Shown here piece by piece: positions 1 to 64,000 of a DNA stretch of 64,000 nt (positions are counted from its first letter, which is position 1; each line of letters begins with the position of its first letter). The translations under genes and the position numbers were made by a program. The stretch covers positions 124,001 to 188,000 of the forward strand of contig NZ_QMFY01000009.1 in assembly GCF_003286915.1 (NCBI RefSeq). Reading direction: 5' to 3'. A model generated the notes under the pieces. The model was given only the letters and a program-made list of their open reading frames with translations, ran no database searches and was not told where the DNA came from. Origin of the DNA: Pseudochryseolinea flava (lineage in GTDB: Bacteria > Bacteroidota > Bacteroidia > Cytophagales > Cyclobacteriaceae).

Positions 1-4
1 AAAT

Positions 5-409
5 TCATTTTTCTTCGCTTAAGGATAATACGATTGAATACTCGGCTTCTTTTACGGGTTGTACAGACAATCGAGACGACTTAACCAACACCATATCAAC
101 TAAACGCTTGTCGGCTTTTATTTGTGCGAGTGTAACAGGTTTTTTTAATTTTTTGCCAGCAGCAATTTCTACTGCCGCCCAATCTTTATCCTTTGGATCG
201 GGAAAATGCTCTTTTGAAATGGTGGCGGTAGCAACCACGGCTTTGTCATCCATGCTGTGATAAAAAAGAACGAGGTCTCCTTTTTTCATGGACTTCAAAT
301 TATTTCGTGCTTGGAAGTTTCTCACGCCATCCCATGTTGTTTTTTTGTCTCGAACAAGGTCATCCCAAGAATAGGTACTCGGCTCAGACTTCACCAACCA
401 ATAGTTCAT
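5..409 (-). CDS. EVE domain-containing protein
   Basis: This 134-residue protein matches the EVE (thymocyte nuclear protein 1-like, PUA-fold) family. It opens with MNYWLVKSEPSTYSWDDL and continues with WDGVRNFQARNNLKSMKKGD and LVLFYHS, the conserved core of the family, and the length fits a single-domain EVE protein. I chose the ATG at 409 because the family begins with this NYWL(V/L)KSEP block; the 19 extra residues available upstream look non-coding. EVE domains are known to bind modified bases in nucleic acids, so a role in recognising modified DNA or RNA is inferred; the ligand cannot be read from the sequence. It lies downstream of ispE on the same strand with a 73-base gap, which suggests possible co-transcription. 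Confidence 0.88.
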   Translation of the reverse strand: MNYWLVKSEPSTYSWDDLVRDKKTTWDGVRNFQARNNLKSMKKGDLVLFYHSMDDKAVVATATISKEHFPDPKDKDWAAVEIAAGKKLKKPVTLAQIKADKRLVDMVLVKSSRLSVQPVKEAEYSIVLSLSEEK

Positions 410-482
410 ATGATCAACAATTATTAAGTGTTTTGAAAATAGTAAAATGACTTGGCTTTTCAGCAAAATTTTGGCTGAACGG

Positions 483-1286
483 TTAGCATAATCCGGTCCA
501 GACCGTGTGCTGAGAAAATTGACTGACGTCTATCGGGCTGTCAAAAATCCCGAACACAGTTGCACCAGAGCCACTCATACTCGCATAGTGTGCGCCGAAT
601 TCATAAAGTTGGGCTTTAATGGAACCTATGGCCGGATATTGAGCAAACACTGTACGTTCAAAGTCGTTGCAAAGCAATTCTTTCCAATGTCCTATCGGCA
701 TATTCAATATCTTTTCAAGTTCATGCTGTGGCGTCGCAGGTTTAATATTCGAATAGGCGGCTGCGGTGCTCACATGAATGTCTGGCTTTACCAGCACAAG
801 ATATTTTCCTTTGAGATTTACTTCAACTGGTGTTAGTACTTCTCCTCGTCCTCGCCCTATCATCGGGTTGTCTTGTACGAAGAAAGCGCAGTCACTGCCC
901 AGTGTGGCGGCATGATTCATCAAATCCTCCGTCGAAAGGTTAAGGTTGAAAATCGTGTTCAAGAGGCGAAGTGTGTGTGCTGCATCGGAAGATCCACCAC
1001 CGAGACCAGCTCCCGTTGGAATCACTTTATGAAGATGAATACTGACGGGTGGAATATTGTGCGACGTGGCCAGGAGTTGATAGGCGCGCAGACATAAATT
1101 GTCAGCGTCGTTTCCCGGTATGGTCGTTCCGGTACGCGTGAAGGACGTTTGCGTGGCAGGAATAATTTCTAAAATATCGGTCCACGGTACGGGTAAGAAA
1201 CACGTTTCCAAATCGTGAAACCCATCGGATCTTTTCGAAACGACATGAAGACCTAGATTGATTTTACAAGGCGGAAATGCAATCAT
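483..1286 (-). CDS. ispE: 4-diphosphocytidyl-2-C-methyl-D-erythritol kinase
   Basis: IspE phosphorylates the 2-hydroxyl of CDP-methylerythritol in the MEP pathway for isoprenoid precursors and acts in the cytosol. The 267 residues start with the typical PPCKINLGLHVVSKRSDGFHD and carry the GHMP-kinase ATP loop PTGAGLGGGSSDAA near residue 90. The C-terminal MSGSGATVFGIF is the third GHMP motif. Length and motif order are normal for the family. The start at 1286 places the substrate-binding N-terminal strand correctly. The gene follows fabI on the minus strand, but a hairpin terminator lies between them, so it may have its own promoter. Confidence 0.95.
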   Translation of the reverse strand: MIAFPPCKINLGLHVVSKRSDGFHDLETCFLPVPWTDILEIIPATQTSFTRTGTTIPGNDADNLCLRAYQLLATSHNIPPVSIHLHKVIPTGAGLGGGSSDAAHTLRLLNTIFNLNLSTEDLMNHAATLGSDCAFFVQDNPMIGRGRGEVLTPVEVNLKGKYLVLVKPDIHVSTAAAYSNIKPATPQHELEKILNMPIGHWKELLCNDFERTVFAQYPAIGSIKAQLYEFGAHYASMSGSGATVFGIFDSPIDVSQFSQHTVWTGLC

Positions 1287-1320
1287 AAAAAATAACGACT
1301 GGCGTGTTATGGCCAGTCGT
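1285..1320 (-). terminator. Rho-independent terminator of fabI
   Basis: On the minus strand the nine-base arm ACGACTGGC (1312-1320) pairs perfectly with GCCAGTCGT (1295-1303) around a short loop. A T-rich tract follows and runs into the ispE start region. It lies just after the fabI stop. Confidence 0.8.
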
Positions 1321-1342
1321 AATTAAAGGGATGTAAAAGATA

Positions 1343-2155
1343 TTACTTTGAAAGTCTGTCGATCAGATCTTGCGTGATACCAGTCGATGAGAAACCGCCA
1401 TCGTGCATCAAGTTCTGCATGGTTACCATTCTTGTAAAGTCAGAGAACATCATGGTGATGTAATTCGCGCAATCTTCACCAGACGCATTTCCCAATGGCG
1501 ACATCATTTGAGCGTAGTCAAAGAATACATCGAAGCCAGAGATGCCCGCACCAGCAGTTGTTTTGGTCGGCGATTGTGAAATTGTATTAACCCTAACTTT
1601 CTTAAGTTTCGCGAAGCGATAACCATAGCTGCGCGCGATGGATTCGAGAACAGCTTTCGCTTGCGCCATGTCGGAATAATCTGGGAATGTACGCTGAGCG
1701 GCAATGTAGGTAAGGGCAAGGATTGATCCCCATTCATTCATGGCGTCAGTTTTCTCGGCAGTCTGAAGTACTTTATGGAAGCTGATACCTGAAATATCGA
1801 GTGTTTTAAGAAACCATTCGTAGTTCAAATCGCCATAGGTACGATCTTTTCTAACGTTAGGGCTCATGCCAATCGAGTGCAGAACGAAGTCAAGTTTCCC
1901 GCCTAGAACCTCAGTTGATTTTGTGAAAAGGTTCGTCAGATCTTGCTCAGAGGTAGCATCTGCAGGGATAACCTCTGCGTTACATGCTTTCGCCAATTCA
2001 TTGATTTTACCCATCCGCATAGCAATAGGTGCATTGGTGAGGGTAAAGCTCCCACCTTCTTCTTTTACCTTTAGGGCTGTCTTCCAAGCAATGGAATTCT
2101 CGTCCAAAGCGCCGAAAATGATACCGCGTTTTCCTTTTAATAAGTTGTTAGCCAT
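1343..2155 (-). CDS. fabI: Enoyl-[acyl-carrier-protein] reductase (NADH)
   Basis: FabI carries out the last reduction of each fatty-acid elongation cycle, turning trans-2-enoyl-ACP into acyl-ACP with NAD(P)H. The 270-residue short-chain dehydrogenase has the atypical FabI nucleotide loop GIIFGALDENSIAWKTA near the N-terminus, LHSIGMSP in the core, and the catalytic Tyr-x6-Lys as YSDMAQAK. RVNTISQSPTKTTAGAGI then matches the FabI substrate loop. I chose the ATG at 2155 (MANNLLKGKRG); the 17 residues upstream look unlike the family. It is probably the sole enoyl reductase visible here. The gene is divergent from the membrane protein at 2285. Confidence 0.95.
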   Translation of the reverse strand: MANNLLKGKRGIIFGALDENSIAWKTALKVKEEGGSFTLTNAPIAMRMGKINELAKACNAEVIPADATSEQDLTNLFTKSTEVLGGKLDFVLHSIGMSPNVRKDRTYGDLNYEWFLKTLDISGISFHKVLQTAEKTDAMNEWGSILALTYIAAQRTFPDYSDMAQAKAVLESIARSYGYRFAKLKKVRVNTISQSPTKTTAGAGISGFDVFFDYAQMMSPLGNASGEDCANYITMMFSDFTRMVTMQNLMHDGGFSSTGITQDLIDRLSK

Positions 2156-2284
2156 AAGTTGTCTGTTCGAATAGGTTTGAATTGAAAGCCCAATATTACA
2201 ATACATCTGCGGAAAAGAGAATTTACGCTTGCACTTATAGTGTTGGGAATTGTTTATCTTTAATTAGCCTAAAACCCACCCGCT

Positions 2285-3022
2285 ATGGAAACTAATTCAT
2301 TTTTTCTTAGTTCATGGGATCAATACATGTACATAGGCGCTGGAATTTGTGTGGCGCTTGCTGTGTTGATTCTTCTCTATCATGAATTTAAAGTCTTTCA
2401 AATTAAGGATTACAAAGAGAAATATGACTACGTGAACTTGCACGAAGTCCGTTACTTCTGGTATGCCATCGTTGCGCTGATTTTAGCAGGAGCCTGCTTC
2501 CTCAACACCGTTTATTCAAGTATGATCGTGGAAGACGGCGAACGCTGGTTCTACGTGCGACTTTTTATTGCTGTGAGTCTCAGCGTGATTGCATACTTTA
2601 TATTTTTCAGTTTGGTGAAAATATACTACCCCGGCAAGCTTGAAAAACGATTGTCAAAATTGAGGAATACGCCACGTGTTTCGCCACAAGGGAATTTGAT
2701 GCGTAAGCTTACCGAATCGGAAGAGGATCATCATTTAGAACCCAGCCAAATTAAAGACGAGGAGGTTCACTCAATCGACTATGATGTTTGGATTGACGAG
2801 AAGACTGGTTATAAGAAAATTGAAAAGTATCAGGCTTACCAGCATGCTGAAGAGTGCTCGGAATGTGGCTATTACACCATGAAAATTTCACGCGAAGAAG
2901 TCGAGCAGTCTCCGACCGCTTCATCTACAGGCCTTTTGCTTCAGCATTTCAAATGTTCGTATTGTAATCATCGCGAAGCACGCGAAATTATCGTTGCTAA
3001 ACTTTCCGACAACGTCGCTTAA
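2285..3022 (+). CDS. Membrane protein with C-terminal zinc ribbon
   Basis: I do not recognise a named family. The 245 residues have three hydrophobic segments at about residues 14-34, 55-80 and 88-115, then a charged cytosolic-looking region. Two CxxC knuckles near the C-terminus (CSECG and CSYCN, about 33 residues apart) suggest a zinc ribbon. The layout suggests an inner-membrane anchor with a small metal-binding domain. Just upstream, TATCTTTA at 2255-2262 is one base off the Bacteroidota -7 consensus and may be its promoter. The gene converges on the histidine kinase with only three bases between the stop codons. Confidence 0.6.
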   Translation: METNSFFLSSWDQYMYIGAGICVALAVLILLYHEFKVFQIKDYKEKYDYVNLHEVRYFWYAIVALILAGACFLNTVYSSMIVEDGERWFYVRLFIAVSLSVIAYFIFFSLVKIYYPGKLEKRLSKLRNTPRVSPQGNLMRKLTESEEDHHLEPSQIKDEEVHSIDYDVWIDEKTGYKKIEKYQAYQHAEECSECGYYTMKISREEVEQSPTASSTGLLLQHFKCSYCNHREAREIIVAKLSDNVA

Positions 3023-3025
3023 AAA

Positions 3026-5182
3026 CTAATCTGTTTTGATTCCGGGTAGCAGTACTGTGAAAGTACTGCCTACACCGTAATCACTAATCAGTTTGACACT
3101 ACCACCTAATATCTGCACGGATTTTTTTACCAGATAGAGTCCTAATCCATTTCCTTTCGACGCCGGGGATCCACGGAAGTACAGATCAAAAACCTGATCA
3201 TGATATTTGTCTTCGATGCCTATGCCGTTGTCGGTTATTGATATCTCCAGTTGTGTGCCGATGGGTTTAAACACAATGTCAACAAATGGTTCTGCTCCAG
3301 GATGAGTTTTTCTGAAGAGGATTGCATTCTCAATAAGGTTTCTAAAGATGATGTTCAGTAGGGCAGGGTTTGATGTTAAGAAAAGACTTTCATGAAGCGA
3401 CAAGTGATTGGTCATTCCAAGTCTTGCAAACTCCGGCCGATAATGCTGAAGTACGCCTCGGATCACACGGTGAATGTCGATTGGATCGACAGGGTGATCG
3501 GGCTGATTCAATTCATACATCATCTGCATTTTGAAAAGCATATTGTCCATGCTTCGCGCAGTTTCACCTACTTTTTCAAAAAGCGTGATGACGTCCTTGT
3601 CGTTTGAAACTTGCCGTGCAACCAGGTCAAGTCCAAGCAAGGTCGTGATTGGACGCCGGATGTCGTGTGAGGAATGATATAGGAAGGTATCGAGTTCGTG
3701 GTTGGTTTCTTCAAGCTCTCTTGTACGGGCAGCTACTTTCTGTTCTAGTTTAGCATTCAGCGATTGAATATACTGATTGTTCTCCTGAAGTTTTGTGCCC
3801 TGTGCTTCAAGTTCAGCATTCTTGGCTTCAATCTCGTCGCGTTGTTGACGTAAAAGTTTGGCCACTTGTTTCTGTCTACGGAAAATGTAAATCAGGTTAA
3901 GAGACAACAGCACAACTAAAATCAACACCACTAGCGTAGCGATGAATAGCGTTTTTTGTCCGCGTATACGCTCTTGTTGAATTTCATTGTTTTTAGTCAA
4001 GAGTTCAATTTCAGTTTGCTTGCGGTCAAGATCGTACGTTGCTTTTATCTTGGCCATGTTCAGCGCTTCCTGTTCGAACGATAGTGAGTCGCGAAGTTGA
4101 ACATGTTTTTGCATGGCATTAAACGCTTCCGGATAATCTTTCATCGCCGCTTTTAGTCGCGCATAGCTATTTAAATAGGACGATAGTCCGCGCTTGCTGG
4201 AAACTTTGTCGGGGTCTTGTACGAAATAGAACAATGCAGAATCTAGAAAAGACTTTGCTTTGGCGTACTCTTTCCGCGATAGGTAAATATCACTTAGTGA
4301 TAACGCCGACATACCAGCGCTACCCCACACTTTATATTTTTTACTGGTTTCATAATCGGCCATCAAGCTGGACTCTGCTTCGTCGACACGACCAAGATTT
4401 TTAAAAACGATAGCCTTATTTCCGTTGATAAGCCCCACCCAGAAATCGTTTTTTATTTTTTTTGCAATGACCTCTGCCTTATCGTAATTAATAATCGCCA
4501 TATCGTATTGGCGCAGTTGGTTATTGGCCAGTGCGATCGTGTTTAGAATACTCATGCGCTGAAAGGACTGATCATAGTCGAGTTCGTCGGTTTTGATCTT
4601 ATCCTGAAAAGTTAAAACGGTGTAACCTTCTTCAATCGATTGCTTATAGTTTCGCGCATTATAGTGAATGATCGCTGCTTCGTAGTGACACAGCGTTACG
4701 TAGGAATACATCTTGAGATGTTCGAAAATTTTAGACGCGTCAAGTAAACTTTGAAGTCCTTCAGACAGTAGTCCTTGTTGCGCAAGGAATTGTCCAAAGT
4801 GGAAGTGTGCTATGGCCAGCCCAAAGGGTTTGTTGGGTGAAGCTTGTGCGGTAGCGATCGACAACTGAAAATTTCGCAGCGCCTCTTCGCGTTGTCCATA
4901 CGAATTGTAAACGCGTCCGAGATTTCGGTAAGCGAATACAACATTAAGCTCGCGGTCGCTTTGGAGTGCTAGGTGTAGACTGTACTTTGCTTTTCGTAAG
5001 GCTATAGTTTTCGGTAGCTTTTCGAGGGTTTTGCTTATTTCATCGAAAGCTTTGTTGATTGTGAAGTCGGAATTTGCTGAAGATATACTGTTGTTCAAGC
5101 TATCGATCAACAGGGTGTCCTGTGCCTGGGCGCCGATCATGATGATCAGAACAAATAGAGTAACGCCCAGATTTTTCTTCAT
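3026..5182 (-). CDS. TPR-containing sensor histidine kinase
   Basis: This is a membrane sensor kinase of 718 residues. A signal peptide (about 1-20) leads into a periplasmic region of tetratricopeptide-like helices (about 50-370). A transmembrane segment lies near residues 410-432, then a coiled coil and a kinase core. The phospho-acceptor His is about residue 506 in SHDIRRPI; the N box is FRNLIENAILF, the G1 box ITDNGIGIEDKYHD and the G2 box KGNGLGLYLVKKS, so the kinase looks intact. No response regulator is adjacent, making it an orphan. The architecture is shared with the kinase at 7129, which suggests paralogues. The ligand or partner sensed by the TPR domain is unknown. Confidence 0.88.
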   Translation of the reverse strand: MKKNLGVTLFVLIIMIGAQAQDTLLIDSLNNSISSANSDFTINKAFDEISKTLEKLPKTIALRKAKYSLHLALQSDRELNVVFAYRNLGRVYNSYGQREEALRNFQLSIATAQASPNKPFGLAIAHFHFGQFLAQQGLLSEGLQSLLDASKIFEHLKMYSYVTLCHYEAAIIHYNARNYKQSIEEGYTVLTFQDKIKTDELDYDQSFQRMSILNTIALANNQLRQYDMAIINYDKAEVIAKKIKNDFWVGLINGNKAIVFKNLGRVDEAESSLMADYETSKKYKVWGSAGMSALSLSDIYLSRKEYAKAKSFLDSALFYFVQDPDKVSSKRGLSSYLNSYARLKAAMKDYPEAFNAMQKHVQLRDSLSFEQEALNMAKIKATYDLDRKQTEIELLTKNNEIQQERIRGQKTLFIATLVVLILVVLLSLNLIYIFRRQKQVAKLLRQQRDEIEAKNAELEAQGTKLQENNQYIQSLNAKLEQKVAARTRELEETNHELDTFLYHSSHDIRRPITTLLGLDLVARQVSNDKDVITLFEKVGETARSMDNMLFKMQMMYELNQPDHPVDPIDIHRVIRGVLQHYRPEFARLGMTNHLSLHESLFLTSNPALLNIIFRNLIENAILFRKTHPGAEPFVDIVFKPIGTQLEISITDNGIGIEDKYHDQVFDLYFRGSPASKGNGLGLYLVKKSVQILGGSVKLISDYGVGSTFTVLLPGIKTD

Positions 5183-5236
5183 GGATAGTTTAGAGGTGAA
5201 CTTAAATTTAACAAAATTCGCAACGACTTTTTGATA

Positions 5237-6049
5237 ATGAAACTAGAAAAGCAGCATCCGATAGGTGTATTTGATAGCGGGATAGGGGGATTGACCGTGG
5301 CACATGCCATTAAAAAATTGCTCCCGGGCGAAAGTATGATCTACTTCGGGGATACCGCCCATCTTCCTTATGGCGATAAATCTGAGGCGGCAATTCAAGC
5401 TTACTCTGTAAAAATAGCGGATGTACTTCTTCGGAAGGGATGTAAGGTTATCGTGATTGCCTGTAATTCAGCGTCATCCGCGGCGTATGAGCTGTTAAAG
5501 GAGTACGTTCGAAACGACGTTCATATTATAAATGTGATCGATCCGATGGTTTCGCTGGTCATGGAACAGTTTCCAGGAAAGTCGGTGGGTTTAATCGGAA
5601 CGAAAAGGACCGTTCAATCTGGCGTTTATAACCGAAAAATCGAAGAAGGGAACAAGGCGATTACCATAAATTCAGTAGCCACGCCGTTGCTTGCGCCGAT
5701 GATCGAAGAAGGTTTCTTCAATAACCAGATCAGCTATGAAATTATCGCGCAATACCTGGCCGATACGTCGCTGGATAGAATCCAAGCATTGATCCTTGCT
5801 TGTACACACTATCCACTGATCAAAAAACAAATCAATGAGTTCTACCAAGGAAAGATGACCATCCTTGATTCGTCGGAGGTAGTAGCCCTAGCGTTGAAGA
5901 AGTATTTGGAAAGCAAAGACTTATTGAATGACGGGCAAGTTGGTACTGATCATTTCCTCGTTTCCGATTACACAAAATCATTTGAAGCAGCTGCGCAGAT
6001 CTTTTTTCACAACGCGGTACAATTAGAAAAACATCCGTTGTGGAATTGA
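5237..6049 (+). CDS. murI: Glutamate racemase
   Basis: MurI interconverts L- and D-glutamate and supplies D-Glu for peptidoglycan. The 270-residue protein begins with PIGVFDSGIGGLTVAHAI, then FGDTAHLPYGDKS. It has both catalytic cysteines: Cys76 in IACNSASSAA (most homologues have ACNTA, so Ser replaces Thr next to the active site) and Cys189 in LACTHYPL. I chose the ATG at 5237; a TTG two codons upstream is also in frame. The stop codon is followed one base later by an ATG that probably marks the original start of nuoH, so murI and nuoH may share a transcript. Confidence 0.95.
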   Translation: MKLEKQHPIGVFDSGIGGLTVAHAIKKLLPGESMIYFGDTAHLPYGDKSEAAIQAYSVKIADVLLRKGCKVIVIACNSASSAAYELLKEYVRNDVHIINVIDPMVSLVMEQFPGKSVGLIGTKRTVQSGVYNRKIEEGNKAITINSVATPLLAPMIEEGFFNNQISYEIIAQYLADTSLDRIQALILACTHYPLIKKQINEFYQGKMTILDSSEVVALALKKYLESKDLLNDGQVGTDHFLVSDYTKSFEAAAQIFFHNAVQLEKHPLWN

Positions 6050-6050
6050 A

Positions 6051-6086
6051 ATGATAATGCTCATCTTCGCAAACATTAAATTTTAG
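6051..6086 (+). other. Displaced N-terminal coding segment of nuoH
   Basis: From an ATG at 6051, one base after the murI stop, the frame reads a short hydrophobic stretch (MIMLIFANIKF) and then TAG. If the run of four T at 6081-6084 had five, the frame would pass directly into the nuoH frame (LATLTTLIFILPF) and give about 37 residues before the conserved AERK motif, as expected for NuoH. I read this as the true NuoH N-terminus separated by a one-base deletion or a sequencing error. A non-ATG start in the nuoH frame is the alternative. Confidence 0.5.
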
Positions 6087-6112
6087 CAACGCTGACGACA
6101 CTCATTTTTATA

Positions 6113-7159
6113 TTGCCCTTTTTGCTCCTGTACACCATCATGGCGATTTATGCTGAACGAAAAATATCGGCGTTCATTCAAGATCGACTTGGGCCAATGG
6201 AGGTTGGCTACTATGGTTTATTACAGAGCGTTGCAGACCTGCTAAAACTGATTCAAAAAGAAGATATCGTTCCGACAAAAGCGGATGCTACACTTTTTAA
6301 AGTTGCTCCTTTTGTCATCTTCGGTGCTGTGTTTGCCGGTTTTGCGCTCATTCCCTTGGCCCCATCTTGGCCAGGGGCAACAATGTCATCAGCGCTTTTC
6401 CTGTTGCTTGCCATCATTTCACTCGATGTGATCGGCATCATGATGGCAGGGTGGGGATCGAATAACAAATACAGCGTATTGGGCACGATGCGTTCTGCAG
6501 CACAGATCATCTCCTATGAAGTCCCTTTGTCACTGTCTATTGTGTGTGTCTGCATGATGACGGGAACACTTGATCTGCAAGAAGTAAATTATCAGCAAAG
6601 TATTTTCTCACCGGAACCTGTATATGCTTGGGGTATGGATGTGTCAAAAGTGGGCGGCATACTTGCGTGGAATGTTGTAAAAATGCCGATACTGTTTTTT
6701 GCTTGGGTTGTATTTTTTATCGCATCATTGGCGGAATGTAATCGCGCGCCCTTCGACTTGCCTGAGGCAGAATCAGAACTGGTCGCCGGTTTTCATACCG
6801 AGTATTCGGGCTTTCGCTGGGCGGTAATAATGCTGGCAGAATATGGAATGATGCTTTTAGTAAGTATATTAGGGGCAGTGTTATTTTTTGGAGGCTGGAG
6901 TACCCCACTGCCTAACGTCGCTTCACTAAAGCTAGCGGATTGGACAAGCGGAGTGCAAGGGACTTGGTCCTCTACCTTATGGGGGATTTTTTGGTTGATG
7001 AGTAAATCGCTATTCTTTGTCGGTTTACAGATGTGGATTCGCTGGACGTATCCTCGTTTACGTGTTGATCAACTCATGAGTCTGTCGTGGAAGTTTTTAA
7101 CACCGCTAGCACTCATACTTATTATCGTATGCGGATTTTGGAGAATAATTTTTACATAA
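6113..7159 (+). CDS. nuoH: NADH-quinone oxidoreductase subunit H
   Basis: NuoH is the membrane subunit of complex I at the junction with the hydrophilic arm, where it helps to form the quinone chamber. The protein has multiple membrane helices and the family blocks AERKISAFIQDRLGP, GLLQSVADLLKLIQKEDIVP and AECNRAPFDLPEAESELVAG, which include the conserved acidic loops. No ATG precedes the AERK block in this frame. The frame is open from 6080, with TTG at 6113 the first conventional alternative start, leaving an unusually short first helix. See the segment at 6051-6086 for a likely frameshift explanation. The 3' end overlaps the start of a histidine kinase. Confidence 0.9.
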   Translation: MPFLLLYTIMAIYAERKISAFIQDRLGPMEVGYYGLLQSVADLLKLIQKEDIVPTKADATLFKVAPFVIFGAVFAGFALIPLAPSWPGATMSSALFLLLAIISLDVIGIMMAGWGSNNKYSVLGTMRSAAQIISYEVPLSLSIVCVCMMTGTLDLQEVNYQQSIFSPEPVYAWGMDVSKVGGILAWNVVKMPILFFAWVVFFIASLAECNRAPFDLPEAESELVAGFHTEYSGFRWAVIMLAEYGMMLLVSILGAVLFFGGWSTPLPNVASLKLADWTSGVQGTWSSTLWGIFWLMSKSLFFVGLQMWIRWTYPRLRVDQLMSLSWKFLTPLALILIIVCGFWRIIFT

Positions 7160-9177
7160 AATACGTGAAGAAATTTTTTTGTGCTTTTGTGCTCCTCGCC
7201 TTTAGTTTTTCAACGTTGGCGCAGGACCAGAAAAGAATATCAGTAATTCAGGACTCACTTAAACTGACGCTGGCGGACACGATCGACATCCGACTGCTCA
7301 CGGAGCTCTCTACCCTACATACTTTTTCGAATGGCAAGCTGAGTGCTCGCTATAGCGAAGAGGCCATTAAACTCGCCGAAAAAGTAGACGACCCTAAATT
7401 TAAAGTACTCGCTTATCAAACAGCCGCGCACAATTTTACTAGCAGCGGTAATTACAGCTCAGCCCTGCGCTACGACAATCTTGCCCTTGAAAATGATATC
7501 GCGCTTCGAGACTCAAGTTCAATTGCCATGGACTACAACAATATCGGAGATGATTATTATGATCTCGGCGAATACGACGACGCATTCTTCTATTTTACAC
7601 AATCTCTAAGAGTCGCCAAAGAAGCGGACGATACATTACGCACACTGGTTGCTATGCACAATGTAGGACGCGTATTCAAGGAACTCGGTCAATACGATCA
7701 AGCACTCAGTCATCTGAAAAAATCGATGAAAATGAGTGAACAGTTCAACGACAAGGAAGGTATTCCTTACAGCTTAAACGAAATAGCCGACGTTCTTTTC
7801 CGCCGTCAGAAATACGACTCTGCGTTGATGATGTTCATGGACGCGTTGACCCTGTCGCGAAAAGAAAAAATCTTTTTATTAGAATCGGTGATACTCACGA
7901 AAATCGCCGGTGTACACGTCGTGAAGAACGACTTTTCGAAAGCAAAAGCTTACTACGATTCGGCTTATGCAATCCATCAAAAGTCAGAAAATAAGTTAGG
8001 CATGGCCGAAATCGAACTTGGCCGTGGAGATGCGCTCATGCGAGAAAAGAACTTTGATGACGCACTTCAAAAGGTAGAAGCGAGTCTCGCCCTTGCGAAG
8101 TCGCTTAACGCGAGAGTGCTGGAGATCAAATGCTATAACCAGTTATCTGCGTTGTGGGAATTGAAGGGCGATCATAGTCGCGCATTGTCCTATTACAAAC
8201 AATTTAAACTTTTAGAAGACACTTTGTTTAGCCAAGACATGCAAGGGAAACTGTTGCGTGATCAGGTTCGATTCGAAACGGAAGCACGTGATACACAAAG
8301 TGCCCGAGAGCAGGCCCGCCTTGTAGATGCATTGAAGAAACAACAATTTGTCCGCAATATTTTGGTAGTCGTCATGGCGTTGAGTGGTATACTGTTGATC
8401 ACCGTGTATCGCAGCGGCCAAAGAAGACGGAAGATTAACATGCTTCTATTGCAACATCAGGATGAAATGGAGAAGCGTAGTGAGGAATTAGAACGCCTGA
8501 ATCAGGTGAAAGATAAGTTCTTCTCGATCATCTCACATGATTTGCGCTCGCCGATCAATGCCCTCGCAGGACTGTTAGACCTGCTCGATAAAGGAGCTGT
8601 GAAACCAGAAGAAATGCACCTGCACACGCAGGAACTGAAGGTGCGTTTCAATCACACGAGAACTCTCTTGAACAACCTCCTCGACTGGACACTATTGCAA
8701 ATGGATAAGTTGAATCTTCAAGCAGCGAAGATTAATATTCATCGCATTGTCGAAGAGAATATACAACTCTTGATTGCCGTACAAGCGAAAAATATAAAGG
8801 TTTTAAACAATGTGCCGGCCAATGCCATCGGTTTCGCCGATTCAAATACGATCAACTTGGTAATCCGAAATTTGATGACCAATGCGATAAAGTTCACCAA
8901 TGACGGCGGCGTAGTAAAGATCGATGCGGAGGAACGCGGCCACGAGTGGCTTATTTCAGTGAAAGATAACGGCGTCGGTATCAAGCCTGAGGTCCTGAAT
9001 ATTCTGTTTGATAAAACGGCGCCGTATACGACACGTGGCACGGCGAATGAAAAAGGTACTGGCCTTGGATTGATCTTGTGTAAAGAATTTGTTGAGAAGA
9101 ATGGTGGGAAAATCTGGGCTGAAAGCGCGGAAGGTACCGGAAGCACATTCTGGTTCACCCTTCCAAAGGCGAACTAA
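7129..9177 (+). CDS. TPR sensor histidine kinase inside the nuo locus
   Basis: This 682-residue sensor kinase has a signal peptide ending near SFSTLAQ, then TPR-like helices over roughly residues 50-350. A coiled coil, a membrane segment (NILVVVMALSGILLITVY) and a full kinase core follow. His470 lies in SHDLRSPINAL, the N box is IRNLMTNAIKFT, G1 is VKDNGVGIKPE and G2 is KGTGLGLILCKEF. The ATG at 7129 overlaps nuoH by 31 bases; a GTG at 7165, five bases after the nuoH stop, would give a cleaner signal peptide, so the start is uncertain. It sits between nuoH and nuoI on the same strand. A role in sensing respiratory or envelope state is inference only. No response regulator is nearby. Confidence 0.88.
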   Translation: MRILENNFYIKYVKKFFCAFVLLAFSFSTLAQDQKRISVIQDSLKLTLADTIDIRLLTELSTLHTFSNGKLSARYSEEAIKLAEKVDDPKFKVLAYQTAAHNFTSSGNYSSALRYDNLALENDIALRDSSSIAMDYNNIGDDYYDLGEYDDAFFYFTQSLRVAKEADDTLRTLVAMHNVGRVFKELGQYDQALSHLKKSMKMSEQFNDKEGIPYSLNEIADVLFRRQKYDSALMMFMDALTLSRKEKIFLLESVILTKIAGVHVVKNDFSKAKAYYDSAYAIHQKSENKLGMAEIELGRGDALMREKNFDDALQKVEASLALAKSLNARVLEIKCYNQLSALWELKGDHSRALSYYKQFKLLEDTLFSQDMQGKLLRDQVRFETEARDTQSAREQARLVDALKKQQFVRNILVVVMALSGILLITVYRSGQRRRKINMLLLQHQDEMEKRSEELERLNQVKDKFFSIISHDLRSPINALAGLLDLLDKGAVKPEEMHLHTQELKVRFNHTRTLLNNLLDWTLLQMDKLNLQAAKINIHRIVEENIQLLIAVQAKNIKVLNNVPANAIGFADSNTINLVIRNLMTNAIKFTNDGGVVKIDAEERGHEWLISVKDNGVGIKPEVLNILFDKTAPYTTRGTANEKGTGLGLILCKEFVEKNGGKIWAESAEGTGSTFWFTLPKAN

Positions 9178-9258
9178 TCCTGCTGTCGGATATTCTGCCG
9201 CAAATTCTTAGATAATCGCTTTTAAAGCCGTCATTCCATTCTATTTTTGCTGCCTGAT

Positions 9259-9990
9259 ATGGAGGCTTCACGCGAAACATACTGGCAAACGATCGTAAAG
9301 TCGATCACCACATTGTGGGGTGGACTGAAGATCACTTTTCGTCATATGTTGAATGCGCGACATCGTCAGCGCCCTGTCATCATCTCAAGTCCCGCATACT
9401 TTGATCAGCCCGCGGGTATTTCTACGATTGAATATCCATACGAAATGCAGCCCGTACCTGATAATGGCAGGTATCGCCTTCATAATGAAATTGACGACTG
9501 CATCGTTTGTGATAAGTGCGCTAAGGTATGTCCCGTGAACTGTATTACCATCGAGCCGATAAAGTCAGCGGAAGAGTTTGGGAAAACATCGGATGGTACT
9601 TCTAAACGTATCTACGCAGCGAAGTTTGATATCGATATGGGCAAGTGCTGCTTTTGCGGACTTTGCACCACGGTTTGCCCGACAGAATGTTTAACGATGA
9701 CCAAGGTTTATGATTTCAGCGTCTTCGATATTCGCGAACATAACTTTGTGTTTGGTGAAATGACACCATCAGAAATAGAAGAGAAGAAAAATCTGTGGGA
9801 AGAAAGTCAGCGTCTTAAAGCAGCTGCGAAGGCTGCAACAGCACCGGTTGTCAAAACGGAAACAACATCGCCAACGACGACTGCAGCAACCGTCGAGGAA
9901 AAGAAAGACAATGCGGAAGCTCCGAAGGCAGCCAAACCTGTATTTCGTCCGAAGATAAAACCACTAGGACCACCCCCAAGTGCATCATGA
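9259..9990 (+). CDS. nuoI: NADH-quinone oxidoreductase subunit I
   Basis: NuoI carries the two [4Fe-4S] clusters N6a and N6b that pass electrons towards the quinone site of complex I. Both cluster motifs are intact: Cys81-x2-Cys84-x2-Cys87-x3-Cys91-Pro and Cys130-x2-Cys133-x2-Cys136-x3-Cys140-Pro. The 243 residues exceed the usual length because of a tail from about residue 185 that is rich in Ala, Lys, Thr and Pro and looks disordered. The ATG at 9259 is preferred over a TTG four codons upstream. The stop overlaps the nuoJ start as ATGA. The 80-base gap upstream follows the histidine kinase. Confidence 0.95.
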   Translation: MEASRETYWQTIVKSITTLWGGLKITFRHMLNARHRQRPVIISSPAYFDQPAGISTIEYPYEMQPVPDNGRYRLHNEIDDCIVCDKCAKVCPVNCITIEPIKSAEEFGKTSDGTSKRIYAAKFDIDMGKCCFCGLCTTVCPTECLTMTKVYDFSVFDIREHNFVFGEMTPSEIEEKKNLWEESQRLKAAAKAATAPVVKTETTSPTTTAATVEEKKDNAEAPKAAKPVFRPKIKPLGPPPSAS

Positions 9991-10490
9991 GTAGCGCGTG
10001 GCTGTTATATTGTTTTGAAGCGATTGCGGCGTTATCCGCATTGGGGATTCTGTTTGTAAGAAATGTTTTTTATGGCGCACTGCTTTTGATTTGTTGCCTC
10101 TTGGCCATTGCCGCCGTTTTCGTTTTTAATCATGCCGAGTTTGTTGCCGTGACGCAAATTCTTGTTTACGCTGGAGGTGTTCTTGTGTTGATCGTGTTCG
10201 GTATCATGTTGTCGGCGCGACACGGAGGTAAGCCGCTGGTTGTATCTCATAATTATTTAATCAGTGGTGTACTGCTCTCCCTTAGCATCTTGGGAATTCT
10301 GATCTATGCAATATCAAAAACGGTATGGCCTTCACCGACGGCGCTAACAACGCAAGAAATAAATATTGAGAAAGTCGGCGTTCACATCATGAGCGATTAT
10401 CTTTTGCCTTTTGAAATCGCGGGGGTGTTGTTACTCGTGGCATTGATCGGCGCCATAGCGATGGCTTCATCAAAATCAAAATCTGTCTGA
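9987..10490 (+). CDS. nuoJ: NADH-quinone oxidoreductase subunit J
   Basis: NuoJ is a small membrane subunit of complex I. The 167 residues form about five membrane helices. The third, with AEFVAVTQILVYAGGVLVLIV, is the conserved NuoJ segment containing the pi-bulge region. Its start overlaps the nuoI stop by four bases, which indicates translational coupling. nuoK follows after one base. The position between nuoI and nuoK is the standard order. Confidence 0.95.
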   Translation: MSSAWLLYCFEAIAALSALGILFVRNVFYGALLLICCLLAIAAVFVFNHAEFVAVTQILVYAGGVLVLIVFGIMLSARHGGKPLVVSHNYLISGVLLSLSILGILIYAISKTVWPSPTALTTQEINIEKVGVHIMSDYLLPFEIAGVLLLVALIGAIAMASSKSKSV

Positions 10491-10491
10491 G

Positions 10492-10797
10492 ATGCAAAAC
10501 CTTGATCACATGCTCTATCTCGGCGCGTTCCTCTTCGCGGTAGGAATAGCGGTGATTGTTGTCAAGCGGAATGCTATCATGGTTTTACTTGGTCTCGAGC
10601 TACTGCTCAATGCATCGAACGTTAACCTGGTGGTGTTTAATCGAATCCATGCGGGGCGTATCGACGGACAGATGTTTAGCTTATTCGTGATTATCGTTGC
10701 AGTTTGTGAAGCCGCAGTAGGATTAGCAATCGTACTACGCGTATATCAATATTACAAGACTTCTGTACCTGACGAAGTCAGCGAATTAAAAGATTGA
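10492..10797 (+). CDS. nuoK: NADH-quinone oxidoreductase subunit K
   Basis: NuoK is a three-helix complex I subunit related to MrpC, and is part of the proton channel. The 101-residue length is standard. The conserved helix GLELLLNASNVNLVVF includes the Glu required for coupling, and VVAVCEAAVGLAIVLRVY supplies the second conserved Glu. A TTG overlaps its stop codon, but the next gene probably starts at the ATG two bases after the stop. Confidence 0.95.
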   Translation: MQNLDHMLYLGAFLFAVGIAVIVVKRNAIMVLLGLELLLNASNVNLVVFNRIHAGRIDGQMFSLFVIIVAVCEAAVGLAIVLRVYQYYKTSVPDEVSELKD

Positions 10798-10799
10798 CG

Positions 10800-12728
10800 A
10801 TGGAAGCGATGACACAACATACCGTATTGTTTTGTCTCGGCACAAGCCTGAGTCTTCCATTGTTGTCTGCGATGTTGTCATTGGTCGTGCGTGAACGTTA
10901 CGCATGGATTGTTTCGGTCACATCTCCCTTCTTAATGTTTGTTGCCGCAGTGACTGCTGTTTTCGTGAGTGTCTCAACGTGGAACGAACCATCATTGCAA
11001 TTCAACTGCGCGTGGTTTCAACTTGGTGAGATTGGGGTTCGCGCCGGTGTATTATTGAACAACCACACACGCATTATGCTTATCGTAGTTACAACGGTAT
11101 CAGCATTGGTTCACATCTACTCAACAGGCTACATGGCGGGCGATCACGGCCTGCGCAAATATTTTTCGGCACTTGGTTTTTTTACCTTCGCCATGTTGTT
11201 ATTGTGCGTGGCGGATAATTTCATGTTAATCTTCTTTGCGTGGGAACTCGTCGGATTCTCTTCTTATTTGTTGATCGGTCACTGGTCAGAAAAGCCTGAA
11301 GCTGCAGCTGCCGCCAAGAAGGCTTTTATATTCAATCGATTTGGCGACGCAGGATTTCTCATCGGCATGTTGCTGATTGCGATCAGTAGAAATACCTTCG
11401 ACATCAACGCGCTTTCGCTCGTACAATCTCACAATATTTTAGACACTGCTGCTGCGCTCTGCATCTTTTGTGGTGTCATCGGCAAGTCGGCACAATTCCC
11501 CCTATTAACATGGCTACCCGATGCCATGGAAGGACCGACACCAGTATCCGCATTGATTCATGCTGCAACGATGGTGGCCGCAGGAATATTCTTGATTGTA
11601 CGTGTTCACTTTATTTTCACACCCGAAGCCTTGAATGTAGTGGTGGTCTTCGGGGCACTCACGGCGTTGATGGCCGCGTTAAGTGCTTGTGTTCAACATG
11701 ATCTTAAGAAAATTCTGGCCTACTCAACCATATCACAACTTGGATTAATGGTTACGGCCGCAGGTGTTGGCGATCCAAGCGCGGCAATGCTACATCTATT
11801 CACGCATGCTTTTTTTAAAGCCTGTTTGTTTTTAGGCGCAGGTAGCATCATTCATGCTGTTCATCATGCTCAATCTAAATCACTCACGCATTTCGATGTT
11901 CAAGATGTGCGTAATTTGGGCGGACTGAGAAGGGACATGCCTTTCACGGCTATCGCGTTTCTTATCGCCGGAGCCTCTCTCGCAGGTCTTCCTTTCTTCT
12001 CGGGGTTTTTATCGAAGGATGCCATTCTTTCCGCAGTGTTTAATTGGACGAATGGCGGTACATGGCAATACCTTATCCTCATCAATACCCTCATCGTATC
12101 GATGCTTACCGTTATTTACATGTTTCGTTTATTTTGGAATGTGTTCATGGGTGAGTTTCGAGGCGCTGCTGAATTGGACATACACGAAGCTCCGATGGTA
12201 ATGCGTGGACCGATTGCTGTATTGATGATCTGCTCTATTTGGTTGATTGTATCGTTCAGCCCCATTCATTTTGATGGCTGGTTGTATAGCGGATTAAACA
12301 CGACGGCGCCACACAATACAATTATCGTCATTGTTTCTGCGCTATGGGTACTCTTGTCGCTGCTGTTGGCTTATAGCTTTCGTAACAAAACGTTACAATC
12401 AGAATTCCTTTTCAGAAGTTTTTATTTGGATCGCGTGTATAGCGCAACGATCATTAAAGGCACAAGTTATTTGTCGCAACTTACCACGAAGACCGATGTA
12501 CGGTGGATCGATGGCGGGATCCACTTACTAGCATATGTACAAGTAACGGTGGCGAATTTAATTGGATGGTTCGATCGTTTCATAGTAGATGGAATCGTGA
12601 ATCTATTCGCATGGCTAGCCAATGGAATTGGCGCGTTTATTCGATCATTTCAAGAAGGTAAGATTCAACTCTATGTCTTCTGGTCGTCTATCGCAATTGT
12701 TATTTTTTTAATTTGGACCTTGTTTTAG
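10800..12728 (+). CDS. nuoL: NADH-quinone oxidoreductase subunit L
   Basis: NuoL is the distal antiporter-like proton-pumping subunit of complex I. The 642 residues carry the family blocks FFAWELVGFSSYLLIGHW, with the transmembrane Glu, and WLPDAMEGPTPVSALIHA, with the channel lysines and histidines downstream. A long amphipathic C-terminal region follows, as in the lateral helix of NuoL. I chose the ATG at 10800 over a TTG that overlaps the nuoK stop. Order and spacing fit one nuo transcript. Confidence 0.95.
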   Translation: MEAMTQHTVLFCLGTSLSLPLLSAMLSLVVRERYAWIVSVTSPFLMFVAAVTAVFVSVSTWNEPSLQFNCAWFQLGEIGVRAGVLLNNHTRIMLIVVTTVSALVHIYSTGYMAGDHGLRKYFSALGFFTFAMLLLCVADNFMLIFFAWELVGFSSYLLIGHWSEKPEAAAAAKKAFIFNRFGDAGFLIGMLLIAISRNTFDINALSLVQSHNILDTAAALCIFCGVIGKSAQFPLLTWLPDAMEGPTPVSALIHAATMVAAGIFLIVRVHFIFTPEALNVVVVFGALTALMAALSACVQHDLKKILAYSTISQLGLMVTAAGVGDPSAAMLHLFTHAFFKACLFLGAGSIIHAVHHAQSKSLTHFDVQDVRNLGGLRRDMPFTAIAFLIAGASLAGLPFFSGFLSKDAILSAVFNWTNGGTWQYLILINTLIVSMLTVIYMFRLFWNVFMGEFRGAAELDIHEAPMVMRGPIAVLMICSIWLIVSFSPIHFDGWLYSGLNTTAPHNTIIVIVSALWVLLSLLLAYSFRNKTLQSEFLFRSFYLDRVYSATIIKGTSYLSQLTTKTDVRWIDGGIHLLAYVQVTVANLIGWFDRFIVDGIVNLFAWLANGIGAFIRSFQEGKIQLYVFWSSIAIVIFLIWTLF

Positions 12729-12765
12729 TGGATAGAATAGAAGCTTCAACTAAAGAGATTTTTAC

Positions 12766-14385
12766 ATGCAGCACTACCTGATTTCCTTATTGATTTTTAC
12801 GCCGTTGGTTGCAGCATGTATCTGTTTGTTTCTTCCAAAGAAATTTGAAAAAGCATTTCGTGCGGTGGCCCTCATTGTGAATGTGCAACAAATACTCTGG
12901 CTTCTGCCCATGCTCGTAGGATTTAGAGCCTCTGGAATGTTTCAATTTGTAGAACGTTCTAACTGGATTACGCTAAATCTTGGATCGTGGGGTGTCTTGA
13001 AAGCTGAGTATCTCGTTGGTGTTGATGGCATGAGTCTTCCGCTTGTAGCACTATCTGTTTTTGTTTTGTTGATTGCGACCATTTCGTCGTGGTCTATTCA
13101 GAAAAATGTCAAAGGTTATTTCGTATTGTTACTGATTCTCAACGCGGCGGTAATCGGAAGCTTTGTCGCATTAGATTTTCTCTTGTTCTATTTATTCTTT
13201 GAGTTCATGTTATTGCCGATGTTCTTTCTCATCGCCATTTGGGGAGGACCACGTCGTGAATATGCTTCGATAAAATTTTTATTGTACACATTGTTAGGAT
13301 CGATTTTGATTCTTGTGGTTATGATCGGACTCTACACGAGTGTAAGCGATCCGGTTGCATCACAAGGCGGGCTATTGGTACACTCGTTCAATCTCCTTCA
13401 CATGATGGAGCCGATGAATTTTATTTCGAACACGATTCTAGATCCCAATAATCCGTGGCAAATTGGATGGTTTAATGCGCGCTATTGGGCATTCTTGCTT
13501 TTGTTTATTGGTTTTGCTATCAAACTTCCGATGGTGCCTTTACACACATGGTTGCCCGATGCACACGTGGAAGCACCAACGCCAGTCTCCGTTATACTTG
13601 CCGCGATCCTTTTGAAAATCGGCGGATATGGTCTTCTGCGCATAGCCTATCCGATATTTCCGGAGGCAGCGATGCACTTTGGAATGTTTGTCGGAATTAT
13701 GGGCGTGCTGTCAATCATCTATGGCGCACTCAATGCAATGGCTAGCAAAGATCTAAAGCGCTTGATTGCCTATTCCTCTGTTTCCCACATGGGCTTTGTC
13801 TTACTGGGTGCCGCTTCGGTGACGGAGGAAGGAATAGCAGGTGCCGTATATCAGATGGTAAGCCACGGAATTATTTCGGCTATGTTGTTCTTGATTGCTG
13901 GCGTGTTGTACGATCGTACACACGATCGCATTATTGATCACTACTCGGGGCTCTCCTCGAAGATGCAGAACTTTACCGCGTTGGTGTTAGTAGGATTTTT
14001 TGCATCGATGGGGCTACCAGGGTTTTCAGGATTTATCGCCGAGGTGATGGTGTTCCTCGGATCGTTTAGATCGAATGCTACAAATGGGGTGCTGCATGAA
14101 AGTCTCGCTGTAATTGCAACGTCAGGATTGATTCTCTCTGCTGCCTATTATTTGTGGACACTCCAGCGAATGTTCTTTGGACCGTTTCACTTAAAAGCAA
14201 ATATTGAGAGCGATGCTATTGTCGACCTGACAAGTCGCGAGTATGTAATGCTGGTTCCTTTGGCGATAGCAGCACTTTGCTTCGGAATTTTTCCGCAGCC
14301 TATGCTCGATATGATCGATCCATTTGCCAAGTATCTCACAGCGTTGGTTATTGATCATGGAAAAGCAATAACACTAAATCCCTGA
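12766..14385 (+). CDS. nuoM: NADH-quinone oxidoreductase subunit M
   Basis: NuoM is the middle antiporter-like subunit of the complex I membrane arm. In 539 residues it shows LFYLFFEFMLLPMFFLIAIW, with the conserved Glu, and HTWLPDAHVEAPTPVSVILA, then LLKIGGYGLLR and LKRLIAYSSVSHMGFVLLG, which hold the channel Lys and His residues. The gap from nuoL is 37 bases and holds no visible terminator. nuoN starts three bases after its stop. Confidence 0.95.
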   Translation: MQHYLISLLIFTPLVAACICLFLPKKFEKAFRAVALIVNVQQILWLLPMLVGFRASGMFQFVERSNWITLNLGSWGVLKAEYLVGVDGMSLPLVALSVFVLLIATISSWSIQKNVKGYFVLLLILNAAVIGSFVALDFLLFYLFFEFMLLPMFFLIAIWGGPRREYASIKFLLYTLLGSILILVVMIGLYTSVSDPVASQGGLLVHSFNLLHMMEPMNFISNTILDPNNPWQIGWFNARYWAFLLLFIGFAIKLPMVPLHTWLPDAHVEAPTPVSVILAAILLKIGGYGLLRIAYPIFPEAAMHFGMFVGIMGVLSIIYGALNAMASKDLKRLIAYSSVSHMGFVLLGAASVTEEGIAGAVYQMVSHGIISAMLFLIAGVLYDRTHDRIIDHYSGLSSKMQNFTALVLVGFFASMGLPGFSGFIAEVMVFLGSFRSNATNGVLHESLAVIATSGLILSAAYYLWTLQRMFFGPFHLKANIESDAIVDLTSREYVMLVPLAIAALCFGIFPQPMLDMIDPFAKYLTALVIDHGKAITLNP

Positions 14386-14388
14386 TCG

Positions 14389-15951
14389 ATGGAGAGTAGT
14401 GTAGCCCTATCGTTGCAAGATATCATCACGGGTCTCCGTGTATTTACGCCAGAGCTTATGCTTGGCGGTGGTGTTGTGCTGTTGCTGATCATTGGTTTGT
14501 TCACCAATGATATTCATAAAATAAGTGCTGTCGCTTTATTGGTGCTGATGGCCGTAGCCTATGCACAATACCTTCGTGATATTCCACTGACAAGTGAAAT
14601 CTCTCACGAGCTTTTCAGCAAGATGATTGTGGTGAGCAATTTCAGTTCTTACATGGGTTTCTTACTTGATCTCGGTGGAATATTAACGGTGCTCATGTCG
14701 TGGCCTTATTTTCTTCACGCCGATAAATTGAAAGAAGGATTAGAGCAACGCAGGCGGTTTGTATCAGAGTACTATCTGTTGATCGTCGTGATCGTTCTTG
14801 GTGGACATCTTCTGATAAGCAGTGTGAACTTGCTGATGGTCTTCTTGTCGCTGGAATTAATATCGCTGCCATCATATGCGCTCGCTGGATTTTTATTCAA
14901 TAAAAAAAGTTCGGAAGGAAGTTTCAAGTATTTCCTTTTCGGTGCAGTGGCGTCAGCGGTGATGTTGTACGGTTTCTCGTTATTTTACGGACAGTTTGGA
15001 ACACTTGATTTCAGAAGAGACGATCTTTTTGCTACGGTTCCGTGGTCGCCATTACTGGTCGTCAGTGTGGTGTTTTCGATGGCAGGTTTTCTCTATAAGA
15101 TTGCTGCCGTTCCAATGCATCCATGGGCGCCCGATGTGTACGAAGCTGCGCCTACACCCATCGTTGCTTTTTTTTCTGTTGTACCCAAACTCGCTGGCCT
15201 TGCTATCCTGGTAAGATTCGTCATCGTGTCTCCTTATGATAACGGAAATCCTGCTGTCATGCACGCACTTGCGCTCATTTCTATTCTTACCATCACCGTG
15301 GGCAATTTTTCTGCGCTGGTACAAAAGAATCCAAAACGGATGATGGCATATTCTTCCATCGCGCAGTCTGGATTTTTGCTGGTAGGATTGGTTGCGCTTT
15401 CGGCATCCGGGCTTCAGTTTATGATTTTTTACAGCACGATTTATCTGCTGATGAATTTTCTTGTGTTTTATTATCTGCAGTATTTTGAACTTCGTGGATT
15501 TACAACGATTGCATCCTATCAAAATGCTGGTTCTAAATATTTGTGGCCTTCGATTTTCTTATTGGTTGGATTTATTTCGCTTACAGGGTTGCCACCTACT
15601 GGCGGTTTTACGGCTAAGCTTTTTATTTTTTCTGCTTTGTGGGAATCCTATTCAAATCACGCGCATCGTGGTGATCAAATTCTTCTCTGGTTATTCATTT
15701 TTGGACTCCTCAATACCGTGGTTTCACTATTTTATTATCTGCGAATTCCCTACTTCGCATTCATAAAAAATTGGGAATCGACTCCAAAAACGAATATTCT
15801 CACGTCTTCGCCGGTCGCTTACGATTCTTTTATTGGACGGAGTAGCATCGGAAATCTTTTAGGACTCATTCTGGTTATAGTGCTATTATTAATCTTCTTC
15901 GCGCCCGGATTATTGATGGGATGGATTAATAAAATTAACTTTGTACTTTAA
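14389..15951 (+). CDS. nuoN: NADH-quinone oxidoreductase subunit N
   Basis: NuoN is the third antiporter-like subunit, next to NuoK. The 520-residue protein has LLMVFLSLELISLPSYALAG, HPWAPDVYEAAPTPIVAFF and PKRMMAYSSIAQSGFLLVG, all standard for NuoN. It is the last nuo gene in this run. A weak inverted repeat followed by six T lies downstream (15978-16015), but its long loop makes it a doubtful terminator. Confidence 0.95.
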   Translation: MESSVALSLQDIITGLRVFTPELMLGGGVVLLLIIGLFTNDIHKISAVALLVLMAVAYAQYLRDIPLTSEISHELFSKMIVVSNFSSYMGFLLDLGGILTVLMSWPYFLHADKLKEGLEQRRRFVSEYYLLIVVIVLGGHLLISSVNLLMVFLSLELISLPSYALAGFLFNKKSSEGSFKYFLFGAVASAVMLYGFSLFYGQFGTLDFRRDDLFATVPWSPLLVVSVVFSMAGFLYKIAAVPMHPWAPDVYEAAPTPIVAFFSVVPKLAGLAILVRFVIVSPYDNGNPAVMHALALISILTITVGNFSALVQKNPKRMMAYSSIAQSGFLLVGLVALSASGLQFMIFYSTIYLLMNFLVFYYLQYFELRGFTTIASYQNAGSKYLWPSIFLLVGFISLTGLPPTGGFTAKLFIFSALWESYSNHAHRGDQILLWLFIFGLLNTVVSLFYYLRIPYFAFIKNWESTPKTNILTSSPVAYDSFIGRSSIGNLLGLILVIVLLLIFFAPGLLMGWINKINFVL

Positions 15952-15977
15952 TTCGTTGGCGTTATCAAAGTGGAGGA

Positions 15978-16015
15978 GATCGTGGGCAGGATAACGGCTT
16001 TACGATCGCTTTTTT
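15978..16015 (+). terminator. Weak candidate terminator after nuoN
   Basis: GATCGT (15978-15983) can pair with ACGATC (16002-16007) over an 18-base loop, followed by GC and a run of T. The stem is only six pairs, so this is a weak call. Confidence 0.25.
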
Positions 16016-16055
16016 AACTTAATGGCGACGGCGATTTTACAACGGAAACCATAAC

Positions 16056-17939
16056 ATGAGCGACCAGATTCTTCACGAGTGCGGCGTAGCGTTTATCAGA
16101 CTTCGTAAACCGCTCTCTTATTACATCGAAAAGTATGGCCCTACCTATGCCATGAACAAGATGTACATCCTGATGGAAAAACAACACAACAGGGGACAAG
16201 ACGGCGCGGGGATCGCCAACATCAAACTCGACGTTGAATCAGGACACCGCTACATTAGCCGCTATCGCTCAATCAAGCCACAACCCGTGGCACATCTCTT
16301 CAAGAAAATCAGTAAAAAATATAAGAAGGCGCAAAAAGCAGGGAAGGATAAATTCCGTGATGAGCAATGGTTGAAAGAAAACGTTGCCTTCAGCGGGGAA
16401 CTCTGGTTAGGACACCTTCGCTATGGAACGCACGGCGTGAATAGCATTGAAAATGTTCATCCTTTCCTTCGTCAGAATAACTGGAGAAGTAGAAACTTGG
16501 TGATGGCTGGTAACTTCAACATGACCAATGTTGATGAACTGTTTGATATTCTCGTCAATCTCGGACAACATCCAAAAGAAAAAGTTGATACGATTACCGT
16601 GATGGAAAAAATCGGTCACTTCCTGGATGAAGAAGTTCAAAACATCTTCGAGAAATACAAAGACAAATTCTCCAACCGCGAAGTATCTGAAATCATAGAG
16701 AACGAACTCGATCTTCATCGCTTACTAAAAAGAGCATGTAAAGATTTTGATGGCGGGTATACAATGGCAGGCATGACTGGTTCTGGTTCTGCTTTTGTCG
16801 TTCGCGATCCAAATGGAATCCGTCCTGCCTACTACTATGCCGACGATGAAGTTGTTGTGGTTGCTTCGGAGAAACCAGCGATCAAAACAGCATTCAATAT
16901 TGATTATAATCAAATCGAAGAGATCAAACCAGGTCATGCTTTGATCGTCAATAAAAATGGCGACTATGGTCAATTTCAGATCATAAAAGCAGGCGAGAAA
17001 AAATCATGCAGTTTCGAACGCATTTACTTCTCTCGTGGAAACGATCCAGATATCTATAAGGAAAGAAAGCAACTTGGGAAGTTGCTTGTTCCGCAAGTAC
17101 TGCGCTCTATCAACTTTGATATAAAGAACACCGTATTCTCATACATCCCCAACACCGCTGAAACAGCTTTCTATGGATTGATGGCGGGTATCGATGAATA
17201 TCTGATAAACAAACAAAAAGAAATTATTATTGATGGGAAACCATCGGTTGATTCTGTTGAAGACATAATTTCTTTCAGACCACGTGTTGAAAAGTTGGTA
17301 TTGAAAGATGTGAAGCTTCGTACGTTCATCACTGACGATGAACATCGCGACGAACTCGTGTCGCATGTTTATGATACAACGTATGAAGTAATTCGTAAAA
17401 ATGTAGATACACTCGTAGTGATCGACGACTCTATCGTTCGCGGGACTACGTTGGAAAAGAGTATTCTAAAAATGTTGGATCGCCTTCAGCCGAAGAAGAT
17501 CGTCGTCGTGTCTTCAGCGCCACAAATCCGTTTTCCTGATTGCTACGGAATTGATATGAGCCGTATGGGCGACTTCATCGCTTTCCGTGCTATGATCGCG
17601 CTGTTGAAGGAGCAAGGAAAAGACTACTTGCTTGGCGAGGTATACGAAAAATGTACACGCGCACGCGGGCACCAAAGTCAGAATAACTACATCAAACAAC
17701 TTTACGAGCAATTTACAGATGATCAGATCTCTCAAAAGATCGCGGACATTTGTAGACCTGCCGATATGCAAGCCGACCTCGAGGTTGTGTTTCAAACAGT
17801 AGATAATCTTCATAAAGCTTGTCCACTTCATCTCGGCGATTGGTATTTCACCGGCGACTATCCAACGCCTGGCGGTATGAAAGTCGTCAACCGCTCATAT
17901 GTGAACTACATGGAAGGAAAACTCGTACGAGCCTACTAG
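16056..17939 (+). CDS. Amidophosphoribosyltransferase (PurF-type), long form
   Basis: This protein combines an N-terminal class II glutamine amidotransferase domain with a C-terminal phosphoribosyltransferase domain, as in the first step of purine synthesis (PRPP plus glutamine to phosphoribosylamine). The catalytic Cys would be Cys9 in HECGVAFI, requiring removal of an eight-residue propeptide. NRGQDGAGIA and WLGHLRYGTHG are glutaminase motifs. VVIDDSIVRGTTLEKS is the PRPP loop. At 627 residues it is much longer than classical PurF (about 470-500), with insertions in both domains. A second, shorter purF may exist elsewhere, so the exact role is less certain than the family. Confidence 0.85.
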   Translation: MSDQILHECGVAFIRLRKPLSYYIEKYGPTYAMNKMYILMEKQHNRGQDGAGIANIKLDVESGHRYISRYRSIKPQPVAHLFKKISKKYKKAQKAGKDKFRDEQWLKENVAFSGELWLGHLRYGTHGVNSIENVHPFLRQNNWRSRNLVMAGNFNMTNVDELFDILVNLGQHPKEKVDTITVMEKIGHFLDEEVQNIFEKYKDKFSNREVSEIIENELDLHRLLKRACKDFDGGYTMAGMTGSGSAFVVRDPNGIRPAYYYADDEVVVVASEKPAIKTAFNIDYNQIEEIKPGHALIVNKNGDYGQFQIIKAGEKKSCSFERIYFSRGNDPDIYKERKQLGKLLVPQVLRSINFDIKNTVFSYIPNTAETAFYGLMAGIDEYLINKQKEIIIDGKPSVDSVEDIISFRPRVEKLVLKDVKLRTFITDDEHRDELVSHVYDTTYEVIRKNVDTLVVIDDSIVRGTTLEKSILKMLDRLQPKKIVVVSSAPQIRFPDCYGIDMSRMGDFIAFRAMIALLKEQGKDYLLGEVYEKCTRARGHQSQNNYIKQLYEQFTDDQISQKIADICRPADMQADLEVVFQTVDNLHKACPLHLGDWYFTGDYPTPGGMKVVNRSYVNYMEGKLVRAY

Positions 17940-17964
17940 CACTTAGTATTCGACAATAGACCGT

Positions 17965-17995
17965 AAATGCTGAATCAAAGATTCAGCATTTTTTT
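17965..17995 (+). terminator. Terminator of the purF-type gene
   Basis: A perfect 12-base inverted repeat (AAATGCTGAATC and GATTCAGCATTT) with a three-base loop is followed by a T tract. It lies 25 bases after the stop codon. Confidence 0.9.
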
Positions 17996-18000
17996 ATGGT

Positions 18001-18058
18001 TCAACTTTCAACTTTCAACTTTCAACTTTCTGCTGTCTGCTTTCAGCTTTCAACTTTT
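18001..18058. repeat. Short tandem repeat, TCAACTT family
   Basis: Units of TCAACTTTCAACTTTC (period 7) repeat several times and then degenerate into CTGCTTTCAGCTTT variants. The array runs into the last codons of the adjacent minus-strand transporter gene, encoding its Lys/Ser-rich tail. Confidence 0.8.
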
Positions 18059-18946
18059 TTGCTTTCCGCTTTTAGCTTTCTTCAAAACGGGATAAAGCAA
18101 CACGGCACTTACAATAAGGGCGGCACCGAGATAAAAATTTACGCCCATTTTCTCTTTGTCTTTGAAAATTATCAGGGCCATAATAATGCCATAGAGTGGT
18201 TCGAGATTCAATGCAAGTTGAAGCATGAACACGCTGATTTTTTTCATGAGTTCAACAGCAACAGAATACGCATATACGGAACACACACCTGCGAGAAGTG
18301 CGATGTATATCCAGTCCATCGTTGTAGGAATTAGCTGAAGCTCATGATTGCTTGCCCACGTCATCTTGTAAATCGGCAGGAACAATGCAATGAATAATGC
18401 CGCGCCAATCATTTCATAAAACGTAATGGTATAAGCTGGAACGCGACGGACCATCTTTGAATTGAACACTGAAAATAATGCTGAAGAGAACCCGGCAAGA
18501 ATACCGAGGAGTAATCCGAGTTTATATTGGAACTTGAAGGAGAAAATGATGTACAGCCCAGCGATGACGAGAAGGCCTAAGAAGACCTCTGTCTTTTTGA
18601 TGCGTACTTTGTTGAATACAGGTTCAAGCAATGCTGCCCATAAAGAGTTCGTTGCAAACCCAACTAAGCTGACGGATACATTCGATATGCGCCCTGATCC
18701 AAAGAAAGCAATCCAATGGCCGCCGACGATGAAGCCAATGAAGAGAAGTTTGATGAGATCTGTGGTAGTAATTTGAAAAGATCCTTTCGTTGCAGCGATT
18801 AGAATGGCCATACCGATTGCCGCGAGAATGGAACGATAGAATACCATTTCAACCGCGGGAATAGTAATGAGCATTCCTAAGATTGCCGAGAAGCCCCAAA
18901 GGAAAACGATGAAGTGAAGTTTAATGTAATCGTTCGTCGAGGCCAT
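18050..18946 (-). CDS. EamA-family (DMT superfamily) transporter
   Basis: The 298-residue protein has about ten hydrophobic segments in two halves, the layout of EamA/DMT inner-membrane exporters. Typical features are LHFIVFLWGFSAILG at the start and the second-half YALLAGVCSVYAYSVAVELMK-like block ending in LEPLYGIIMALIIF. The substrate is unknown; relatives export amino acids or other metabolites. Its start overlaps the stop of the upstream permease gene by one base (TAATG), so the two are probably translated together. The C-terminal KKAKSGKQKS tail is encoded inside a short tandem repeat. Confidence 0.85.
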   Translation of the reverse strand: MASTNDYIKLHFIVFLWGFSAILGMLITIPAVEMVFYRSILAAIGMAILIAATKGSFQITTTDLIKLLFIGFIVGGHWIAFFGSGRISNVSVSLVGFATNSLWAALLEPVFNKVRIKKTEVFLGLLVIAGLYIIFSFKFQYKLGLLLGILAGFSSALFSVFNSKMVRRVPAYTITFYEMIGAALFIALFLPIYKMTWASNHELQLIPTTMDWIYIALLAGVCSVYAYSVAVELMKKISVFMLQLALNLEPLYGIIMALIIFKDKEKMGVNFYLGAALIVSAVLLYPVLKKAKSGKQKS

Positions 18947-20061
18947 TAACGCGGAACGTATTTATACATGACGAGTGCTAAGCTTCCAAAGATGATGTTT
19001 GGAATCCAAACAGACAGTGCTGGTGTGAGCAGTTCGGAGCCGTTCTCAGCATACGTTCGGAATACGGTAACGAAAATGATCAACACGAATGAAAGCAAAA
19101 ATCCCAGCGCAATTTGAACGCCTGTTCCGCCACGACTTTTCCTAGACGATACAATGGCGCCCATGAATACAAGAATAAAGATTGTGAAGGGCGCTGCATA
19201 TCGAGTATACAATTCCACTTCATACGCTTCAACGCCTGTAGAGCCTCGCGCTTTTAGTGTGCCGATGTAGTGCTTAAGCTCTCCTATGGTCATACCGTCG
19301 TACTTACGGTAATCGCTTTCAAATTCTTTCGGGTGGATTACTAAAGCGGTATCTCGATCTTCAGTGCCAATCAAATCTGTCGCGCGAACACTGTCTTGCC
19401 CATCTTTTGTTGGATGAAAAATATTCTCTATCCTTTTGATCTGCCATTCCTTCATCTTCCATTTCTGTTTGACAGAATCCCATTGAATACGATTGGCGAC
19501 AAGCTTCTCAATTAACTTGTTGTTCTCAAATTTCTCCATCGTAAAGTGGTAGCCCGTCATGTTGCTGTTGTTATAGCTCTGCATGTACAGGTATACGTTC
19601 GGAGAGACTTGGATATGAATATTCTTCTTATCGAAATAATATTTAGACTTCAAATACTGTACTTCGAAAGCAAGACGTGTTTTGTTCGAATTAGGGATTA
19701 CCCATCCGTTAAGGGCGAAGCTAATGCCCGCGACAAGTATCGACCCGATGAAGAAAGGAAACAGATATCGTCTAAACGAAACGCCGCTGCTGAGTATTGC
19801 GATGATTTCTGTCCGCCCTGCCATGCGTGCGCATACATATACCGTTGCAATGAAAATGGTAATGGGCGTGAGCAGACTCGCGATCCAGATGACAAAGTCG
19901 AGATAGTAAGATGCAATTTGCGCGCTAGAAACATTTGCTTTGGCAAACTTGTCCATCTTCTCGGTCAGATCGATCACGGTGATCACAGCAAGTAATATCA
20001 ACACCACAAAGAAAAACGTGCTGAGAAATTGCCGCAGAATGTATTTGTCGATCAGTTTCAT
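18946..20061 (-). CDS. LptF/LptG family permease
   Basis: The 371-residue protein fits the YjgP/YjgQ (LptF/LptG) family, the membrane part of the ABC machine that extracts lipopolysaccharide from the inner membrane. The N-terminus MKLIDKYILRQFLSTFFFVV, LTPITIFIATVYVCARMAGR and the EIIAILSSGVSFRRYLFPF coupling region are characteristic. Three helices, a periplasmic jellyroll-like domain (about 120-270) and three more helices follow. Only one permease is present, so the partner and LptB must be elsewhere. It is most like LptG in pattern, but I leave the symbol open. Confidence 0.85.
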   Translation of the reverse strand: MKLIDKYILRQFLSTFFFVVLILLAVITVIDLTEKMDKFAKANVSSAQIASYYLDFVIWIASLLTPITIFIATVYVCARMAGRTEIIAILSSGVSFRRYLFPFFIGSILVAGISFALNGWVIPNSNKTRLAFEVQYLKSKYYFDKKNIHIQVSPNVYLYMQSYNNSNMTGYHFTMEKFENNKLIEKLVANRIQWDSVKQKWKMKEWQIKRIENIFHPTKDGQDSVRATDLIGTEDRDTALVIHPKEFESDYRKYDGMTIGELKHYIGTLKARGSTGVEAYEVELYTRYAAPFTIFILVFMGAIVSSRKSRGGTGVQIALGFLLSFVLIIFVTVFRTYAENGSELLTPALSVWIPNIIFGSLALVMYKYVPR

Positions 20062-20066
20062 TTTAA

Positions 20067-20101
20067 AGTGTTCAAGTGTTCAGGGCGTAAGTGTTCAAGT
20101 T
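20067..20101. repeat. Short repeat, AGTGTTCAA units
   Basis: Three imperfect copies of (A)AGTGTTCAAG lie just upstream of the LptF/G-type gene. They belong to the same style of low-complexity intergenic repeat seen elsewhere in the window. Confidence 0.6.
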
Positions 20102-20132
20102 AGTTCTTTAGATGTCTGTGTTATTTCAATTT

Positions 20133-20236
20133 CCCAATACCCTATACCTAATGCCCAATACCCCAATGCCTAATCCCCAAAGCCCTAATACCCAAAGCCC
20201 TAATACCCAATACCCAATACCCAATACCCAATCCCT
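20133..20236. repeat. Heptanucleotide repeat array, CCCAATA/CCCTAAT
   Basis: About 100 bases consist of degenerate seven-base units of the CCCAATA, CCCTAAT and CCCAAAG types, with four nearly identical CCCAATA units at the right end. The array ends in the stop codon of tgt, which lies within a CCCTAAA unit. Confidence 0.85.
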
Positions 20237-21365
20237 AAAGCCTCCTACTCACCTTCTTCACCATCATTTCCTTCCAAGAGGCGAACGTACCGGCGATAAT
20301 TTGTTGGCGTGCTTCTTTCACGAGCCAAAGGTAAAACGTCAGGTTGTGGATTGATGCAATTTGCGCGCCTAAAATCTCTTTGTTGATGACTAAATGTCGG
20401 AGGTACGCTCGCGAATAAAACGTGCTGGCATAACCTCCAAGCGCTGCATCGATCGGAGAGAAGTCCGATTTCCATTTTTCATTCCGAATATTGATGATGC
20501 CCTCGGTCGTGAACAGCATACCGTTTCGAGCATTACGCGTCGGCAACACACAGTCGAACATGTCGATACCTAAAGCGATGCATTCAAGAATATTCTCAGG
20601 CGTGCCTACGCCCATCAGGTAGCGCGGCTTTTCTTTCGGAAGTATGCTACACACAAGACTCGTCATCGCATACATATCTTCGTGCGGCTCCCCAACAGAG
20701 AGACCGCCGATGGCGTTACCAGGCTGATCTTGCGACGCAATGAATGTTGCAGACTCTTCTCTTAAATCTTTGAAGACACTTCCTTGTACGATGGGGAATA
20801 GCACTTGCTCATAACCGTACTTTGGTTCTGTGGTGCGGATTCTTTCCACGCAGCGCTTCAACCATTGATGCGTGAGCCCCATCGATGATTTAGCGTATCG
20901 GTATTCACATGGATAGGGTGTACACTCGTCGAATGCCATAATGATATCGGCGCCAATGGTGCGCTGAATATCCATCACGCTTTCCGGTGTGAAGTGGTGT
21001 TTCGATCCATCGATATGAGATTTGAAGGTCACACCTTCTTCCACGATTTTTCTATTTTCAGCAAGGGAGTATACTTGATATCCACCGCTATCCGTAAGAA
21101 TAGGTTTGTTCCAGCCGTTAAACTTGTGGAGTCCGCCGGCTTTTTCCAGAATTTCAGTACCCGGTCTTAGATAGAGGTGGTATGTATTGCCAAGGATGAT
21201 TTGTGCTTGAATGTCATGTTCTAGTTCACGTTGATGAATAGCTTTCACCGATCCTGCAGTTCCCACAGGCATGAAGATGGGCGTTTGAATTTCGCCGTGG
21301 TCGGTTTGAAGCGTGCCTGCGCGTGCCCAGGAACGTGGATCTGTTGCTGTCAGTTGAAATTTCAT
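20235..21365 (-). CDS. tgt: tRNA-guanine transglycosylase
   Basis: Tgt replaces guanine 34 in GUN-anticodon tRNAs with the queuosine precursor preQ1. The 376 residues match bacterial Tgt throughout. Asp92 lies in TDSGGYQVYS, and nucleophile Asp271 in FDCVLPTRNARNG. The region that normally holds three zinc cysteines (about residues 305-317, here SPIDAALGGYASTFYS) has no Cys, although His340 in the final ligand position remains. As I recall, Bacteroidota homologues share this loss, so it is probably a lineage trait and not damage. I chose the ATG at 21365 (MKFQLTATDP). A -7-like element lies directly upstream. Confidence 0.94.
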   Translation of the reverse strand: MKFQLTATDPRSWARAGTLQTDHGEIQTPIFMPVGTAGSVKAIHQRELEHDIQAQIILGNTYHLYLRPGTEILEKAGGLHKFNGWNKPILTDSGGYQVYSLAENRKIVEEGVTFKSHIDGSKHHFTPESVMDIQRTIGADIIMAFDECTPYPCEYRYAKSSMGLTHQWLKRCVERIRTTEPKYGYEQVLFPIVQGSVFKDLREESATFIASQDQPGNAIGGLSVGEPHEDMYAMTSLVCSILPKEKPRYLMGVGTPENILECIALGIDMFDCVLPTRNARNGMLFTTEGIINIRNEKWKSDFSPIDAALGGYASTFYSRAYLRHLVINKEILGAQIASIHNLTFYLWLVKEARQQIIAGTFASWKEMMVKKVSRRL

Positions 21366-21371
21366 GGACTG

Positions 21372-21379
21372 CAAAAATA
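21372..21379 (-). promoter_or_regulatory. Candidate -7 element upstream of tgt
   Basis: On the minus strand TATTTTTG matches the Bacteroidota -7 consensus TAnnTTTG and ends six bases before the tgt ATG. That would give an almost leaderless transcript. No clear -33 TTG is visible at the usual distance. Confidence 0.35.
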
Positions 21380-21535
21380 GGAAGTCGGGCTTAAAAGTTT
21401 AGGATTTAATCGTTGAGCGCAGGATAAATAAACCTTGAATGCCACAATTCTTGGCGCCTCGTTGAAAGATGCGCAGTGTGAAGATGGAGCGTAGTGGTGC
21501 ACCCAATTTCTTAAGGCTTCGTTATGCCGATAAAC

Positions 21536-21567
21536 AAAAAGCTCCGTCATCTGCGAGATAACGGAGC
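21536..21567 (-). terminator. Terminator of the lacI-family gene
   Basis: On the minus strand GCTCCGT (21561-21567) pairs with ACGGAGC (21541-21547) over a 13-base loop and is followed by five T. It lies after the regulator stop at 21602. The rest of the gap 21366-21601 shows nothing else. Confidence 0.75.
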
Positions 21568-21601
21568 CTGTGGCCAAAGGACCTTGTTAAAAGTCTCTAC
21601 A

Positions 21602-22666
21602 CTAATGAATACCTGATCCTGTATAGGAATCGATATTCTGTTGCGTGATTACTTCTAAAGGGAAAAGATCCGTGTCAGGAGCGCCCTTCTTGAACATCAA
21701 ATAATTTACAAGGTGACTGATCCCCAACGATGCTTGACGTTTTGGGTTTTGGTTGATGAGGAAATCGATCGTGCCCTGACGGAGATATTTGAGATTCTCG
21801 TCAAGCATATCATAGCCCACCATTCTGATTTCACGCTTACCGAATTGAGCCAGGAACGATGCCGCAACGGCCGTACCTTTCGAAGTACTCACGAAGATTC
21901 CTTTTAAAGTAGGATCATCTAAAAGCGTCTTCAATCGATCGGAGAATGTTGGGTCTTTAACGTTGAGTGTAAAGTCGACGATGTTAAAATCAATTTTGCT
22001 TTTCTCTTTAAAGTATGCTCTGAAGCCGCGCTCTTTTTCTAATAAGTGGACAGACTCATGAATGTCTTCATCGATGTGGAGTACGGCGAGTGTTCCAGAA
22101 TGGTGTTGTCCAATGTGCATAAGCTCAGCACCGACGCGTCCGCTTTGATAGAGGTTTTGACCGATAAAGGTTAAAGGTCTGGCTTCTGGAATATTGGTAT
22201 TGAACAGTACATAAGGAATTCCGCTCTCATTAAAGAGTTCGAAGATGGGAAGCGCCTCGTGGTAGAAGATTGGTGCTACCAGAATGGCGTCTGGATTTGC
22301 CTCGTAAACTTTTTTCGCGAGTCGCTGAAAAGATTCTTTATCGAAGAGGTCAAATAAGAATGGTTCGATTCTGATACCATACTGTTCCCATTCTAATTGA
22401 GAGGCAATGATGCCGGTATTGGCTTGACTCCAATACGGGTCAGAATTCGGATCGGGTAGCAGCGCCGCGATATGGTAGTTTTTATTGGTTCCGAGGGTGC
22501 GAGCGATCAGGTTGGGTTTGTAATCGATCTGCTCCATTACGGATGTAACCTTCTTGAGGGCTTCATCGGAAACCCGGCCTCTGTTGTGTAACACACGGTC
22601 CACAGTTCCTACCGAGACGCCGGCAAGCTTGGCAATATCCTTGATTCTGATGTTTTTGAGCGCCAT
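21602..22666 (-). CDS. LacI-family transcriptional regulator
   Basis: The 354-residue protein has an N-terminal LacI helix-turn-helix, IKDIAKLAGVSVGTVDRVLH, then the hinge motif YKPNLIARTLG. A periplasmic-binding-protein-like sugar domain follows (about residues 60-340). Such regulators release or change DNA binding when a sugar or sugar phosphate binds. It is divergent from susC/susD, with palindromes in the 218-base gap, so it most likely controls that pair and itself. VGTVDRVLHNRGRVS, with Asp after TV, resembles the XylR/RbsR-type subset, but the ligand cannot be assigned. Confidence 0.93.
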   Translation of the reverse strand: MALKNIRIKDIAKLAGVSVGTVDRVLHNRGRVSDEALKKVTSVMEQIDYKPNLIARTLGTNKNYHIAALLPDPNSDPYWSQANTGIIASQLEWEQYGIRIEPFLFDLFDKESFQRLAKKVYEANPDAILVAPIFYHEALPIFELFNESGIPYVLFNTNIPEARPLTFIGQNLYQSGRVGAELMHIGQHHSGTLAVLHIDEDIHESVHLLEKERGFRAYFKEKSKIDFNIVDFTLNVKDPTFSDRLKTLLDDPTLKGIFVSTSKGTAVAASFLAQFGKREIRMVGYDMLDENLKYLRQGTIDFLINQNPKRQASLGISHLVNYLMFKKGAPDTDLFPLEVITQQNIDSYTGSGIH

Positions 22667-22698
22667 ATCTTTAAAGAAATCAATTTTTTATTTGAATC

Positions 22699-22725
22699 GA
22701 AAACGATCATCGCAATCGTGTTTTC
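22699..22725. promoter_or_regulatory. Candidate operator palindrome, lacI-susC gap
   Basis: GAAAACGAT (22699-22707) faces ATCGTGTTTTC (22715-22725), an inverted repeat with a single bulged base around a seven-base centre. Its position, 33 bases upstream of the regulator start, suits LacI-type autoregulation. Confidence 0.4.
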
Positions 22726-22733
22726 AATGTTTT

Positions 22734-22768
22734 CGCACACAAATTAAGTGTGTGCGTACACAAATTAA
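22734..22768. promoter_or_regulatory. Candidate regulatory repeats, lacI-susC gap
   Basis: CGCACAC (22734-22740) and GTGTGCG (22750-22756) form a palindrome. Overlapping it, the 11-base direct repeat ACACAAATTAA occurs at 22737-22747 and 22758-22768. The copies are exactly 21 bases apart, about two helical turns, as expected for protein bound side by side on one face of DNA. Confidence 0.4.
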
Positions 22769-22884
22769 AATTTTTCTTGCTTTTATTTCAAGCACTTTCT
22801 ACTTTAACACTCTCGAACGGCCCAACAATGTATTGGACCAGTCGAAAAACGGACAACAAAGTTTTAACCCAAACCCAAATCTCA

Positions 22885-25800
22885 ATGAAAAGATGTTTAC
22901 TACAGGTCGTGGCCTTGCTCCTGCTGACGAGCGCCGCGGCTTTTGGTCAGACGGTGACAGGAAGAGTCACCTCATCGACTGATGGCTCGGCTGTGCCGGG
23001 AGCGTCAGTGCTTATTAAAGGAACCGGCAACGGTACGAGTACGGACTCCGACGGAAAATTTACAATCAATGCTGGTGACCCTAACGCTATTTTGGTTGTA
23101 TCATTTATCGGTTTTGCGACGCAAGAAATCGCTGTTGAAAGTAGAACCACAATCGACGTTGTGCTTCAGGAAGACGTAACTGCGCTAAATGAGGTTATCG
23201 TTACTGCTCTAGGTATCTCACGTGAAAAGAAGACGCTCGGATATGCAGCGCAAGATTTAAAAGGCAATGAGCTTACAACCATCCAAACCGGCAACGTAAC
23301 AAACGGTCTTGCAGGTAAAATTGCTGGTGTGGTTGTTACACCAGGTAGCACAGGGCCAGGCGGATCAGTTCGTGTTGTGATCCGAGGTAGCAAATCGCTC
23401 GGAGGTGCTAATCAACCACTCTATGTGGTAGACGGTATCCCGGTCGATAATTCTGGGCCTGGTGGCATCAGCGCCCAAACAAGTCAATATAACGTTTCGG
23501 ATTTCGGGTCTGGTATTTCCGATATCAATCCTGACGACATCGAGAGTATGACCGTCCTCAAAGGACCAAACGCGGCTGCTCTTTATGGTGCTCGCGCAAC
23601 AAACGGTGTTATCATCATTACCACCAAAAAAGGTAATGCGAAAGGGTTAGGAATAAACATCAACTCTTCAGCAACTTTTGAGACCCCATTTGTTCTTCCT
23701 AAGTTTCAGAACAAATATGGTCAAGGTACAAATGGTGTCGCACCTGCATCGGTAGGTGATCTCGTAAACCAACCGGGTTCGTGGGGTGCTGCTCTCGATG
23801 GAAGTGAGAAGCCTTATTACACTGGCGAAACAAAAGCGTACACTGCACAAGAAGATAACGTAAGAGATTTCTTTGAAACGGGAAGAACCTTTAGCAATTC
23901 AATCTCTTTGCAAGGTGGTACTGGGCCTGCAACGTTCTATCTTTCTTACACAAACTTCGATTCGAAAGGTATACTGCCAAACAATAGACTTACGAAGAAT
24001 AACTTCAATCTTCGTGGAACTGCGCAGCTAGGTTCTAAACTTTCGATCGACGCAAAAATCACCTACTTCCTCCAAGAAGCGAAAAACAGACCGGAGCAAG
24101 GTGAAAGTGATCTTGGAAACACCACCACAATGGTGTTCAATATGCCAAGAAACGTGGCGATTAGCGATGCGGAAAAGGTTTATCAAAATCCAAATGGCTC
24201 TCCTATATCGTGGACGAGCAGTGGTTATCAACCATATTGGATTGCTAATAAGTCCAGAAATGAAGATACCAAACATCGTGTGTTGGGCTTTACGAAGCTT
24301 ACTTACAAATTCAATGATTGGTTGTCGGTATTCGGTCGCGTAGGTACGGACTTCACCACTCAAAAAACCTTTACACTCAGACCTTACTACCATCCAATCG
24401 TTGCACAAGGTGCCTTCGTAAAACGTACGCCTGAATACACCGAAACCAATGTCGACGGTCTCATCATGATCAATAAGGATCTTTCGGAAAAAATCTCCTT
24501 TACAATGAATATTGGCGCAAGCATGCGCTATAACAAATACGAAAATTTCGGATTTGATGCTTCCGGCTTACGCTATCCAGATGCGGTTACTTTAGAAAGT
24601 GCCAGCACCAAAATTCCATTCTATGACATTTCTGAAAAGAAGGTGAATTCATGGTACGGCTCTATGCAATTAGGATACAGTGACTACCTATTCTTAGATG
24701 TAACGGGAAGAAACGATTGGGCCTCTACTTTACCAGCAAACAATAGATCGTACTTCTATCCATCAGCAAGTTTGTCGTGGGTTGCTTCCGATATGTTTGA
24801 CGTGAATAGCGATGTGTTAAGCTTCTTGAAGGCACGAGTGAGCTGGTCATCTGTAAGTAATGACACAGATCCATATCGTACAGGTTTCGTGTATACACTG
24901 GATCCTCGTGGTTATTTGACAACTGCTTTCTTATCTGTTCCAAGAGATGTGCCGAATGCTAACTTGGTACCAGAAACATCTAACTCTACTGAATTTGGAG
25001 CAGAAATTAGATTGTTCCAAAACAGAGTGTATGTTGACGCATCGTATTACAGCATCGTAACAAAAGATCAGATCGTTGCATTACAAACACCTGAGTCTGC
25101 AGGTTTTAGCACTTTTTTCAAAAACGTCGGACAAGTAAGTAACAAAGGTGTCGAATTGATGATTGGTGGTACGCCAATCAAGAACGACGACTTCACATGG
25201 GATGTCTCTGTAAACTTTGCACACAATAAGAACAAACTCGACAAGTTAGTTGATGGGTTGAAAACTTATCAGCTAGGTATCATCAACAACGGTGGTATTT
25301 CAATTCTTGCGACTGCAGGTGGTGGTTTTGGTGATATCTACGGTTTCGACTACTTGCGTAAGGATGGTCAAATTGTAGTTAATGCACAAGGCGTCCCAAT
25401 GGCGGAAACAAATGCTAAGATAATCGGTAACTACCAACCAAAAGCAACCATCGGTTTTACAAACAGCTTCCTTTATAAAGGCTTCAATGTAAGAATGCTT
25501 ATTGATGGCCGCATTGGCGGTGAAATATATTCATTCACAGATCGTGGCCTTTGGGCAAACGGAGTTTCTGAAGAGACTTTAGGAGGTCGCGAAGACGGAA
25601 TTCTCGTTGATGGTGTTTTTGAAAGCGGAACAGCTAATAATGTTACGATTACAGCGCAACAATACTATCAAGGTGTTGCCGGGGCGATAAGCACGCCATT
25701 CATCAAAGATGCAACGAACTTCCGTGTAAGAGAACTTAGCGTTAGTTATGCATTGCCAGTAGCTAACCTTAAACTTCCATTTAAGTCTGCTTCTTTAGGG

Positions 25801-25950
25801 ATTGTAGCAAGAAACTTGTTCTTCCTGTATAAGAAGACAGATAACTTCGACCCAGAAGCTAGTTATAGCACGGGCAACGCGCAGGGTGTAGCCTACTACA
25901 ACCTACCGTCTACACGTAGCTTAGGATTTAACTTAAATCTTGGATTCTAA
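22885..25950 (+). CDS. SusC/RagA-family TonB-dependent outer-membrane transporter
   Basis: This 1021-residue protein is an outer-membrane channel for TonB-driven uptake of oligosaccharides or similar large nutrients. A signal peptide (ending AAAFGQ) is followed by a carboxypeptidase-regulatory-like domain (TVTGRVTSSTDGSAVPGASV). The plug has the SusC signatures KIAGVVV, PLYVVDGIPVDNS and GPNAAALYGARATNGVIIITTKKG, and a beta barrel ends in LGFNLNLGF. I chose the ATG at 22885, which opens the signal peptide; in-frame codons upstream look untranslated. susD follows after 11 bases. The LacI neighbour suggests a sugar substrate. No glycosidase is adjacent. Confidence 0.95.
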   Translation: MKRCLLQVVALLLLTSAAAFGQTVTGRVTSSTDGSAVPGASVLIKGTGNGTSTDSDGKFTINAGDPNAILVVSFIGFATQEIAVESRTTIDVVLQEDVTALNEVIVTALGISREKKTLGYAAQDLKGNELTTIQTGNVTNGLAGKIAGVVVTPGSTGPGGSVRVVIRGSKSLGGANQPLYVVDGIPVDNSGPGGISAQTSQYNVSDFGSGISDINPDDIESMTVLKGPNAAALYGARATNGVIIITTKKGNAKGLGININSSATFETPFVLPKFQNKYGQGTNGVAPASVGDLVNQPGSWGAALDGSEKPYYTGETKAYTAQEDNVRDFFETGRTFSNSISLQGGTGPATFYLSYTNFDSKGILPNNRLTKNNFNLRGTAQLGSKLSIDAKITYFLQEAKNRPEQGESDLGNTTTMVFNMPRNVAISDAEKVYQNPNGSPISWTSSGYQPYWIANKSRNEDTKHRVLGFTKLTYKFNDWLSVFGRVGTDFTTQKTFTLRPYYHPIVAQGAFVKRTPEYTETNVDGLIMINKDLSEKISFTMNIGASMRYNKYENFGFDASGLRYPDAVTLESASTKIPFYDISEKKVNSWYGSMQLGYSDYLFLDVTGRNDWASTLPANNRSYFYPSASLSWVASDMFDVNSDVLSFLKARVSWSSVSNDTDPYRTGFVYTLDPRGYLTTAFLSVPRDVPNANLVPETSNSTEFGAEIRLFQNRVYVDASYYSIVTKDQIVALQTPESAGFSTFFKNVGQVSNKGVELMIGGTPIKNDDFTWDVSVNFAHNKNKLDKLVDGLKTYQLGIINNGGISILATAGGGFGDIYGFDYLRKDGQIVVNAQGVPMAETNAKIIGNYQPKATIGFTNSFLYKGFNVRMLIDGRIGGEIYSFTDRGLWANGVSEETLGGREDGILVDGVFESGTANNVTITAQQYYQGVAGAISTPFIKDATNFRVRELSVSYALPVANLKLPFKSASLGIVARNLFFLYKKTDNFDPEASYSTGNAQGVAYYNLPSTRSLGFNLNLGF

Positions 25951-25961
25951 TTGATCAAATC

Positions 25962-27665
25962 ATGAGAAACAAAATTTCATCTATATTCAGCAAAAGCATA
26001 TTTGTGCTTGTTGTTATTGCGCTGGTAAGCTGTACCAGTGGCTTTGATGATCTGAATGAGCGTCCTAACGCCATCACGCCATCAAGTGCATCTCCAACAG
26101 GATTTATTGGTACAATAGAGCGTTTTACGTTCAGTCCCGATCGTGAAGTGTGGTGGCGGGCACAGTTGATCCACGCAGATCGGTTCGCGGATCATTTCCG
26201 TTTTGGATTTAATGGTAGCTGGTGGAATGATGGCCTCGGCTATGAGTACAACATTGACTATACTGATTGGTACTGGAGAGATTATTTCACTCGTGTTCCT
26301 GCAAACATCAATGAGTACTTGAAAATTGTAGGTGAAGGCGGTGCGCAAGAAAATGAAAATCTTTACGCAATTGGCTTAACGCTGAAGGCACTCTATTATC
26401 AATTGATGACAGACTCTTTCGGCGATATTCCATATACACAAGTTGCTGACGGCGTAACGCTTGCTCCGAAGTATGATGAGCAGAAGGAAATCTACCGTCA
26501 ATCAATTGCTGATCTTGCTACTGCAATTTCCATCCTCGGCGATAAGACTTCAGACGTTATCTACAACGATTTGTTGATAAAAGATGATTTGATCTACGGT
26601 GGTAAACTTGATAAATGGAAGAAACTGGCGAATACACTTAGGTTAAGGATGGGCCTTCGCGCTCTTGGTGCCGAAGGTGCTGATTTCGCAGACGCTGCTA
26701 TCAAGGCCAGCTTAGCAGCACCACTCCTATCAGATCTTACTGACCTTGCTAAAATAAACAAGGATGTCGCTCAAAAAGGATTCCTTGATGACGGTTACAA
26801 CAACGTTTGGTGGACATTTGGTGGACTAGGCTCTAAATGGACAGTAAGTAAGTCGATGATCGACGTGTTGCGTGATAACAACGACCCACGCCTGTCCAAG
26901 TTCGCAAAACCTGCTGCCGGAGGCGCCATCGCTTTCCCGAAAACCGACAATGCAAAGTTTGACAAGTACTATGACTTCCTCAAGGATCAATTGGATAATG
27001 CGGGTGTGAGCTATTCGGAGGATATTACGACAGCGCAAAACACAATCACATTTGCCGCTAACCAATACTATATCGGTCAGCCTGCAAGGTTGAACGGCAA
27101 CATCTATAGCTTAGTAAACGCTAATTTGTTCTCAATGCCTTCTGACTACGTTACCGGTAATGCGGATCGCACAATAGACATGATGCCAGGATGGGTGATG
27201 ACACCTGCTGAATCTGAGCTCTTACAAGCATGGGCGAAGTTGAAGGGTTATAACACTTCAAAAACTGCTGATGAACATTATAAAGCTGGTATTACATTAT
27301 CAATGGCGCAATTTGGCGTGGCCGGTGGTGATGCCAGTGATTTCATTGCAGATGAAGACATCGCTACATTGGCTGGTACAACGGAACAACAGGTCGCTCA
27401 AGTTGCAACGCAATTGTGGGTGAGTCATTTTGGTAACGGCTTTGAAGCATGGGCAACTGTTAGAAAAACGGGCTACCCAACTTCTGTGAGCGCCGTTAAT
27501 AATGATATTGACATTTACTACCTCGGATCTTTGGGGGAAAACTACCCACAACGTTTGAGATATTCGAGCAATGAAGCCAAGCTCAACACAGCAAATGTAC
27601 AAGATGCTGTTAAGAGACAAGGTGCTGATGCTATTGCCACCAAAGTTTGGTGGGCTAAAGATTAA
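25962..27665 (+). CDS. SusD/RagB-family nutrient-binding lipoprotein
   Basis: The 567-residue surface lipoprotein pairs with SusC to capture the substrate above the channel. A lipoprotein signal peptide ends at LVSCTSG, and FDDLNERPNAITPSSASP is the typical SusD opening after lipidation. Repeated helical segments (LKALYYQLMTDSFGDIPYT and others) and a C-terminal YPQRLRYSSNEAKLN block indicate the SusD-like subgroup often seen with peptide or sugar transporters. It is co-transcribed with susC, and a strong terminator follows its stop. Confidence 0.93.
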   Translation: MRNKISSIFSKSIFVLVVIALVSCTSGFDDLNERPNAITPSSASPTGFIGTIERFTFSPDREVWWRAQLIHADRFADHFRFGFNGSWWNDGLGYEYNIDYTDWYWRDYFTRVPANINEYLKIVGEGGAQENENLYAIGLTLKALYYQLMTDSFGDIPYTQVADGVTLAPKYDEQKEIYRQSIADLATAISILGDKTSDVIYNDLLIKDDLIYGGKLDKWKKLANTLRLRMGLRALGAEGADFADAAIKASLAAPLLSDLTDLAKINKDVAQKGFLDDGYNNVWWTFGGLGSKWTVSKSMIDVLRDNNDPRLSKFAKPAAGGAIAFPKTDNAKFDKYYDFLKDQLDNAGVSYSEDITTAQNTITFAANQYYIGQPARLNGNIYSLVNANLFSMPSDYVTGNADRTIDMMPGWVMTPAESELLQAWAKLKGYNTSKTADEHYKAGITLSMAQFGVAGGDASDFIADEDIATLAGTTEQQVAQVATQLWVSHFGNGFEAWATVRKTGYPTSVSAVNNDIDIYYLGSLGENYPQRLRYSSNEAKLNTANVQDAVKRQGADAIATKVWWAKD

Positions 27666-27696
27666 CCTCCTACGTAAGGTTATATTTGGTTTGGTT

Positions 27697-27728
27697 GGGC
27701 TTCCCGGTGGTACGGGAAGCCCTTTTTT
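27697..27728 (+). terminator. Terminator of the susC-susD operon
   Basis: A perfect ten-base stem, GGGCTTCCCG paired with CGGGAAGCCC, with a short loop and six T, lies 32 bases after the susD stop. Confidence 0.95.
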
Positions 27729-27857
27729 ATGTGATCATTTCACTCGTTTCGTCTGCGTAGCCGCTTCGCGAAACAGGGCGACAATGTAATAAGAACCTAC
27801 AAGCGAAGTCACACAAAGTAGCAAAGCTTTAAGCTTTCCGCTTCTACCCTTAGACAG

Positions 27858-27913
27858 TGACTCCTTACTCCTGACTCCTGACTTCTGACTCCTGACTTCT
27901 GACTTCCGACTCC
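27858..27913. repeat. Heptanucleotide repeat array, TGACTCC/TGACTTC
   Basis: Eight consecutive seven-base units, all variants of TGACTYC, keep perfect register, followed by a degenerate ninth. The array sits between the susD terminator and the 3' end of the convergent permease gene. The preceding bases (27729-27857) show only short AAGCTTT-type stutters. Confidence 0.9.
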
Positions 27914-27930
27914 TGAATCACAGCATCCCC

Positions 27931-30543
27931 CTACTCCGACCGCAAACTATTCACCGGATTTGCCCGCGACGCACGAATGCTATGAATACTGACGGTAACA
28001 GCAGCAATGAGTAATGCACTCAGGCCCGACACTAAGAATATCCACCATTGCAAATCGATGCGATAAGCAAATCCATTCAGCCATTGTTTCATTGCCAAAT
28101 AGCCGATAGGGCACGCGATCAAAATCGCGATCACGACTAAGCGGAGAAAATTGCCAGAGAGCGCTACTAATAAGCTGCTGAGGTTCGCACCCAATGCCTT
28201 GCGGATACCGATCTCTTTTGTTCGCTGTTGTATCATGTAAGACGATAGTCCGAATAGCCCTAGCGTTGCAAGAATGATAGCAATCGCGGCGAAGACATTC
28301 ATCACTTGCGAAAGTTGTTGTTCTGATTCGTAGAGACGATTGTAACTATCGTCGAGAAATTGAAACTCGAATGGACGCTCAGGGACCAAGGTCTTCCATT
28401 TTTCTTTTGCGGCGTCAAGTGTTTCTTGAATGTTAGTGCCGGTTGTTTTAACGAGCACGACAGAGCCCGTAGTTTCTGTAAAGAACACCAATGGCGCAAT
28501 GCTTTCGTGCATGGATTTAAAATTGAAGTCTTTCATCACGCCGCGAACATATCCCGGGCGATTGACAAACATTTTTTGTCCAATGGCTTCTTCCGGTGTC
28601 CATCCCAGTTTACGACAAGCGCTTTCGTTGATGATGAAATGATATTGTTTCTTTTCCCAATCTTCGACACCGGCATCTTTCATGTCTTGTATAGTGAAGT
28701 TAGAACCGGTGACAAGTTCAAGTTCGGTCGTTTTCAAGAAGTCAGTATCTGTCGGATTTGCATTGACGGACATAAATTCATCATTCTCGGCCCATCCTTT
28801 CGCCATCGTATATCCGCTAATGATGCGCACAGGACTATTGCCGCAACGTGATACAGACACTACACCCGGGATAGCATTTAATTCTTGCTTCAGCACTTCC
28901 GCCTTATCGTGTGGCATATCCCAATTGATTCTCAGCTGAACAACGTGTTCGCGATCATATCCGAGCTTTTCATGCTGAATAAAATACAGTTGATTTTGGA
29001 TAACAAGGGTGGCAACGATAAGAAGGATTGAAATAGCAAATTGAAATACAATGAGCGATTGCTGAACCCACTTTGCTGAGTTCGTATTTCTAAAAACTCC
29101 CTTCAACACCTTAGCAGGTTGTAGTCCAGAGAGGATGAGTGCAGGGTAGGCGCCTGCGAGAAAGCTGATGGTGATCGTAACGCCAAAGGCTCCGAGTAAA
29201 AACGCCGGATTTAAAAGACCGTCGAATGTGAGTTGTTTGCCCACGAGTTGATTAAAAAAAGGAAGAACAGCGCCGACAACGGCAAGGCTTGTGATCAGGG
29301 ACAGTACACACAATACAAAAGATTCGCCGATGAATTGCCAGAATAATTGGGCTTTAGCCGCACCGGATACTTTTCGGATTCCAACTTCTTTCGCACGTTC
29401 CACAGATCTTGCCGTACACAAATTGACGTATGTAAAACATACGATGATGATGATCAGCAATGCAACGCCACCGACAATGTACATATAGCCAAGACTTGTA
29501 TTGGGAACAAAAGCGTCGTAGGGTGAATAAATATGTATATCACTAAAACGTTCAAGGAAAAAACGCATATGCGATCCTGTTCCCTTCGACTCTTTCTCCA
29601 TGAACGGATGAAGCTTTTCTTGTAGGGTGGGCAGCGCATATTCGTCGCGTAACAACAGATAGGTTGTGTAGTTGGCATTGTAGTAAGTTGACTCCTGATT
29701 GGCGCCCATAGAAGAAAAGGAACCGAGGAAGTCGAATTTGATCTGCGAGTTTGTCGGATAATCTTTTACAACCGCGACGACCTCGTAAGGTGTACTTGTC
29801 GTGCCGATGAGCAAACTTTTCCCAATGGGGTCTTCCGAATCGAAGTAACGTTTGGCAGTTGATTCTGTGAGAACCAGTTTATTGATTCCATGGAATGCTT
29901 TTCCAACGCTTCCTTTTACAAGCTCGTAATGGAACAGGTCGAAGAAGGAAGAGTCTACGTGTAAGAATTCTTTTTCGGTGATCAGTTCTTCACCATGCTT
30001 TACGATCGTGTAAAGATCGCTGATGCGTACTGCACGCTCTACCTCAGGAAAGGTGCGACTGAACACCGGTGCTACTTTGGTGCTGGTAAAATTTCCTTTT
30101 TGTGAATCAGGTGCGCCGTCGAAACTATACTCCATAATGACGCGCGCAATCCTATTCCCTTTCTCTTGAAATTTATCGAAGCTCAGTTCGTACTGAATAA
30201 AAAGCATGATGAGCAAACACGATGCGATCCCCGTCGTTAACCCGAAGATGTTGATAACACTCGATACTTTGTTTTTCTGAAGATTCCGAAATGCGATCTT
30301 GAAGTTGTTTTGTAGCATAGCAAGATTGTTGATACGATTGAAGTTTTTATCACGCCCAATAATACCGGGGCGAAATAGTTTGATTACATCCAGCGCGAAA
30401 CGAAAATCCGCTTTGCGTTTTCCGAATGTGCGGATGCGTTCGTTATACTCTTCTATTAAATCTCCTTCAATGAAATCGCGAAGCTTCGGCTTGCAATACC
30501 ATTGGAAGAAGCGATGGAAGAAAGGGGGTGGGTTGTTTCTCAT
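27931..30543 (-). CDS. FtsX/MacB-type ABC transporter permease with N-terminal prefix domain
   Basis: The 870-residue protein begins with a cytosolic prefix domain (FFQWYCKPKLRDFIEGDLIEEY) typical of Cytophagales permeases paired with PadR regulators. Two copies of the MacB periplasmic core plus FtsX membrane unit follow. FtsX-like helices lie near residues 380-490 and 760-860, and the first includes ERAKEVGIRKVSGA, the second QQRTKEIGIRKALGA. These are coupling motifs that contact an ABC ATPase. No ATPase is adjacent, so the partner is elsewhere or absent. The start (ATG at 30543) overlaps the padR stop as ATGA, so expression is coupled to padR. Confidence 0.9.
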   Translation of the reverse strand: MRNNPPPFFHRFFQWYCKPKLRDFIEGDLIEEYNERIRTFGKRKADFRFALDVIKLFRPGIIGRDKNFNRINNLAMLQNNFKIAFRNLQKNKVSSVINIFGLTTGIASCLLIMLFIQYELSFDKFQEKGNRIARVIMEYSFDGAPDSQKGNFTSTKVAPVFSRTFPEVERAVRISDLYTIVKHGEELITEKEFLHVDSSFFDLFHYELVKGSVGKAFHGINKLVLTESTAKRYFDSEDPIGKSLLIGTTSTPYEVVAVVKDYPTNSQIKFDFLGSFSSMGANQESTYYNANYTTYLLLRDEYALPTLQEKLHPFMEKESKGTGSHMRFFLERFSDIHIYSPYDAFVPNTSLGYMYIVGGVALLIIIIVCFTYVNLCTARSVERAKEVGIRKVSGAAKAQLFWQFIGESFVLCVLSLITSLAVVGAVLPFFNQLVGKQLTFDGLLNPAFLLGAFGVTITISFLAGAYPALILSGLQPAKVLKGVFRNTNSAKWVQQSLIVFQFAISILLIVATLVIQNQLYFIQHEKLGYDREHVVQLRINWDMPHDKAEVLKQELNAIPGVVSVSRCGNSPVRIISGYTMAKGWAENDEFMSVNANPTDTDFLKTTELELVTGSNFTIQDMKDAGVEDWEKKQYHFIINESACRKLGWTPEEAIGQKMFVNRPGYVRGVMKDFNFKSMHESIAPLVFFTETTGSVVLVKTTGTNIQETLDAAKEKWKTLVPERPFEFQFLDDSYNRLYESEQQLSQVMNVFAAIAIILATLGLFGLSSYMIQQRTKEIGIRKALGANLSSLLVALSGNFLRLVVIAILIACPIGYLAMKQWLNGFAYRIDLQWWIFLVSGLSALLIAAVTVSIHSIRASRANPVNSLRSE

Positions 30544-30884
30544 TGGAATATTCCGTTCAATTCCCACACGACCTTCGGCACGGCTTTCCAAAGACTATCT
30601 CTCGTTTCTTTGGTGTACGTCATTGCTTTTTTTCCGAGTGCCGTGATCTGAAAGTATTTGCGCGGCCGTCCTGCGCGTTCTTCTGTGGCTTCACCGTCGA
30701 ATGATTTGATATACCCTTTGTCTTCAAGTCTCACCAGCGCAGTATGCATTGCACCCATACTTACATCGCGTGAAAGTCTTGTTTCGATTTCCTTTTTTAT
30801 GGCCACACCATACGCTTCTTTATAAAGGATTCCAATGGTGAGCATTACAATTTCTTCAAACTCACCAAGCTGGTATTTTTTCAT
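30540..30884 (-). CDS. PadR-family transcriptional regulator
   Basis: The 114-residue protein is a winged-helix PadR regulator. LGEFEEIVMLTIGILYKEAYG, SMGAMHTALVRLEDKGYI and RAGRPRKYFQITALGKKA are the conserved recognition helix and wing. PadR proteins usually repress neighbouring genes and often control permeases. Its stop overlaps the start of the FtsX-type permease gene, so this is a two-gene operon in which the regulator probably senses a signal linked to that transporter. The effector is unknown. Confidence 0.92.
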   Translation of the reverse strand: MKKYQLGEFEEIVMLTIGILYKEAYGVAIKKEIETRLSRDVSMGAMHTALVRLEDKGYIKSFDGEATEERAGRPRKYFQITALGKKAMTYTKETRDSLWKAVPKVVWELNGIFQ

Positions 30885-31064
30885 TGAAAGAGTATTTTCC
30901 TAAATGTAGGAATAAGAACTGTGCCAAGTGCCTAGATCATAGAAGTTGGCCCAAAAATCAAATGTTGATGTCGTGATCGTTGTTCGTATTTGAACACTTT
31001 GTATCCGCATTCAGTCAATATATTCGACCGTATGCGTTACTTTCGCTACGTCATCAAAACCCTT

Positions 31065-31625
31065 ATGAAGTACCTCTCTTTTATTTGTTTACTACTCGTG
31101 TCGTCGGTGTTAATGGCCCAAGACACTACTTTCCTTGAGCTCGTGCACAGCAATAAGACTATCGACGGTGTTGCATTATCGAGGCTGCAATCCGGACGAC
31201 ATCAATTCAGTGTCGAAGAAAGGGTCGTTACCATCGATGGGATTAAGCAGCTGAATTTATCATTCGATGGTCGTCAGTACGTGTTGAAATTCCAGGATGG
31301 AAAGCCTTACGCATTGGAGCGCGACTCGCGCGTTGTGGCATCCGTAGGGGAGAAGATCATCATGAATGATAAAACTTACGTCTTCAAGAAAAATGGTCCG
31401 CAAGCATTCGGATATTATCTGGATGGCGAGGAAGTGATGCATGGTACGATCATGCACGCCAAGATGAATCGTGATATTTATGGACAGTATCTTAATTTTT
31501 TAAAGTACCAACGAGAGTATCAAGAAGCATTGATCGTATTAGCGAGCTACTATAGTACGGTAACGATCGACAGGATGATTAAGAAGAAAAAATCCTTCTT
31601 TGCGCTTTTGGACGGCGTACGATAA
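31065..31625 (+). CDS. Secreted protein of unknown function
   Basis: I do not recognise a family. The 186-residue protein starts with a clear signal peptide, MKYLSFICLLLVSSVLMAQ, and the mature part is mixed hydrophilic with a basic, aromatic C-terminus (IKKKKSFFALLDGVR). The ATG at 31065 is chosen because it gives a compact signal peptide; two upstream ATGs are in frame. It stands alone between the padR operon and two small disordered genes. Confidence 0.6.
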   Translation: MKYLSFICLLLVSSVLMAQDTTFLELVHSNKTIDGVALSRLQSGRHQFSVEERVVTIDGIKQLNLSFDGRQYVLKFQDGKPYALERDSRVVASVGEKIIMNDKTYVFKKNGPQAFGYYLDGEEVMHGTIMHAKMNRDIYGQYLNFLKYQREYQEALIVLASYYSTVTIDRMIKKKKSFFALLDGVR

Positions 31626-31683
31626 CCAGGAACAGTCGTCGAGAAAATCGGCATCAAGTTTTAGTTCATAGATTAAAAACACT

Positions 31684-31863
31684 ATGAAAAACGAACAGAA
31701 GCCGAAATCAGAGGCCAAGCCTCAGGCCGGTCCTTTGAATCAAAAGACTGAGCAAGCATCGCGCGCGGAGGAAAATCCACGGAAGAAAAACGAGCAATCT
31801 ATCGACAAGGAGATGGAGAAGCGGGCGCAGGAAAACAGAACGCCGAAAGGCGAAAATCTTTAA
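31684..31863 (+). CDS. Small hydrophilic, probably disordered protein
   Basis: A 59-codon frame from ATG to TAA encodes a protein rich in Glu, Lys, Gln, Asn and Pro, with no hydrophobic core, starting MKNEQKPKSEAKPQ. The codon pattern looks coding, and it resembles the next small gene in composition. No family was recognised. It may be a stress-related or chaperone-like disordered protein, which is only a guess. Confidence 0.5.
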   Translation: MKNEQKPKSEAKPQAGPLNQKTEQASRAEENPRKKNEQSIDKEMEKRAQENRTPKGENL

Positions 31864-31956
31864 TTCCTTTTGCCTTCAGCCTTCCACTCCAACATGAATC
31901 GGTCTGTCAATCGGCAAGGCATCTGTTTTTCTTACTCATCTTAAAAGATAAAGGTT

Positions 31957-32190
31957 ATGAGAAAGACGAAAAGATCAACTGAGCCGATCACGCCGCAGAA
32001 TCTACCCGGTACATCTTCGCCCGTGGTAAACTTGAATGTAGAATCAGATAAGCGTCTGTCGAAAAAAGTGTCGACCGAAGACGCCTATAACGATTTAAAT
32101 ATCAAGCGTCCGGAGGATCTTCAGAAGGAGATTGAGAACCGTAAACCGGGGCAAGATGTTGATCCTAACGAATCGGTTAGCCAAGAGTAG
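31957..32190 (+). CDS. Small hydrophilic protein
   Basis: A 77-residue highly charged protein begins MRKTKRSTEPITPQNLPG and ends DVDPNESVSQE. It has no membrane segment or signal peptide. The middle stretch (STEDAYNDLNIKRPEDLQKE) may form a short helix. No family was recognised. It lies 93 bases after the 59-residue gene and shares its composition, so the two may be related in function. Confidence 0.55.
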   Translation: MRKTKRSTEPITPQNLPGTSSPVVNLNVESDKRLSKKVSTEDAYNDLNIKRPEDLQKEIENRKPGQDVDPNESVSQE

Positions 32191-32242
32191 CGGTTAGCCT
32201 GCGTTGTATTTTTGGTTCGAATGTTAAAGAATCCTTACAGTC

Positions 32243-32274
32243 TTGTTTAAGGTTGCAAGGCATGTTTATCTTTG
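32243..32274 (+). promoter_or_regulatory. Candidate Bacteroidota promoter before the glycosyltransferase gene
   Basis: TTG (32243-32245) and TATCTTTG (32267-32274) match the -33 and -7 elements of Bacteroidota promoters with a 21-base spacing. The -7 element overlaps the first possible TTG start of the downstream gene, so either transcription or translation begins further in than it first appears. Confidence 0.5.
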
Positions 32275-33405
32275 TGCGCAAATCCGACGCCCTTGCTTAT
32301 TTTATTCATTGCCTTTTGTGTTATCGCCGCTGTTCAGTTAGGATACTTCATTACTTTCCTTACCGCGTTCGGTCGTGATCAACGAAAGGCGTCGGCAATG
32401 GCAAGTACGCAGGCGTTGCCGATTTCTATTATCATATCCGCGCATGATGAAGAGACGCATCTCCGAGAACTGATTCCGCAACTCCTTCAGCAAGACCACC
32501 CTACGTTTGAGATCATCGTCGTCGATGATCGGTCGAATGACGGAACTTTTGATTTGCTCTTAGAAGAAACGAAGAAGGATCACCGTCTTCGGATGGTGCA
32601 CGTGAATCGGACACCGCCACACGTGAATAGCAAAAAGTACGCACTGACGTTGGGTATAAAAGCTGCTCACTATGAGTGGATTGTTGTTACGGATGCAGAT
32701 TGCCGGCCAACGAGTAGCCAATGGCTATCGCTCATGGCTTCTGAGTTTGCTACTGACAAGAGCTTTGTGCTTGGGTATTCGCCATACCAAAAGAAGCCTG
32801 GCTTCCTTAATTTGTTTGTGCGGTTCGAATCGTTACTCACGGCGATACAATATCTTTCCTTTGCTTGGTTAGGAAATCCCTACATGGGCGTTGGGCGTAA
32901 CTTGGCCTACCGCCGCTCTATGTTTTTGGAATCGAAAGGATTCAATAGTTCGCTCGCTGTGACGGGGGGTGATGACGACCTCCTGGTTAATCATTTGGCT
33001 ACTAAAAAGAATACCGCCGTTGTCATCAATGCAAATGCTCAGGTGCTCACCTTTCCCAAGGAGACCTGGAAAGCATTTTTTAATCAAAAGATAAGACACC
33101 TCTCCGTTGGCAAGCATTACCGTTTAGGACACCGTTTTTTACTGGGGCTATTTACGCTCACGTGGATTCTCACGTGGTTTGCGGGACTACCGCTAGCCAT
33201 TTTTTCGGAACATCGCTACATTGTAATGGGGGTACTGATTGTCAGACTCTTATTGGAGGGCTGGGCATTTCATAGCAGTGCCCGCAAGCTCGGGCAACGG
33301 TTTGAGGCATGGGCAATATTGCCTTTGGATTTTCTTTATGCCTTTTATTATCTTGTCACCGGCCTTGTGGCTTTATTTACGAAGAAAGTACGATGGAAGA
33401 ACTAG
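32272..33405 (+). CDS. Family 2 glycosyltransferase, membrane-bound
   Basis: The up to 377-residue protein has an N-terminal membrane helix and a GT-A domain of family 2. IIVVDDRSNDGTF binds the nucleotide sugar, VVTDADCRP is the DxD-type metal site, and GGDDDLLVNHLATK contains the probable catalytic acid. QKIRHLSVGKHYRL is the C-terminal acceptor-side motif, and two or three membrane helices follow. The start is uncertain: no ATG precedes residue 43, the TTG at 32272 overlaps a promoter-like element, and the TTG at 32293 is an alternative. The product sugar is unknown. The end overlaps the sigma factor gene by 13 bases. Confidence 0.87.
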   Translation: MCANPTPLLILFIAFCVIAAVQLGYFITFLTAFGRDQRKASAMASTQALPISIIISAHDEETHLRELIPQLLQQDHPTFEIIVVDDRSNDGTFDLLLEETKKDHRLRMVHVNRTPPHVNSKKYALTLGIKAAHYEWIVVTDADCRPTSSQWLSLMASEFATDKSFVLGYSPYQKKPGFLNLFVRFESLLTAIQYLSFAWLGNPYMGVGRNLAYRRSMFLESKGFNSSLAVTGGDDDLLVNHLATKKNTAVVINANAQVLTFPKETWKAFFNQKIRHLSVGKHYRLGHRFLLGLFTLTWILTWFAGLPLAIFSEHRYIVMGVLIVRLLLEGWAFHSSARKLGQRFEAWAILPLDFLYAFYYLVTGLVALFTKKVRWKN

Positions 33406-34013
33406 AAGAAGAAGAAGGTAGCCGATTTTCCACCAAAGCGCTTGAGGATTTTCGTCTGATCGATCTTGCTGTCGATGGCGACGATAAAGCATATGCACGA
33501 CTACTCCAGCGTTACAAAAGACCCGTTTACCACATGATCTTAAAGATGGTGCGTAACGTAGATGACGCCGAAGATCTAACCATCGAATCGTTTGCCAAAG
33601 CATTCCGAAGCCTTCATCGTTTCAAAAAAGATTTTACATTCAGCACTTGGCTCTTTAGGATAGCAACGAATAATACGATTGACTTCATTCGAAAGAAGAA
33701 GCTCAACACCTTTAGCATCGACAATTCATTCACCGACGACGACGGTCAATCGGTATCAATAGACGTTGAAGATGAAAATCTGGATCCGCAAGAAGAAACG
33801 ATCAAAGCTCAAAAAGCTGAGTTGATTCAAGTATTCGTAGACAAGCTGCCACCGAAGTATCAAAAACTTGTACGACTTCGCTACTTCCATGAGCTATCGT
33901 ACGAGGAAATCGCTGTAGAGCTCGATGCGCCGCTGGGAACGGTAAAAGCACAACTTCACCGCGCGCGTGAACTGATGTTCGAAATGGTAAAGAATAAGCG
34001 CGACCACATCTAA
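33393..34013 (+). CDS. ECF-type RNA polymerase sigma factor
   Basis: The 206-residue protein has a sigma-70 region 2 (VRNVDDAEDLTIESFAKAF, then FSTWLFRIATNNTIDFIRKKK) and a region 4 helix-turn-helix (YEEIAVELDAPLGTVKAQLHR). ECF sigma factors direct transcription of a small regulon, often for envelope stress or nutrient uptake. I chose the ATG at 33393; the frame extends upstream but only in a stretch that overlaps the glycosyltransferase gene. No anti-sigma factor with a clear membrane helix follows; a secreted protein gene starts ten bases later. Confidence 0.92.
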   Translation: MEELEEEEGSRFSTKALEDFRLIDLAVDGDDKAYARLLQRYKRPVYHMILKMVRNVDDAEDLTIESFAKAFRSLHRFKKDFTFSTWLFRIATNNTIDFIRKKKLNTFSIDNSFTDDDGQSVSIDVEDENLDPQEETIKAQKAELIQVFVDKLPPKYQKLVRLRYFHELSYEEIAVELDAPLGTVKAQLHRARELMFEMVKNKRDHI

Positions 34014-34023
34014 CGCAACACCC

Positions 34024-34599
34024 ATGCGGGTATTCATTGTATTTTTTATTACGCTCGTCAATACCACTTTGTTATTGGCCCAGTCACCGAATGGCGATAA
34101 AGAACGTTATGCTATTTTGGAAGCTGCATTAATTGCCGACGACGCTGTTAAACTATCTTCAGTCATTGACAACGATAGACTCCTTGCCATCACCGAAGGG
34201 TTGAAACGATTCAGCACCGTCGACACAACAATTGCTTTCGATGATAAAACAACAACGCACCTTATTTCGCAGCTCGAAACGTCTACGATCAAGCGATGGG
34301 ATAAAAAGAATGTCTATCGGTTCGAAATAGCAGACCGTGATCCATTTACCGGCATCGATACAAATTCAAAGTTAGACTCAGCGCATCAGAAGTACATGAA
34401 CAAAATAGTTCGACTTCAACGCGCGTCGCTGCCGCTCTTTACAGATCAGCAATCTGCGTTCGTATTACTCTCAGGTAAAGTCGTCACGTTTCAAGATGGC
34501 ACGCCCATTCTGAATTCAAATTATACAAAGGTTTATTTCCTCCGTCTTCATAAGAAAAGATGGAAGGTTACAAAGTCACTATTACTTACTGCCAATTGA
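34024..34599 (+). CDS. Secreted protein of unknown function
   Basis: The 191 residues begin with a signal peptide (ending LLLAQ) and have no further membrane segment. The C-terminus (NYTKVYFLRLHKKRWKVTK) looks like the last strands of a small beta-rich domain. No family was recognised. The gene lies ten bases after an ECF sigma gene and runs into rsmG, overlapping it by 40 bases if rsmG starts at its ATG or by a TTGA junction if rsmG starts at a TTG, so these three are probably co-transcribed. Confidence 0.6.
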   Translation: MRVFIVFFITLVNTTLLLAQSPNGDKERYAILEAALIADDAVKLSSVIDNDRLLAITEGLKRFSTVDTTIAFDDKTTTHLISQLETSTIKRWDKKNVYRFEIADRDPFTGIDTNSKLDSAHQKYMNKIVRLQRASLPLFTDQQSAFVLLSGKVVTFQDGTPILNSNYTKVYFLRLHKKRWKVTKSLLLTAN

Positions 34600-35225
34600 T
34601 TACGTCACAAATTATATTTGATTACTTCCCGGATCTTACAGCAAAGCAGAAAGACCAGTTTGGAAAATTGTTTAATCTTTATCGTGATTGGAACGATAAG
34701 ATTAATGTGGTTTCGCGTAAGGACATTGAGAATCTTTATGTGAACCATGTTTTGCATTCGCTAGGCATTGCCAAAGTAATGTCGTTTAATCCAGGGGCGG
34801 AAGTTTTAGATGTTGGTACGGGAGGAGGATTCCCAGGTATTCCCCTGGCGATCATGTTTCCTGAAACAAAATTTCACCTTGTCGACTCGATAGGAAAAAA
34901 GATCACTGTCGTGAATGGTGTTGCTGAAGGCGTAGGCATTAAGAACGTGCGCGGAGAACAAATCAGAGCGGAGCAAATCAAAGGAGAATATGATTTCATC
35001 GTGAGCCGCGCCGTAACACGATTGAAAGAATTTTACGGTTGGATCAATAAGAAGGTAAAGACCACATCGACCCACACACTTGATAACGGGATCTTATATT
35101 TGAAAGGCGGAGACCTCGACGAAGAACTTGCCGAAGTAAAACGAATCCACCAAGTGTTCAACTTGTCTGACTTCTTCAAAGAAGAATTTTTCGAAACGAA
35201 GAAGGTTGTATACGTCCCGCTTTAA
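34560..35225 (+). CDS. rsmG: 16S rRNA (guanine-N7)-methyltransferase
   Basis: RsmG (GidB) methylates N7 of G527 in 16S rRNA using S-adenosylmethionine. The protein carries YFPDLTAKQKDQFGKLFNLY, WNDKINVVSRKDIENLY and the SAM loop VLDVGTGGGFPGIPLAI, then FIVSRAVTRL, all family-typical. The ATG at 34560 gives 221 residues but adds about 12 residues absent from close relatives. A TTG at 34596 that overlaps the previous stop (TTGA) would give the more usual length and translational coupling. The 109-bp repeat array starts at its stop codon. Confidence 0.92.
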   Translation: MEGYKVTITYCQLITSQIIFDYFPDLTAKQKDQFGKLFNLYRDWNDKINVVSRKDIENLYVNHVLHSLGIAKVMSFNPGAEVLDVGTGGGFPGIPLAIMFPETKFHLVDSIGKKITVVNGVAEGVGIKNVRGEQIRAEQIKGEYDFIVSRAVTRLKEFYGWINKKVKTTSTHTLDNGILYLKGGDLDEELAEVKRIHQVFNLSDFFKEEFFETKKVVYVPL

Positions 35226-35750
35226 TGCCGAAGTGCCGCCTTGTGTTCCTCGTGCCCTTTGTGGCGAAATGAATTCTGCTATCTATTTAACATGCGCAAG
35301 TTTAGCCACGAAGAACACAATGTTCACAAGGGAATGCCGAAATACCGCCTTGTGTTCCTCGTGCTCTTTGTGACGACATGAATTCTGGTGTCTACTTAGC
35401 GTGCATAAGTTTAGCCACGAAGAACGCCATGTTTACAAGGGAATGCCGAAATACCGCCTTGTGTTCCTCGTGCTCTTTGTGGCGAAATGAATTCTGCTAT
35501 CTATTAAGCGTGCTTTAGCTTAGCCACGAAGAACACGATGTTCACGAGGGAATGCCGAAATACCGCCTTGTGTTCCTCGTGCTCTTTGTGGCGAAATGAA
35601 TTCTGCTATCTATTTAGCGTGCATAAGTTTAGCCACGAAGAACACAATGTTCACGAGGGAATGCCGAAGTGCCGCCCTGTGTTCCTCGTGTTCCTTGTGG
35701 GGAAATGAATTCTGGTTTCTACTTAGCGTGCATAAGTTTAGCCACGAAGG
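35224..35750. repeat. Tandem array of 109-bp palindromic units
   Basis: Five units begin with AATGCCGAARTRCCGCC at 35224, 35333, 35442, 35551 and 35660. Four are exactly 109 bases; the fifth stops after about 91. Each unit holds a 27-base left arm (CCTTGTGTTCCTCGTG and onward to GTGGC) and a matching right arm (GCCACGAAGAACAC onward to AAGG) in inverted orientation, about 21 of 27 positions complementary, separated by some 40 bases including GAATTC. No open frame spans it. It is non-coding, directly after rsmG. Confidence 0.95.
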
Positions 35751-35757
35751 ATGAAAT

Positions 35758-35934
35758 TTACTTTACGAAACGACCGACGATATATCCCGGCCCAGGTGTG
35801 TGAACGTCTGATGGCAGATCTGCGAATTGTACGCTGAGTGTGACGTTGTAATGATTTGCAGAAGAAAAGTGAGCGATCTCACTCCATGACCACGCCGTTA
35901 GGATCTTCGATGCGTGTGCGTTGATCGCCGCCAA
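35758..35934 (-). other. Possible small overlapping reading frame
   Basis: On the minus strand a 58-codon frame from a TTG at 35934 to TAA at 35758 overlaps the 3' end of the membrane protein gene in the +1 frame and continues past its stop. Its C-terminal half (HYNVTLSVQFADLPSDVH, then PGPGYIVGRFVK) has a protein-like composition. It may be a real small gene, the remains of one, or a frameshifted extension of its neighbour. No ATG is available. Confidence 0.25.
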
Positions 35935-36352
35935 GTTGAAGTTCTAGCTTGATTAAATCAGGCGTCGGTCGAACCAGAAAGAACATCATGAGTATTCCGA
36001 CGGTTGCTAAAAAAGCGTAAATGTTTCCGGTGATCAATACGATTACCGCAGCGAAAAAACCTGGTGCTTCAAGAAACGCAAGCCTTACAATATAGGCGGT
36101 GAGGTATCTTGTAAGTTTTGCTGTAAGCGTTGGTTCATTTTGAGCTTTGGTGATCAGCATCGTGAAAACAAATCGTGATCCTACAATGCCTGCCATCGTG
36201 ATTGCGGCCAGTATATAAAGAAACATTTCGTGTCCCTCCATCAAAGCAGGACGCGAGATGTAAGCGATGAAACTAAAAATTGAAATCATCACCATTTGAG
36301 CCGCGTGAATGATTTGCAAGCGTTGAATGTATTGCTTTGATGTTTGTGCCAT
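35879..36352 (-). CDS. Small four-helix membrane protein
   Basis: The 157-residue protein has about four hydrophobic helices (residues 14-32, 42-66, 92-110 and 112-132) and a charged C-terminal tail (LELQLGGDQRTRIEDPNG). No family was recognised with confidence. It follows the plsC-type gene on the same strand with an eight-base gap, so the two are probably co-transcribed and may act at the inner membrane. Confidence 0.6.
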   Translation of the reverse strand: MAQTSKQYIQRLQIIHAAQMVMISIFSFIAYISRPALMEGHEMFLYILAAITMAGIVGSRFVFTMLITKAQNEPTLTAKLTRYLTAYIVRLAFLEAPGFFAAVIVLITGNIYAFLATVGILMMFFLVRPTPDLIKLELQLGGDQRTRIEDPNGVVME

Positions 36353-36360
36353 GATCGAAT

Positions 36361-37101
36361 TTAGTGATTGTTTTTTACAATCATTTCTTTCATGATGTCA
36401 AAAGTTTGCTGCTTCAGTCTTGGGATATCATCATGTGTAAGCCCCGCTGTAGGAATCTCACGGCCAACATAAATTTTGATTTTACCAGGAAGCACTTTGA
36501 TCGTACTGGGCGGCATCAGTGGCCCTGCGCCGATAACTACCATCGGTAACAACGGTTCTTGTGTGTCGATGGCAATTCGAAAGGCGCCATCGTGAAATGG
36601 TTGCAACGGCTCCTTCGATCTGTTTTGTGTGCCTTCTACAAAAATTAAGATTGACAGTCCATCGTGTAGAATCTTTCGTAGGCGGTCGATACTTTTCTTC
36701 CTACTTTGTTGGCTCGAACGATCAACGATTACCGTGGCAGCTTGCGCGATCCAACCGAAGACCGGAATCTTTAAGAGTTCCTTTTTCGCCAACGGTCGAA
36801 ATTGACCAGGGATGAGCAAACGCAATCCTGGAATATCGAGAAATGATGTGTGGTTGCTGACATAGATATAAGACTTTCCTTTTTTGAAGTTCTCTCTGCC
36901 GTGAAATTCATATCGAATAAACGTGAGCATACTAAATACCCACGACCATAACCAAAGGAATGTATACCCGATGCGCCCCGCTTTCTGTCCGAAGAAAAAC
37001 GGAATAATGATGCCGGGTAAAAAGAGGATCATAAACACCGTAAAGACCAGGAATACCCAGAATCTATAGAGAACGATCAGAATGGTAGTAATGATTTTCA
37101 A
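36361..37101 (-). CDS. 1-acyl-sn-glycerol-3-phosphate acyltransferase (PlsC family)
   Basis: PlsC acylates lysophosphatidic acid at the second position to make phosphatidic acid at the inner membrane. The 246 residues begin with two hydrophobic stretches and contain the catalytic NHTSFLD (the HX4D motif), PVFGWIAQAATVIVDRSS, and FVEGTQNRS (the EGTR-type motif with Gln in place of Arg). LLPMVVIGAGPLMPPS follows. The domain is complete and normal in length. Relatives include acyltransferases of ornithine lipids, so the exact acceptor is inferred. Confidence 0.88.
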   Translation of the reverse strand: MKIITTILIVLYRFWVFLVFTVFMILFLPGIIIPFFFGQKAGRIGYTFLWLWSWVFSMLTFIRYEFHGRENFKKGKSYIYVSNHTSFLDIPGLRLLIPGQFRPLAKKELLKIPVFGWIAQAATVIVDRSSQQSRKKSIDRLRKILHDGLSILIFVEGTQNRSKEPLQPFHDGAFRIAIDTQEPLLPMVVIGAGPLMPPSTIKVLPGKIKIYVGREIPTAGLTHDDIPRLKQQTFDIMKEMIVKNNH

Positions 37102-37179
37102 AATCTAATCGGATAATATGCTGCGCAAATTGATGAAAGATCGGAAATTTCCAAATGCGTATGCTTTTAAAGGTCGCGC

Positions 37180-38382
37180 TTAACTTTCCTTTTTTAGGCG
37201 TGCCATGTAGAAGCCATCAAATCCTTCGCTCGGCCAGTGATGCTCCTCTTCTTGTAATGTATACTTTCCAGCATTTGCTTTCAGGAATTTTTCAACTTGC
37301 TGTTGATTCTCGGAAGGAAGAATACTACACGTAGAGTACACCATTTCCCCGCCGACTTTCAACATCGTACCATAGTCGGCCAAGATATTTTCTTGCAACT
37401 TCAGAACGTTGGTAATAAACTCCGGCGAGAGTTTCCACTTCGCATCAGGATTTCTTTTCAACACACCCAATCCAGAACAAGGAACATCAAGGAGAACGCG
37501 ATCGGCAGAATTCTCTAGTCGTTTCAATGACTTCGAATTTTCAATGATGCGTGTTTCCAAATTCGATACACCTGCACGGCGCGCGCGTTTCTGAAGCTCG
37601 TCGAGTTTCCACTGCTCAACGTCCATGGCCACAATGCGTCCTTTGTTTTTCATGAGGGCTGCTAGGTGTAACGTTTTCCCGCCAGCACCAGCGCATGCAT
37701 CGATCACGCGCATGCCAGGCTCGATGTGAAGAAACGGTGCGATGCGTTGCGAGCCCGCATCTTGAACTTCAAACAGCCCTTCTTTAAATGACGGCGTCGT
37801 GAATACATTTTGACGTTGCTTCAGTATCAGCGCGTCCGGAAAGTTTTCATCTAAACTCGTCTCTACATTCTCGTCATATAATTTTTCCTGGAGCTCCCGC
37901 AGATTTGTTTTCAATGTATTCGCGCGAAGTACAACCGGAGCTTCTTCGTTTAATGCGGTGAGTTCCGTTGACCAGCGGTTGCCTAGTTCTTGTTCGCCAA
38001 GCTCATCAAGCCAGTCGGGAATAGACTCTTTAATTTTCCGAATGCCTTTTAATTTTTGATATGATTGGAGTACATCTTTTGGATTGACGCCTTTAAATTC
38101 TTCCCATGGTGGCATGTGATAGTCACTTAAAATCAGCCACCCAGCCAGCAATTTCCAGTGATCTCCTTCCTCGGCTTTGGTTGTGGTTCGCAATGTTCTA
38201 TACCATCGCACGATGTCGTATGTTGTCTCCGCGATGAATCGGCGGTCGCGAGCACCCCACTTTGAGTTTTGTTTGAGCGTTTTTTCGATAACCTTGTCGG
38301 CATATCGTCCTTCATTAAAAATCATGTCTAAAGACGTGATAACCGCTTGTGTGGTAGAGCGATGGAGTTTGAGCATTTGCAT
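37180..38382 (-). CDS. RsmB/NOL1-family RNA (cytosine-5-) methyltransferase
   Basis: The 400-residue protein has an N-terminal NusB-like helical region (LKLHRSTTQAVITSLDMIFNE) and a C-terminal SAM-dependent methyltransferase. DACAGAGGKTLHLAALM binds SAM, DVPCSGLGVLKRNPDAKW holds the resolving Cys, and YSTCSILPSENQQQVEKF the catalytic Cys. Such enzymes make m5C in rRNA (RsmB at C967) or tRNA; which one applies here is not certain. Starts at 38382 and 38376 are both possible. A TATCTTTG element sits just upstream. Confidence 0.9.
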   Translation of the reverse strand: MQMLKLHRSTTQAVITSLDMIFNEGRYADKVIEKTLKQNSKWGARDRRFIAETTYDIVRWYRTLRTTTKAEEGDHWKLLAGWLILSDYHMPPWEEFKGVNPKDVLQSYQKLKGIRKIKESIPDWLDELGEQELGNRWSTELTALNEEAPVVLRANTLKTNLRELQEKLYDENVETSLDENFPDALILKQRQNVFTTPSFKEGLFEVQDAGSQRIAPFLHIEPGMRVIDACAGAGGKTLHLAALMKNKGRIVAMDVEQWKLDELQKRARRAGVSNLETRIIENSKSLKRLENSADRVLLDVPCSGLGVLKRNPDAKWKLSPEFITNVLKLQENILADYGTMLKVGGEMVYSTCSILPSENQQQVEKFLKANAGKYTLQEEEHHWPSEGFDGFYMARLKKES

Positions 38383-38389
38383 AAGACGG

Positions 38390-38397
38390 CAAAGATA
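38390..38397 (-). promoter_or_regulatory. Candidate -7 element of the RNA methyltransferase gene
   Basis: On the minus strand TATCTTTG exactly matches TAnnTTTG and ends eight bases before the first possible ATG. No TTG is visible at the usual -33 distance. Confidence 0.4.
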
Positions 38398-38598
38398 ACA
38401 AATGTGCCGATGTGTTAAGGATGACCTCTTGACGTTAAAATAAAAGGTGTCAAGCCGGTAAGTACCTCAACCACAAACGAACCGGAACACATCCCACCAT
38501 CAACATGTAGTCTTGCAACTGTGCATGGTGATGTTGTTTTTTACATCTGGAACGCCGTTTAGTTCAATTTTTGATGATGTGTCAATTATTGTTTGTAT

Positions 38599-38606
38599 TA
38601 ATTTTG
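38599..38606 (+). promoter_or_regulatory. Candidate -7 element of the CHAT gene
   Basis: TAATTTTG matches TAnnTTTG, with TTTG at 38570-38573 upstream at a slightly long spacing of 25. The ATG follows 18 bases after it. Confidence 0.4.
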
Positions 38607-38624
38607 ACTGATCAATTGTTTGAT

Positions 38625-41483
38625 ATGAATAGACTGATAAGAAATCTTCTCGTGTTTTTCGCGGTAGCCTTTACCATGAACGCCCATGGACAGATACTAA
38701 AAGATCTGAAAAAAACGGCGACCGACATGGCGAAAGATCTTAATACGAAAGAAAATCGCGAGCGTGTGGCAACTATCGGGGTAAAGAATCTTGAAAAGGC
38801 GCGCGCGGAATTTGATTCTACAGATTTTGATTATGCCATTCTTGTAAGTGATAACTCAGGTCTGTTCGATCTAAAAAAGAAGGGACAAAGTACGGCCATG
38901 TTGAGTTCTGCGGCCAGCGCTACACTGGCATTCATGAAAGATGAAGAAAGAACTGATGCGGAGAAAGCGCGTGGTCATCGCGAAATGGGGGAGGTGTATT
39001 ATGGTAACGGATGGTTCAAAATGGCGAGTGGTAAATTTGACGCGGCAAAAGCAGCGTACGAAGGTGCAAATCTCACTGGCGATATCGGCTATATCAAGAC
39101 CATCGCGAATATGGGATTGTTGTATTCTACGATGGGACGTTACACGCAAGCACAAGGATATACAGCAGAAGCATTGGACTTGCGGAAAGAGAAATTCGGT
39201 GAAACGAGTACGAGCGTCGCAGCTTCTTTCAATAACTATGGTGTTTTGAAATATAACCTTGCACAGTACAATGAAGCGCTCACCGACATCGAGGCCGCTA
39301 CAGCAATCTTGAAACAAAATAAGTTGGAGCAAGGTATGCCCTATGCAATTGTATTGAACAACGAAGCGATGCTTCTGCAAGGCGTTGGTCGTTATGAAGA
39401 AGCAGAAGGGAAATTGAAAGAAGCAACAACAATCTCAGCAAAGCTTTCGAGCACGAAGTCTAGTAATCACGCAAAGTTTCTTTCGAACCTCGCCCTGCTG
39501 TACCAACTGGAAGGAAAGTATCCAGACGCGGAAGCGACCTATCAAGGCTTAGAGAAGACGTTAGGAAAATCGAATCCTGATCTTGCCACAGTGCTATGTA
39601 ATCAAGCCGCGTTGTACATGACGATGGGCAAGGAAGACAAAGTCGAGGATCTTTTAAAGCGAGCACTTTCTATTTATAAATCGAATTTAGGAGAACAACA
39701 TCCTGCGTATGCACGGGCACAAAACGATCTCGGAAATTTCTATCGGTATAAAGGACGCTATCCAGATGCGGAGCCTGCGCTAGAGAAAGCATTGGCCATT
39801 CGTGAAGCGACACTTGGTAAAAATCATCCGCTGTACGTGCAATCTCAAGAAGATCTGGCAATTCTACATTGGAAGAAAAAGGCGTGGGACAAAGCCTTTA
39901 TGACTTACCGTGAAGTGATGGATAAGTCGATGGATTTTATCAACAACTACTTCCCACCGATGAGTGAATCGGAGAAAACAAAATATTGGGATGTCCTCTT
40001 TCCAAGATTTCAACGTTTCTACAATTTCTCAATTGAGGCCAGCACGGAGAATGCGCATGCTATTGAGGCGATGTTTGACTATCAGATCGCAACGAAGGGG
40101 CTATTGCTCAACTCAACCAACAAAGTGAAGCAAGCTATTTTTGCTAGTAAAGATGGACTTTTGATTAAAGATTATCTCGCGTGGCTGGACGCAAAAGAAT
40201 CACTGTCGCGCTTGTATGCTTACTCGAAAGAGGAGTTAAAAAATCAGAAGATTAACCTCGACTCGTTGGAGCGCGCGACGAATGCCATGGAGCGAAAACT
40301 ATCGGAGCGTTCAACGGATTTCTCTTCTGGGTATAGTGTTCAGAAAGTACAATTTTCACAATTGCAAAAATCATTGTTGGATAATGAAGCACTTGTAGAA
40401 GTTGTTAGGCTACAGAAATACGATCAGAAGTTCACAGGTGAATCACGCTACGTGGCGTTGGTCCTTACCAAGAATGCAGAAGCCCCAAAGATGGTGCTGC
40501 TCGACAATGGACAACAACTCGAGACACGGTACGCTAAGTTTTATCGCAATGCGATCCACCAGCGACTTAACGATGAACACTCGTATGATCAGTATTGGGC
40601 AAAACTTGAAACGGAGTTGCAAGGTAAAAAAATGATCTATTTGTCGCCAGACGGTGTGTATAGTCAACTGAACTTAAATACGATGAAGAAACCCGGCGCA
40701 GATTATGTAATTAATCGCTACGACATTGTTGTGTTGGGAAATTCTCGTGACCTACTCGCGTTGAAAAATAAAAAAACGAAAACGTCTAAGAAGAATGCAA
40801 CGCTCATTGGATTTCCTGATTACGGTGGATCGGAAATCGCAGCGCTTCCGGGAACAAAAACCGAACTTGACGGTGTGAGTAAACTACTAAAAGCATCAGC
40901 GTATCAGGTGACCATGTTCACACAGAAAACAGCAAGCGAGGCAAACGTAAAGAAACTTAAGTCACCATGGATTCTTCACTTTGCAACACACGGTTATTTC
41001 TTGCAAGACAAAGGTGATGAAGGCTCCGCCTTTGGAATCCACTTCGACAATGCGAACGATAATCCATTGTTGAGATCGGGTTTGATGTTGGCTGGTGCGT
41101 CGTCAACGGCAAGTGGCAAACGACTTCCTAACTTAGAGAGCAACGATAATGGTATACTCACCGCATATGAAGCGATGAATTTGAATTTAGAAGGAACGGA
41201 ACTTGTGTTATTGAGTGCATGCGAAACGGGCTTAGGCGAAGTGAAAGCGGGAGAAGGTGTGTACGGTTTGCAACGTGCCTTTTTAGTGGCCGGTGCCGAT
41301 GCCTTAATCATGTCGTTGTGGAAAGTAGATGATGCTGCAACTCAAGCGTTGATGACGAATTTTTATACCAACTACATCAAGCTTGGTAACAAACAAAAAG
41401 CATTCAAACAAGCACAGCTTCAGTTGATGGCGAAATACAAAGATCCGTATTATTGGGGTGCGTTTGTGATGATGGGGAATTGA
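38625..41483 (+). CDS. Secreted TPR protein with C-terminal CHAT peptidase domain
   Basis: The 952-residue protein has a signal peptide (LLVFFAVAFTMNAHGQ), then tandem tetratricopeptide repeats over about residues 100-440 (for example YNEALTDIEAATAIL, YPDAEPALEKALAIRE). It ends in a CHAT domain, a caspase-like cysteine peptidase fold. The dyad is visible as His789 in HFATHGYF and Cys866 in LLSACETGLG, with the usual GEGVYGLQRAFLVAGADALI block after it. The ATG at 38625 gives the signal peptide. The export signal is notable, because many bacterial CHAT proteins act in the cytosol. Target and partner are unknown. Confidence 0.92.
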   Translation: MNRLIRNLLVFFAVAFTMNAHGQILKDLKKTATDMAKDLNTKENRERVATIGVKNLEKARAEFDSTDFDYAILVSDNSGLFDLKKKGQSTAMLSSAASATLAFMKDEERTDAEKARGHREMGEVYYGNGWFKMASGKFDAAKAAYEGANLTGDIGYIKTIANMGLLYSTMGRYTQAQGYTAEALDLRKEKFGETSTSVAASFNNYGVLKYNLAQYNEALTDIEAATAILKQNKLEQGMPYAIVLNNEAMLLQGVGRYEEAEGKLKEATTISAKLSSTKSSNHAKFLSNLALLYQLEGKYPDAEATYQGLEKTLGKSNPDLATVLCNQAALYMTMGKEDKVEDLLKRALSIYKSNLGEQHPAYARAQNDLGNFYRYKGRYPDAEPALEKALAIREATLGKNHPLYVQSQEDLAILHWKKKAWDKAFMTYREVMDKSMDFINNYFPPMSESEKTKYWDVLFPRFQRFYNFSIEASTENAHAIEAMFDYQIATKGLLLNSTNKVKQAIFASKDGLLIKDYLAWLDAKESLSRLYAYSKEELKNQKINLDSLERATNAMERKLSERSTDFSSGYSVQKVQFSQLQKSLLDNEALVEVVRLQKYDQKFTGESRYVALVLTKNAEAPKMVLLDNGQQLETRYAKFYRNAIHQRLNDEHSYDQYWAKLETELQGKKMIYLSPDGVYSQLNLNTMKKPGADYVINRYDIVVLGNSRDLLALKNKKTKTSKKNATLIGFPDYGGSEIAALPGTKTELDGVSKLLKASAYQVTMFTQKTASEANVKKLKSPWILHFATHGYFLQDKGDEGSAFGIHFDNANDNPLLRSGLMLAGASSTASGKRLPNLESNDNGILTAYEAMNLNLEGTELVLLSACETGLGEVKAGEGVYGLQRAFLVAGADALIMSLWKVDDAATQALMTNFYTNYIKLGNKQKAFKQAQLQLMAKYKDPYYWGAFVMMGN

Positions 41484-41520
41484 GTTGAAAGTTCAAAGTC
41501 GAAAGTTTAAAGTTTAAAGA
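41483..41520. repeat. Short repeat, AAAGTTYAAAGT family
   Basis: Imperfect seven- to nine-base units (GTTGAAA, GTTCAAA, GTCGAAA, GTTTAAA, GTTTAAA) follow the CHAT gene stop. They are the complement in style of the TCAACTTTC array at 18001. Confidence 0.7.
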
Positions 41521-41536
41521 TTGTTGATTTCGGTAT

Positions 41537-42529
41537 ATGAAAGTGTTAGGAAATTCTTCTGTAAAGGTTACACCCATAGCATTTGGTGCATGGGCAATTG
41601 GTGGATGGATGTGGGGAGGTGCCGAAGAAGCATCGGCGATTGCTGCCATTCGCGCTTCGTATGATAACGGTATTACAACAATAGACACAGCGCCAGTATA
41701 TGGTTTTGGCAAGAGTGAAGAACTTGTGGGGCGTGCGATGCAAGGAATTGCACGTGATAAATATCAAATTCTAACCAAGTATGGACTGAACTGGAAATCG
41801 GATCGTGGAGAGTTTTTCTTCGATACAAAATTTGATGATGGTTCTCCTGTTAAGATTTACAAACTGTCTTCTAGAGAAAGTGTCATTCAAGAATGTGAAG
41901 ACAGCCTTCGACGGTTGAAGACAGACTATATCGACCTGCTTCAAATACACTGGCCAGATGCGACTACGCCGATCGCTGAAACCATGGATGCTGTGAAGGA
42001 GTTGATCAAACAAGGTAAGGTACGCGCTGCAGGTGTTTGTAATTACACGGCAACACAAGTCGAAGAGGCACTAAAAACATTGGATATCGTATCCAACCAA
42101 GTGCCTTACAGCATGATCAATCGGGATATTGAAAAGGAAGTTCTTCCACAGGCGATTGAAAAAAAGATGAGTATCATTCCTTACAGTCCGTTGCAACGCG
42201 GATTACTTACCGGTAAAATCAAACCTGATCATCAATTTAACGATGGCGATACGCGCGATGGAAATAAGTTCTACACGAAAGAAAATATCATTCGCGCGAA
42301 CAGACTTCTGGAAAGAATCAAACCGGTTGCCGATGCGCATAACGCTACCTTGTCACAGCTTGTGATCAACTGGACAACACGTCAACCTGCGATGGATTGT
42401 GTATTGGTAGGCGCTCGTAATGAACAACAAGTTAAAGAGAATGTGAAAGCATTATCCTTTACGCTTGGTGATGATGAATTGGCAATGATCAATGAAGCGG
42501 TCTCAGCATTTGAGCTTGCCGCTGTCTAA
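41537..42529 (+). CDS. Aldo/keto reductase
   Basis: The 330-residue protein is an NADPH-dependent TIM-barrel oxidoreductase. Catalytic residues of the family are visible: Asp and Tyr in TIDTAPVYGFGKSEE, Lys in ILTKYGL, and His in LQIHWPD. PYSPLQRGLLTGKI and the C-terminal LVGARNEQQVKENVKAL are the cofactor-binding end. The substrate is unknown; the sequence resembles general-stress or YajO-like reductases. It converges on the sugar dehydrogenase gene with four bases between the stops. Confidence 0.93.
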   Translation: MKVLGNSSVKVTPIAFGAWAIGGWMWGGAEEASAIAAIRASYDNGITTIDTAPVYGFGKSEELVGRAMQGIARDKYQILTKYGLNWKSDRGEFFFDTKFDDGSPVKIYKLSSRESVIQECEDSLRRLKTDYIDLLQIHWPDATTPIAETMDAVKELIKQGKVRAAGVCNYTATQVEEALKTLDIVSNQVPYSMINRDIEKEVLPQAIEKKMSIIPYSPLQRGLLTGKIKPDHQFNDGDTRDGNKFYTKENIIRANRLLERIKPVADAHNATLSQLVINWTTRQPAMDCVLVGARNEQQVKENVKALSFTLGDDELAMINEAVSAFELAAV

Positions 42530-42533
42530 TCCA

Positions 42534-43664
42534 TTACTTCTTCACGGGAATCAATTTCAAGAGTAGGCCAGGAGATTCGGTGAGAACGTACAAGTACCCT
42601 TCGGCGTCTTGTGTGACCAATCGAACTCTCCCTACTTTATCGAGAAGTTTTTCTTGTTTCAGGAATTGTCCTTTATCGTTGAGTTCAATGCGGGCTACGT
42701 GTGTTAAGATTAGACCGCCAACAAGGATATTATTTTTCCAACCTGGATAAAGCTCACCCTTTACTTGCGTGATGCCACACGTGGCAATAGACGGAACCCA
42801 ATAGAATACTGGTTGTTCGAGTCCTTCTTTTTCAGTGATATCGGATATTGGCTTTCCATCATAATCGATTCCGTAGGTGATTATAGGCCAGCCATAATTT
42901 TTTCCTTTTTCAACGCGGTTCAATTCATCACCACCCTTTGGACCGTGCTCTGCTTCCCATAACGTTTTGGTGTCGCGATCGTAGAAAAGTCCCTGAGGGT
43001 TACGATGACCATAGCTCCAAATTTCTGGTTTAGCATCAGGTGTATTCACGAATGGGTTGTCTTTGGGCACACTACCATCATCATTTAAACGCAGAACTTT
43101 GCCGAGGTGATTTGAAAGCGTTTGCGCACTCGGTTTATCGCCGCGCTCTCCTGACGAAACAAACATGTGGCCCTCGCCATCAAACACGATGCGAGATCCA
43201 AAATGATAGTCTGAATCGACGAATGGTTGTGCAGAGAATAATTCCTGAAACTCAACGAATTTATTTCCGTCTAGTTTGGCGCGCGATACCGTCGTGCTGG
43301 CACCATTAGCACCTGGCTTTGAATAGGTGAGGTAAATCCAGCCATTCGTTGCATAGTCGGGGTGTAGCGTGATGTCCAACAGTCCGCCTTGTCCCTTAGC
43401 AAACACCGCAGGAACGTCTTCGATAGTTTGCTCTTGCAGTTCACCATCTTTAAATATTCTGATAACGCCTTTGCGTTCGGTGATTAAGATTTTTCCATCG
43501 GGAAGAAAAGCAGCGCCCCACGGATTCGTCAATCCTTTGGCTAAAGTATCAACTGCGAATTGCTGATTTTCAGATTCAATCGTTTTGAGATTACCCTGTC
43601 GTTTGTCGCACCCGATAAAGGCAAGAGCGATAAATAATGCAGGAGCAAAGAGCGTTGTTTTCAT
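42534..43664 (-). CDS. PQQ-dependent sugar dehydrogenase-like lipoprotein
   Basis: The 376-residue protein fits the soluble glucose/sorbosone dehydrogenase family, a six-bladed propeller that oxidises sugars with PQQ. A lipoprotein signal (FIALAFIGCDKRQ) places it in the envelope. NPWGAAFLPDGKILITERKG, HFGSRIVFDGEGHMFVSSGE and EAEHGPKGGDELNRVEKGKN are family blocks, and the last two include active-site and calcium-binding positions. I chose the ATG at 43664 because it opens the signal peptide. Cofactor and sugar are inferred from the family. Confidence 0.9.
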   Translation of the reverse strand: MKTTLFAPALFIALAFIGCDKRQGNLKTIESENQQFAVDTLAKGLTNPWGAAFLPDGKILITERKGVIRIFKDGELQEQTIEDVPAVFAKGQGGLLDITLHPDYATNGWIYLTYSKPGANGASTTVSRAKLDGNKFVEFQELFSAQPFVDSDYHFGSRIVFDGEGHMFVSSGERGDKPSAQTLSNHLGKVLRLNDDGSVPKDNPFVNTPDAKPEIWSYGHRNPQGLFYDRDTKTLWEAEHGPKGGDELNRVEKGKNYGWPIITYGIDYDGKPISDITEKEGLEQPVFYWVPSIATCGITQVKGELYPGWKNNILVGGLILTHVARIELNDKGQFLKQEKLLDKVGRVRLVTQDAEGYLYVLTESPGLLLKLIPVKK

Positions 43665-43752
43665 GGCGCGAAAATAGTTTAGCAACAGGAAATGTATTCC
43701 ATGTTTTCGATGAACGGCAAAATGAATTCGAGAGGGAATTTTATGATGTTGC

Positions 43753-44454
43753 TTACTTCCTTCTTCCGAAGATGCGCAACAAATACAAGAAGAGGTTTAC
43801 AAAATCGAGGTACAACGTGAGTGCACCCATGATCGCCTCTTTATGGTCTTCGTCAGATCCCTCGTTACCAATGATGTTAAGGTTTTTGATTTTCTGCGTA
43901 TCGTATGCCGTTAAGCCAACGAAGATCAACACGCCGGCGCAAGACGTAATCCAATGAAGCGTGGTGCTTTCAATGAAGTAAGTATTCACCAATCCGGTAA
44001 TCACCAAAGCAATAAGACCCATGAAAAGCAGGTTACCCCATTTTGTCAAATCTGTTTTGGTTGTATATCCCCAGGCACTCATGATGCCGAATGTTCCCGC
44101 TGTAATTAAAAAGGTAGTCGCAATTGATTCATTTTCATAAACATGAAATATCATCGACATGGTTAAGCCGAATAACATGGAGTATAGCAAAAATACAAAC
44201 GTGGCAACCGATGCAGACATACGATTAATCTGACTGACCAAGATGAACACAGAAACAATCTGCCCGATAATCAAAGCAAAAAACATCCACTTTGTTCCTA
44301 GAATAAAATCAATAAAATCGGTGTACTCTGCGGTATACCATGCGACAAATCCTGTGATTACCAATCCCAGAAACATCCAGCCATATACCTTCACCATATA
44401 CCGTTGTGTTTCCAACGCTACTTGCTGATCCAGTGAAAGAGGTTTGCTATCCAT
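43753..44454 (-). CDS. Bax inhibitor-1/YccA family membrane protein
   Basis: The 233-residue protein has seven hydrophobic helices and the family pattern: RYMVKVYGWMFLGLVITGFV at the start, FGLTMSMIFHVY and FGIMSAWGYTTKTDLT in the middle, and GLTAYDTQKIKNL near the end, where the conserved Asp pair lies. Bacterial members can act as calcium-leak channels or modulate the FtsH protease; which applies here is unknown. The roughly 340 bases upstream (44455-44790) hold no gene I can support. Confidence 0.92.
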   Translation of the reverse strand: MDSKPLSLDQQVALETQRYMVKVYGWMFLGLVITGFVAWYTAEYTDFIDFILGTKWMFFALIIGQIVSVFILVSQINRMSASVATFVFLLYSMLFGLTMSMIFHVYENESIATTFLITAGTFGIMSAWGYTTKTDLTKWGNLLFMGLIALVITGLVNTYFIESTTLHWITSCAGVLIFVGLTAYDTQKIKNLNIIGNEGSDEDHKEAIMGALTLYLDFVNLFLYLLRIFGRRK

Positions 44455-44790
44455 AATGAAAATGTTTCTGAAATTTATAAAAAAGTATCGGTTCCCACTT
44501 ATTCCAGGGCGGGAAATCAGAAATACGAAAATGAATCGAACAATGCACCCATATTAATGTAGCTTTTAAAGCGAAGTGGTGATTTACAGCTCGTTCCTAA
44601 TGGTTTTGTTATTTGCGCATTGCGTGTGGAAACGGTAGGTCTGCCCTGCATGGCTATAAGATTAGAGTAGAAAGAAGAAAGGACAGATGATTGATTGAAG
44701 ATTTCAACAGGTAATGATCACTAATGAAGTTACAAAAAATGGACGACCACGCGTGAAGTTCTTTCGCTGTTCAAGAACAAGATGGCTCGT

Positions 44791-44830
44791 AAATAAAAAA
44801 GATGGTAACGGATTGGTCCATTACCATCTT
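44791..44830 (-). terminator. Terminator of the SMP-30-like gene
   Basis: On the minus strand AAGATGGTAA (44821-44830) pairs with TTACCATCTT (44799-44808) over a 12-base loop, followed by a T-rich tail. It lies 19 bases beyond the stop codon. Confidence 0.85.
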
Positions 44831-44848
44831 CATTAAAATTCTTTGAAA

Positions 44849-45691
44849 TTATTTTTTACCGAGGGTATAGGCTGCTACCGTATTGGCAAAAAACGTAGGA
44901 ACATATAGCGTGCGCGTTTTTGAGTCGAAATCGATGTCAGCAGCATTGAGTTTTTGATCTTTTGTGTCGAGCACTTTCTCAACGGCACCGCTGGCGGTAA
45001 TCGTATGTGCTTCGCCATACCAGCTTGACACAAGGAATTTATCTTTTTCTAGCTGGACAATTCCGTCAGAGCCTGCTACGATGGTTCCAATTTTTGTGAG
45101 CTTCTTGTCCCATCCAAGTTTATGAAACGCACCTGTTCCGAAGTCGGCAATGTAGAGTCCTTCTTTAAGCGCGAGCAACCCGTTCGGACTTTTGATATCC
45201 TGACTTTCGAAAAATACTTCAGCTTTGCCATTGACGATCTTGTGGATTTTTCCAGTGCCGGTATCCGAAACGTAAACATTGCCTTTGTCATCGACAGTAA
45301 TGTCATTCAAAAAGGCCGAACCAGCGATGTCGATGCGCTGTGATATTTTGCCCGCAGTAATGTCGATGGCCACAACACGGTGGATGTCTGACACGTACAG
45401 CGTATTCTTCACCAAGCCCATGCCTTTAGGAGCATCGAGACCTGTAACCCATTTTAGATTTTTGATTTTACCGTCCGGTGTGAGTTGAGAAATGAAGCCT
45501 GCACCATCAACGCTATCGGGTTTGCCGTCGATGTTCGCGACATAGATTACATTGTTTTTTGCATCGAGAAGAACAGCTTCCGGTACACTTAGCGTTGCCT
45601 CAGAATTCCATTTTGAAGTTAACGTTTGTGCATCTGCATGGATCACAAACAAACATAGCATAAGTGCGGCGAGCGCGGATATTTTTTTCAT
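44849..45691 (-). CDS. Secreted SMP-30/gluconolactonase-like propeller protein
   Basis: The 280-residue protein has a signal peptide (ALMLCLFVIHADAQ) and a six-bladed propeller of the SMP-30 or LRE type. Repeated blocks such as DITVDDKGNVYVSDTGTGKI and LYIADFGTGAFHKL and the opening PEAVLLDAKNNVIYVANIDG fit. Family members hydrolyse lactones or bind ligands; catalytic metal ligands could not be assigned with confidence. I chose the ATG at 45691 from the signal peptide. The next gene upstream on this strand is the channel homologue, about 75 bases away. Confidence 0.85.
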   Translation of the reverse strand: MKKISALAALMLCLFVIHADAQTLTSKWNSEATLSVPEAVLLDAKNNVIYVANIDGKPDSVDGAGFISQLTPDGKIKNLKWVTGLDAPKGMGLVKNTLYVSDIHRVVAIDITAGKISQRIDIAGSAFLNDITVDDKGNVYVSDTGTGKIHKIVNGKAEVFFESQDIKSPNGLLALKEGLYIADFGTGAFHKLGWDKKLTKIGTIVAGSDGIVQLEKDKFLVSSWYGEAHTITASGAVEKVLDTKDQKLNAADIDFDSKTRTLYVPTFFANTVAAYTLGKK

Positions 45692-45767
45692 TTGGATAGA
45701 ATTAGTTTTAACGGATCGAAGGTAACGATCATACTCACGAAATGCCAAGAATTTTTGATGAAGGTGG

Positions 45768-46724
45768 TTAGTTCAGCGCCAAAAGGATTGCGATCAGATT
45801 GGCACTGACGTATGCGGCGATTACAAAACGCGAACCGATGCTGTTCACCCGTTCCGATTGCTGGATCTTTCCTGCGTCGTGAAGCTTCAGCGATAGCGCC
45901 GAAACAACGAGCGTGATAAATACAGCAAAAAATGTGAAGGTATGCAACGTGTCAACCAACGTGAATGCCGACGACTCGGGTAGTAGAGAATCGATGATGT
46001 ACTTGTTACCGACTGCTGCAAACAAACCACCGACGGGTAATCCGAACCGTGGTTCTAACTCTGAAGGATGTGGTGTGAAGCTCACCATGGCAATCAGAAA
46101 TGCGATGTACATGCCGATGAAGATTTTTAAAAACAATCCCCATGCATCACGTTCTAAGTCCATTTCAATGTTGAATGTTGAAAATACTTGCGCCGGATTG
46201 GAGGCGTCGCCAAAGCCCGTCTCGTAGTCATTCTCTTTGTTGATCACTTGAAAGTGGGTGATGTTCCAACCATCGATGGCTTCTTTTTCATCGAAGCGAC
46301 TGCCTTTCACATCAGGCACAAAGATGAGATGTTTGTTGTCGAACAAAGTGTTTTCAATTTGAACACGCAGATGTTGTGAATCGAATGGGAAATCTTTCAC
46401 GTCCCAACTTTCTTTCATCGTGCATTTCATCTTCATGATTGTCCAAGCCTTTCCATCAATGCTATCGTTGATGATTTCGGGTGGCTCAATTTCTTTTGCG
46501 TTGGGAATATCGAGTTGTTTTGAAAAATCAAAATCCGGATTGTCGTAGACAAACCAAAGCCAAAAGCGGATGGTGTATTCCTTATCGTGAAAGTTGATAT
46601 CGTGAACGCTGATGATGTAAGCGCCGACTTTTACAGTATCCGGTACGTTGTTTTTTGTACTGTCTTGCGCAAAGGCAGTTGTTGTGGCCAGCAGCAGGAC
46701 AAACAGGGCAAGGGTTCTTTTCAT
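45768..46724 (-). CDS. Pentameric ligand-gated ion channel homologue
   Basis: The 318-residue protein has a signal peptide (1-19) and an extracellular beta-rich domain (about 28-190). YTIRFWLWFVYDNPDFDF and the core FPFDSQHLRVQIEN (Phe112-Pro-Phe-Asp115) match the pentameric receptor fold. Four membrane helices follow at about 198-216 (M1), 227-247 (M2), 255-278 (M3) and 297-317 (M4). The flanking Cys pair is missing, as in other prokaryotic members. RFGLPVGGLFAAVGNKYII fits the M2 pore helix after its conserved Arg. The signal ligand is unknown. I chose the ATG at 46724; a promoter-like element lies upstream. Confidence 0.8.
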   Translation of the reverse strand: MKRTLALFVLLLATTTAFAQDSTKNNVPDTVKVGAYIISVHDINFHDKEYTIRFWLWFVYDNPDFDFSKQLDIPNAKEIEPPEIINDSIDGKAWTIMKMKCTMKESWDVKDFPFDSQHLRVQIENTLFDNKHLIFVPDVKGSRFDEKEAIDGWNITHFQVINKENDYETGFGDASNPAQVFSTFNIEMDLERDAWGLFLKIFIGMYIAFLIAMVSFTPHPSELEPRFGLPVGGLFAAVGNKYIIDSLLPESSAFTLVDTLHTFTFFAVFITLVVSALSLKLHDAGKIQQSERVNSIGSRFVIAAYVSANLIAILLALN

Positions 46725-46738
46725 GACGAATAAGCGAT

Positions 46739-46766
46739 CAAAAATATCACTTTTGTCCAAACCAAA
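46739..46766 (-). promoter_or_regulatory. Candidate promoter of the channel gene
   Basis: On the minus strand TTTG (46763-46766) and TATTTTTG (46739-46746) are 16 bases apart, a good Bacteroidota -33/-7 pair. Transcription would begin a few bases before the ATG at 46724. Confidence 0.5.
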
Positions 46767-46830
46767 GAAGCGCTCAAAGGTTCGGAACTTTGGGAAAGCT
46801 ATGCTAATTTTAAATCTAAATTTACTCACC

Positions 46831-47247
46831 ATGTATATCGGTCTATTGCATACGCATTCCTCGGTACGTTATCTTGTACTTATCATGTTACTTATCGTGA
46901 TTGGAAAATCACTGCTAGGGCTTGTGTCAAAAAAACCTTTTGAAAAGATAGACAATGTCTTCAGTCTGATCCTTCTGATCGTAACGCACATTCAATTTCT
47001 GGTAGGGTTAATTCTTTATTTTGTCAGCCCACGCGCTGGAAGCGAAAGGTACTTTAAATTCGAACACGCTTTCGGGATGCTTTTAGCGGTAATCTTAATT
47101 ACGGTAGCCAGAACAACATCGAAGAAAATGACTGACGATTCTTCTAAATTCAAGAGACTTACTTACCTAAATGTTTTGGCATTGGTCGTGATTTTGGGAA
47201 CGCTACTGATGGGACACCTTAAGATTATTGGCAATACGAACATGTGA
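46831..47247 (+). CDS. Four-helix membrane protein, cytochrome b-like annotation class
   Basis: The 138 residues form four hydrophobic helices with MYIGLLHTHSSVRYLVLIML at the start. Similar short Bacteroidota proteins are loosely called cytochrome b or CopD-like. His residues at the ends of helices (LLHTHSS, THIQ, EHAFG, GHLK) could bind haem, but this is inference. I chose the ATG at 46831; an in-frame ATG ten codons upstream exists. It is divergent from the channel gene and followed by a strong terminator. Confidence 0.7.
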   Translation: MYIGLLHTHSSVRYLVLIMLLIVIGKSLLGLVSKKPFEKIDNVFSLILLIVTHIQFLVGLILYFVSPRAGSERYFKFEHAFGMLLAVILITVARTTSKKMTDDSSKFKRLTYLNVLALVVILGTLLMGHLKIIGNTNM

Positions 47248-47266
47248 GGTGTCAAAACCTTCGCTC

Positions 47267-47291
47267 AAACCGGGTAAGTCCCGGTTTTTTT
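47267..47291 (+). terminator. Terminator of the four-helix protein gene
   Basis: A perfect eight-base stem (AAACCGGG and CCCGGTTT) with loop TAAGT runs into a T tract. Confidence 0.92.
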
Positions 47292-47343
47292 GTTTCGCTT
47301 CGTTACTTGTTTAGTTTAACTTTACCCAGTTAAAAGTATAGTT

Positions 47344-49110
47344 ATGAAAACCCCGCTTTTATTTTTTGCCGGATTGTTGCTGTCGGTAACCGTTATTGCA
47401 CAAACCACCGCCTCGCTGCAACGCTACGAACTTGTGAAAATGGACAAAACGGTTAACACCTTCCACCACGAAGCGGCACCGGTTATTTCTCCCGATGGAA
47501 ATACCCTTTATTTTTTCGTGCAAGACCATCCTGAAAACTCGCAGGGAAAAGACGACACCCAAGACATTTGGATGTCGAAGAAAGATGCGAATGGCACCTG
47601 GTCGCCAGCGGAGCATTTAAGAAATCCATATAACATTCATCGTTCCAATCAAGTATTCACCGTGTTGCCCGATGGAAGCCTTTTTATAAAAGGTGGACGA
47701 ACAAAGGGAGAAAAAGGATTTTCTCTCGTCACCGGTGGTTCACTGCGCGAACTCGATGTGAAAGACTTTAAGTCGATGAACAAGGGACGGTTTTACGGCG
47801 CAAGCATGTCGGGAGATATGAAGCATATGCTGATTTACTTCAGCGAAAAAGAAAATAGCCCTGACAGCGATCTTTATGCAAGCCACGTACAGCCGAATGG
47901 TTCATGGTCGCGTCCGGAGAAAATGAAACTCAGCTCGACAACAGATGATGTAGGACCGTTTATCGGACCTGATCAAAAAACGCTGTATTTCGCCAGTGCA
48001 CGTCAGGCTCCTGGTCGTCAAGGCGGTACCGATATTTACAAAACCACACGGTTGGATGATACTTGGATGAACTGGTCAGTGCCTGAAAACCTAGGTAAGC
48101 CGATCAATACCAGCGCGCTCGATTATTATTTTACCATCGATGCGCAGGGAAATGTTTTTACGAGTCGCGCGAATAAGGCGATGGAAGGCGCACAACTCGA
48201 CCTCTACATGTTGGTGCCCAAAACATTTAAAGTTAACCTGACCGGTGTTGTGTTGAATGAAAAAGATCAGCAGCCGTTGGTTGCTGAGGTAGAAATTGCT
48301 GTTAAAGACAAAGAGCCGTCTAAGTTAAAAACCAATACGACCGGAAAATTTGAATCGAAGCTCGTCGAAACACCATCGATTGCCATCAGCGCCAAATCAG
48401 AGGGATTCCAGCCGAAAAGTCAAAATATCACGGTACCCCTACTGGTACGCGATACAACGATCTATGTTGAATTACTATTGAAGCCTGTGCCAAAGAAACT
48501 CATTCTCGCGGGTAGTGTATTCGACAAGAAAACAGATCAGCTCATTCCTGGTGCTAAACTTGATATCACGGTGCGCGGCGATAAAAAAACAGCTTTTAAA
48601 TTGGTGGCCGAAAAAGGTGGCTTTGAGCGCGAGATTCCAAAGATTGGAAGATACATCATTACAGCTTCTGCGGAAGGGTATCTGAATACCACGGATAGCG
48701 TAGAAGTGGAGAGCTTGGAAAATACACCTGTTGTGAAAGATGTTTATCTGACGCCAATCGAAGTGGGTGTTACAGTACGTTTGAAGAATATCTATTTTGA
48801 TTTTGATAAAACGACATTGAAGAAAGAATCCTTTACAGAGTTGAACAAGGTGGTGGATTTCCTCAAACAAAATGAATCTGTAGAAATTGAGATCGCTGGT
48901 CATACTGACAACAAAGGTTCAGATGATTACAACGCAAATCTTTCGCAAGGCCGCTCACAATCTGTTGTTGATTATCTGATCAGTCAAGGGATTGACAGCA
49001 ACCGCTTATCTGCGCACGGCTATGGTGAATCAAAACCAATCGATACAAACGATACGGATGCCGGACGTGCCAATAATAGACGCGTAGAATTTACCGTGTT
49101 GAAGAAATAG
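47344..49110 (+). CDS. OmpA-family protein with PD40 propeller
   Basis: The 588-residue envelope protein begins with a signal peptide (FAGLLLSVTVIAQ). PD40/TolB-like blades follow (PVISPDGNTLYFFVQDH, GPDQKTLYFASARQAPGR), then two carboxypeptidase-regulatory-like beta domains (about 290-480). A C-terminal OmpA peptidoglycan-binding domain closes it, with IYFDFDKTTLKKESFTELNK, IEIAGHTDNKGSDDYNANLS and RANNRRVEF. Such proteins usually tether the outer membrane to the wall. In type IX secretion species similar architectures belong to gliding and secretion complexes, but nothing here confirms that. Confidence 0.92.
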   Translation: MKTPLLFFAGLLLSVTVIAQTTASLQRYELVKMDKTVNTFHHEAAPVISPDGNTLYFFVQDHPENSQGKDDTQDIWMSKKDANGTWSPAEHLRNPYNIHRSNQVFTVLPDGSLFIKGGRTKGEKGFSLVTGGSLRELDVKDFKSMNKGRFYGASMSGDMKHMLIYFSEKENSPDSDLYASHVQPNGSWSRPEKMKLSSTTDDVGPFIGPDQKTLYFASARQAPGRQGGTDIYKTTRLDDTWMNWSVPENLGKPINTSALDYYFTIDAQGNVFTSRANKAMEGAQLDLYMLVPKTFKVNLTGVVLNEKDQQPLVAEVEIAVKDKEPSKLKTNTTGKFESKLVETPSIAISAKSEGFQPKSQNITVPLLVRDTTIYVELLLKPVPKKLILAGSVFDKKTDQLIPGAKLDITVRGDKKTAFKLVAEKGGFEREIPKIGRYIITASAEGYLNTTDSVEVESLENTPVVKDVYLTPIEVGVTVRLKNIYFDFDKTTLKKESFTELNKVVDFLKQNESVEIEIAGHTDNKGSDDYNANLSQGRSQSVVDYLISQGIDSNRLSAHGYGESKPIDTNDTDAGRANNRRVEFTVLKK

Positions 49111-49154
49111 TGATCCGTTATCCGTTATTGATGAACGGGTGTCGCGAGAATAAT

Positions 49155-49190
49155 AAAGAGTCATCTTTTGATAAGGTGGCTCTTTTTTTT
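49155..49190 (+). terminator. Terminator of the OmpA-type gene
   Basis: AAAGAGTCATCTT (49155-49167) pairs with AAGGTGGCTCTTT (49173-49185), two pairs being G-U, with further T to 49190. Confidence 0.8.
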
Positions 49191-49305
49191 GTGTGATATT
49201 ATCTGAGCTATTTGGGTGCTGCATTAAATAGTCGCATTTGCGTTAGCGATGGCAGCGTCACCCCGGACCCCAGTTCTCGGGGGAGGAGTATAGCGGACAG
49301 CGCGG

Positions 49306-49319
49306 CCCGCCGCGGCGGG
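49306..49319. repeat. GC-rich perfect palindrome
   Basis: CCCGCCGCGGCGGG is a perfect 14-base palindrome inside a gene-free, locally GC-rich stretch (49191-49482) unlike its surroundings. Nothing else in that stretch could be assigned. Confidence 0.6.
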
Positions 49320-49482
49320 AAACGCCCAGAACGTTAAATTGTAAAGGAGCTATCACCACGACATTGGCATGCGGTGAAAAATCCGATAACGTTCTCGATA
49401 ATTAATTATAAGAAGATAGGATGTCGTTCAATCGCAAGACCAAACGACTTGGTGCTTGAGGCAGGAAACGCGCAACGCTTAC

Positions 49483-49989
49483 TTATGCGCGCTGGTGCAC
49501 CGCTAAGTAATCTTTAATCTGATGAACCACTTCCTCTACTGTTTTCGCAACCATCACACGGTAAGTGCCGATGTTTTTGAAAAAGCGAATAGTGATTTCA
49601 TCTTGATTGAGTAGGATTACTTTTTTGTTTGATTTGATCGCGAGTGCAACTTCAGAAGCTGTACCGGCCGCCATACCAAGCACGACGATGATGTTACTGG
49701 AGAGTACATTGATATAGTTTCGACCACTACCCATACCAGTAACAATTCTGATCTGTGCATTCTCAGATGCATTGTGATCATTGCTGTCGGGTAGAATACC
49801 GATTGTAAGACCATTGCCTTCACGCGCGCCTTTCATGGCAGCGTCCATTACGCCGAAGCTGCGTCCGCCTGTTAGCGTAACCCAACCGTTTTTGGCAATA
49901 GCGAAACCGAGGTCGAAAGCCATTTCGTTGTCTTCCGGTGAAGCATTTTCACCAGGCCCCATAACACCCACAAGAATTTTTGGAAACAT
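49483..49989 (-). CDS. LOG/SLOG-like nucleotide-binding protein (TIGR00725 type)
   Basis: The 168-residue Rossmann-like protein starts ILVGVMGPGENASPED and contains LTGGRSFGVMDAAMKGARE and VLGMAAGTASEVALAIKSNK. These correspond to the nucleotide-phosphate loop and the GxGTxxE-like motif of the LOG/SLOG superfamily. Relatives hydrolyse or bind nucleotides; the plant-type LOG enzymes activate cytokinins. The canonical PGGxGTxxE is altered (AAGTASE), so a binding role is possible. I chose the ATG at 49989; the 19 upstream residues look untranslated. Confidence 0.82.
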   Translation of the reverse strand: MFPKILVGVMGPGENASPEDNEMAFDLGFAIAKNGWVTLTGGRSFGVMDAAMKGAREGNGLTIGILPDSNDHNASENAQIRIVTGMGSGRNYINVLSSNIIVVLGMAAGTASEVALAIKSNKKVILLNQDEITIRFFKNIGTYRVMVAKTVEEVVHQIKDYLAVHQRA

Positions 49990-50062
49990 AACTAGAGAGA
50001 TGAATGCCAAAGTTAACTGAGAACGTCCCGAGTAACAAGTTTTCAAATGCGATTAAATACTT

Positions 50063-50467
50063 TTAGTCGAATTCCTGCTCACAGTCTAGGCATCGATAAA
50101 CTTTTTTTTGCGGGATGAACACGCCAAAGAAAAGCACACCCAACGCAGAGAGAGCTTTGTCATAGAAACGTTTCGGGAAATCACGCTCGAGTCTAGACGA
50201 ATGGCAACCAGGGCAACTCATAAACGAGCCATCATCTTTTTGCATCGCGGCTTCGCGTAGCACATGATCGGCTTGTTCAATATCTTTATGGAAAATATGC
50301 AGTCGTACCTTGATTGCCAGGAGGTGAGTACCGGGATAGAGGTTGGCCAAATTTTCTTCCGTCAAGAAACACGGAATGCCGTAAGCGTCAAGTTTGGTCT
50401 TGCAAATATTGGCGCCTATTGCATCATCGAATTCGCGTATGACCACTATCTTTTCAGCTTCTTCCAT
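50063..50467 (-). CDS. DUF2007-type protein with zinc ribbon
   Basis: The 134-residue protein has an N-terminal DUF2007-like domain, related to PII folds (IVVIREFDDAIGANICKTKLD, YGIPCFLTEENLANLYPG). A short hydrophobic helix (ALGVLFFGVFIP) follows, flanked by two CxxC pairs (CPGC and CLDC) that suggest a zinc ribbon. The domain is proposed to act in signalling; its partner is unknown. Its start codon is only 12 bases from the start of the divergent VWA gene. Confidence 0.75.
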   Translation of the reverse strand: MEEAEKIVVIREFDDAIGANICKTKLDAYGIPCFLTEENLANLYPGTHLLAIKVRLHIFHKDIEQADHVLREAAMQKDDGSFMSCPGCHSSRLERDFPKRFYDKALSALGVLFFGVFIPQKKVYRCLDCEQEFD

Positions 50468-50479
50468 AACCTCAAAAAC

Positions 50480-53281
50480 ATGAATAATTTATCAATATTT
50501 CGCGCCATTTCACAGAGACGCTTTGAGGAATGCAAAAGTTTTGCGCCAGCTCACACATTGCACACGTTATTGCTCGCCATGCTTGTCTTTCTTGCTTTGT
50601 CCGCACAGGCGCAAGTCATCACGCCCCTACAACAAAAAGCACTCAATGCGCATGTCGACTACGCTAATCAGTCCGCCGATGAAATGACCGCCGTAGTGAA
50701 AAGTATCATCGATTATTATCCATCACTGAAACAAAAACGCTCATGGGGACCACCACGGTATACATGCCCGGTGCAACTGGAAGAATACTATGCAAAGACA
50801 GCATTAGCACTTCAGAAAAATATTCCTGCAACATCGTTAGCCAAAATTCAGCCTGCAATGCGTGCGCTACAAGACGCTGCTGCAAAAATTGATGAGCAAT
50901 GTAAAGCGCTTGACACGTATCATAAACTAGAAGATTATAAGCAAGACAACTTTGCAAAGGCCTTAACCATAATCGAAAACATTCCGCCACTATTGAAAAG
51001 TTACAAAGAAAAGCAGCGGGCATTGAACACTGCACTTGAAGATGCTTACAAAAAACTAAATGCTGGTGCGCCTCAAGGTGTTTATGCAAAGTCTGATGCG
51101 GCCATTCGAAGACAAGTACAAGCGGAAAGAAATCTAATTGACCAATGGACATTCAACATCGCACGGGAAGTGCATACGGGATGGCCAGTCGAGAAATTGG
51201 AAGCGAGCATTATGCAAACAGATCAAGCGCTTGTTTCACTGAAGTCAAGCACACCGGCGTTGAAATATCCAGCGTCGAGCATGTGGACGTCCTTTCAAGG
51301 ATCGTTGTCCGATATTCTCGAAGAAAAACGTCGAGGGCTTGATCAATACACATACGAGGCAAAAAAATCGGACGAGTATAGTAATAGGGTGTACATGGAC
51401 TTGATCAATTACTTCAATGGTGGTGTACTGACAAACTATAATACATTTTTGCAGTTTTCTGAAGGCAATGGATACCACGGATTGAAAGCCATTAAATACT
51501 TTCCATTGTATGAAATCAGAACGCAATCTCAAGTTGAAAATATTTCAGTGAAACCGTTTGAAGATATTCCACACCATGCGGTTTCATTTCCGCCAGCTAA
51601 AACGGCCATCACAACCAATGCCTTCATTGTGCTGACAGAATACATTGAATTTTTAAATGAAACTTGGCGACAAGTAAATCATTTGCAATTGATCGTTGGA
51701 AACTTTAGTTCGAGTGCAGCATATTATAAGAATATAGATGACTACAGTCGTCATGGGGCCATGCAATTTGATTTTAAAGGACTTGAAATTCCCTTGTCTT
51801 CATATCAAAAAGTTGTGGTAGATAGCAAAGTTCTTCCGCCATTGGCATCCAAAACTTTTAATGATCAGGCTACGGTTATATTGAATATATTAAAAGAGAT
51901 GAACGAACAGTGTGCGTCATTGGCGGTCGATGTGAAGGAACGTAAATATGAACAAGACCGTCTTGGGAATACTTATAAGGTTCTTGAGCGCATGGCCAAG
52001 CTTTTTTCTACATGGGATGAACGCAAGGAAGTTTTATATATTGATCTTCGCGCGTATTTCGATAGCCACCCCGTTGCAGCGCCTACAGACAACTGGTATA
52101 TTTCTGGAAAGGCGCTTTTGAATTTGACAGACCTAGACCGTGAACAACTATTCAAAGCAAAAGCATATTACTTGGGAAATGCCAACGTTGTAATCTCAAC
52201 GGAGAAAATTGACGCTACGCTTCGCGACGTTATCGCCAATGAATACACGAACATGAAGGGAATAGAGAAGATCGGAAGGAACAATGGAAATTGCCCTTAT
52301 ACGCCTTATGAAGATTTACCTAAAAATTCAAAAACACTTAGCGAACATTTGCAAAAGCTAAAACCGGCGAAGGAAGGATTTTATGATCATCCGTACCACA
52401 GCATGGTTTACATGTATAATGAGATTGCTGATGATTACAACAAGTTTTGTGACTTGTCTAAAACCATTCCGCATTTAAAAGTGGTGAAGCAACCGGAGTT
52501 GTTTCAATTGGCTTCACCTAAAGAGAAAATGGGTGAGCAAAAAAAGCCGGCAGCGCAACCTAATATTAGTGTGAAGGCTGCAGAAGCGCCAGCATCGGTA
52601 ACAGCGCAGTCAAATCGAGGGAGTGGTACGCCGCCGCCGGCAAGTCAATCGATTAAAGTTGTACACGACACTGTCTACATCGAGCGTCGTGATACGGTTA
52701 CAATTTACGCTGGTGACGAGAATCTTCGTTCGATGGAAGGTTACGCGACTAATAATTTGGTTTTGCTTTTAGACGTTTCAGGTTCCATGAATACACCTGA
52801 AAAATTTCCAGTGCTGAAGAAGTCGGTGCTTGATTTGATTTCCATGATGCGCGCGGAAGATCAGGTTTCAATCATCACGTTTTCGAGTAAACCGAAAGTG
52901 ATGTTGGATGCCATTTCATTTAAGGAGGAGGAGAAAATTAAAAAAGCGATAGAAAGTTTGAAGTCGTCGGGGAAAACGGACGGCGACGCAGGGATTTCAT
53001 TAGCATATAAGGTTGCAGATGAGCATTATGTTCGCGGTGGTAACAACCGGATCATTCTGGCCACTGATGGCGAATTTGTATTGAATGACGCTACGTTGTC
53101 ACTCATTCAGAAATTTTCGACACAGGACATCTACCTCTCCATTTTTAATTTTGGCAAAGGTATGGGGTCATCGAAGAACCTTGAGAAGCTTGCCCACCTC
53201 GGAAAGGGAAACTATGAATATATCGCCAAGGAAAATGTAGATGTGAAGCTAATCCGCGAAGTGAAAGCGAAACGGAAATAG
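50480..53281 (+). CDS. Large secreted VWA-domain protein
   Basis: The 933-residue protein begins with a signal peptide (LLLAMLVFLALSAQAQ). About 650 residues of mostly helical sequence follow that I cannot assign, then a Pro/Ala-rich linker (about 690-740) and a C-terminal von Willebrand A domain. The metal-binding MIDAS is complete: DVSGS (765-769), Thr833 in KTDGDAG and Asp863 in ATDGE. VWA domains bind protein partners through the metal site. I chose the ATG at 50480 as the first that gives the signal peptide; the longer frame overlaps the divergent DUF2007 gene. Confidence 0.88.
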   Translation: MNNLSIFRAISQRRFEECKSFAPAHTLHTLLLAMLVFLALSAQAQVITPLQQKALNAHVDYANQSADEMTAVVKSIIDYYPSLKQKRSWGPPRYTCPVQLEEYYAKTALALQKNIPATSLAKIQPAMRALQDAAAKIDEQCKALDTYHKLEDYKQDNFAKALTIIENIPPLLKSYKEKQRALNTALEDAYKKLNAGAPQGVYAKSDAAIRRQVQAERNLIDQWTFNIAREVHTGWPVEKLEASIMQTDQALVSLKSSTPALKYPASSMWTSFQGSLSDILEEKRRGLDQYTYEAKKSDEYSNRVYMDLINYFNGGVLTNYNTFLQFSEGNGYHGLKAIKYFPLYEIRTQSQVENISVKPFEDIPHHAVSFPPAKTAITTNAFIVLTEYIEFLNETWRQVNHLQLIVGNFSSSAAYYKNIDDYSRHGAMQFDFKGLEIPLSSYQKVVVDSKVLPPLASKTFNDQATVILNILKEMNEQCASLAVDVKERKYEQDRLGNTYKVLERMAKLFSTWDERKEVLYIDLRAYFDSHPVAAPTDNWYISGKALLNLTDLDREQLFKAKAYYLGNANVVISTEKIDATLRDVIANEYTNMKGIEKIGRNNGNCPYTPYEDLPKNSKTLSEHLQKLKPAKEGFYDHPYHSMVYMYNEIADDYNKFCDLSKTIPHLKVVKQPELFQLASPKEKMGEQKKPAAQPNISVKAAEAPASVTAQSNRGSGTPPPASQSIKVVHDTVYIERRDTVTIYAGDENLRSMEGYATNNLVLLLDVSGSMNTPEKFPVLKKSVLDLISMMRAEDQVSIITFSSKPKVMLDAISFKEEEKIKKAIESLKSSGKTDGDAGISLAYKVADEHYVRGGNNRIILATDGEFVLNDATLSLIQKFSTQDIYLSIFNFGKGMGSSKNLEKLAHLGKGNYEYIAKENVDVKLIREVKAKRK

Positions 53282-53385
53282 TTATCGGTTGTCAGTTATC
53301 AGTGTATCAGTTTTGAAACTTTGAACTTTTAACTTTAAACTTTTAAAACTTTCCGCTTTAAGCTTTCTGCTTTCCGCTTTAGCCT
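53281..53385. repeat. Short-unit intergenic repeat region
   Basis: GTTATCRGTTGTCAGTTATCAGTG units lead into AACTTTGAACTTTTAACTTT and CCGCTTTAAGCTTTCTGC units. They are the same families as the array at 18001 and the stretch at 41483. Confidence 0.7.
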
Positions 53386-53461
53386 CTGTTTTTTAAAATA
53401 ATTTTACAATTCCACTGTAACATCGCTCCAATGCCGGCGTCTTGTTATTGAATTTCAACGG

Positions 53462-53974
53462 ATGAATCAGGAAGCATTTCAAAACCGGGTTTTGCCAGCT
53501 AAAAACAAGCTTTTTCGCTTTGCTCTCAAGTTTTTGGGGAACGAAGAGGAGGCGAAAGACGTGGTACAGGAGGTATTTATTCGGGTTTGGAACGGTCGCG
53601 ATCAGATGCACGAGGTTCAGAATTGGGAGGCCTGGTGTATGCGCATCACCAGAAACCTGTCGCTGGACAGAATTCGATCGCTAACCCGCAAGCAAACGCA
53701 GCCTATTGAATCGTCGTTTGATGTTCGCCAAGAAACTTTAACACCGCACGAGTCAACGGAAGCACATGAAGACATGCAACGCATAACACAGTTTATCGCC
53801 GCATTGCCTGAAAAGCAACGCCAGATTATACACCTTCGCGACGTGGAGGGGTATAGTTACAACGAGATTTGTGAAATTATGGAGCTGGACATGAACCAGG
53901 TGAAAGTAAATCTGTTTCGCGCCAGAAACGCTGTACGGGAAAAGTTAACTAAGATCAATGCTTATGGACTCTAA
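53462..53974 (+). CDS. ECF-type RNA polymerase sigma factor
   Basis: The 170-residue protein has region 2 (FLGNEEEAKDVVQEVFIRVW, then NWEAWCMRITRNLSLDRIR) and region 4 (GYSYNEICEIMELDMNQVKVN). It fits an ECF sigma factor typical of Bacteroidota. The next gene starts within its last codons, and a tandem set of secreted proteins follows, so it probably controls that module with the overlapping gene as its anti-sigma factor. The trigger is not known. Confidence 0.93.
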   Translation: MNQEAFQNRVLPAKNKLFRFALKFLGNEEEAKDVVQEVFIRVWNGRDQMHEVQNWEAWCMRITRNLSLDRIRSLTRKQTQPIESSFDVRQETLTPHESTEAHEDMQRITQFIAALPEKQRQIIHLRDVEGYSYNEICEIMELDMNQVKVNLFRARNAVREKLTKINAYGL

Positions 53975-54467
53975 AAAAATTGAAGAACTCTTAAACAAAT
54001 ACTGGAACTGCGAAACTTCCTTAGAAGAAGAGCAGCAGTTGAAGGAGTATTTCAAATCGGGCGAGATTCCAGAACAATTGAAAGACACCGCTGCCTTATT
54101 CCAATATTTTGACGTGAGCAAAAAAAAATCGCTAAACGATATTGGCTTTGATAACTCCATACTGAACAGCGTAGCGCCGAAGAAAGGAAAAATCGTAAAG
54201 CTTGTATACAACTCCATGCGCATCGCTGCAGGCATAGCCGTACTCGTAGCCGCCGTATGGTTTGTACGTCAAGAACTTCGTAAAAGCGATCCCCCAAGCG
54301 CAACGGTCGAAGATACTTACGATGATCCAAAACTCGCTTTCGAAGAAACTAAAAAAGCATTGATGATGATCTCCAAAAGTTTCGGAAAAGCAGAGGAACA
54401 AGCGCGCAAGTTGAACATGTTTAACGAAGCGCAAGAAGGAATTAACAAGACACCTGAAAAAAAGTAA
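53964..54467 (+). CDS. Putative anti-sigma factor
   Basis: The 167-residue protein starts MDSKKIEELLNKYWNCETSL, a helical cytosolic domain of the type found in Bacteroidota anti-sigma partners. One membrane helix follows at about residues 85-104 (AAGIAVLVAAVWFVRQEL), then a short periplasmic tail. It overlaps the ECF sigma gene by 11 bases. Two starts are possible (53958 and 53964). The anti-sigma role is inferred from order and topology, since no zinc motif is present. Confidence 0.75.
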   Translation: MDSKKIEELLNKYWNCETSLEEEQQLKEYFKSGEIPEQLKDTAALFQYFDVSKKKSLNDIGFDNSILNSVAPKKGKIVKLVYNSMRIAAGIAVLVAAVWFVRQELRKSDPPSATVEDTYDDPKLAFEETKKALMMISKSFGKAEEQARKLNMFNEAQEGINKTPEKK

Positions 54468-54535
54468 CCTCAAGATACTGCCCCCCAAGCAGTCGTACTT
54501 CAAATAAAAATTAGAAAAGCATAAACATTCTGTAT

Positions 54536-55057
54536 ATGAAAAAGATAGTAGTAGTAGCGATGTTGATGATTGTGACGACTGGCTTACAAGCGCAAGACGC
54601 GATCTCGAAGTTCTTTACCAAATATCAAGCGGATGAGTCTTTCACGCAAGTGACGATCTCTTCAAAAATGTTCGGATTATTCACCAACATGGAAGCCGAT
54701 ACAAAAGAAGACAAAGAAGTGCTCGACGCCATCAGCAAGTTGAAAGGATTGAGAATACTCGTTAAAGAAAACACATCCGATGCACGCGCCTTGTATAAAG
54801 AAGCCTTCGCGTTGATCCCGATGAAAGAATTTGAAGAGTTGATGGCTGTTCGCGACAAGGACAAAGACATGAAGTTCTACATCAAAGAAAGTGGCGGAAA
54901 GATTTCAGAACTTGTGATGGTGATGGGCGGAACGAAAGACTTTATGATCATGAGCTTGTTCGGGGAAATAGACCTTCGTCAAGTGTCGCGCATAGGCAAA
55001 AAAATGGATGTGAAGGGGCTTGAAAACCTCGAAAAAATAAAAGACAAGACCAATTAA
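54536..55057 (+). CDS. DUF4252 domain-containing secreted protein (first paralogue)
   Basis: The 173 residues have a signal peptide (MKKIVVVAMLMIVTTGLQAQ) and match DUF4252: DAISKFFTKYQADESFTQVTISSKMFGLF, and an LRILVKENTSDARALYKEA core ending in LSVM-like KISELVMVMGG. DUF4252 proteins are found almost only in Bacteroidota and commonly follow ECF sigma/anti-sigma pairs. Their function is unknown. A terminator follows this gene, although two further paralogues lie beyond it. Confidence 0.85.
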   Translation: MKKIVVVAMLMIVTTGLQAQDAISKFFTKYQADESFTQVTISSKMFGLFTNMEADTKEDKEVLDAISKLKGLRILVKENTSDARALYKEAFALIPMKEFEELMAVRDKDKDMKFYIKESGGKISELVMVMGGTKDFMIMSLFGEIDLRQVSRIGKKMDVKGLENLEKIKDKTN

Positions 55058-55070
55058 TACTGGTTCAAGA

Positions 55071-55100
55071 AAGTTATGCTGTTTTCAGCATAACTTTTTT
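55071..55100 (+). terminator. Terminator or attenuator within the DUF4252 cluster
   Basis: A perfect 11-base stem (AAGTTATGCTG and CAGCATAACTT) with a four-T loop runs into T. It separates the first paralogue from the next two, so it may partly end transcription from the sigma operon. Confidence 0.88.
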
Positions 55101-55159
55101 ATTTCATGCAACGAGCGGCCCAAAACTTGCATCTAGTGATTAACCAAAATTATATCACC

Positions 55160-55642
55160 ATGAAATCAAAACTACTCTCTCTCTTATTGTTGACAATCTC
55201 GTTGTCCGCCGCTGCCCAAAGCGATAGCTTCATCACACTGAAGAATAAATTCCAGGGTGGCGACAATGTAGTTTCTGTCAAAGCAGGCAGTTTTCTTGTA
55301 AAAACTGTGTTGCTTCTCACCGATGACGGCGACTGGGAAGATGATTTCGGAAAAGTAAAAAGCGTGCGTCTCATTAATATTCCGCAAGCAGAATTCAAAA
55401 GAAAGAACGTCACAACAAAAGGCTTCAAAAAGATCTTAGCGAAAGACAAATTCGAGGAGCTTGTGAGTACCTATAATGAAGGTGAACGCCTCACCATTTT
55501 TCAACGTGATGGCAAAAACGGTGACTTGTACTTCATGATTATCGAAAATGGTCATGATGTGACAGCACTTGAGATTAGAGGCGAACTATATCCGGAGAAG
55601 ATCGTAGAAGATCATAGTAAACGTAAATCAAAGACAACCTAA
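55160..55642 (+). CDS. DUF4252-type secreted protein (second paralogue)
   Basis: The 160 residues start with a signal peptide (LLSLLLLTISLSAAAQ). The body is distantly like the first DUF4252 protein (for example VKSVRLINIPQAEFKR, then FKKILAKDKFEELVS and LYFMIIENGHDVTALEIRGE). A Lys-rich end follows. I chose the ATG at 55160 from the signal peptide. The function is unknown. It is six bases from the third paralogue. Confidence 0.75.
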   Translation: MKSKLLSLLLLTISLSAAAQSDSFITLKNKFQGGDNVVSVKAGSFLVKTVLLLTDDGDWEDDFGKVKSVRLINIPQAEFKRKNVTTKGFKKILAKDKFEELVSTYNEGERLTIFQRDGKNGDLYFMIIENGHDVTALEIRGELYPEKIVEDHSKRKSKTT

Positions 55643-55648
55643 TATTTT

Positions 55649-56170
55649 ATGCGATACCCCATCATGTTTATGCTTGTAGCCGTGAGTTTTTTCACGGTAG
55701 CGCAAACAAAGACCACTGAAGCTTTAGATAAAAAATATAGCTCGCGAACATTCTTCCTTTATCACAATACACTTCGTATGGTGAATCAAAGTGAGAATGC
55801 TGCCTTCGATGAACTAATTAAGGATATTGAGAAAATGAAGGTTGTGTGGGTAAATAAGAAGGAAAAGAATTTTACCAACGATAACTTCAAGAAGCTCATT
55901 AGCGATTACAGATCCGAATCATTTGAGGAGATCATGAACAGTCGCCATGAAGGCAGAAACTTTAATGTTCTCATGAAGGAGAAGAATGGAAAAACACTCG
56001 GCATGTTAGCCATTGTGAATGATACAGAAAGTGTATACGTGTTGGACATCGTCGGAAGCATTGCGTTGAATAATGTGATGGAACTTTTTAAAACACTCGA
56101 CTCAAGCGCAGATATCGGTGAGAGAATAAAAACAATTGCAAATAAATCCGAGAAGAAAGCTGAACAGTGA
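55649..56170 (+). CDS. DUF4252-type secreted protein (third paralogue)
   Basis: The 173-residue protein has a signal peptide (FMLVAVSFFTVAQ) and the same core order as its neighbours: FDELIKDIEKMKVVWVNKKE, NFKKLISDYRSESFEEIMN and a C-terminal VYVLDIVGSIALNNVMELF. It is the third member of a tandem expansion that shows marked divergence between copies. Its function is unknown. An ABC transporter pair follows after 50 bases. Confidence 0.75.
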   Translation: MRYPIMFMLVAVSFFTVAQTKTTEALDKKYSSRTFFLYHNTLRMVNQSENAAFDELIKDIEKMKVVWVNKKEKNFTNDNFKKLISDYRSESFEEIMNSRHEGRNFNVLMKEKNGKTLGMLAIVNDTESVYVLDIVGSIALNNVMELFKTLDSSADIGERIKTIANKSEKKAEQ

Positions 56171-56220
56171 TGTAATTCAATTGGAAGTCGTTCGACTAGT
56201 AATCATAAATCAGCAATACT

Positions 56221-57114
56221 TTGGAAAATGTTCTTTCAATCCGAGCGCTCACGAAAACATTCGGAAAACTTCGTGCGGTCAATAGCTTGAATTTAGAAGT
56301 AAAGGCGGGACAAGTTTTTGGAATGCTTGGCCCGAATGGTAGTGGAAAGACGACCACTTTAGGAATGCTCATGGGCGTTGTTAACCCAACGGAAGGAGCA
56401 TTTTCTTGGTTCGGTGAGCCTCCATCCCATGACGTGCGGAAGAAAATCGGCGCAGTCCTCGAACATCCTATCTTCTATCCATACTTGAGCGGACAGAAGA
56501 ATCTTGAGTTAAACGCCATGGTCAAGCAGTGTCCAACAGAGAACATTGCAAGAGTGTTGGATATCGTAGAGCTCACGGAGCGTCGCAATGATCGCTATAA
56601 AACATATTCATTGGGGATGAAGCAACGACTCGCAATAGCCTCAGCGTTGCTTAACGATCCGACGGTATTGATACTTGATGAACCAACGAATGGTCTCGAT
56701 CCGATGGGAATCGCGGATATCCGTAGGCTGATCAAAAAAATTGCCGAAAGTGGTAAGACGATAATTTTAGCGAGCCATTTGTTAGATGAAGTTCAGAAGG
56801 TATGTACACATTTTGCAGTGTTGAAGCGTGGTAACTTGGTGCACGTCGGGCCCGTAGATGACGTTGGCAATGGCGCCGAGGTAGTGGAGGTGAAAGCATC
56901 TATAGCGAATCTCAACGAAATTCTAATGACCTTTCCAGGAACATCGACAATCAATCATGAGAATGGTAGTTGTCATGTAACGCTTCGAACAGGTTTCCAT
57001 AGTGTTGACGTCAATCGATTTTTGTTTGAGAATGGCATTGTTGCCTCGCATCTTCAAACACAGAAGAGAAGTCTTGAAAAAATGTTTATTGAAATCCTTT
57101 CTGAATCTCACTAG
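56221..57114 (+). CDS. ABC transporter ATP-binding protein
   Basis: The 297-residue ATPase has Walker A GPNGSGKTT, signature YSLGMKQRLAIA and Walker B LILDEPTNGLDP, then the switch His in LASHLLDEV. The tail beyond residue 220 is the extra C-terminal domain common in exporters of the CcmA or bacitracin-resistance type. The start codon is TTG at 56221, since no ATG is available upstream in frame. The permease gene starts three bases after the stop. The substrate is unknown. Confidence 0.92.
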   Translation: MENVLSIRALTKTFGKLRAVNSLNLEVKAGQVFGMLGPNGSGKTTTLGMLMGVVNPTEGAFSWFGEPPSHDVRKKIGAVLEHPIFYPYLSGQKNLELNAMVKQCPTENIARVLDIVELTERRNDRYKTYSLGMKQRLAIASALLNDPTVLILDEPTNGLDPMGIADIRRLIKKIAESGKTIILASHLLDEVQKVCTHFAVLKRGNLVHVGPVDDVGNGAEVVEVKASIANLNEILMTFPGTSTINHENGSCHVTLRTGFHSVDVNRFLFENGIVASHLQTQKRSLEKMFIEILSESH

Positions 57115-57116
57115 TC

Positions 57117-57926
57117 ATGCTGCTACATCTCCTGAAAATAGAACTTAAGAAAATGACCAACTACCGCACATTCTGGGTAGTAGGTGGTCTTTATTTTTTG
57201 ACACTTGGTGTTGGCGCGGCAAGTGGAATGGAATTTCTAAAATTGCTGGCCCGTACCATTGAAGGATTTGGTCAGGAAATCAACATCAACAGAATTCCGC
57301 TTTATCATTTTCCTGACGTATGGCTCAACCTGATTTGGGTTGGTGGATTCTTGAAGATCGTGCTAGCAATTATGATTGTAATCTCGGTCACCAACGAGTT
57401 TACTTATCGTACTGCGAGGCAAAATATCATCGACGGGTTAAGCCGACAGCAATTTCTTGTAACAAAGATTTTGGCAAACGTGATGTATAGCGCTATCAGC
57501 GTGGTGATGCTCTTTGTGATCGGATTAATAACAGGATTGATCTATAGCCCTGTTGTGAGTTTAGAGTTGATTGTAACCGACCTTGAGTTCTTCTTTGCAT
57601 ATTTCCTGGAGGTATTTTTCTTCTTGTCGTATGCGTTGATGCTGGGTATACTCGTTCAACGGTCTGGGCTCACAATTATCTTAGTGCTATTGACACAGAC
57701 GATAGAGTTGATCATCACCGAAAATCTCCGCGACCATGTGCCCGATTGGTTGATCACGATCTTTCCGATGAAGTCAATATGGTACCTCATTGATATTCCC
57801 TTTCCACGGTATGCGTTCATGGAAATTAGAGACTATCTCACCTTCACGACTATCGCCATTGTACTCGTTTGGACGTTCCTTTTCAATTATTTTGCGTACC
57901 TGAAACTCAAACGATCAGACATCTAA
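57117..57926 (+). CDS. ABC-2-type transporter permease
   Basis: The 269-residue membrane protein has six hydrophobic segments and a typical short cytosolic N-terminus (LLKIELKKMTNYRTFWVV). ITVTNEFTYRTARQNIIDGL-type sequence (SVTNEFTYRTARQNIIDGLS here) is the coupling motif of ABC-2 permeases of the bacitracin or lantibiotic-resistance class. It forms an operon with the ATPase upstream. Function could be lipid or antibiotic export, or retention of an envelope component. The gap after it holds a short hairpin. Confidence 0.9.
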   Translation: MLLHLLKIELKKMTNYRTFWVVGGLYFLTLGVGAASGMEFLKLLARTIEGFGQEININRIPLYHFPDVWLNLIWVGGFLKIVLAIMIVISVTNEFTYRTARQNIIDGLSRQQFLVTKILANVMYSAISVVMLFVIGLITGLIYSPVVSLELIVTDLEFFFAYFLEVFFFLSYALMLGILVQRSGLTIILVLLTQTIELIITENLRDHVPDWLITIFPMKSIWYLIDIPFPRYAFMEIRDYLTFTTIAIVLVWTFLFNYFAYLKLKRSDI

Positions 57927-57936
57927 ATAGCACTTC

Positions 57937-57961
57937 CCAGCTTCGTTCCCACGGGGCTGGG
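57937..57961. repeat. Small intergenic hairpin without T tract
   Basis: CCCAGC (57937-57942) faces GCTGGG (57956-57961). GCTAGCAT then appears twice downstream, about 21 bases apart. No T run follows, so it is not a normal terminator. Confidence 0.35.
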
Positions 57962-58069
57962 CTAGCATTCACCAGAGCTGACGCTAGCATCAGTTATTTT
58001 CCGCAATCGTTATAGTGGATGACTTGCGTGAAAAAATTACATCTACCCCACAGAACCGCAACGTTTCTT

Positions 58070-58077
58070 TACCTTTG
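58070..58077 (+). promoter_or_regulatory. Candidate -7 element before the SemiSWEET gene
   Basis: TACCTTTG matches TAnnTTTG and ends 17 bases before the ATG at 58095. No clear -33 TTG lies at the usual distance. Confidence 0.45.
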
Positions 58078-58094
58078 TCGTGTATTCAAACACT

Positions 58095-58349
58095 ATGAAC
58101 ACACAAATTTTGGGATTGGTCGCCGGCGCATGTACCACGATCGCTTTTTTACCTCAAGTCATTAAAACTTGGAAATCCCGATCTGCAAAAGATCTTTCGT
58201 TGAGCATGTTCTCAATATTCTGCCTTGGCGTCACACTATGGTTGGTGTACGGCATCATGGTTAAAGATATTCCCGTGATCGTTGCCAACATGCTTACACT
58301 CATGCTTGCATCTACTTTGTTGTATTTCAAGTTGCGCTTCAAAGAGTAA
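58095..58349 (+). CDS. SemiSWEET-type sugar transporter
   Basis: The 84-residue protein is a three-helix SemiSWEET transporter that works as a homodimer to move sugars across the inner membrane. FLPQVIKTWKSRSAKDLSL is the PQ-loop motif, then MFSIFCLGVTLWLVYGIMV and VANMLTLMLASTLLYFKLRF are the other helices. Pro in the PQ motif and Asn in VANMLTL are the conserved gating and binding positions. I chose the ATG at 58095. It converges on the NHL gene. Confidence 0.92.
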   Translation: MNTQILGLVAGACTTIAFLPQVIKTWKSRSAKDLSLSMFSIFCLGVTLWLVYGIMVKDIPVIVANMLTLMLASTLLYFKLRFKE

Positions 58350-58375
58350 CCACGTCCATTGAGTTGTCTTCGCAT

Positions 58376-59401
58376 TTACGATTTCGGAATAGAAATCCGT
58401 CGGATGCGATTGTTCCCCAGGTCGGCGACATAAACTGCACACTTGTACACGACGATGCCTCGTATGTCGTTGAACTGTGCCGTGCCTCCTGGACCGTCTA
58501 CAAATCCCGCGGTACCATTTCCAGCGAGCGTTGTTACTACTCCTTCGACCGAAATTTTTCGGATGCGATGATTTCCATTGTCAGATACGTAGACGTTTCC
58601 TTTCGCGTCGGCATCAATGGAAGATATGTTGTTGAACTGTGCCGCGGCACCAACACCGTCAGCGTATCCCGGCGTGTTGCTACCGGCAAGATCAGTAACC
58701 GTCCCTGTAGGACTTACTTTTACGACTTTCGATCCCCTCGATAAATACATGTTGTTCTTAGCATCCATCGTGATGCACGAGCCGAATGCTTCCGAATATG
58801 CCGAGGGTGTTGTAACAAATCCTGACATGGTGATTTGGCGAATGGTTGGGGAAGTTCTAATACGATCAATCGCGAACAGAAAATCTTCTGATCCATTTAC
58901 CGTGAGGTCTAACAGATAGAAGAAAGAAGCACTGTCGGGTGATCCATCAACGGAAATGTAGTTGTAATAATATTCGTCGTCGCGACGCTTACCAGTCAAC
59001 GTAGAACATATGCCACCTTCAATAGTTTGAATGCTGAGGTTGTCATCGTCGATCACAAAGAGTTTCCCATTGCTGTCGGCATCAAGATTTCTGATCGCCA
59101 CAAAGCCAGCTCCCGGTCGCCGTGCCCAATCATAAAATAAGGTTACCGTTTTGTTTGGCGCGATCTTTCGAATGGCATTGTTACCTTTCTCTGCAACATA
59201 AACATTTCCTTTCTTGTCTGCGGCAACATCGATAGGCTGTGCAAAAGAAGCTGCAGACCCAACACCATTTGTATTGCCGGATGTTCCATTGCCTGCATAG
59301 GTAGATACGTACAGTGATTTGCGGCAACATGAAGAAATCAGGAGAAGAATCAGAAGAGAAAGAGCAAGTCGTTTGCTAACGGGTAAGCCAGTGGTTTTCA
59401 T
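58376..59401 (-). CDS. NHL-repeat lipoprotein
   Basis: The 341 residues have a lipoprotein signal (LLILLLISSCCRKS) and a six-bladed NHL propeller. Blades end in blocks such as GNVYVAEKGNNAIRKI, GNVYVSDNGNHRIRKI and AVYVADLGNNRIRRI, interleaved with TYAGNGTSGNTNGVGSAASF-type spacers. It is probably an exported ligand- or protein-binding scaffold; no catalytic function is visible. I chose the ATG at 59401 from the lipoprotein signal. Confidence 0.85.
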   Translation of the reverse strand: MKTTGLPVSKRLALSLLILLLISSCCRKSLYVSTYAGNGTSGNTNGVGSAASFAQPIDVAADKKGNVYVAEKGNNAIRKIAPNKTVTLFYDWARRPGAGFVAIRNLDADSNGKLFVIDDDNLSIQTIEGGICSTLTGKRRDDEYYYNYISVDGSPDSASFFYLLDLTVNGSEDFLFAIDRIRTSPTIRQITMSGFVTTPSAYSEAFGSCITMDAKNNMYLSRGSKVVKVSPTGTVTDLAGSNTPGYADGVGAAAQFNNISSIDADAKGNVYVSDNGNHRIRKISVEGVVTTLAGNGTAGFVDGPGGTAQFNDIRGIVVYKCAVYVADLGNNRIRRISIPKS

Positions 59402-59644
59402 ATAACGTTGTTTGATGTAAGTAATGTAGAACCGTCGCATTAAAAGTAGCGTGCTTGTTTGTCAGATCATGCAGCTAGAGGAAAAATCCCCACAGACGTT
59501 GCGTTTTATTCCGCGTGTTCGCGCTGTCGGATGAGGATAATGCACCACTTTATCATTGTTGATCACTAAAAAGGCAAGTGGTTTTGTAACGCGGCTAGTC
59601 TTGGTATGTGTATTGTTACCTTTTCAGTGGAAGGAGAACAGCGT

Positions 59645-60022
59645 ATGAAGAAGCATAACTATTTGGATCTTGGCACAGCCGTAGATGTGCTGAACACAAT
59701 AAACGGTGGCATGAGCGAACCGCAGATGATTGTGAATCACAACCACGAAGGTCGTGAGATCCGCATGAGAATACCAGGCATCAGCCGCGATTCACTACAT
59801 GTTGAAATTCACAACAACAGTTTGACGATATATCATTATACAACCTTATTGTCACAAGATATGATGATCGACTTACCGCGCATCGTTTACAGTAAAGTCA
59901 TTCCGTATTTTATCGACATCAATAAAATAAGCGCACATACGGAAGATGAAGATTTGATTGTGGAGTTGCCTTATAATCGATTGTCAAATGGATTTCATCG
60001 CGATTTGAAAATTCAAGAATAA
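59645..60022 (+). CDS. Hsp20/alpha-crystallin-like small protein
   Basis: The 125-residue protein has one alpha-crystallin-like core: REIRMRIPGISRDSLHVEIH, then NNSLTIYHY and the final LIVELPYNRL. Small heat-shock proteins hold unfolded proteins in large oligomers. The usual C-terminal IxI motif is not obvious, so it is a divergent member. I chose the ATG at 59645, preceded by GGAGAA, a fair ribosome-binding site. A strong terminator follows. Confidence 0.75.
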   Translation: MKKHNYLDLGTAVDVLNTINGGMSEPQMIVNHNHEGREIRMRIPGISRDSLHVEIHNNSLTIYHYTTLLSQDMMIDLPRIVYSKVIPYFIDINKISAHTEDEDLIVELPYNRLSNGFHRDLKIQE

Positions 60023-60056
60023 AAAAAACGAGCGGGCTAGTCCGCTCGTTTTTTTT
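60023..60056 (+). terminator. Bidirectional terminator
   Basis: AACGAGCGG pairs with CCGCTCGTT over a six-base loop, flanked by A on one side and T on the other. It suits both the Hsp20-like gene and the convergent serine hydrolase gene. Confidence 0.93.
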
Positions 60057-60070
60057 ATACGTACCTGACG

Positions 60071-61327
60071 TTAGTCAATAATACTTTGATAGGTGAGTAC
60101 TTTGAATTTCTCGCCTATGCTCCAAACTTGTGTTTGATATACGTTCGTGTAAATTAAACCAACAAGTTTTTCTTGCGGATCGGCCCAATAGTGCGTGTTA
60201 AATGCACCGCCCCAACTAAACGATCCGAGAGATAACACACTATTGCCGTCGTTAGTGTCTGTTTCAAGACCGAATCCTAGCCCGACAGGACCTGTTTCTT
60301 TTATCTTTTGATCGGTATGCATAAGCTCAACAGTTTTTCTGCTGATTAAGCGAACACCATTGTATTCGCCTTTATTTAAAAAGAGTTGAAGAAACTTGGC
60401 GTAATCCTCTACAGTCGAAGAAAGCCCCGCGCCACCGGAGAAGTACGTGCCGTTGAGCGTTGGATAGTCGGCAACTTCATTGAATGGTGATGCTGCTTTT
60501 TTGATAGCCCCTTCTGAACCATCATACAACGCAACAAGACGTGATTGTTTTTCAGTTGGCAAATAGAAGTATGTGTCCTTCATGCCCAGTGGATCGAAGA
60601 TACGTTGTTTTAAAAATTTGTCGAACGATATTCCTGACAACACTTCGACCAAATAGCCAAGCACGTCATTGTTAAGTCCATAAGTCCATCGCTCACCAGG
60701 ATGGTGTTTGAGTGGGAGCTTACCAAGAATTTTCATCTTGTCGCCGAGTTTCATGTTGTTACTCCCAATTCCACTGGGTACGCCTGCCTTTGCAAAAATT
60801 GCTTTGAATTCCTTGGTCCCGATTACAGCATAGTCGATCCCTGACGAGTGTGTCAGGAGTTGCCGAATGGTGATTTCACTGCGTGCGGGCTCTGTGGTGT
60901 AACTACTATCTTTCTCGTTGAAAGTTTTGAGCACAGTTGGATTTTTAAACTCAGGGATGAATTTCGAGATGGGATCATCCAAAAGGAATTTTCCTTCTTC
61001 CCACAGGATCATCACGGCGAGTGCAGTAATGGCTTTGCTTTGAGAGGCAATACGAAATATATCATCTTTTTTTAGCGGCGTATTTTTTTCAACGTTGCTA
61101 AATCCGTACGCTTTGTGATAGACGACTTTCCCATTTCGCGCAATGAATACGGCTGCGCCTGGGATGAGTTTACTTTTGATGTGTTCTTCCACCATGGCGT
61201 CAATACGTTGTAGACGCTGTGATGATAAGCCCACTTCTTCTGCCTTGTTGGCCGGTGTTAGATTTTTTGGCTGCGCAATTGCCCCGATGGAGATGAGCGC
61301 GAATAAAATAAAAAGAACGTGTCGCAT
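60071..61327 (-). CDS. Secreted beta-lactamase-family serine hydrolase
   Basis: The 418-residue protein has a signal peptide (LFILFALISIGAIAQ) and a class C beta-lactamase-like fold. The catalytic Ser95-x-x-Lys98 is SQSK in FRIASQSKAITALAVMIL. The Tyr motif appears as HPGERWTYGLNNDVLG, and HTPG-like LFTHSSGIDYAVIG (LTHSSGIDY here) matches the family. Members are esterases or D-aminopeptidases; a lactamase role is not implied. Confidence 0.92.
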   Translation of the reverse strand: MRHVLFILFALISIGAIAQPKNLTPANKAEEVGLSSQRLQRIDAMVEEHIKSKLIPGAAVFIARNGKVVYHKAYGFSNVEKNTPLKKDDIFRIASQSKAITALAVMILWEEGKFLLDDPISKFIPEFKNPTVLKTFNEKDSSYTTEPARSEITIRQLLTHSSGIDYAVIGTKEFKAIFAKAGVPSGIGSNNMKLGDKMKILGKLPLKHHPGERWTYGLNNDVLGYLVEVLSGISFDKFLKQRIFDPLGMKDTYFYLPTEKQSRLVALYDGSEGAIKKAASPFNEVADYPTLNGTYFSGGAGLSSTVEDYAKFLQLFLNKGEYNGVRLISRKTVELMHTDQKIKETGPVGLGFGLETDTNDGNSVLSLGSFSWGGAFNTHYWADPQEKLVGLIYTNVYQTQVWSIGEKFKVLTYQSIID

Positions 61328-61382
61328 GGTTTGGTATTGGTTTGATGCAGCACTCCAGAGAATGCCGCATCAAATTAACACT

Positions 61383-61949
61383 TTATACTTTCACGTGTGC
61401 CCAGTTCTCACCTGTTTTGATACGATGAATTTGCATGTCAGATACTTTGAACATTTTGGCGAGGGCTTTTAAAGTCGGTTGCGTTTTAGATTTGAACAAC
61501 GCAATTTTTATCTTCTTTACTTTTGTAACGGTAAGTTTTGGACCCTCGTCTGGGTTAAGTCTCACGACCACATTCGGGTCATTTTTTGCGTGCTCAATTT
61601 GCTCGTCGTGTTTTACCCATTTCAAATTTGATGCTTTGTTATTGTCTTTCTGATGATCGACGTGAATAACAAAGGCATGTTTAGCCGATGATTGTTTACA
61701 AAAGTATTCGGCAACCAATCGATGGATGTAGTAGTTCTGGCGGGTGTCTTCTCTGCCGATCGTGATGCTTGGGTAACCTTGTGTTAAACGGGGCTTAAGC
61801 AAATAGCCATCATCAATTTTTTCTTTGAAGCTTACCATCCTGCCTCTGTCGGATACTGCGTAGTTTTTAGTCGTTGTTCCTTTCTTGAGTTTCAATTCTT
61901 TCCAGCGTTCGCCGGCAAGTAGTTTTACTTTGATTGCTTTGGTTGCCAT
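61383..61949 (-). CDS. NUMOD4/HNH endonuclease-like protein
   Basis: The 188-residue protein has an N-terminal NUMOD4-like motif (GERWKELKLKKGTTTKNYAVSDRGRMV), an HNH nuclease core with HRLVAEYFC, VIHVDHQKDNNKASNLKWV, and a C-terminal helix-turn-helix (LKALAKMFKVSDMQIHRIK). This is the layout of phage- and homing-type nucleases. It stands alone, with no intron or intein seen nearby, and may be a domesticated or mobile gene. Confidence 0.85.
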   Translation of the reverse strand: MATKAIKVKLLAGERWKELKLKKGTTTKNYAVSDRGRMVSFKEKIDDGYLLKPRLTQGYPSITIGREDTRQNYYIHRLVAEYFCKQSSAKHAFVIHVDHQKDNNKASNLKWVKHDEQIEHAKNDPNVVVRLNPDEGPKLTVTKVKKIKIALFKSKTQPTLKALAKMFKVSDMQIHRIKTGENWAHVKV

Positions 61950-62428
61950 AGAAGAGAGTTTTTATTGTGAGGTAGTGTTTTGGGATCTCGTTTACGTTAA
62001 AAGATAACAGGGTTAATCGAGTGTATTTGTTCTAACAATTGAACGATACTCAGTGCGTGCGTGTAGACCCAGACGTTGGTGACGTTCTGAGAACGATGTA
62101 ACAGGCGTGGAAAATGGAGACACGGTTGCGTACGACTTGCATTGCGTAAGTAATACGTTGATACGTGTGTCCTGGGGTTTGAACCGCTGTATCATATGTT
62201 GGTGTCCTAAGTCTTTTTCAATTTCAACGAAAATTTGAAGGGCGTTGAGAAAGAATAAAACTGAAAGGCTTTTATCTAAGTAAATATTATTTTGGCTAAC
62301 GATCAAGCGTTTAACGAAAAAGCTCTTAAAGTTTTATTCCCTTTGCATGGCTTACTAGTTCTGCGTATGGCCCTAGGGTGACCAGTTGCCCTAGCGTTGT
62401 AAAATTATTGTTCTAAGTCAACGTCATG
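61950..62428. other. Gene-free stretch with small inverted repeat
   Basis: These roughly 480 bases contain no gene I can support; a minus-strand frame at 62013-62306 has a poor composition. The only structure noted is CTAGGG (62373-62378) facing CCCTAG (62389-62394), with CCCTAG also present as a direct copy. Confidence 0.4.
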
Positions 62429-62800
62429 TTAAACATGTTTCTTTTTTACAAGCACAAGAATCTCATGCGCGGCAGCGTGATAGCCCTGATCGTAGCAATA
62501 GAAATACAATGATCCGTCGCGTTGCAATTCTGTGTTTGTAAAGTAATTGAAGTTGAATCCCCTCGCACGAAGTGTGTCGACATCGATTTTGGTTTTCCCA
62601 TAGGGGTTGAGTTGGTGAAGAATACGCCGGTTCTTTCGCAACGCATTGTTCACATTTCGCATGTAACTGATTTCATGACTGTCGCTGTTGATACGGTTGT
62701 GGTATCCTGTGCGACATTGATCGGAACAATACTTCTTGTCCCGTCTACCTTTAAATGCAGTCCCGCATTCAAGGCAACGTTTTTCTGTGATGAATGACAT
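62429..62800 (-). CDS. Zinc-ribbon protein of unknown function
   Basis: The 123-residue protein has a CxxC-x12-CxxxC zinc-finger pattern at its start (CLECGTAFKGRRDKKYC, then SDQC). The rest, including NVNNALRKNRRILHQLNP and the aromatic GSLYFYCYDQGYH, is unassigned. Comparable Bacteroidota proteins are small, widely spread and uncharacterised. It lies about 150 bases from ssb on the opposite strand. A nucleic-acid-binding role is a guess. Confidence 0.7.
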   Translation of the reverse strand: MSFITEKRCLECGTAFKGRRDKKYCSDQCRTGYHNRINSDSHEISYMRNVNNALRKNRRILHQLNPYGKTKIDVDTLRARGFNFNYFTNTELQRDGSLYFYCYDQGYHAAAHEILVLVKKKHV

Positions 62801-62947
62801 ACAACGGTGTAATCGTGGAATGTTTAGAAACGATTACAAACGAATTTAATCGTTTTTTATACGATTCTCAATAAAATCATTTTGCAGATTTGGCTCATCA
62901 GCAATATCGCTGCACGTTATCCATTACTTCATCAAAATTTACCCGTT

Positions 62948-63280
62948 ATGGCAAACCTCAGAAACAGTGTCCAACTTATTGGCCGGCTAGGAAAAGATCC
63001 TGAACTCAGAACATTCGACAGCGGAAAAAAACAAGTGCAATTCTCCATCGCAACGACCGACTCGTACAAAAACAACAAAGGTGAGAAGGTAGAGGAAACA
63101 CAATGGCACAATCTTGTTGCCTGGGGAAAGCTCGCTGATATAGCAGCACAATATCTCAAGAAAGGCAATGAAGTAGCAGTAGAGGGCAAACTGATTCATC
63201 GCGCCTACGAGACAAAAGGTGAGAAAAAATACATCACCGAAGTTATCATTAACGACATGGTGATGCTTCGCGGAAAATAA
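62948..63280 (+). CDS. ssb: Short single-stranded DNA-binding protein
   Basis: The 110-residue protein is an OB-fold SSB (NSVQLIGRLGKDPELRTFDS, then QFSIATTDSYKN, TQWHNLVAWGKLADIAAQYL and VEGKLIHRAYETKGEKKYIT). It ends at the OB fold (INDMVMLRGK) and lacks the acidic C-terminal tail with DDDLPF that recruits repair and replication partners. It is therefore probably an accessory SSB beside a full-length one elsewhere. I chose the ATG at 62948; the 22 codons upstream look untranslated. Confidence 0.92.
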   Translation: MANLRNSVQLIGRLGKDPELRTFDSGKKQVQFSIATTDSYKNNKGEKVEETQWHNLVAWGKLADIAAQYLKKGNEVAVEGKLIHRAYETKGEKKYITEVIINDMVMLRGK

Positions 63281-63288
63281 ACGAAGAA

Positions 63289-63341
63289 GCAGAAAGTTTA
63301 AGCTTAGGAATCATCAAGAATCCCTTCGCTAAACTTTCTGC
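63289..63341. repeat. Inverted repeat after ssb
   Basis: GCAGAAAGTTTA (63289-63300) and TAAACTTTCTGC (63330-63341) are perfect complements, 29 bases apart. No T tract follows. The arms resemble the AAACTTT-type repeats found elsewhere in this window. Confidence 0.55.
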
Positions 63342-63377
63342 ATTCCTTTGTGAAACTTTGCGGTATCGTATTCTAGC

Positions 63378-64000
63378 TTAAAATCGATACGTTAGCTTCA
63401 TACCGAAATCAAAATTTTTGAACTTCATATCGTGAAAGTAGAATTCAGGAATGATATTGAGTTTCCCGTTCCCAATATCACTCATCACAAAGAGCTTCAA
63501 GGTTTTTGGTCCCATAAATGATTCTCCGGAGGCAATCGAGCTTTTCTGATGAACTAGATATCCGGCACCAATGCCAACCCATCGTGGCCGCTCACTGCTT
63601 TTACGAAAGTTTCTACTGTAGCCGACAGATAAAAACGTTGCGTTAAATCGACCCGTTTCTCCTTGTGGCCAGAAGAATTTCGTTTCGAGTGTTGCTTCTA
63701 TGCGCGAACGCATTTGGCCGAACCTGTTACTGAAATACAGCGCTGCCGCTACAGAAAGTTCAGGATAGAGATTTCCCTTATATAAGCCAACCCCAGCGCC
63801 CGGGTGTATTCCGAGGAAGTCACCAGGCGTTTTGTACTCGATGGTGTTGTAGTTGACCTGACCATTTTTTAAGATCACGCGTGCTATAATACTCTTGCGT
63901 CCAATGTAGGGCGATTGTGGATCCTTTTCGATGGCTTGTGTTACAGGAGTAAAATCTTCTTTCCCCAATCTTTCGAAAGCGACAAAGTCTTCAGCGTAGA
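63378..64000 (-). CDS. Outer-membrane beta-barrel-like protein, partial (5' end beyond window)
   Basis: The minus-strand frame is open to the right edge of the window (YAEDFVAFERLGKED at the edge), so the start is missing; at least 207 residues are present. Alternating strands with aromatic ends (PELSVAAALYFSNRFGQ, TLETKFFWPQGE, FLSVGYSRNFRKS and a terminal MKLTYRF) suggest an outer-membrane beta barrel ending in Phe. No family was recognised. Confidence 0.6.
   Translation of the reverse strand, partial: YAEDFVAFERLGKEDFTPVTQAIEKDPQSPYIGRKSIIARVILKNGQVNYNTIEYKTPGDFLGIHPGAGVGLYKGNLYPELSVAAALYFSNRFGQMRSRIEATLETKFFWPQGETGRFNATFLSVGYSRNFRKSSERPRWVGIGAGYLVHQKSSIASGESFMGPKTLKLFVMSDIGNGKLNIIPEFYFHDMKFKNFDFGMKLTYRF

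Follow-up and report, generated by a model that had tools for sequence, protein, structure and literature searches.

The question raised by this locus is whether a bacterial gene encodes a true relative of the receptors for animal neurotransmitters and, if so, what the resulting channel would sense and conduct. The gene lies on the reverse strand of the window, a stretch of 64,000 nt of Pseudochryseolinea flava (contig NZ_QMFY01000009.1, assembly GCF_003286915.1, positions 124,001–188,000, forward strand), in which no tRNA or Rfam element was found. Translation starts almost certainly at the ATG at 46724, the position at which both the predicted signal peptide and the homologues begin. The initial annotation had placed the gene at 45768–46766; the gene itself stands, but its upstream end has to be withdrawn, as 46766 is in frame yet 42 bases too far upstream. 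The N-terminus has the features of a classical signal peptide, beginning MKRTLALFVLLLATTTAFAQ, and this segment varies among homologues (entropy 2.72 bits). Orthologues from the same genus are 78–79% identical and carry no stops. A chance open reading frame is excluded by these stop-free orthologues, at 79% identity, together with the full-length profile alignment to the Gloeobacter violaceus channel GLIC. The layout of the gene, the encoded domains and the adjacent genes is given in Table 1.

Table 1. Positions of the channel gene, its protein segments and the neighbouring genes in the window.
Feature	Residues	Coordinates	Strand	Remarks
β-propeller (NHL/SGL-like) gene		44849..45691	-	co-directional, 76 bp downstream of the channel gene
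pLGIC subunit gene		45768..46724	-	318 aa; CDS including stop
Predicted signal peptide	1–20	46665..46724	-	probable cleavage near AFA-Q; helix 2–17 in the model
Periplasmic ligand-binding domain, β-sandwich	21–192	46149..46664	-	sequence alignment and model
Pro-loop (Cys-less "Cys-loop"), FPFD	112–115	46380..46391	-	alignment of 81 homologues
M1 helix	194–216	46077..46145	-	invariant G204 in place of the 14' Pro
M2 pore helix, 0' to 23'	226–249	45978..46049	-	RFGLPVGGLFAAVGNKYIIDSLLP
M3 helix	256–283	45876..45959	-	invariant D258 and H261
M4 helix	287–317	45774..45866	-	AlphaFold2 model
Divergent four-helix protein gene		46831..47247	+	three invariant His; conserved neighbour

Judged by sequence profiles, by the residues characteristic of the superfamily and by the predicted monomer fold, the protein is a genuine bacterial cousin of the animal neurotransmitter receptors, that is, a member of the pentameric ligand-gated ion channel (pLGIC) superfamily, as initially proposed. 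The suggested comparison with the Neur_chan families returned a real match to Pfam Neur_chan_LBD (E = 3.9e-5), although at 23.6 bits it falls below the curated cut-off of 26 bits; the same family is matched at E ≤ 0.01 by 45 of 55 homologues. Two NCBIfam models, LGIC_1 (6e-13) and LIC (4.5e-11), also match, both with bit scores under their curated cut-offs. GLIC is the best PDB match in a single-sequence search (~1e-6), and a profile built from the 55 homologues reaches it at 2e-26 over profile positions 19–309. Single-sequence and profile searches alike point to this superfamily alone. Weak Pfam matches to DUF998, UFC1 and DUF6520 were discarded, being partial and below cut-off and falling for the most part on helices or the signal peptide.

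The AlphaFold2 monomer was predicted from an alignment with 51 homologues, which left out the plasmid-borne members, and has a pLDDT of 92.5 and a pTM of 0.80; it supersedes a first model made from 7 sequences (pLDDT 69.8, TM ~0.42 to GLIC). It consists of strands within residues 29–192 followed by helices 195–216, 223–247, 256–283 and 287–317, in line with the β-rich domain and four terminal helices that had been recognized from the sequence. The top Foldseek matches are all pLGICs, with TM values of ~0.73–0.79. VIA-align superimposes the model onto GluCl (Z 24.2) and GLIC (Z 23.8; 281 residues, 2.3 Å) over 281–284 residues spanning both domains, with r.m.s. deviations of 2.1–2.3 Å. The superimpositions thus cover complete pLGIC subunits, four helices included, and neither loss of the ligand-binding fold nor a non-pore arrangement of the helices, the outcomes that would have spoken against the assignment, is seen in the monomer model.

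The residues most conserved across the superfamily have been listed by Jaiteh et al. 2016 (PMC4795631) and include the [F/Y]PxD Pro-loop with its absolutely conserved Pro. The FPFD core noted initially is indeed this loop: P113, F114 and D115 are present in 81 out of 81 homologues, as is Q117, and position 112 is Phe in 74 and Tyr in the other 7. The β9 W153, the pre-M1 R192 and the M2–M3 P249, identified by the GLIC alignment together with that list (PMC4795631), are likewise invariant in the 81 sequences. The ligand-binding domain also carries W55/W57, K77, K98 and the motif Y167-x-T-x-F-G-D. The bend residue at M1 14' is Pro in 77% of the superfamily, where Gly (5%) and Ser have also been recorded (PMC4795631, PMC549065); G204, found in all 81 homologues, is one of these recorded substitutes. 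The disulfide-forming Cys pair of the metazoan Cys-loop receptors is absent around the Pro-loop, and C101 is a Cys in only 48 of the 81 homologues, where it has no partner.

On its sequence, the M2 pore helix is nearly frozen and unlike that of any solved pLGIC structure, and the M1–M3 stretch, searched alone, gave no sequence match among solved structures. Its hallmark reads RFGLPVGGLFAAVGNKYIIDSxLP. Mean entropy over 62 non-redundant members is 0.14 bits in M2; the extracellular domain reaches 1.29, M1 0.64, M3 0.98 and M4 1.92. Synonymous codons vary freely in M2, so the constraint acts on the protein, and a constraint at the DNA level is ruled out. Within the stretch LFAA[VI]GNK the invariance is partly circular, because this eight-residue scan pattern favours members that carry it; the second scan pattern lay outside M2, and the rest of the helix is not directly affected. 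M2 aligns to GLIC without gaps from 0' to 23', and standard prime numbering predicts a lining made up of G2', G6', F9', G13' and Y16', with an acid at -2'. This acid, Glu or sometimes Asp, and F9' are both found in 81/81 homologues, and N14' and K15' are invariant. As Phe occupies 9' in 13% of pLGICs (PMC4795631), a Phe gate is not unheard of, and it is the combination that is distinctive.

We consider it likely that the protein forms a homopentameric channel facing the periplasm, probably selective for cations, in which a small ligand, perhaps a carboxylate, gates the Phe 9' ring. Extending established pLGIC knowledge to this protein, five identical subunits would assemble in the inner membrane and expose their β-sandwich domains to the periplasm. 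A small soluble ligand would sit between subunits under the loop C motif, against W55 of loop D, K77 of loop A and K98 of loop E. Its binding would shift the Pro-loop, with D115 paired to R192, against the M2–M3 loop at P249; M2 would then tilt and relieve the hydrophobic Phe ring. A periplasmic metabolite would in this way cause cation entry and alter the membrane potential or the ion content.

The nature of the ligand is the weakest step of this explanation. By analogy with GLIC, the likeliest single class would be a small carboxylate, because conserved lysines stand at the position of GLIC R105 and probably also at that of R77. In GLIC, R77 (loop A), E181 (loop C) and R105 bind mono- and dicarboxylates between subunits, while R85 is the intra-subunit carboxylate residue (PMC7336382). 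K98 aligns gap-free to R105 and is Lys in 77 and Arg in 4 of the 81 homologues. K77, present in all of them, belongs to a DIPNAK segment where GLIC has WIPEIR, and lies on a model strand (76–79) just ahead of β5; in the shortened loop A region the alignment is ambiguous, as HMMER pairs K77 with GLIC R85 and a wider profile leaves the region unaligned. GLIC E181 has no certain counterpart. Carboxylates modulate GLIC rather than open it.

There is about an even chance that a pLGIC with the same assembly and gate responds to another trigger, such as protons (as GLIC), amines (as ELIC) or calcium depletion (as DeCLIC). The characterized bacterial relatives all use non-carboxylate triggers; the aromatic residues W55 and W57 in loop D and Y167 in loop C, each invariant in the 81 homologues, would suit an amine, and the conserved acids D29, D42, E124 and D138 could sense protons. 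Against a cationic ligand stands the presence of two conserved lysines in the wall of the presumed pocket, where a cation would be a poor fit.

As for the permeant ion, cation selectivity appears likelier than anion selectivity because of the acidic residues at -2', which occupy, in the ungapped alignment, the position of E222 in GLIC, a cation-selective channel. The assignment is uncertain, since the -2'E/-1'P/0'R signature blends cation-type and anion-type features and M3 carries T29' and D26', both typical of metazoan anion channels (PMC4795631). These two M3 residues, the Pro at -1' and Arg at 0' beside M2 and the invariant Lys at 15' would all suit an anion-selective channel, a reading that we nonetheless regard as unlikely in view of the acid retained at the E222 position by every homologue.

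More speculatively, and in our estimate improbably, the frozen, glycine-lined M2 with its single Phe ring and K15', in a widespread subgroup of apparently single origin, could mean that these channels gate and conduct by a rule unlike that of every structurally known pLGIC, with a wide backbone-lined pore that perhaps admits larger ions, while sensing a periplasmic carboxylate. It is a little less probable still that the fold is kept without ordinary ion conduction, the conservation of M2 reflecting a packed or signalling role or the permeation of larger solutes. Such a role would be consistent with the conservation of every M2 face and not of the lining alone, with the glycines at 2', 6' and 13' and the proline at 4', with the Gly/Gly/Phe/Gly/Tyr lining, with the loss of the M1 kink proline and with the lack of sequence matches to M1–M3 among solved structures; however, the protein retains what a gated ion pore needs, namely the acidic -2' ring, a hydrophobic ring at 9' and every coupling residue.

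The preferred reading, a ligand-gated and probably cation-selective channel, can be set against known systems. With the proton-gated GLIC the protein shares, besides the fold and the M2 register, a Cys-less Pro-loop, the acidic -2', a short M3–M4 loop and the lack of an accessory domain. The two proteins are only 15% identical, and they differ at M1 14' (Pro in GLIC, Gly here), in the M2 lining (T/S/I/A/I in GLIC, G/G/F/G/Y here), in the Lys at 15' found here and in the β2–β5 region, which is shorter here, with IPNAK facing the WIPEIR of GLIC and the Trp absent. ELIC, sTeLIC and DeCLIC, the second of which was retrieved by Foldseek, are bacterial homopentameric pLGICs with known triggers; the window protein has no counterpart of the additional N-terminal domain of DeCLIC. 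GluCl, GlyR and the GABA-A receptors have in common with it the whole-subunit fold, the pre-M1 Arg, the Pro-loop, the M2–M3 Pro and the M3 26' Asp, whereas the window protein lacks their disulfide Cys pair and long M3–M4 domain and has an M2 unlike theirs.

A pLGIC in a Cytophagales genome has been known since 2004: Tasneem et al. 2004 (PMC549065) described three in Cytophaga hutchinsonii, one of simple architecture, suggested chemotactic receptor roles and noted that Gly is permitted at the M1 bend. The simple C. hutchinsonii protein, likened here by its description only, also consists of a ligand-binding domain and four helices and comes from the Cytophagales, like the closest named relatives of the window protein. 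Nothing further on Bacteroidota pLGICs was found beyond that study (PMC549065), and no description of the subgroup with a GNKY pore, in a search confined to papers available without subscription; the GNKY pore subtype appears to be uncharacterized. Its pore sequence is covered by no solved structure, and the subgroup bears on the biological role of bacterial pLGICs. The structural models GLIC, ELIC, sTeLIC and DeCLIC are single, isolated sequences. This subgroup numbers hundreds, is deeply sampled, has a simple architecture of 318 residues and shows a presence/absence series within one genus, and the ungapped GLIC register gives direct mutational predictions for the Phe 9' gate, the -2' acid and K15'.

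The subgroup is patchily distributed and widespread. A genome-wide scan of one-per-species genomes found at least 204 loci with relatives, mostly from Cytophagales among those seen; the 80 loci kept for analysis are all from Bacteroidota by title. The initial view of the family as rare in bacteria holds only in part: its occurrence is sporadic, but relatives of this one protein alone account for those loci in species representatives. A channel match is present in 8/59 close relatives and, when weaker pLGIC-like matches are included, in 59/291 genomes of the order and 26/395 of the phylum. Plasmid proteins from Azospirillum and Streptomyces cover at least 80% of the query and are hypothetical where annotated. 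In a tree of 55 proteins, whose deep order is unsure owing to long branches, a single branch (94/93) separates the 45 whose M2 contains GNKY, one of them encoded on an Azospirillum plasmid, from the rest. An origin as viral or plasmid cargo was rejected: no relative was found in IMG/VR or phages and no PHROG, and plasmid matches are confined to Azospirillum and Streptomyces.

Three further observations concern relatives of the protein. Two BFVD entries, A0A5J6VL22 (a Megaviridae environmental record) and A0A7S9SUV3 (Virus NIOZ-UU159), are predicted pLGIC folds that match the model with E-values of 2e-17 and 1.5e-15, respectively. Two genomes of one family (f65) each encode two pLGIC paralogues (L117/L118 versus L102/L101), one with the GNKY pore and the other with GAIFAAIASQY, which offers a natural pair in which to compare pores. 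Some long pLGIC-like proteins (L009:256-2373; other frames of 708–740 aa) carry an N-terminal extension of ~380 residues that resembles periplasmic binding proteins by eye and has no Pfam match.

The divergent small four-helix membrane protein with His residues, noted from the outset, does exist, and all of 73 distinct homologues share its H9, H53 and H79. It matches no family in Pfam or NCBIfam above cut-off and has the look of an unannotated membrane protein that binds haem or a metal and is common among the relatives. The suggestion that it is the partner of the channel fares less well. Its gene occurs in 43/59 relatives, as against the 8/59 with a channel, and when the conservation of the divergent pair was checked, three genomes of the same genus proved to keep it in an intact OmpA-like/four-helix/β-propeller frame with no channel in between. 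On this phylogenetic profile and the channel-less loci the idea of a dedicated partner was rejected; the neighbourhood is stable and the channel gene an optional part of it, and the presence or absence of that gene between species of one genus also means that it is dispensable. That the two proteins work as a single unit and share a promoter region is very unlikely. In its favour, their genes are divergent and less than 400 bp apart in 48 of the 80 loci and 2.6–3.9 kb apart in the same arrangement in about 16 more (hand count), but the profile and the channel-less genomes speak against it, as do distant subgroup members that have no such neighbour in the flanking stretch examined. Shared descent is the best account of the adjacency.

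In about 16 relatives the four-helix and channel genes are separated by a third gene, for an ~810-aa protein that is peptidase-like by eye; this gene is co-directional with the channel gene (for example L018:3424-5853, L041:3451-5874 and L021:2561-5014) and is an alternative operon mate. The β-propeller gene may share an operon with the channel gene, in close relatives only. A Bax1-I (TMBIM-like) membrane protein is encoded at 43753–44454 on the reverse strand, two genes downstream from the channel, an arrangement common to close relatives only; the Bax1-I/TMBIM family includes calcium-leak channels.
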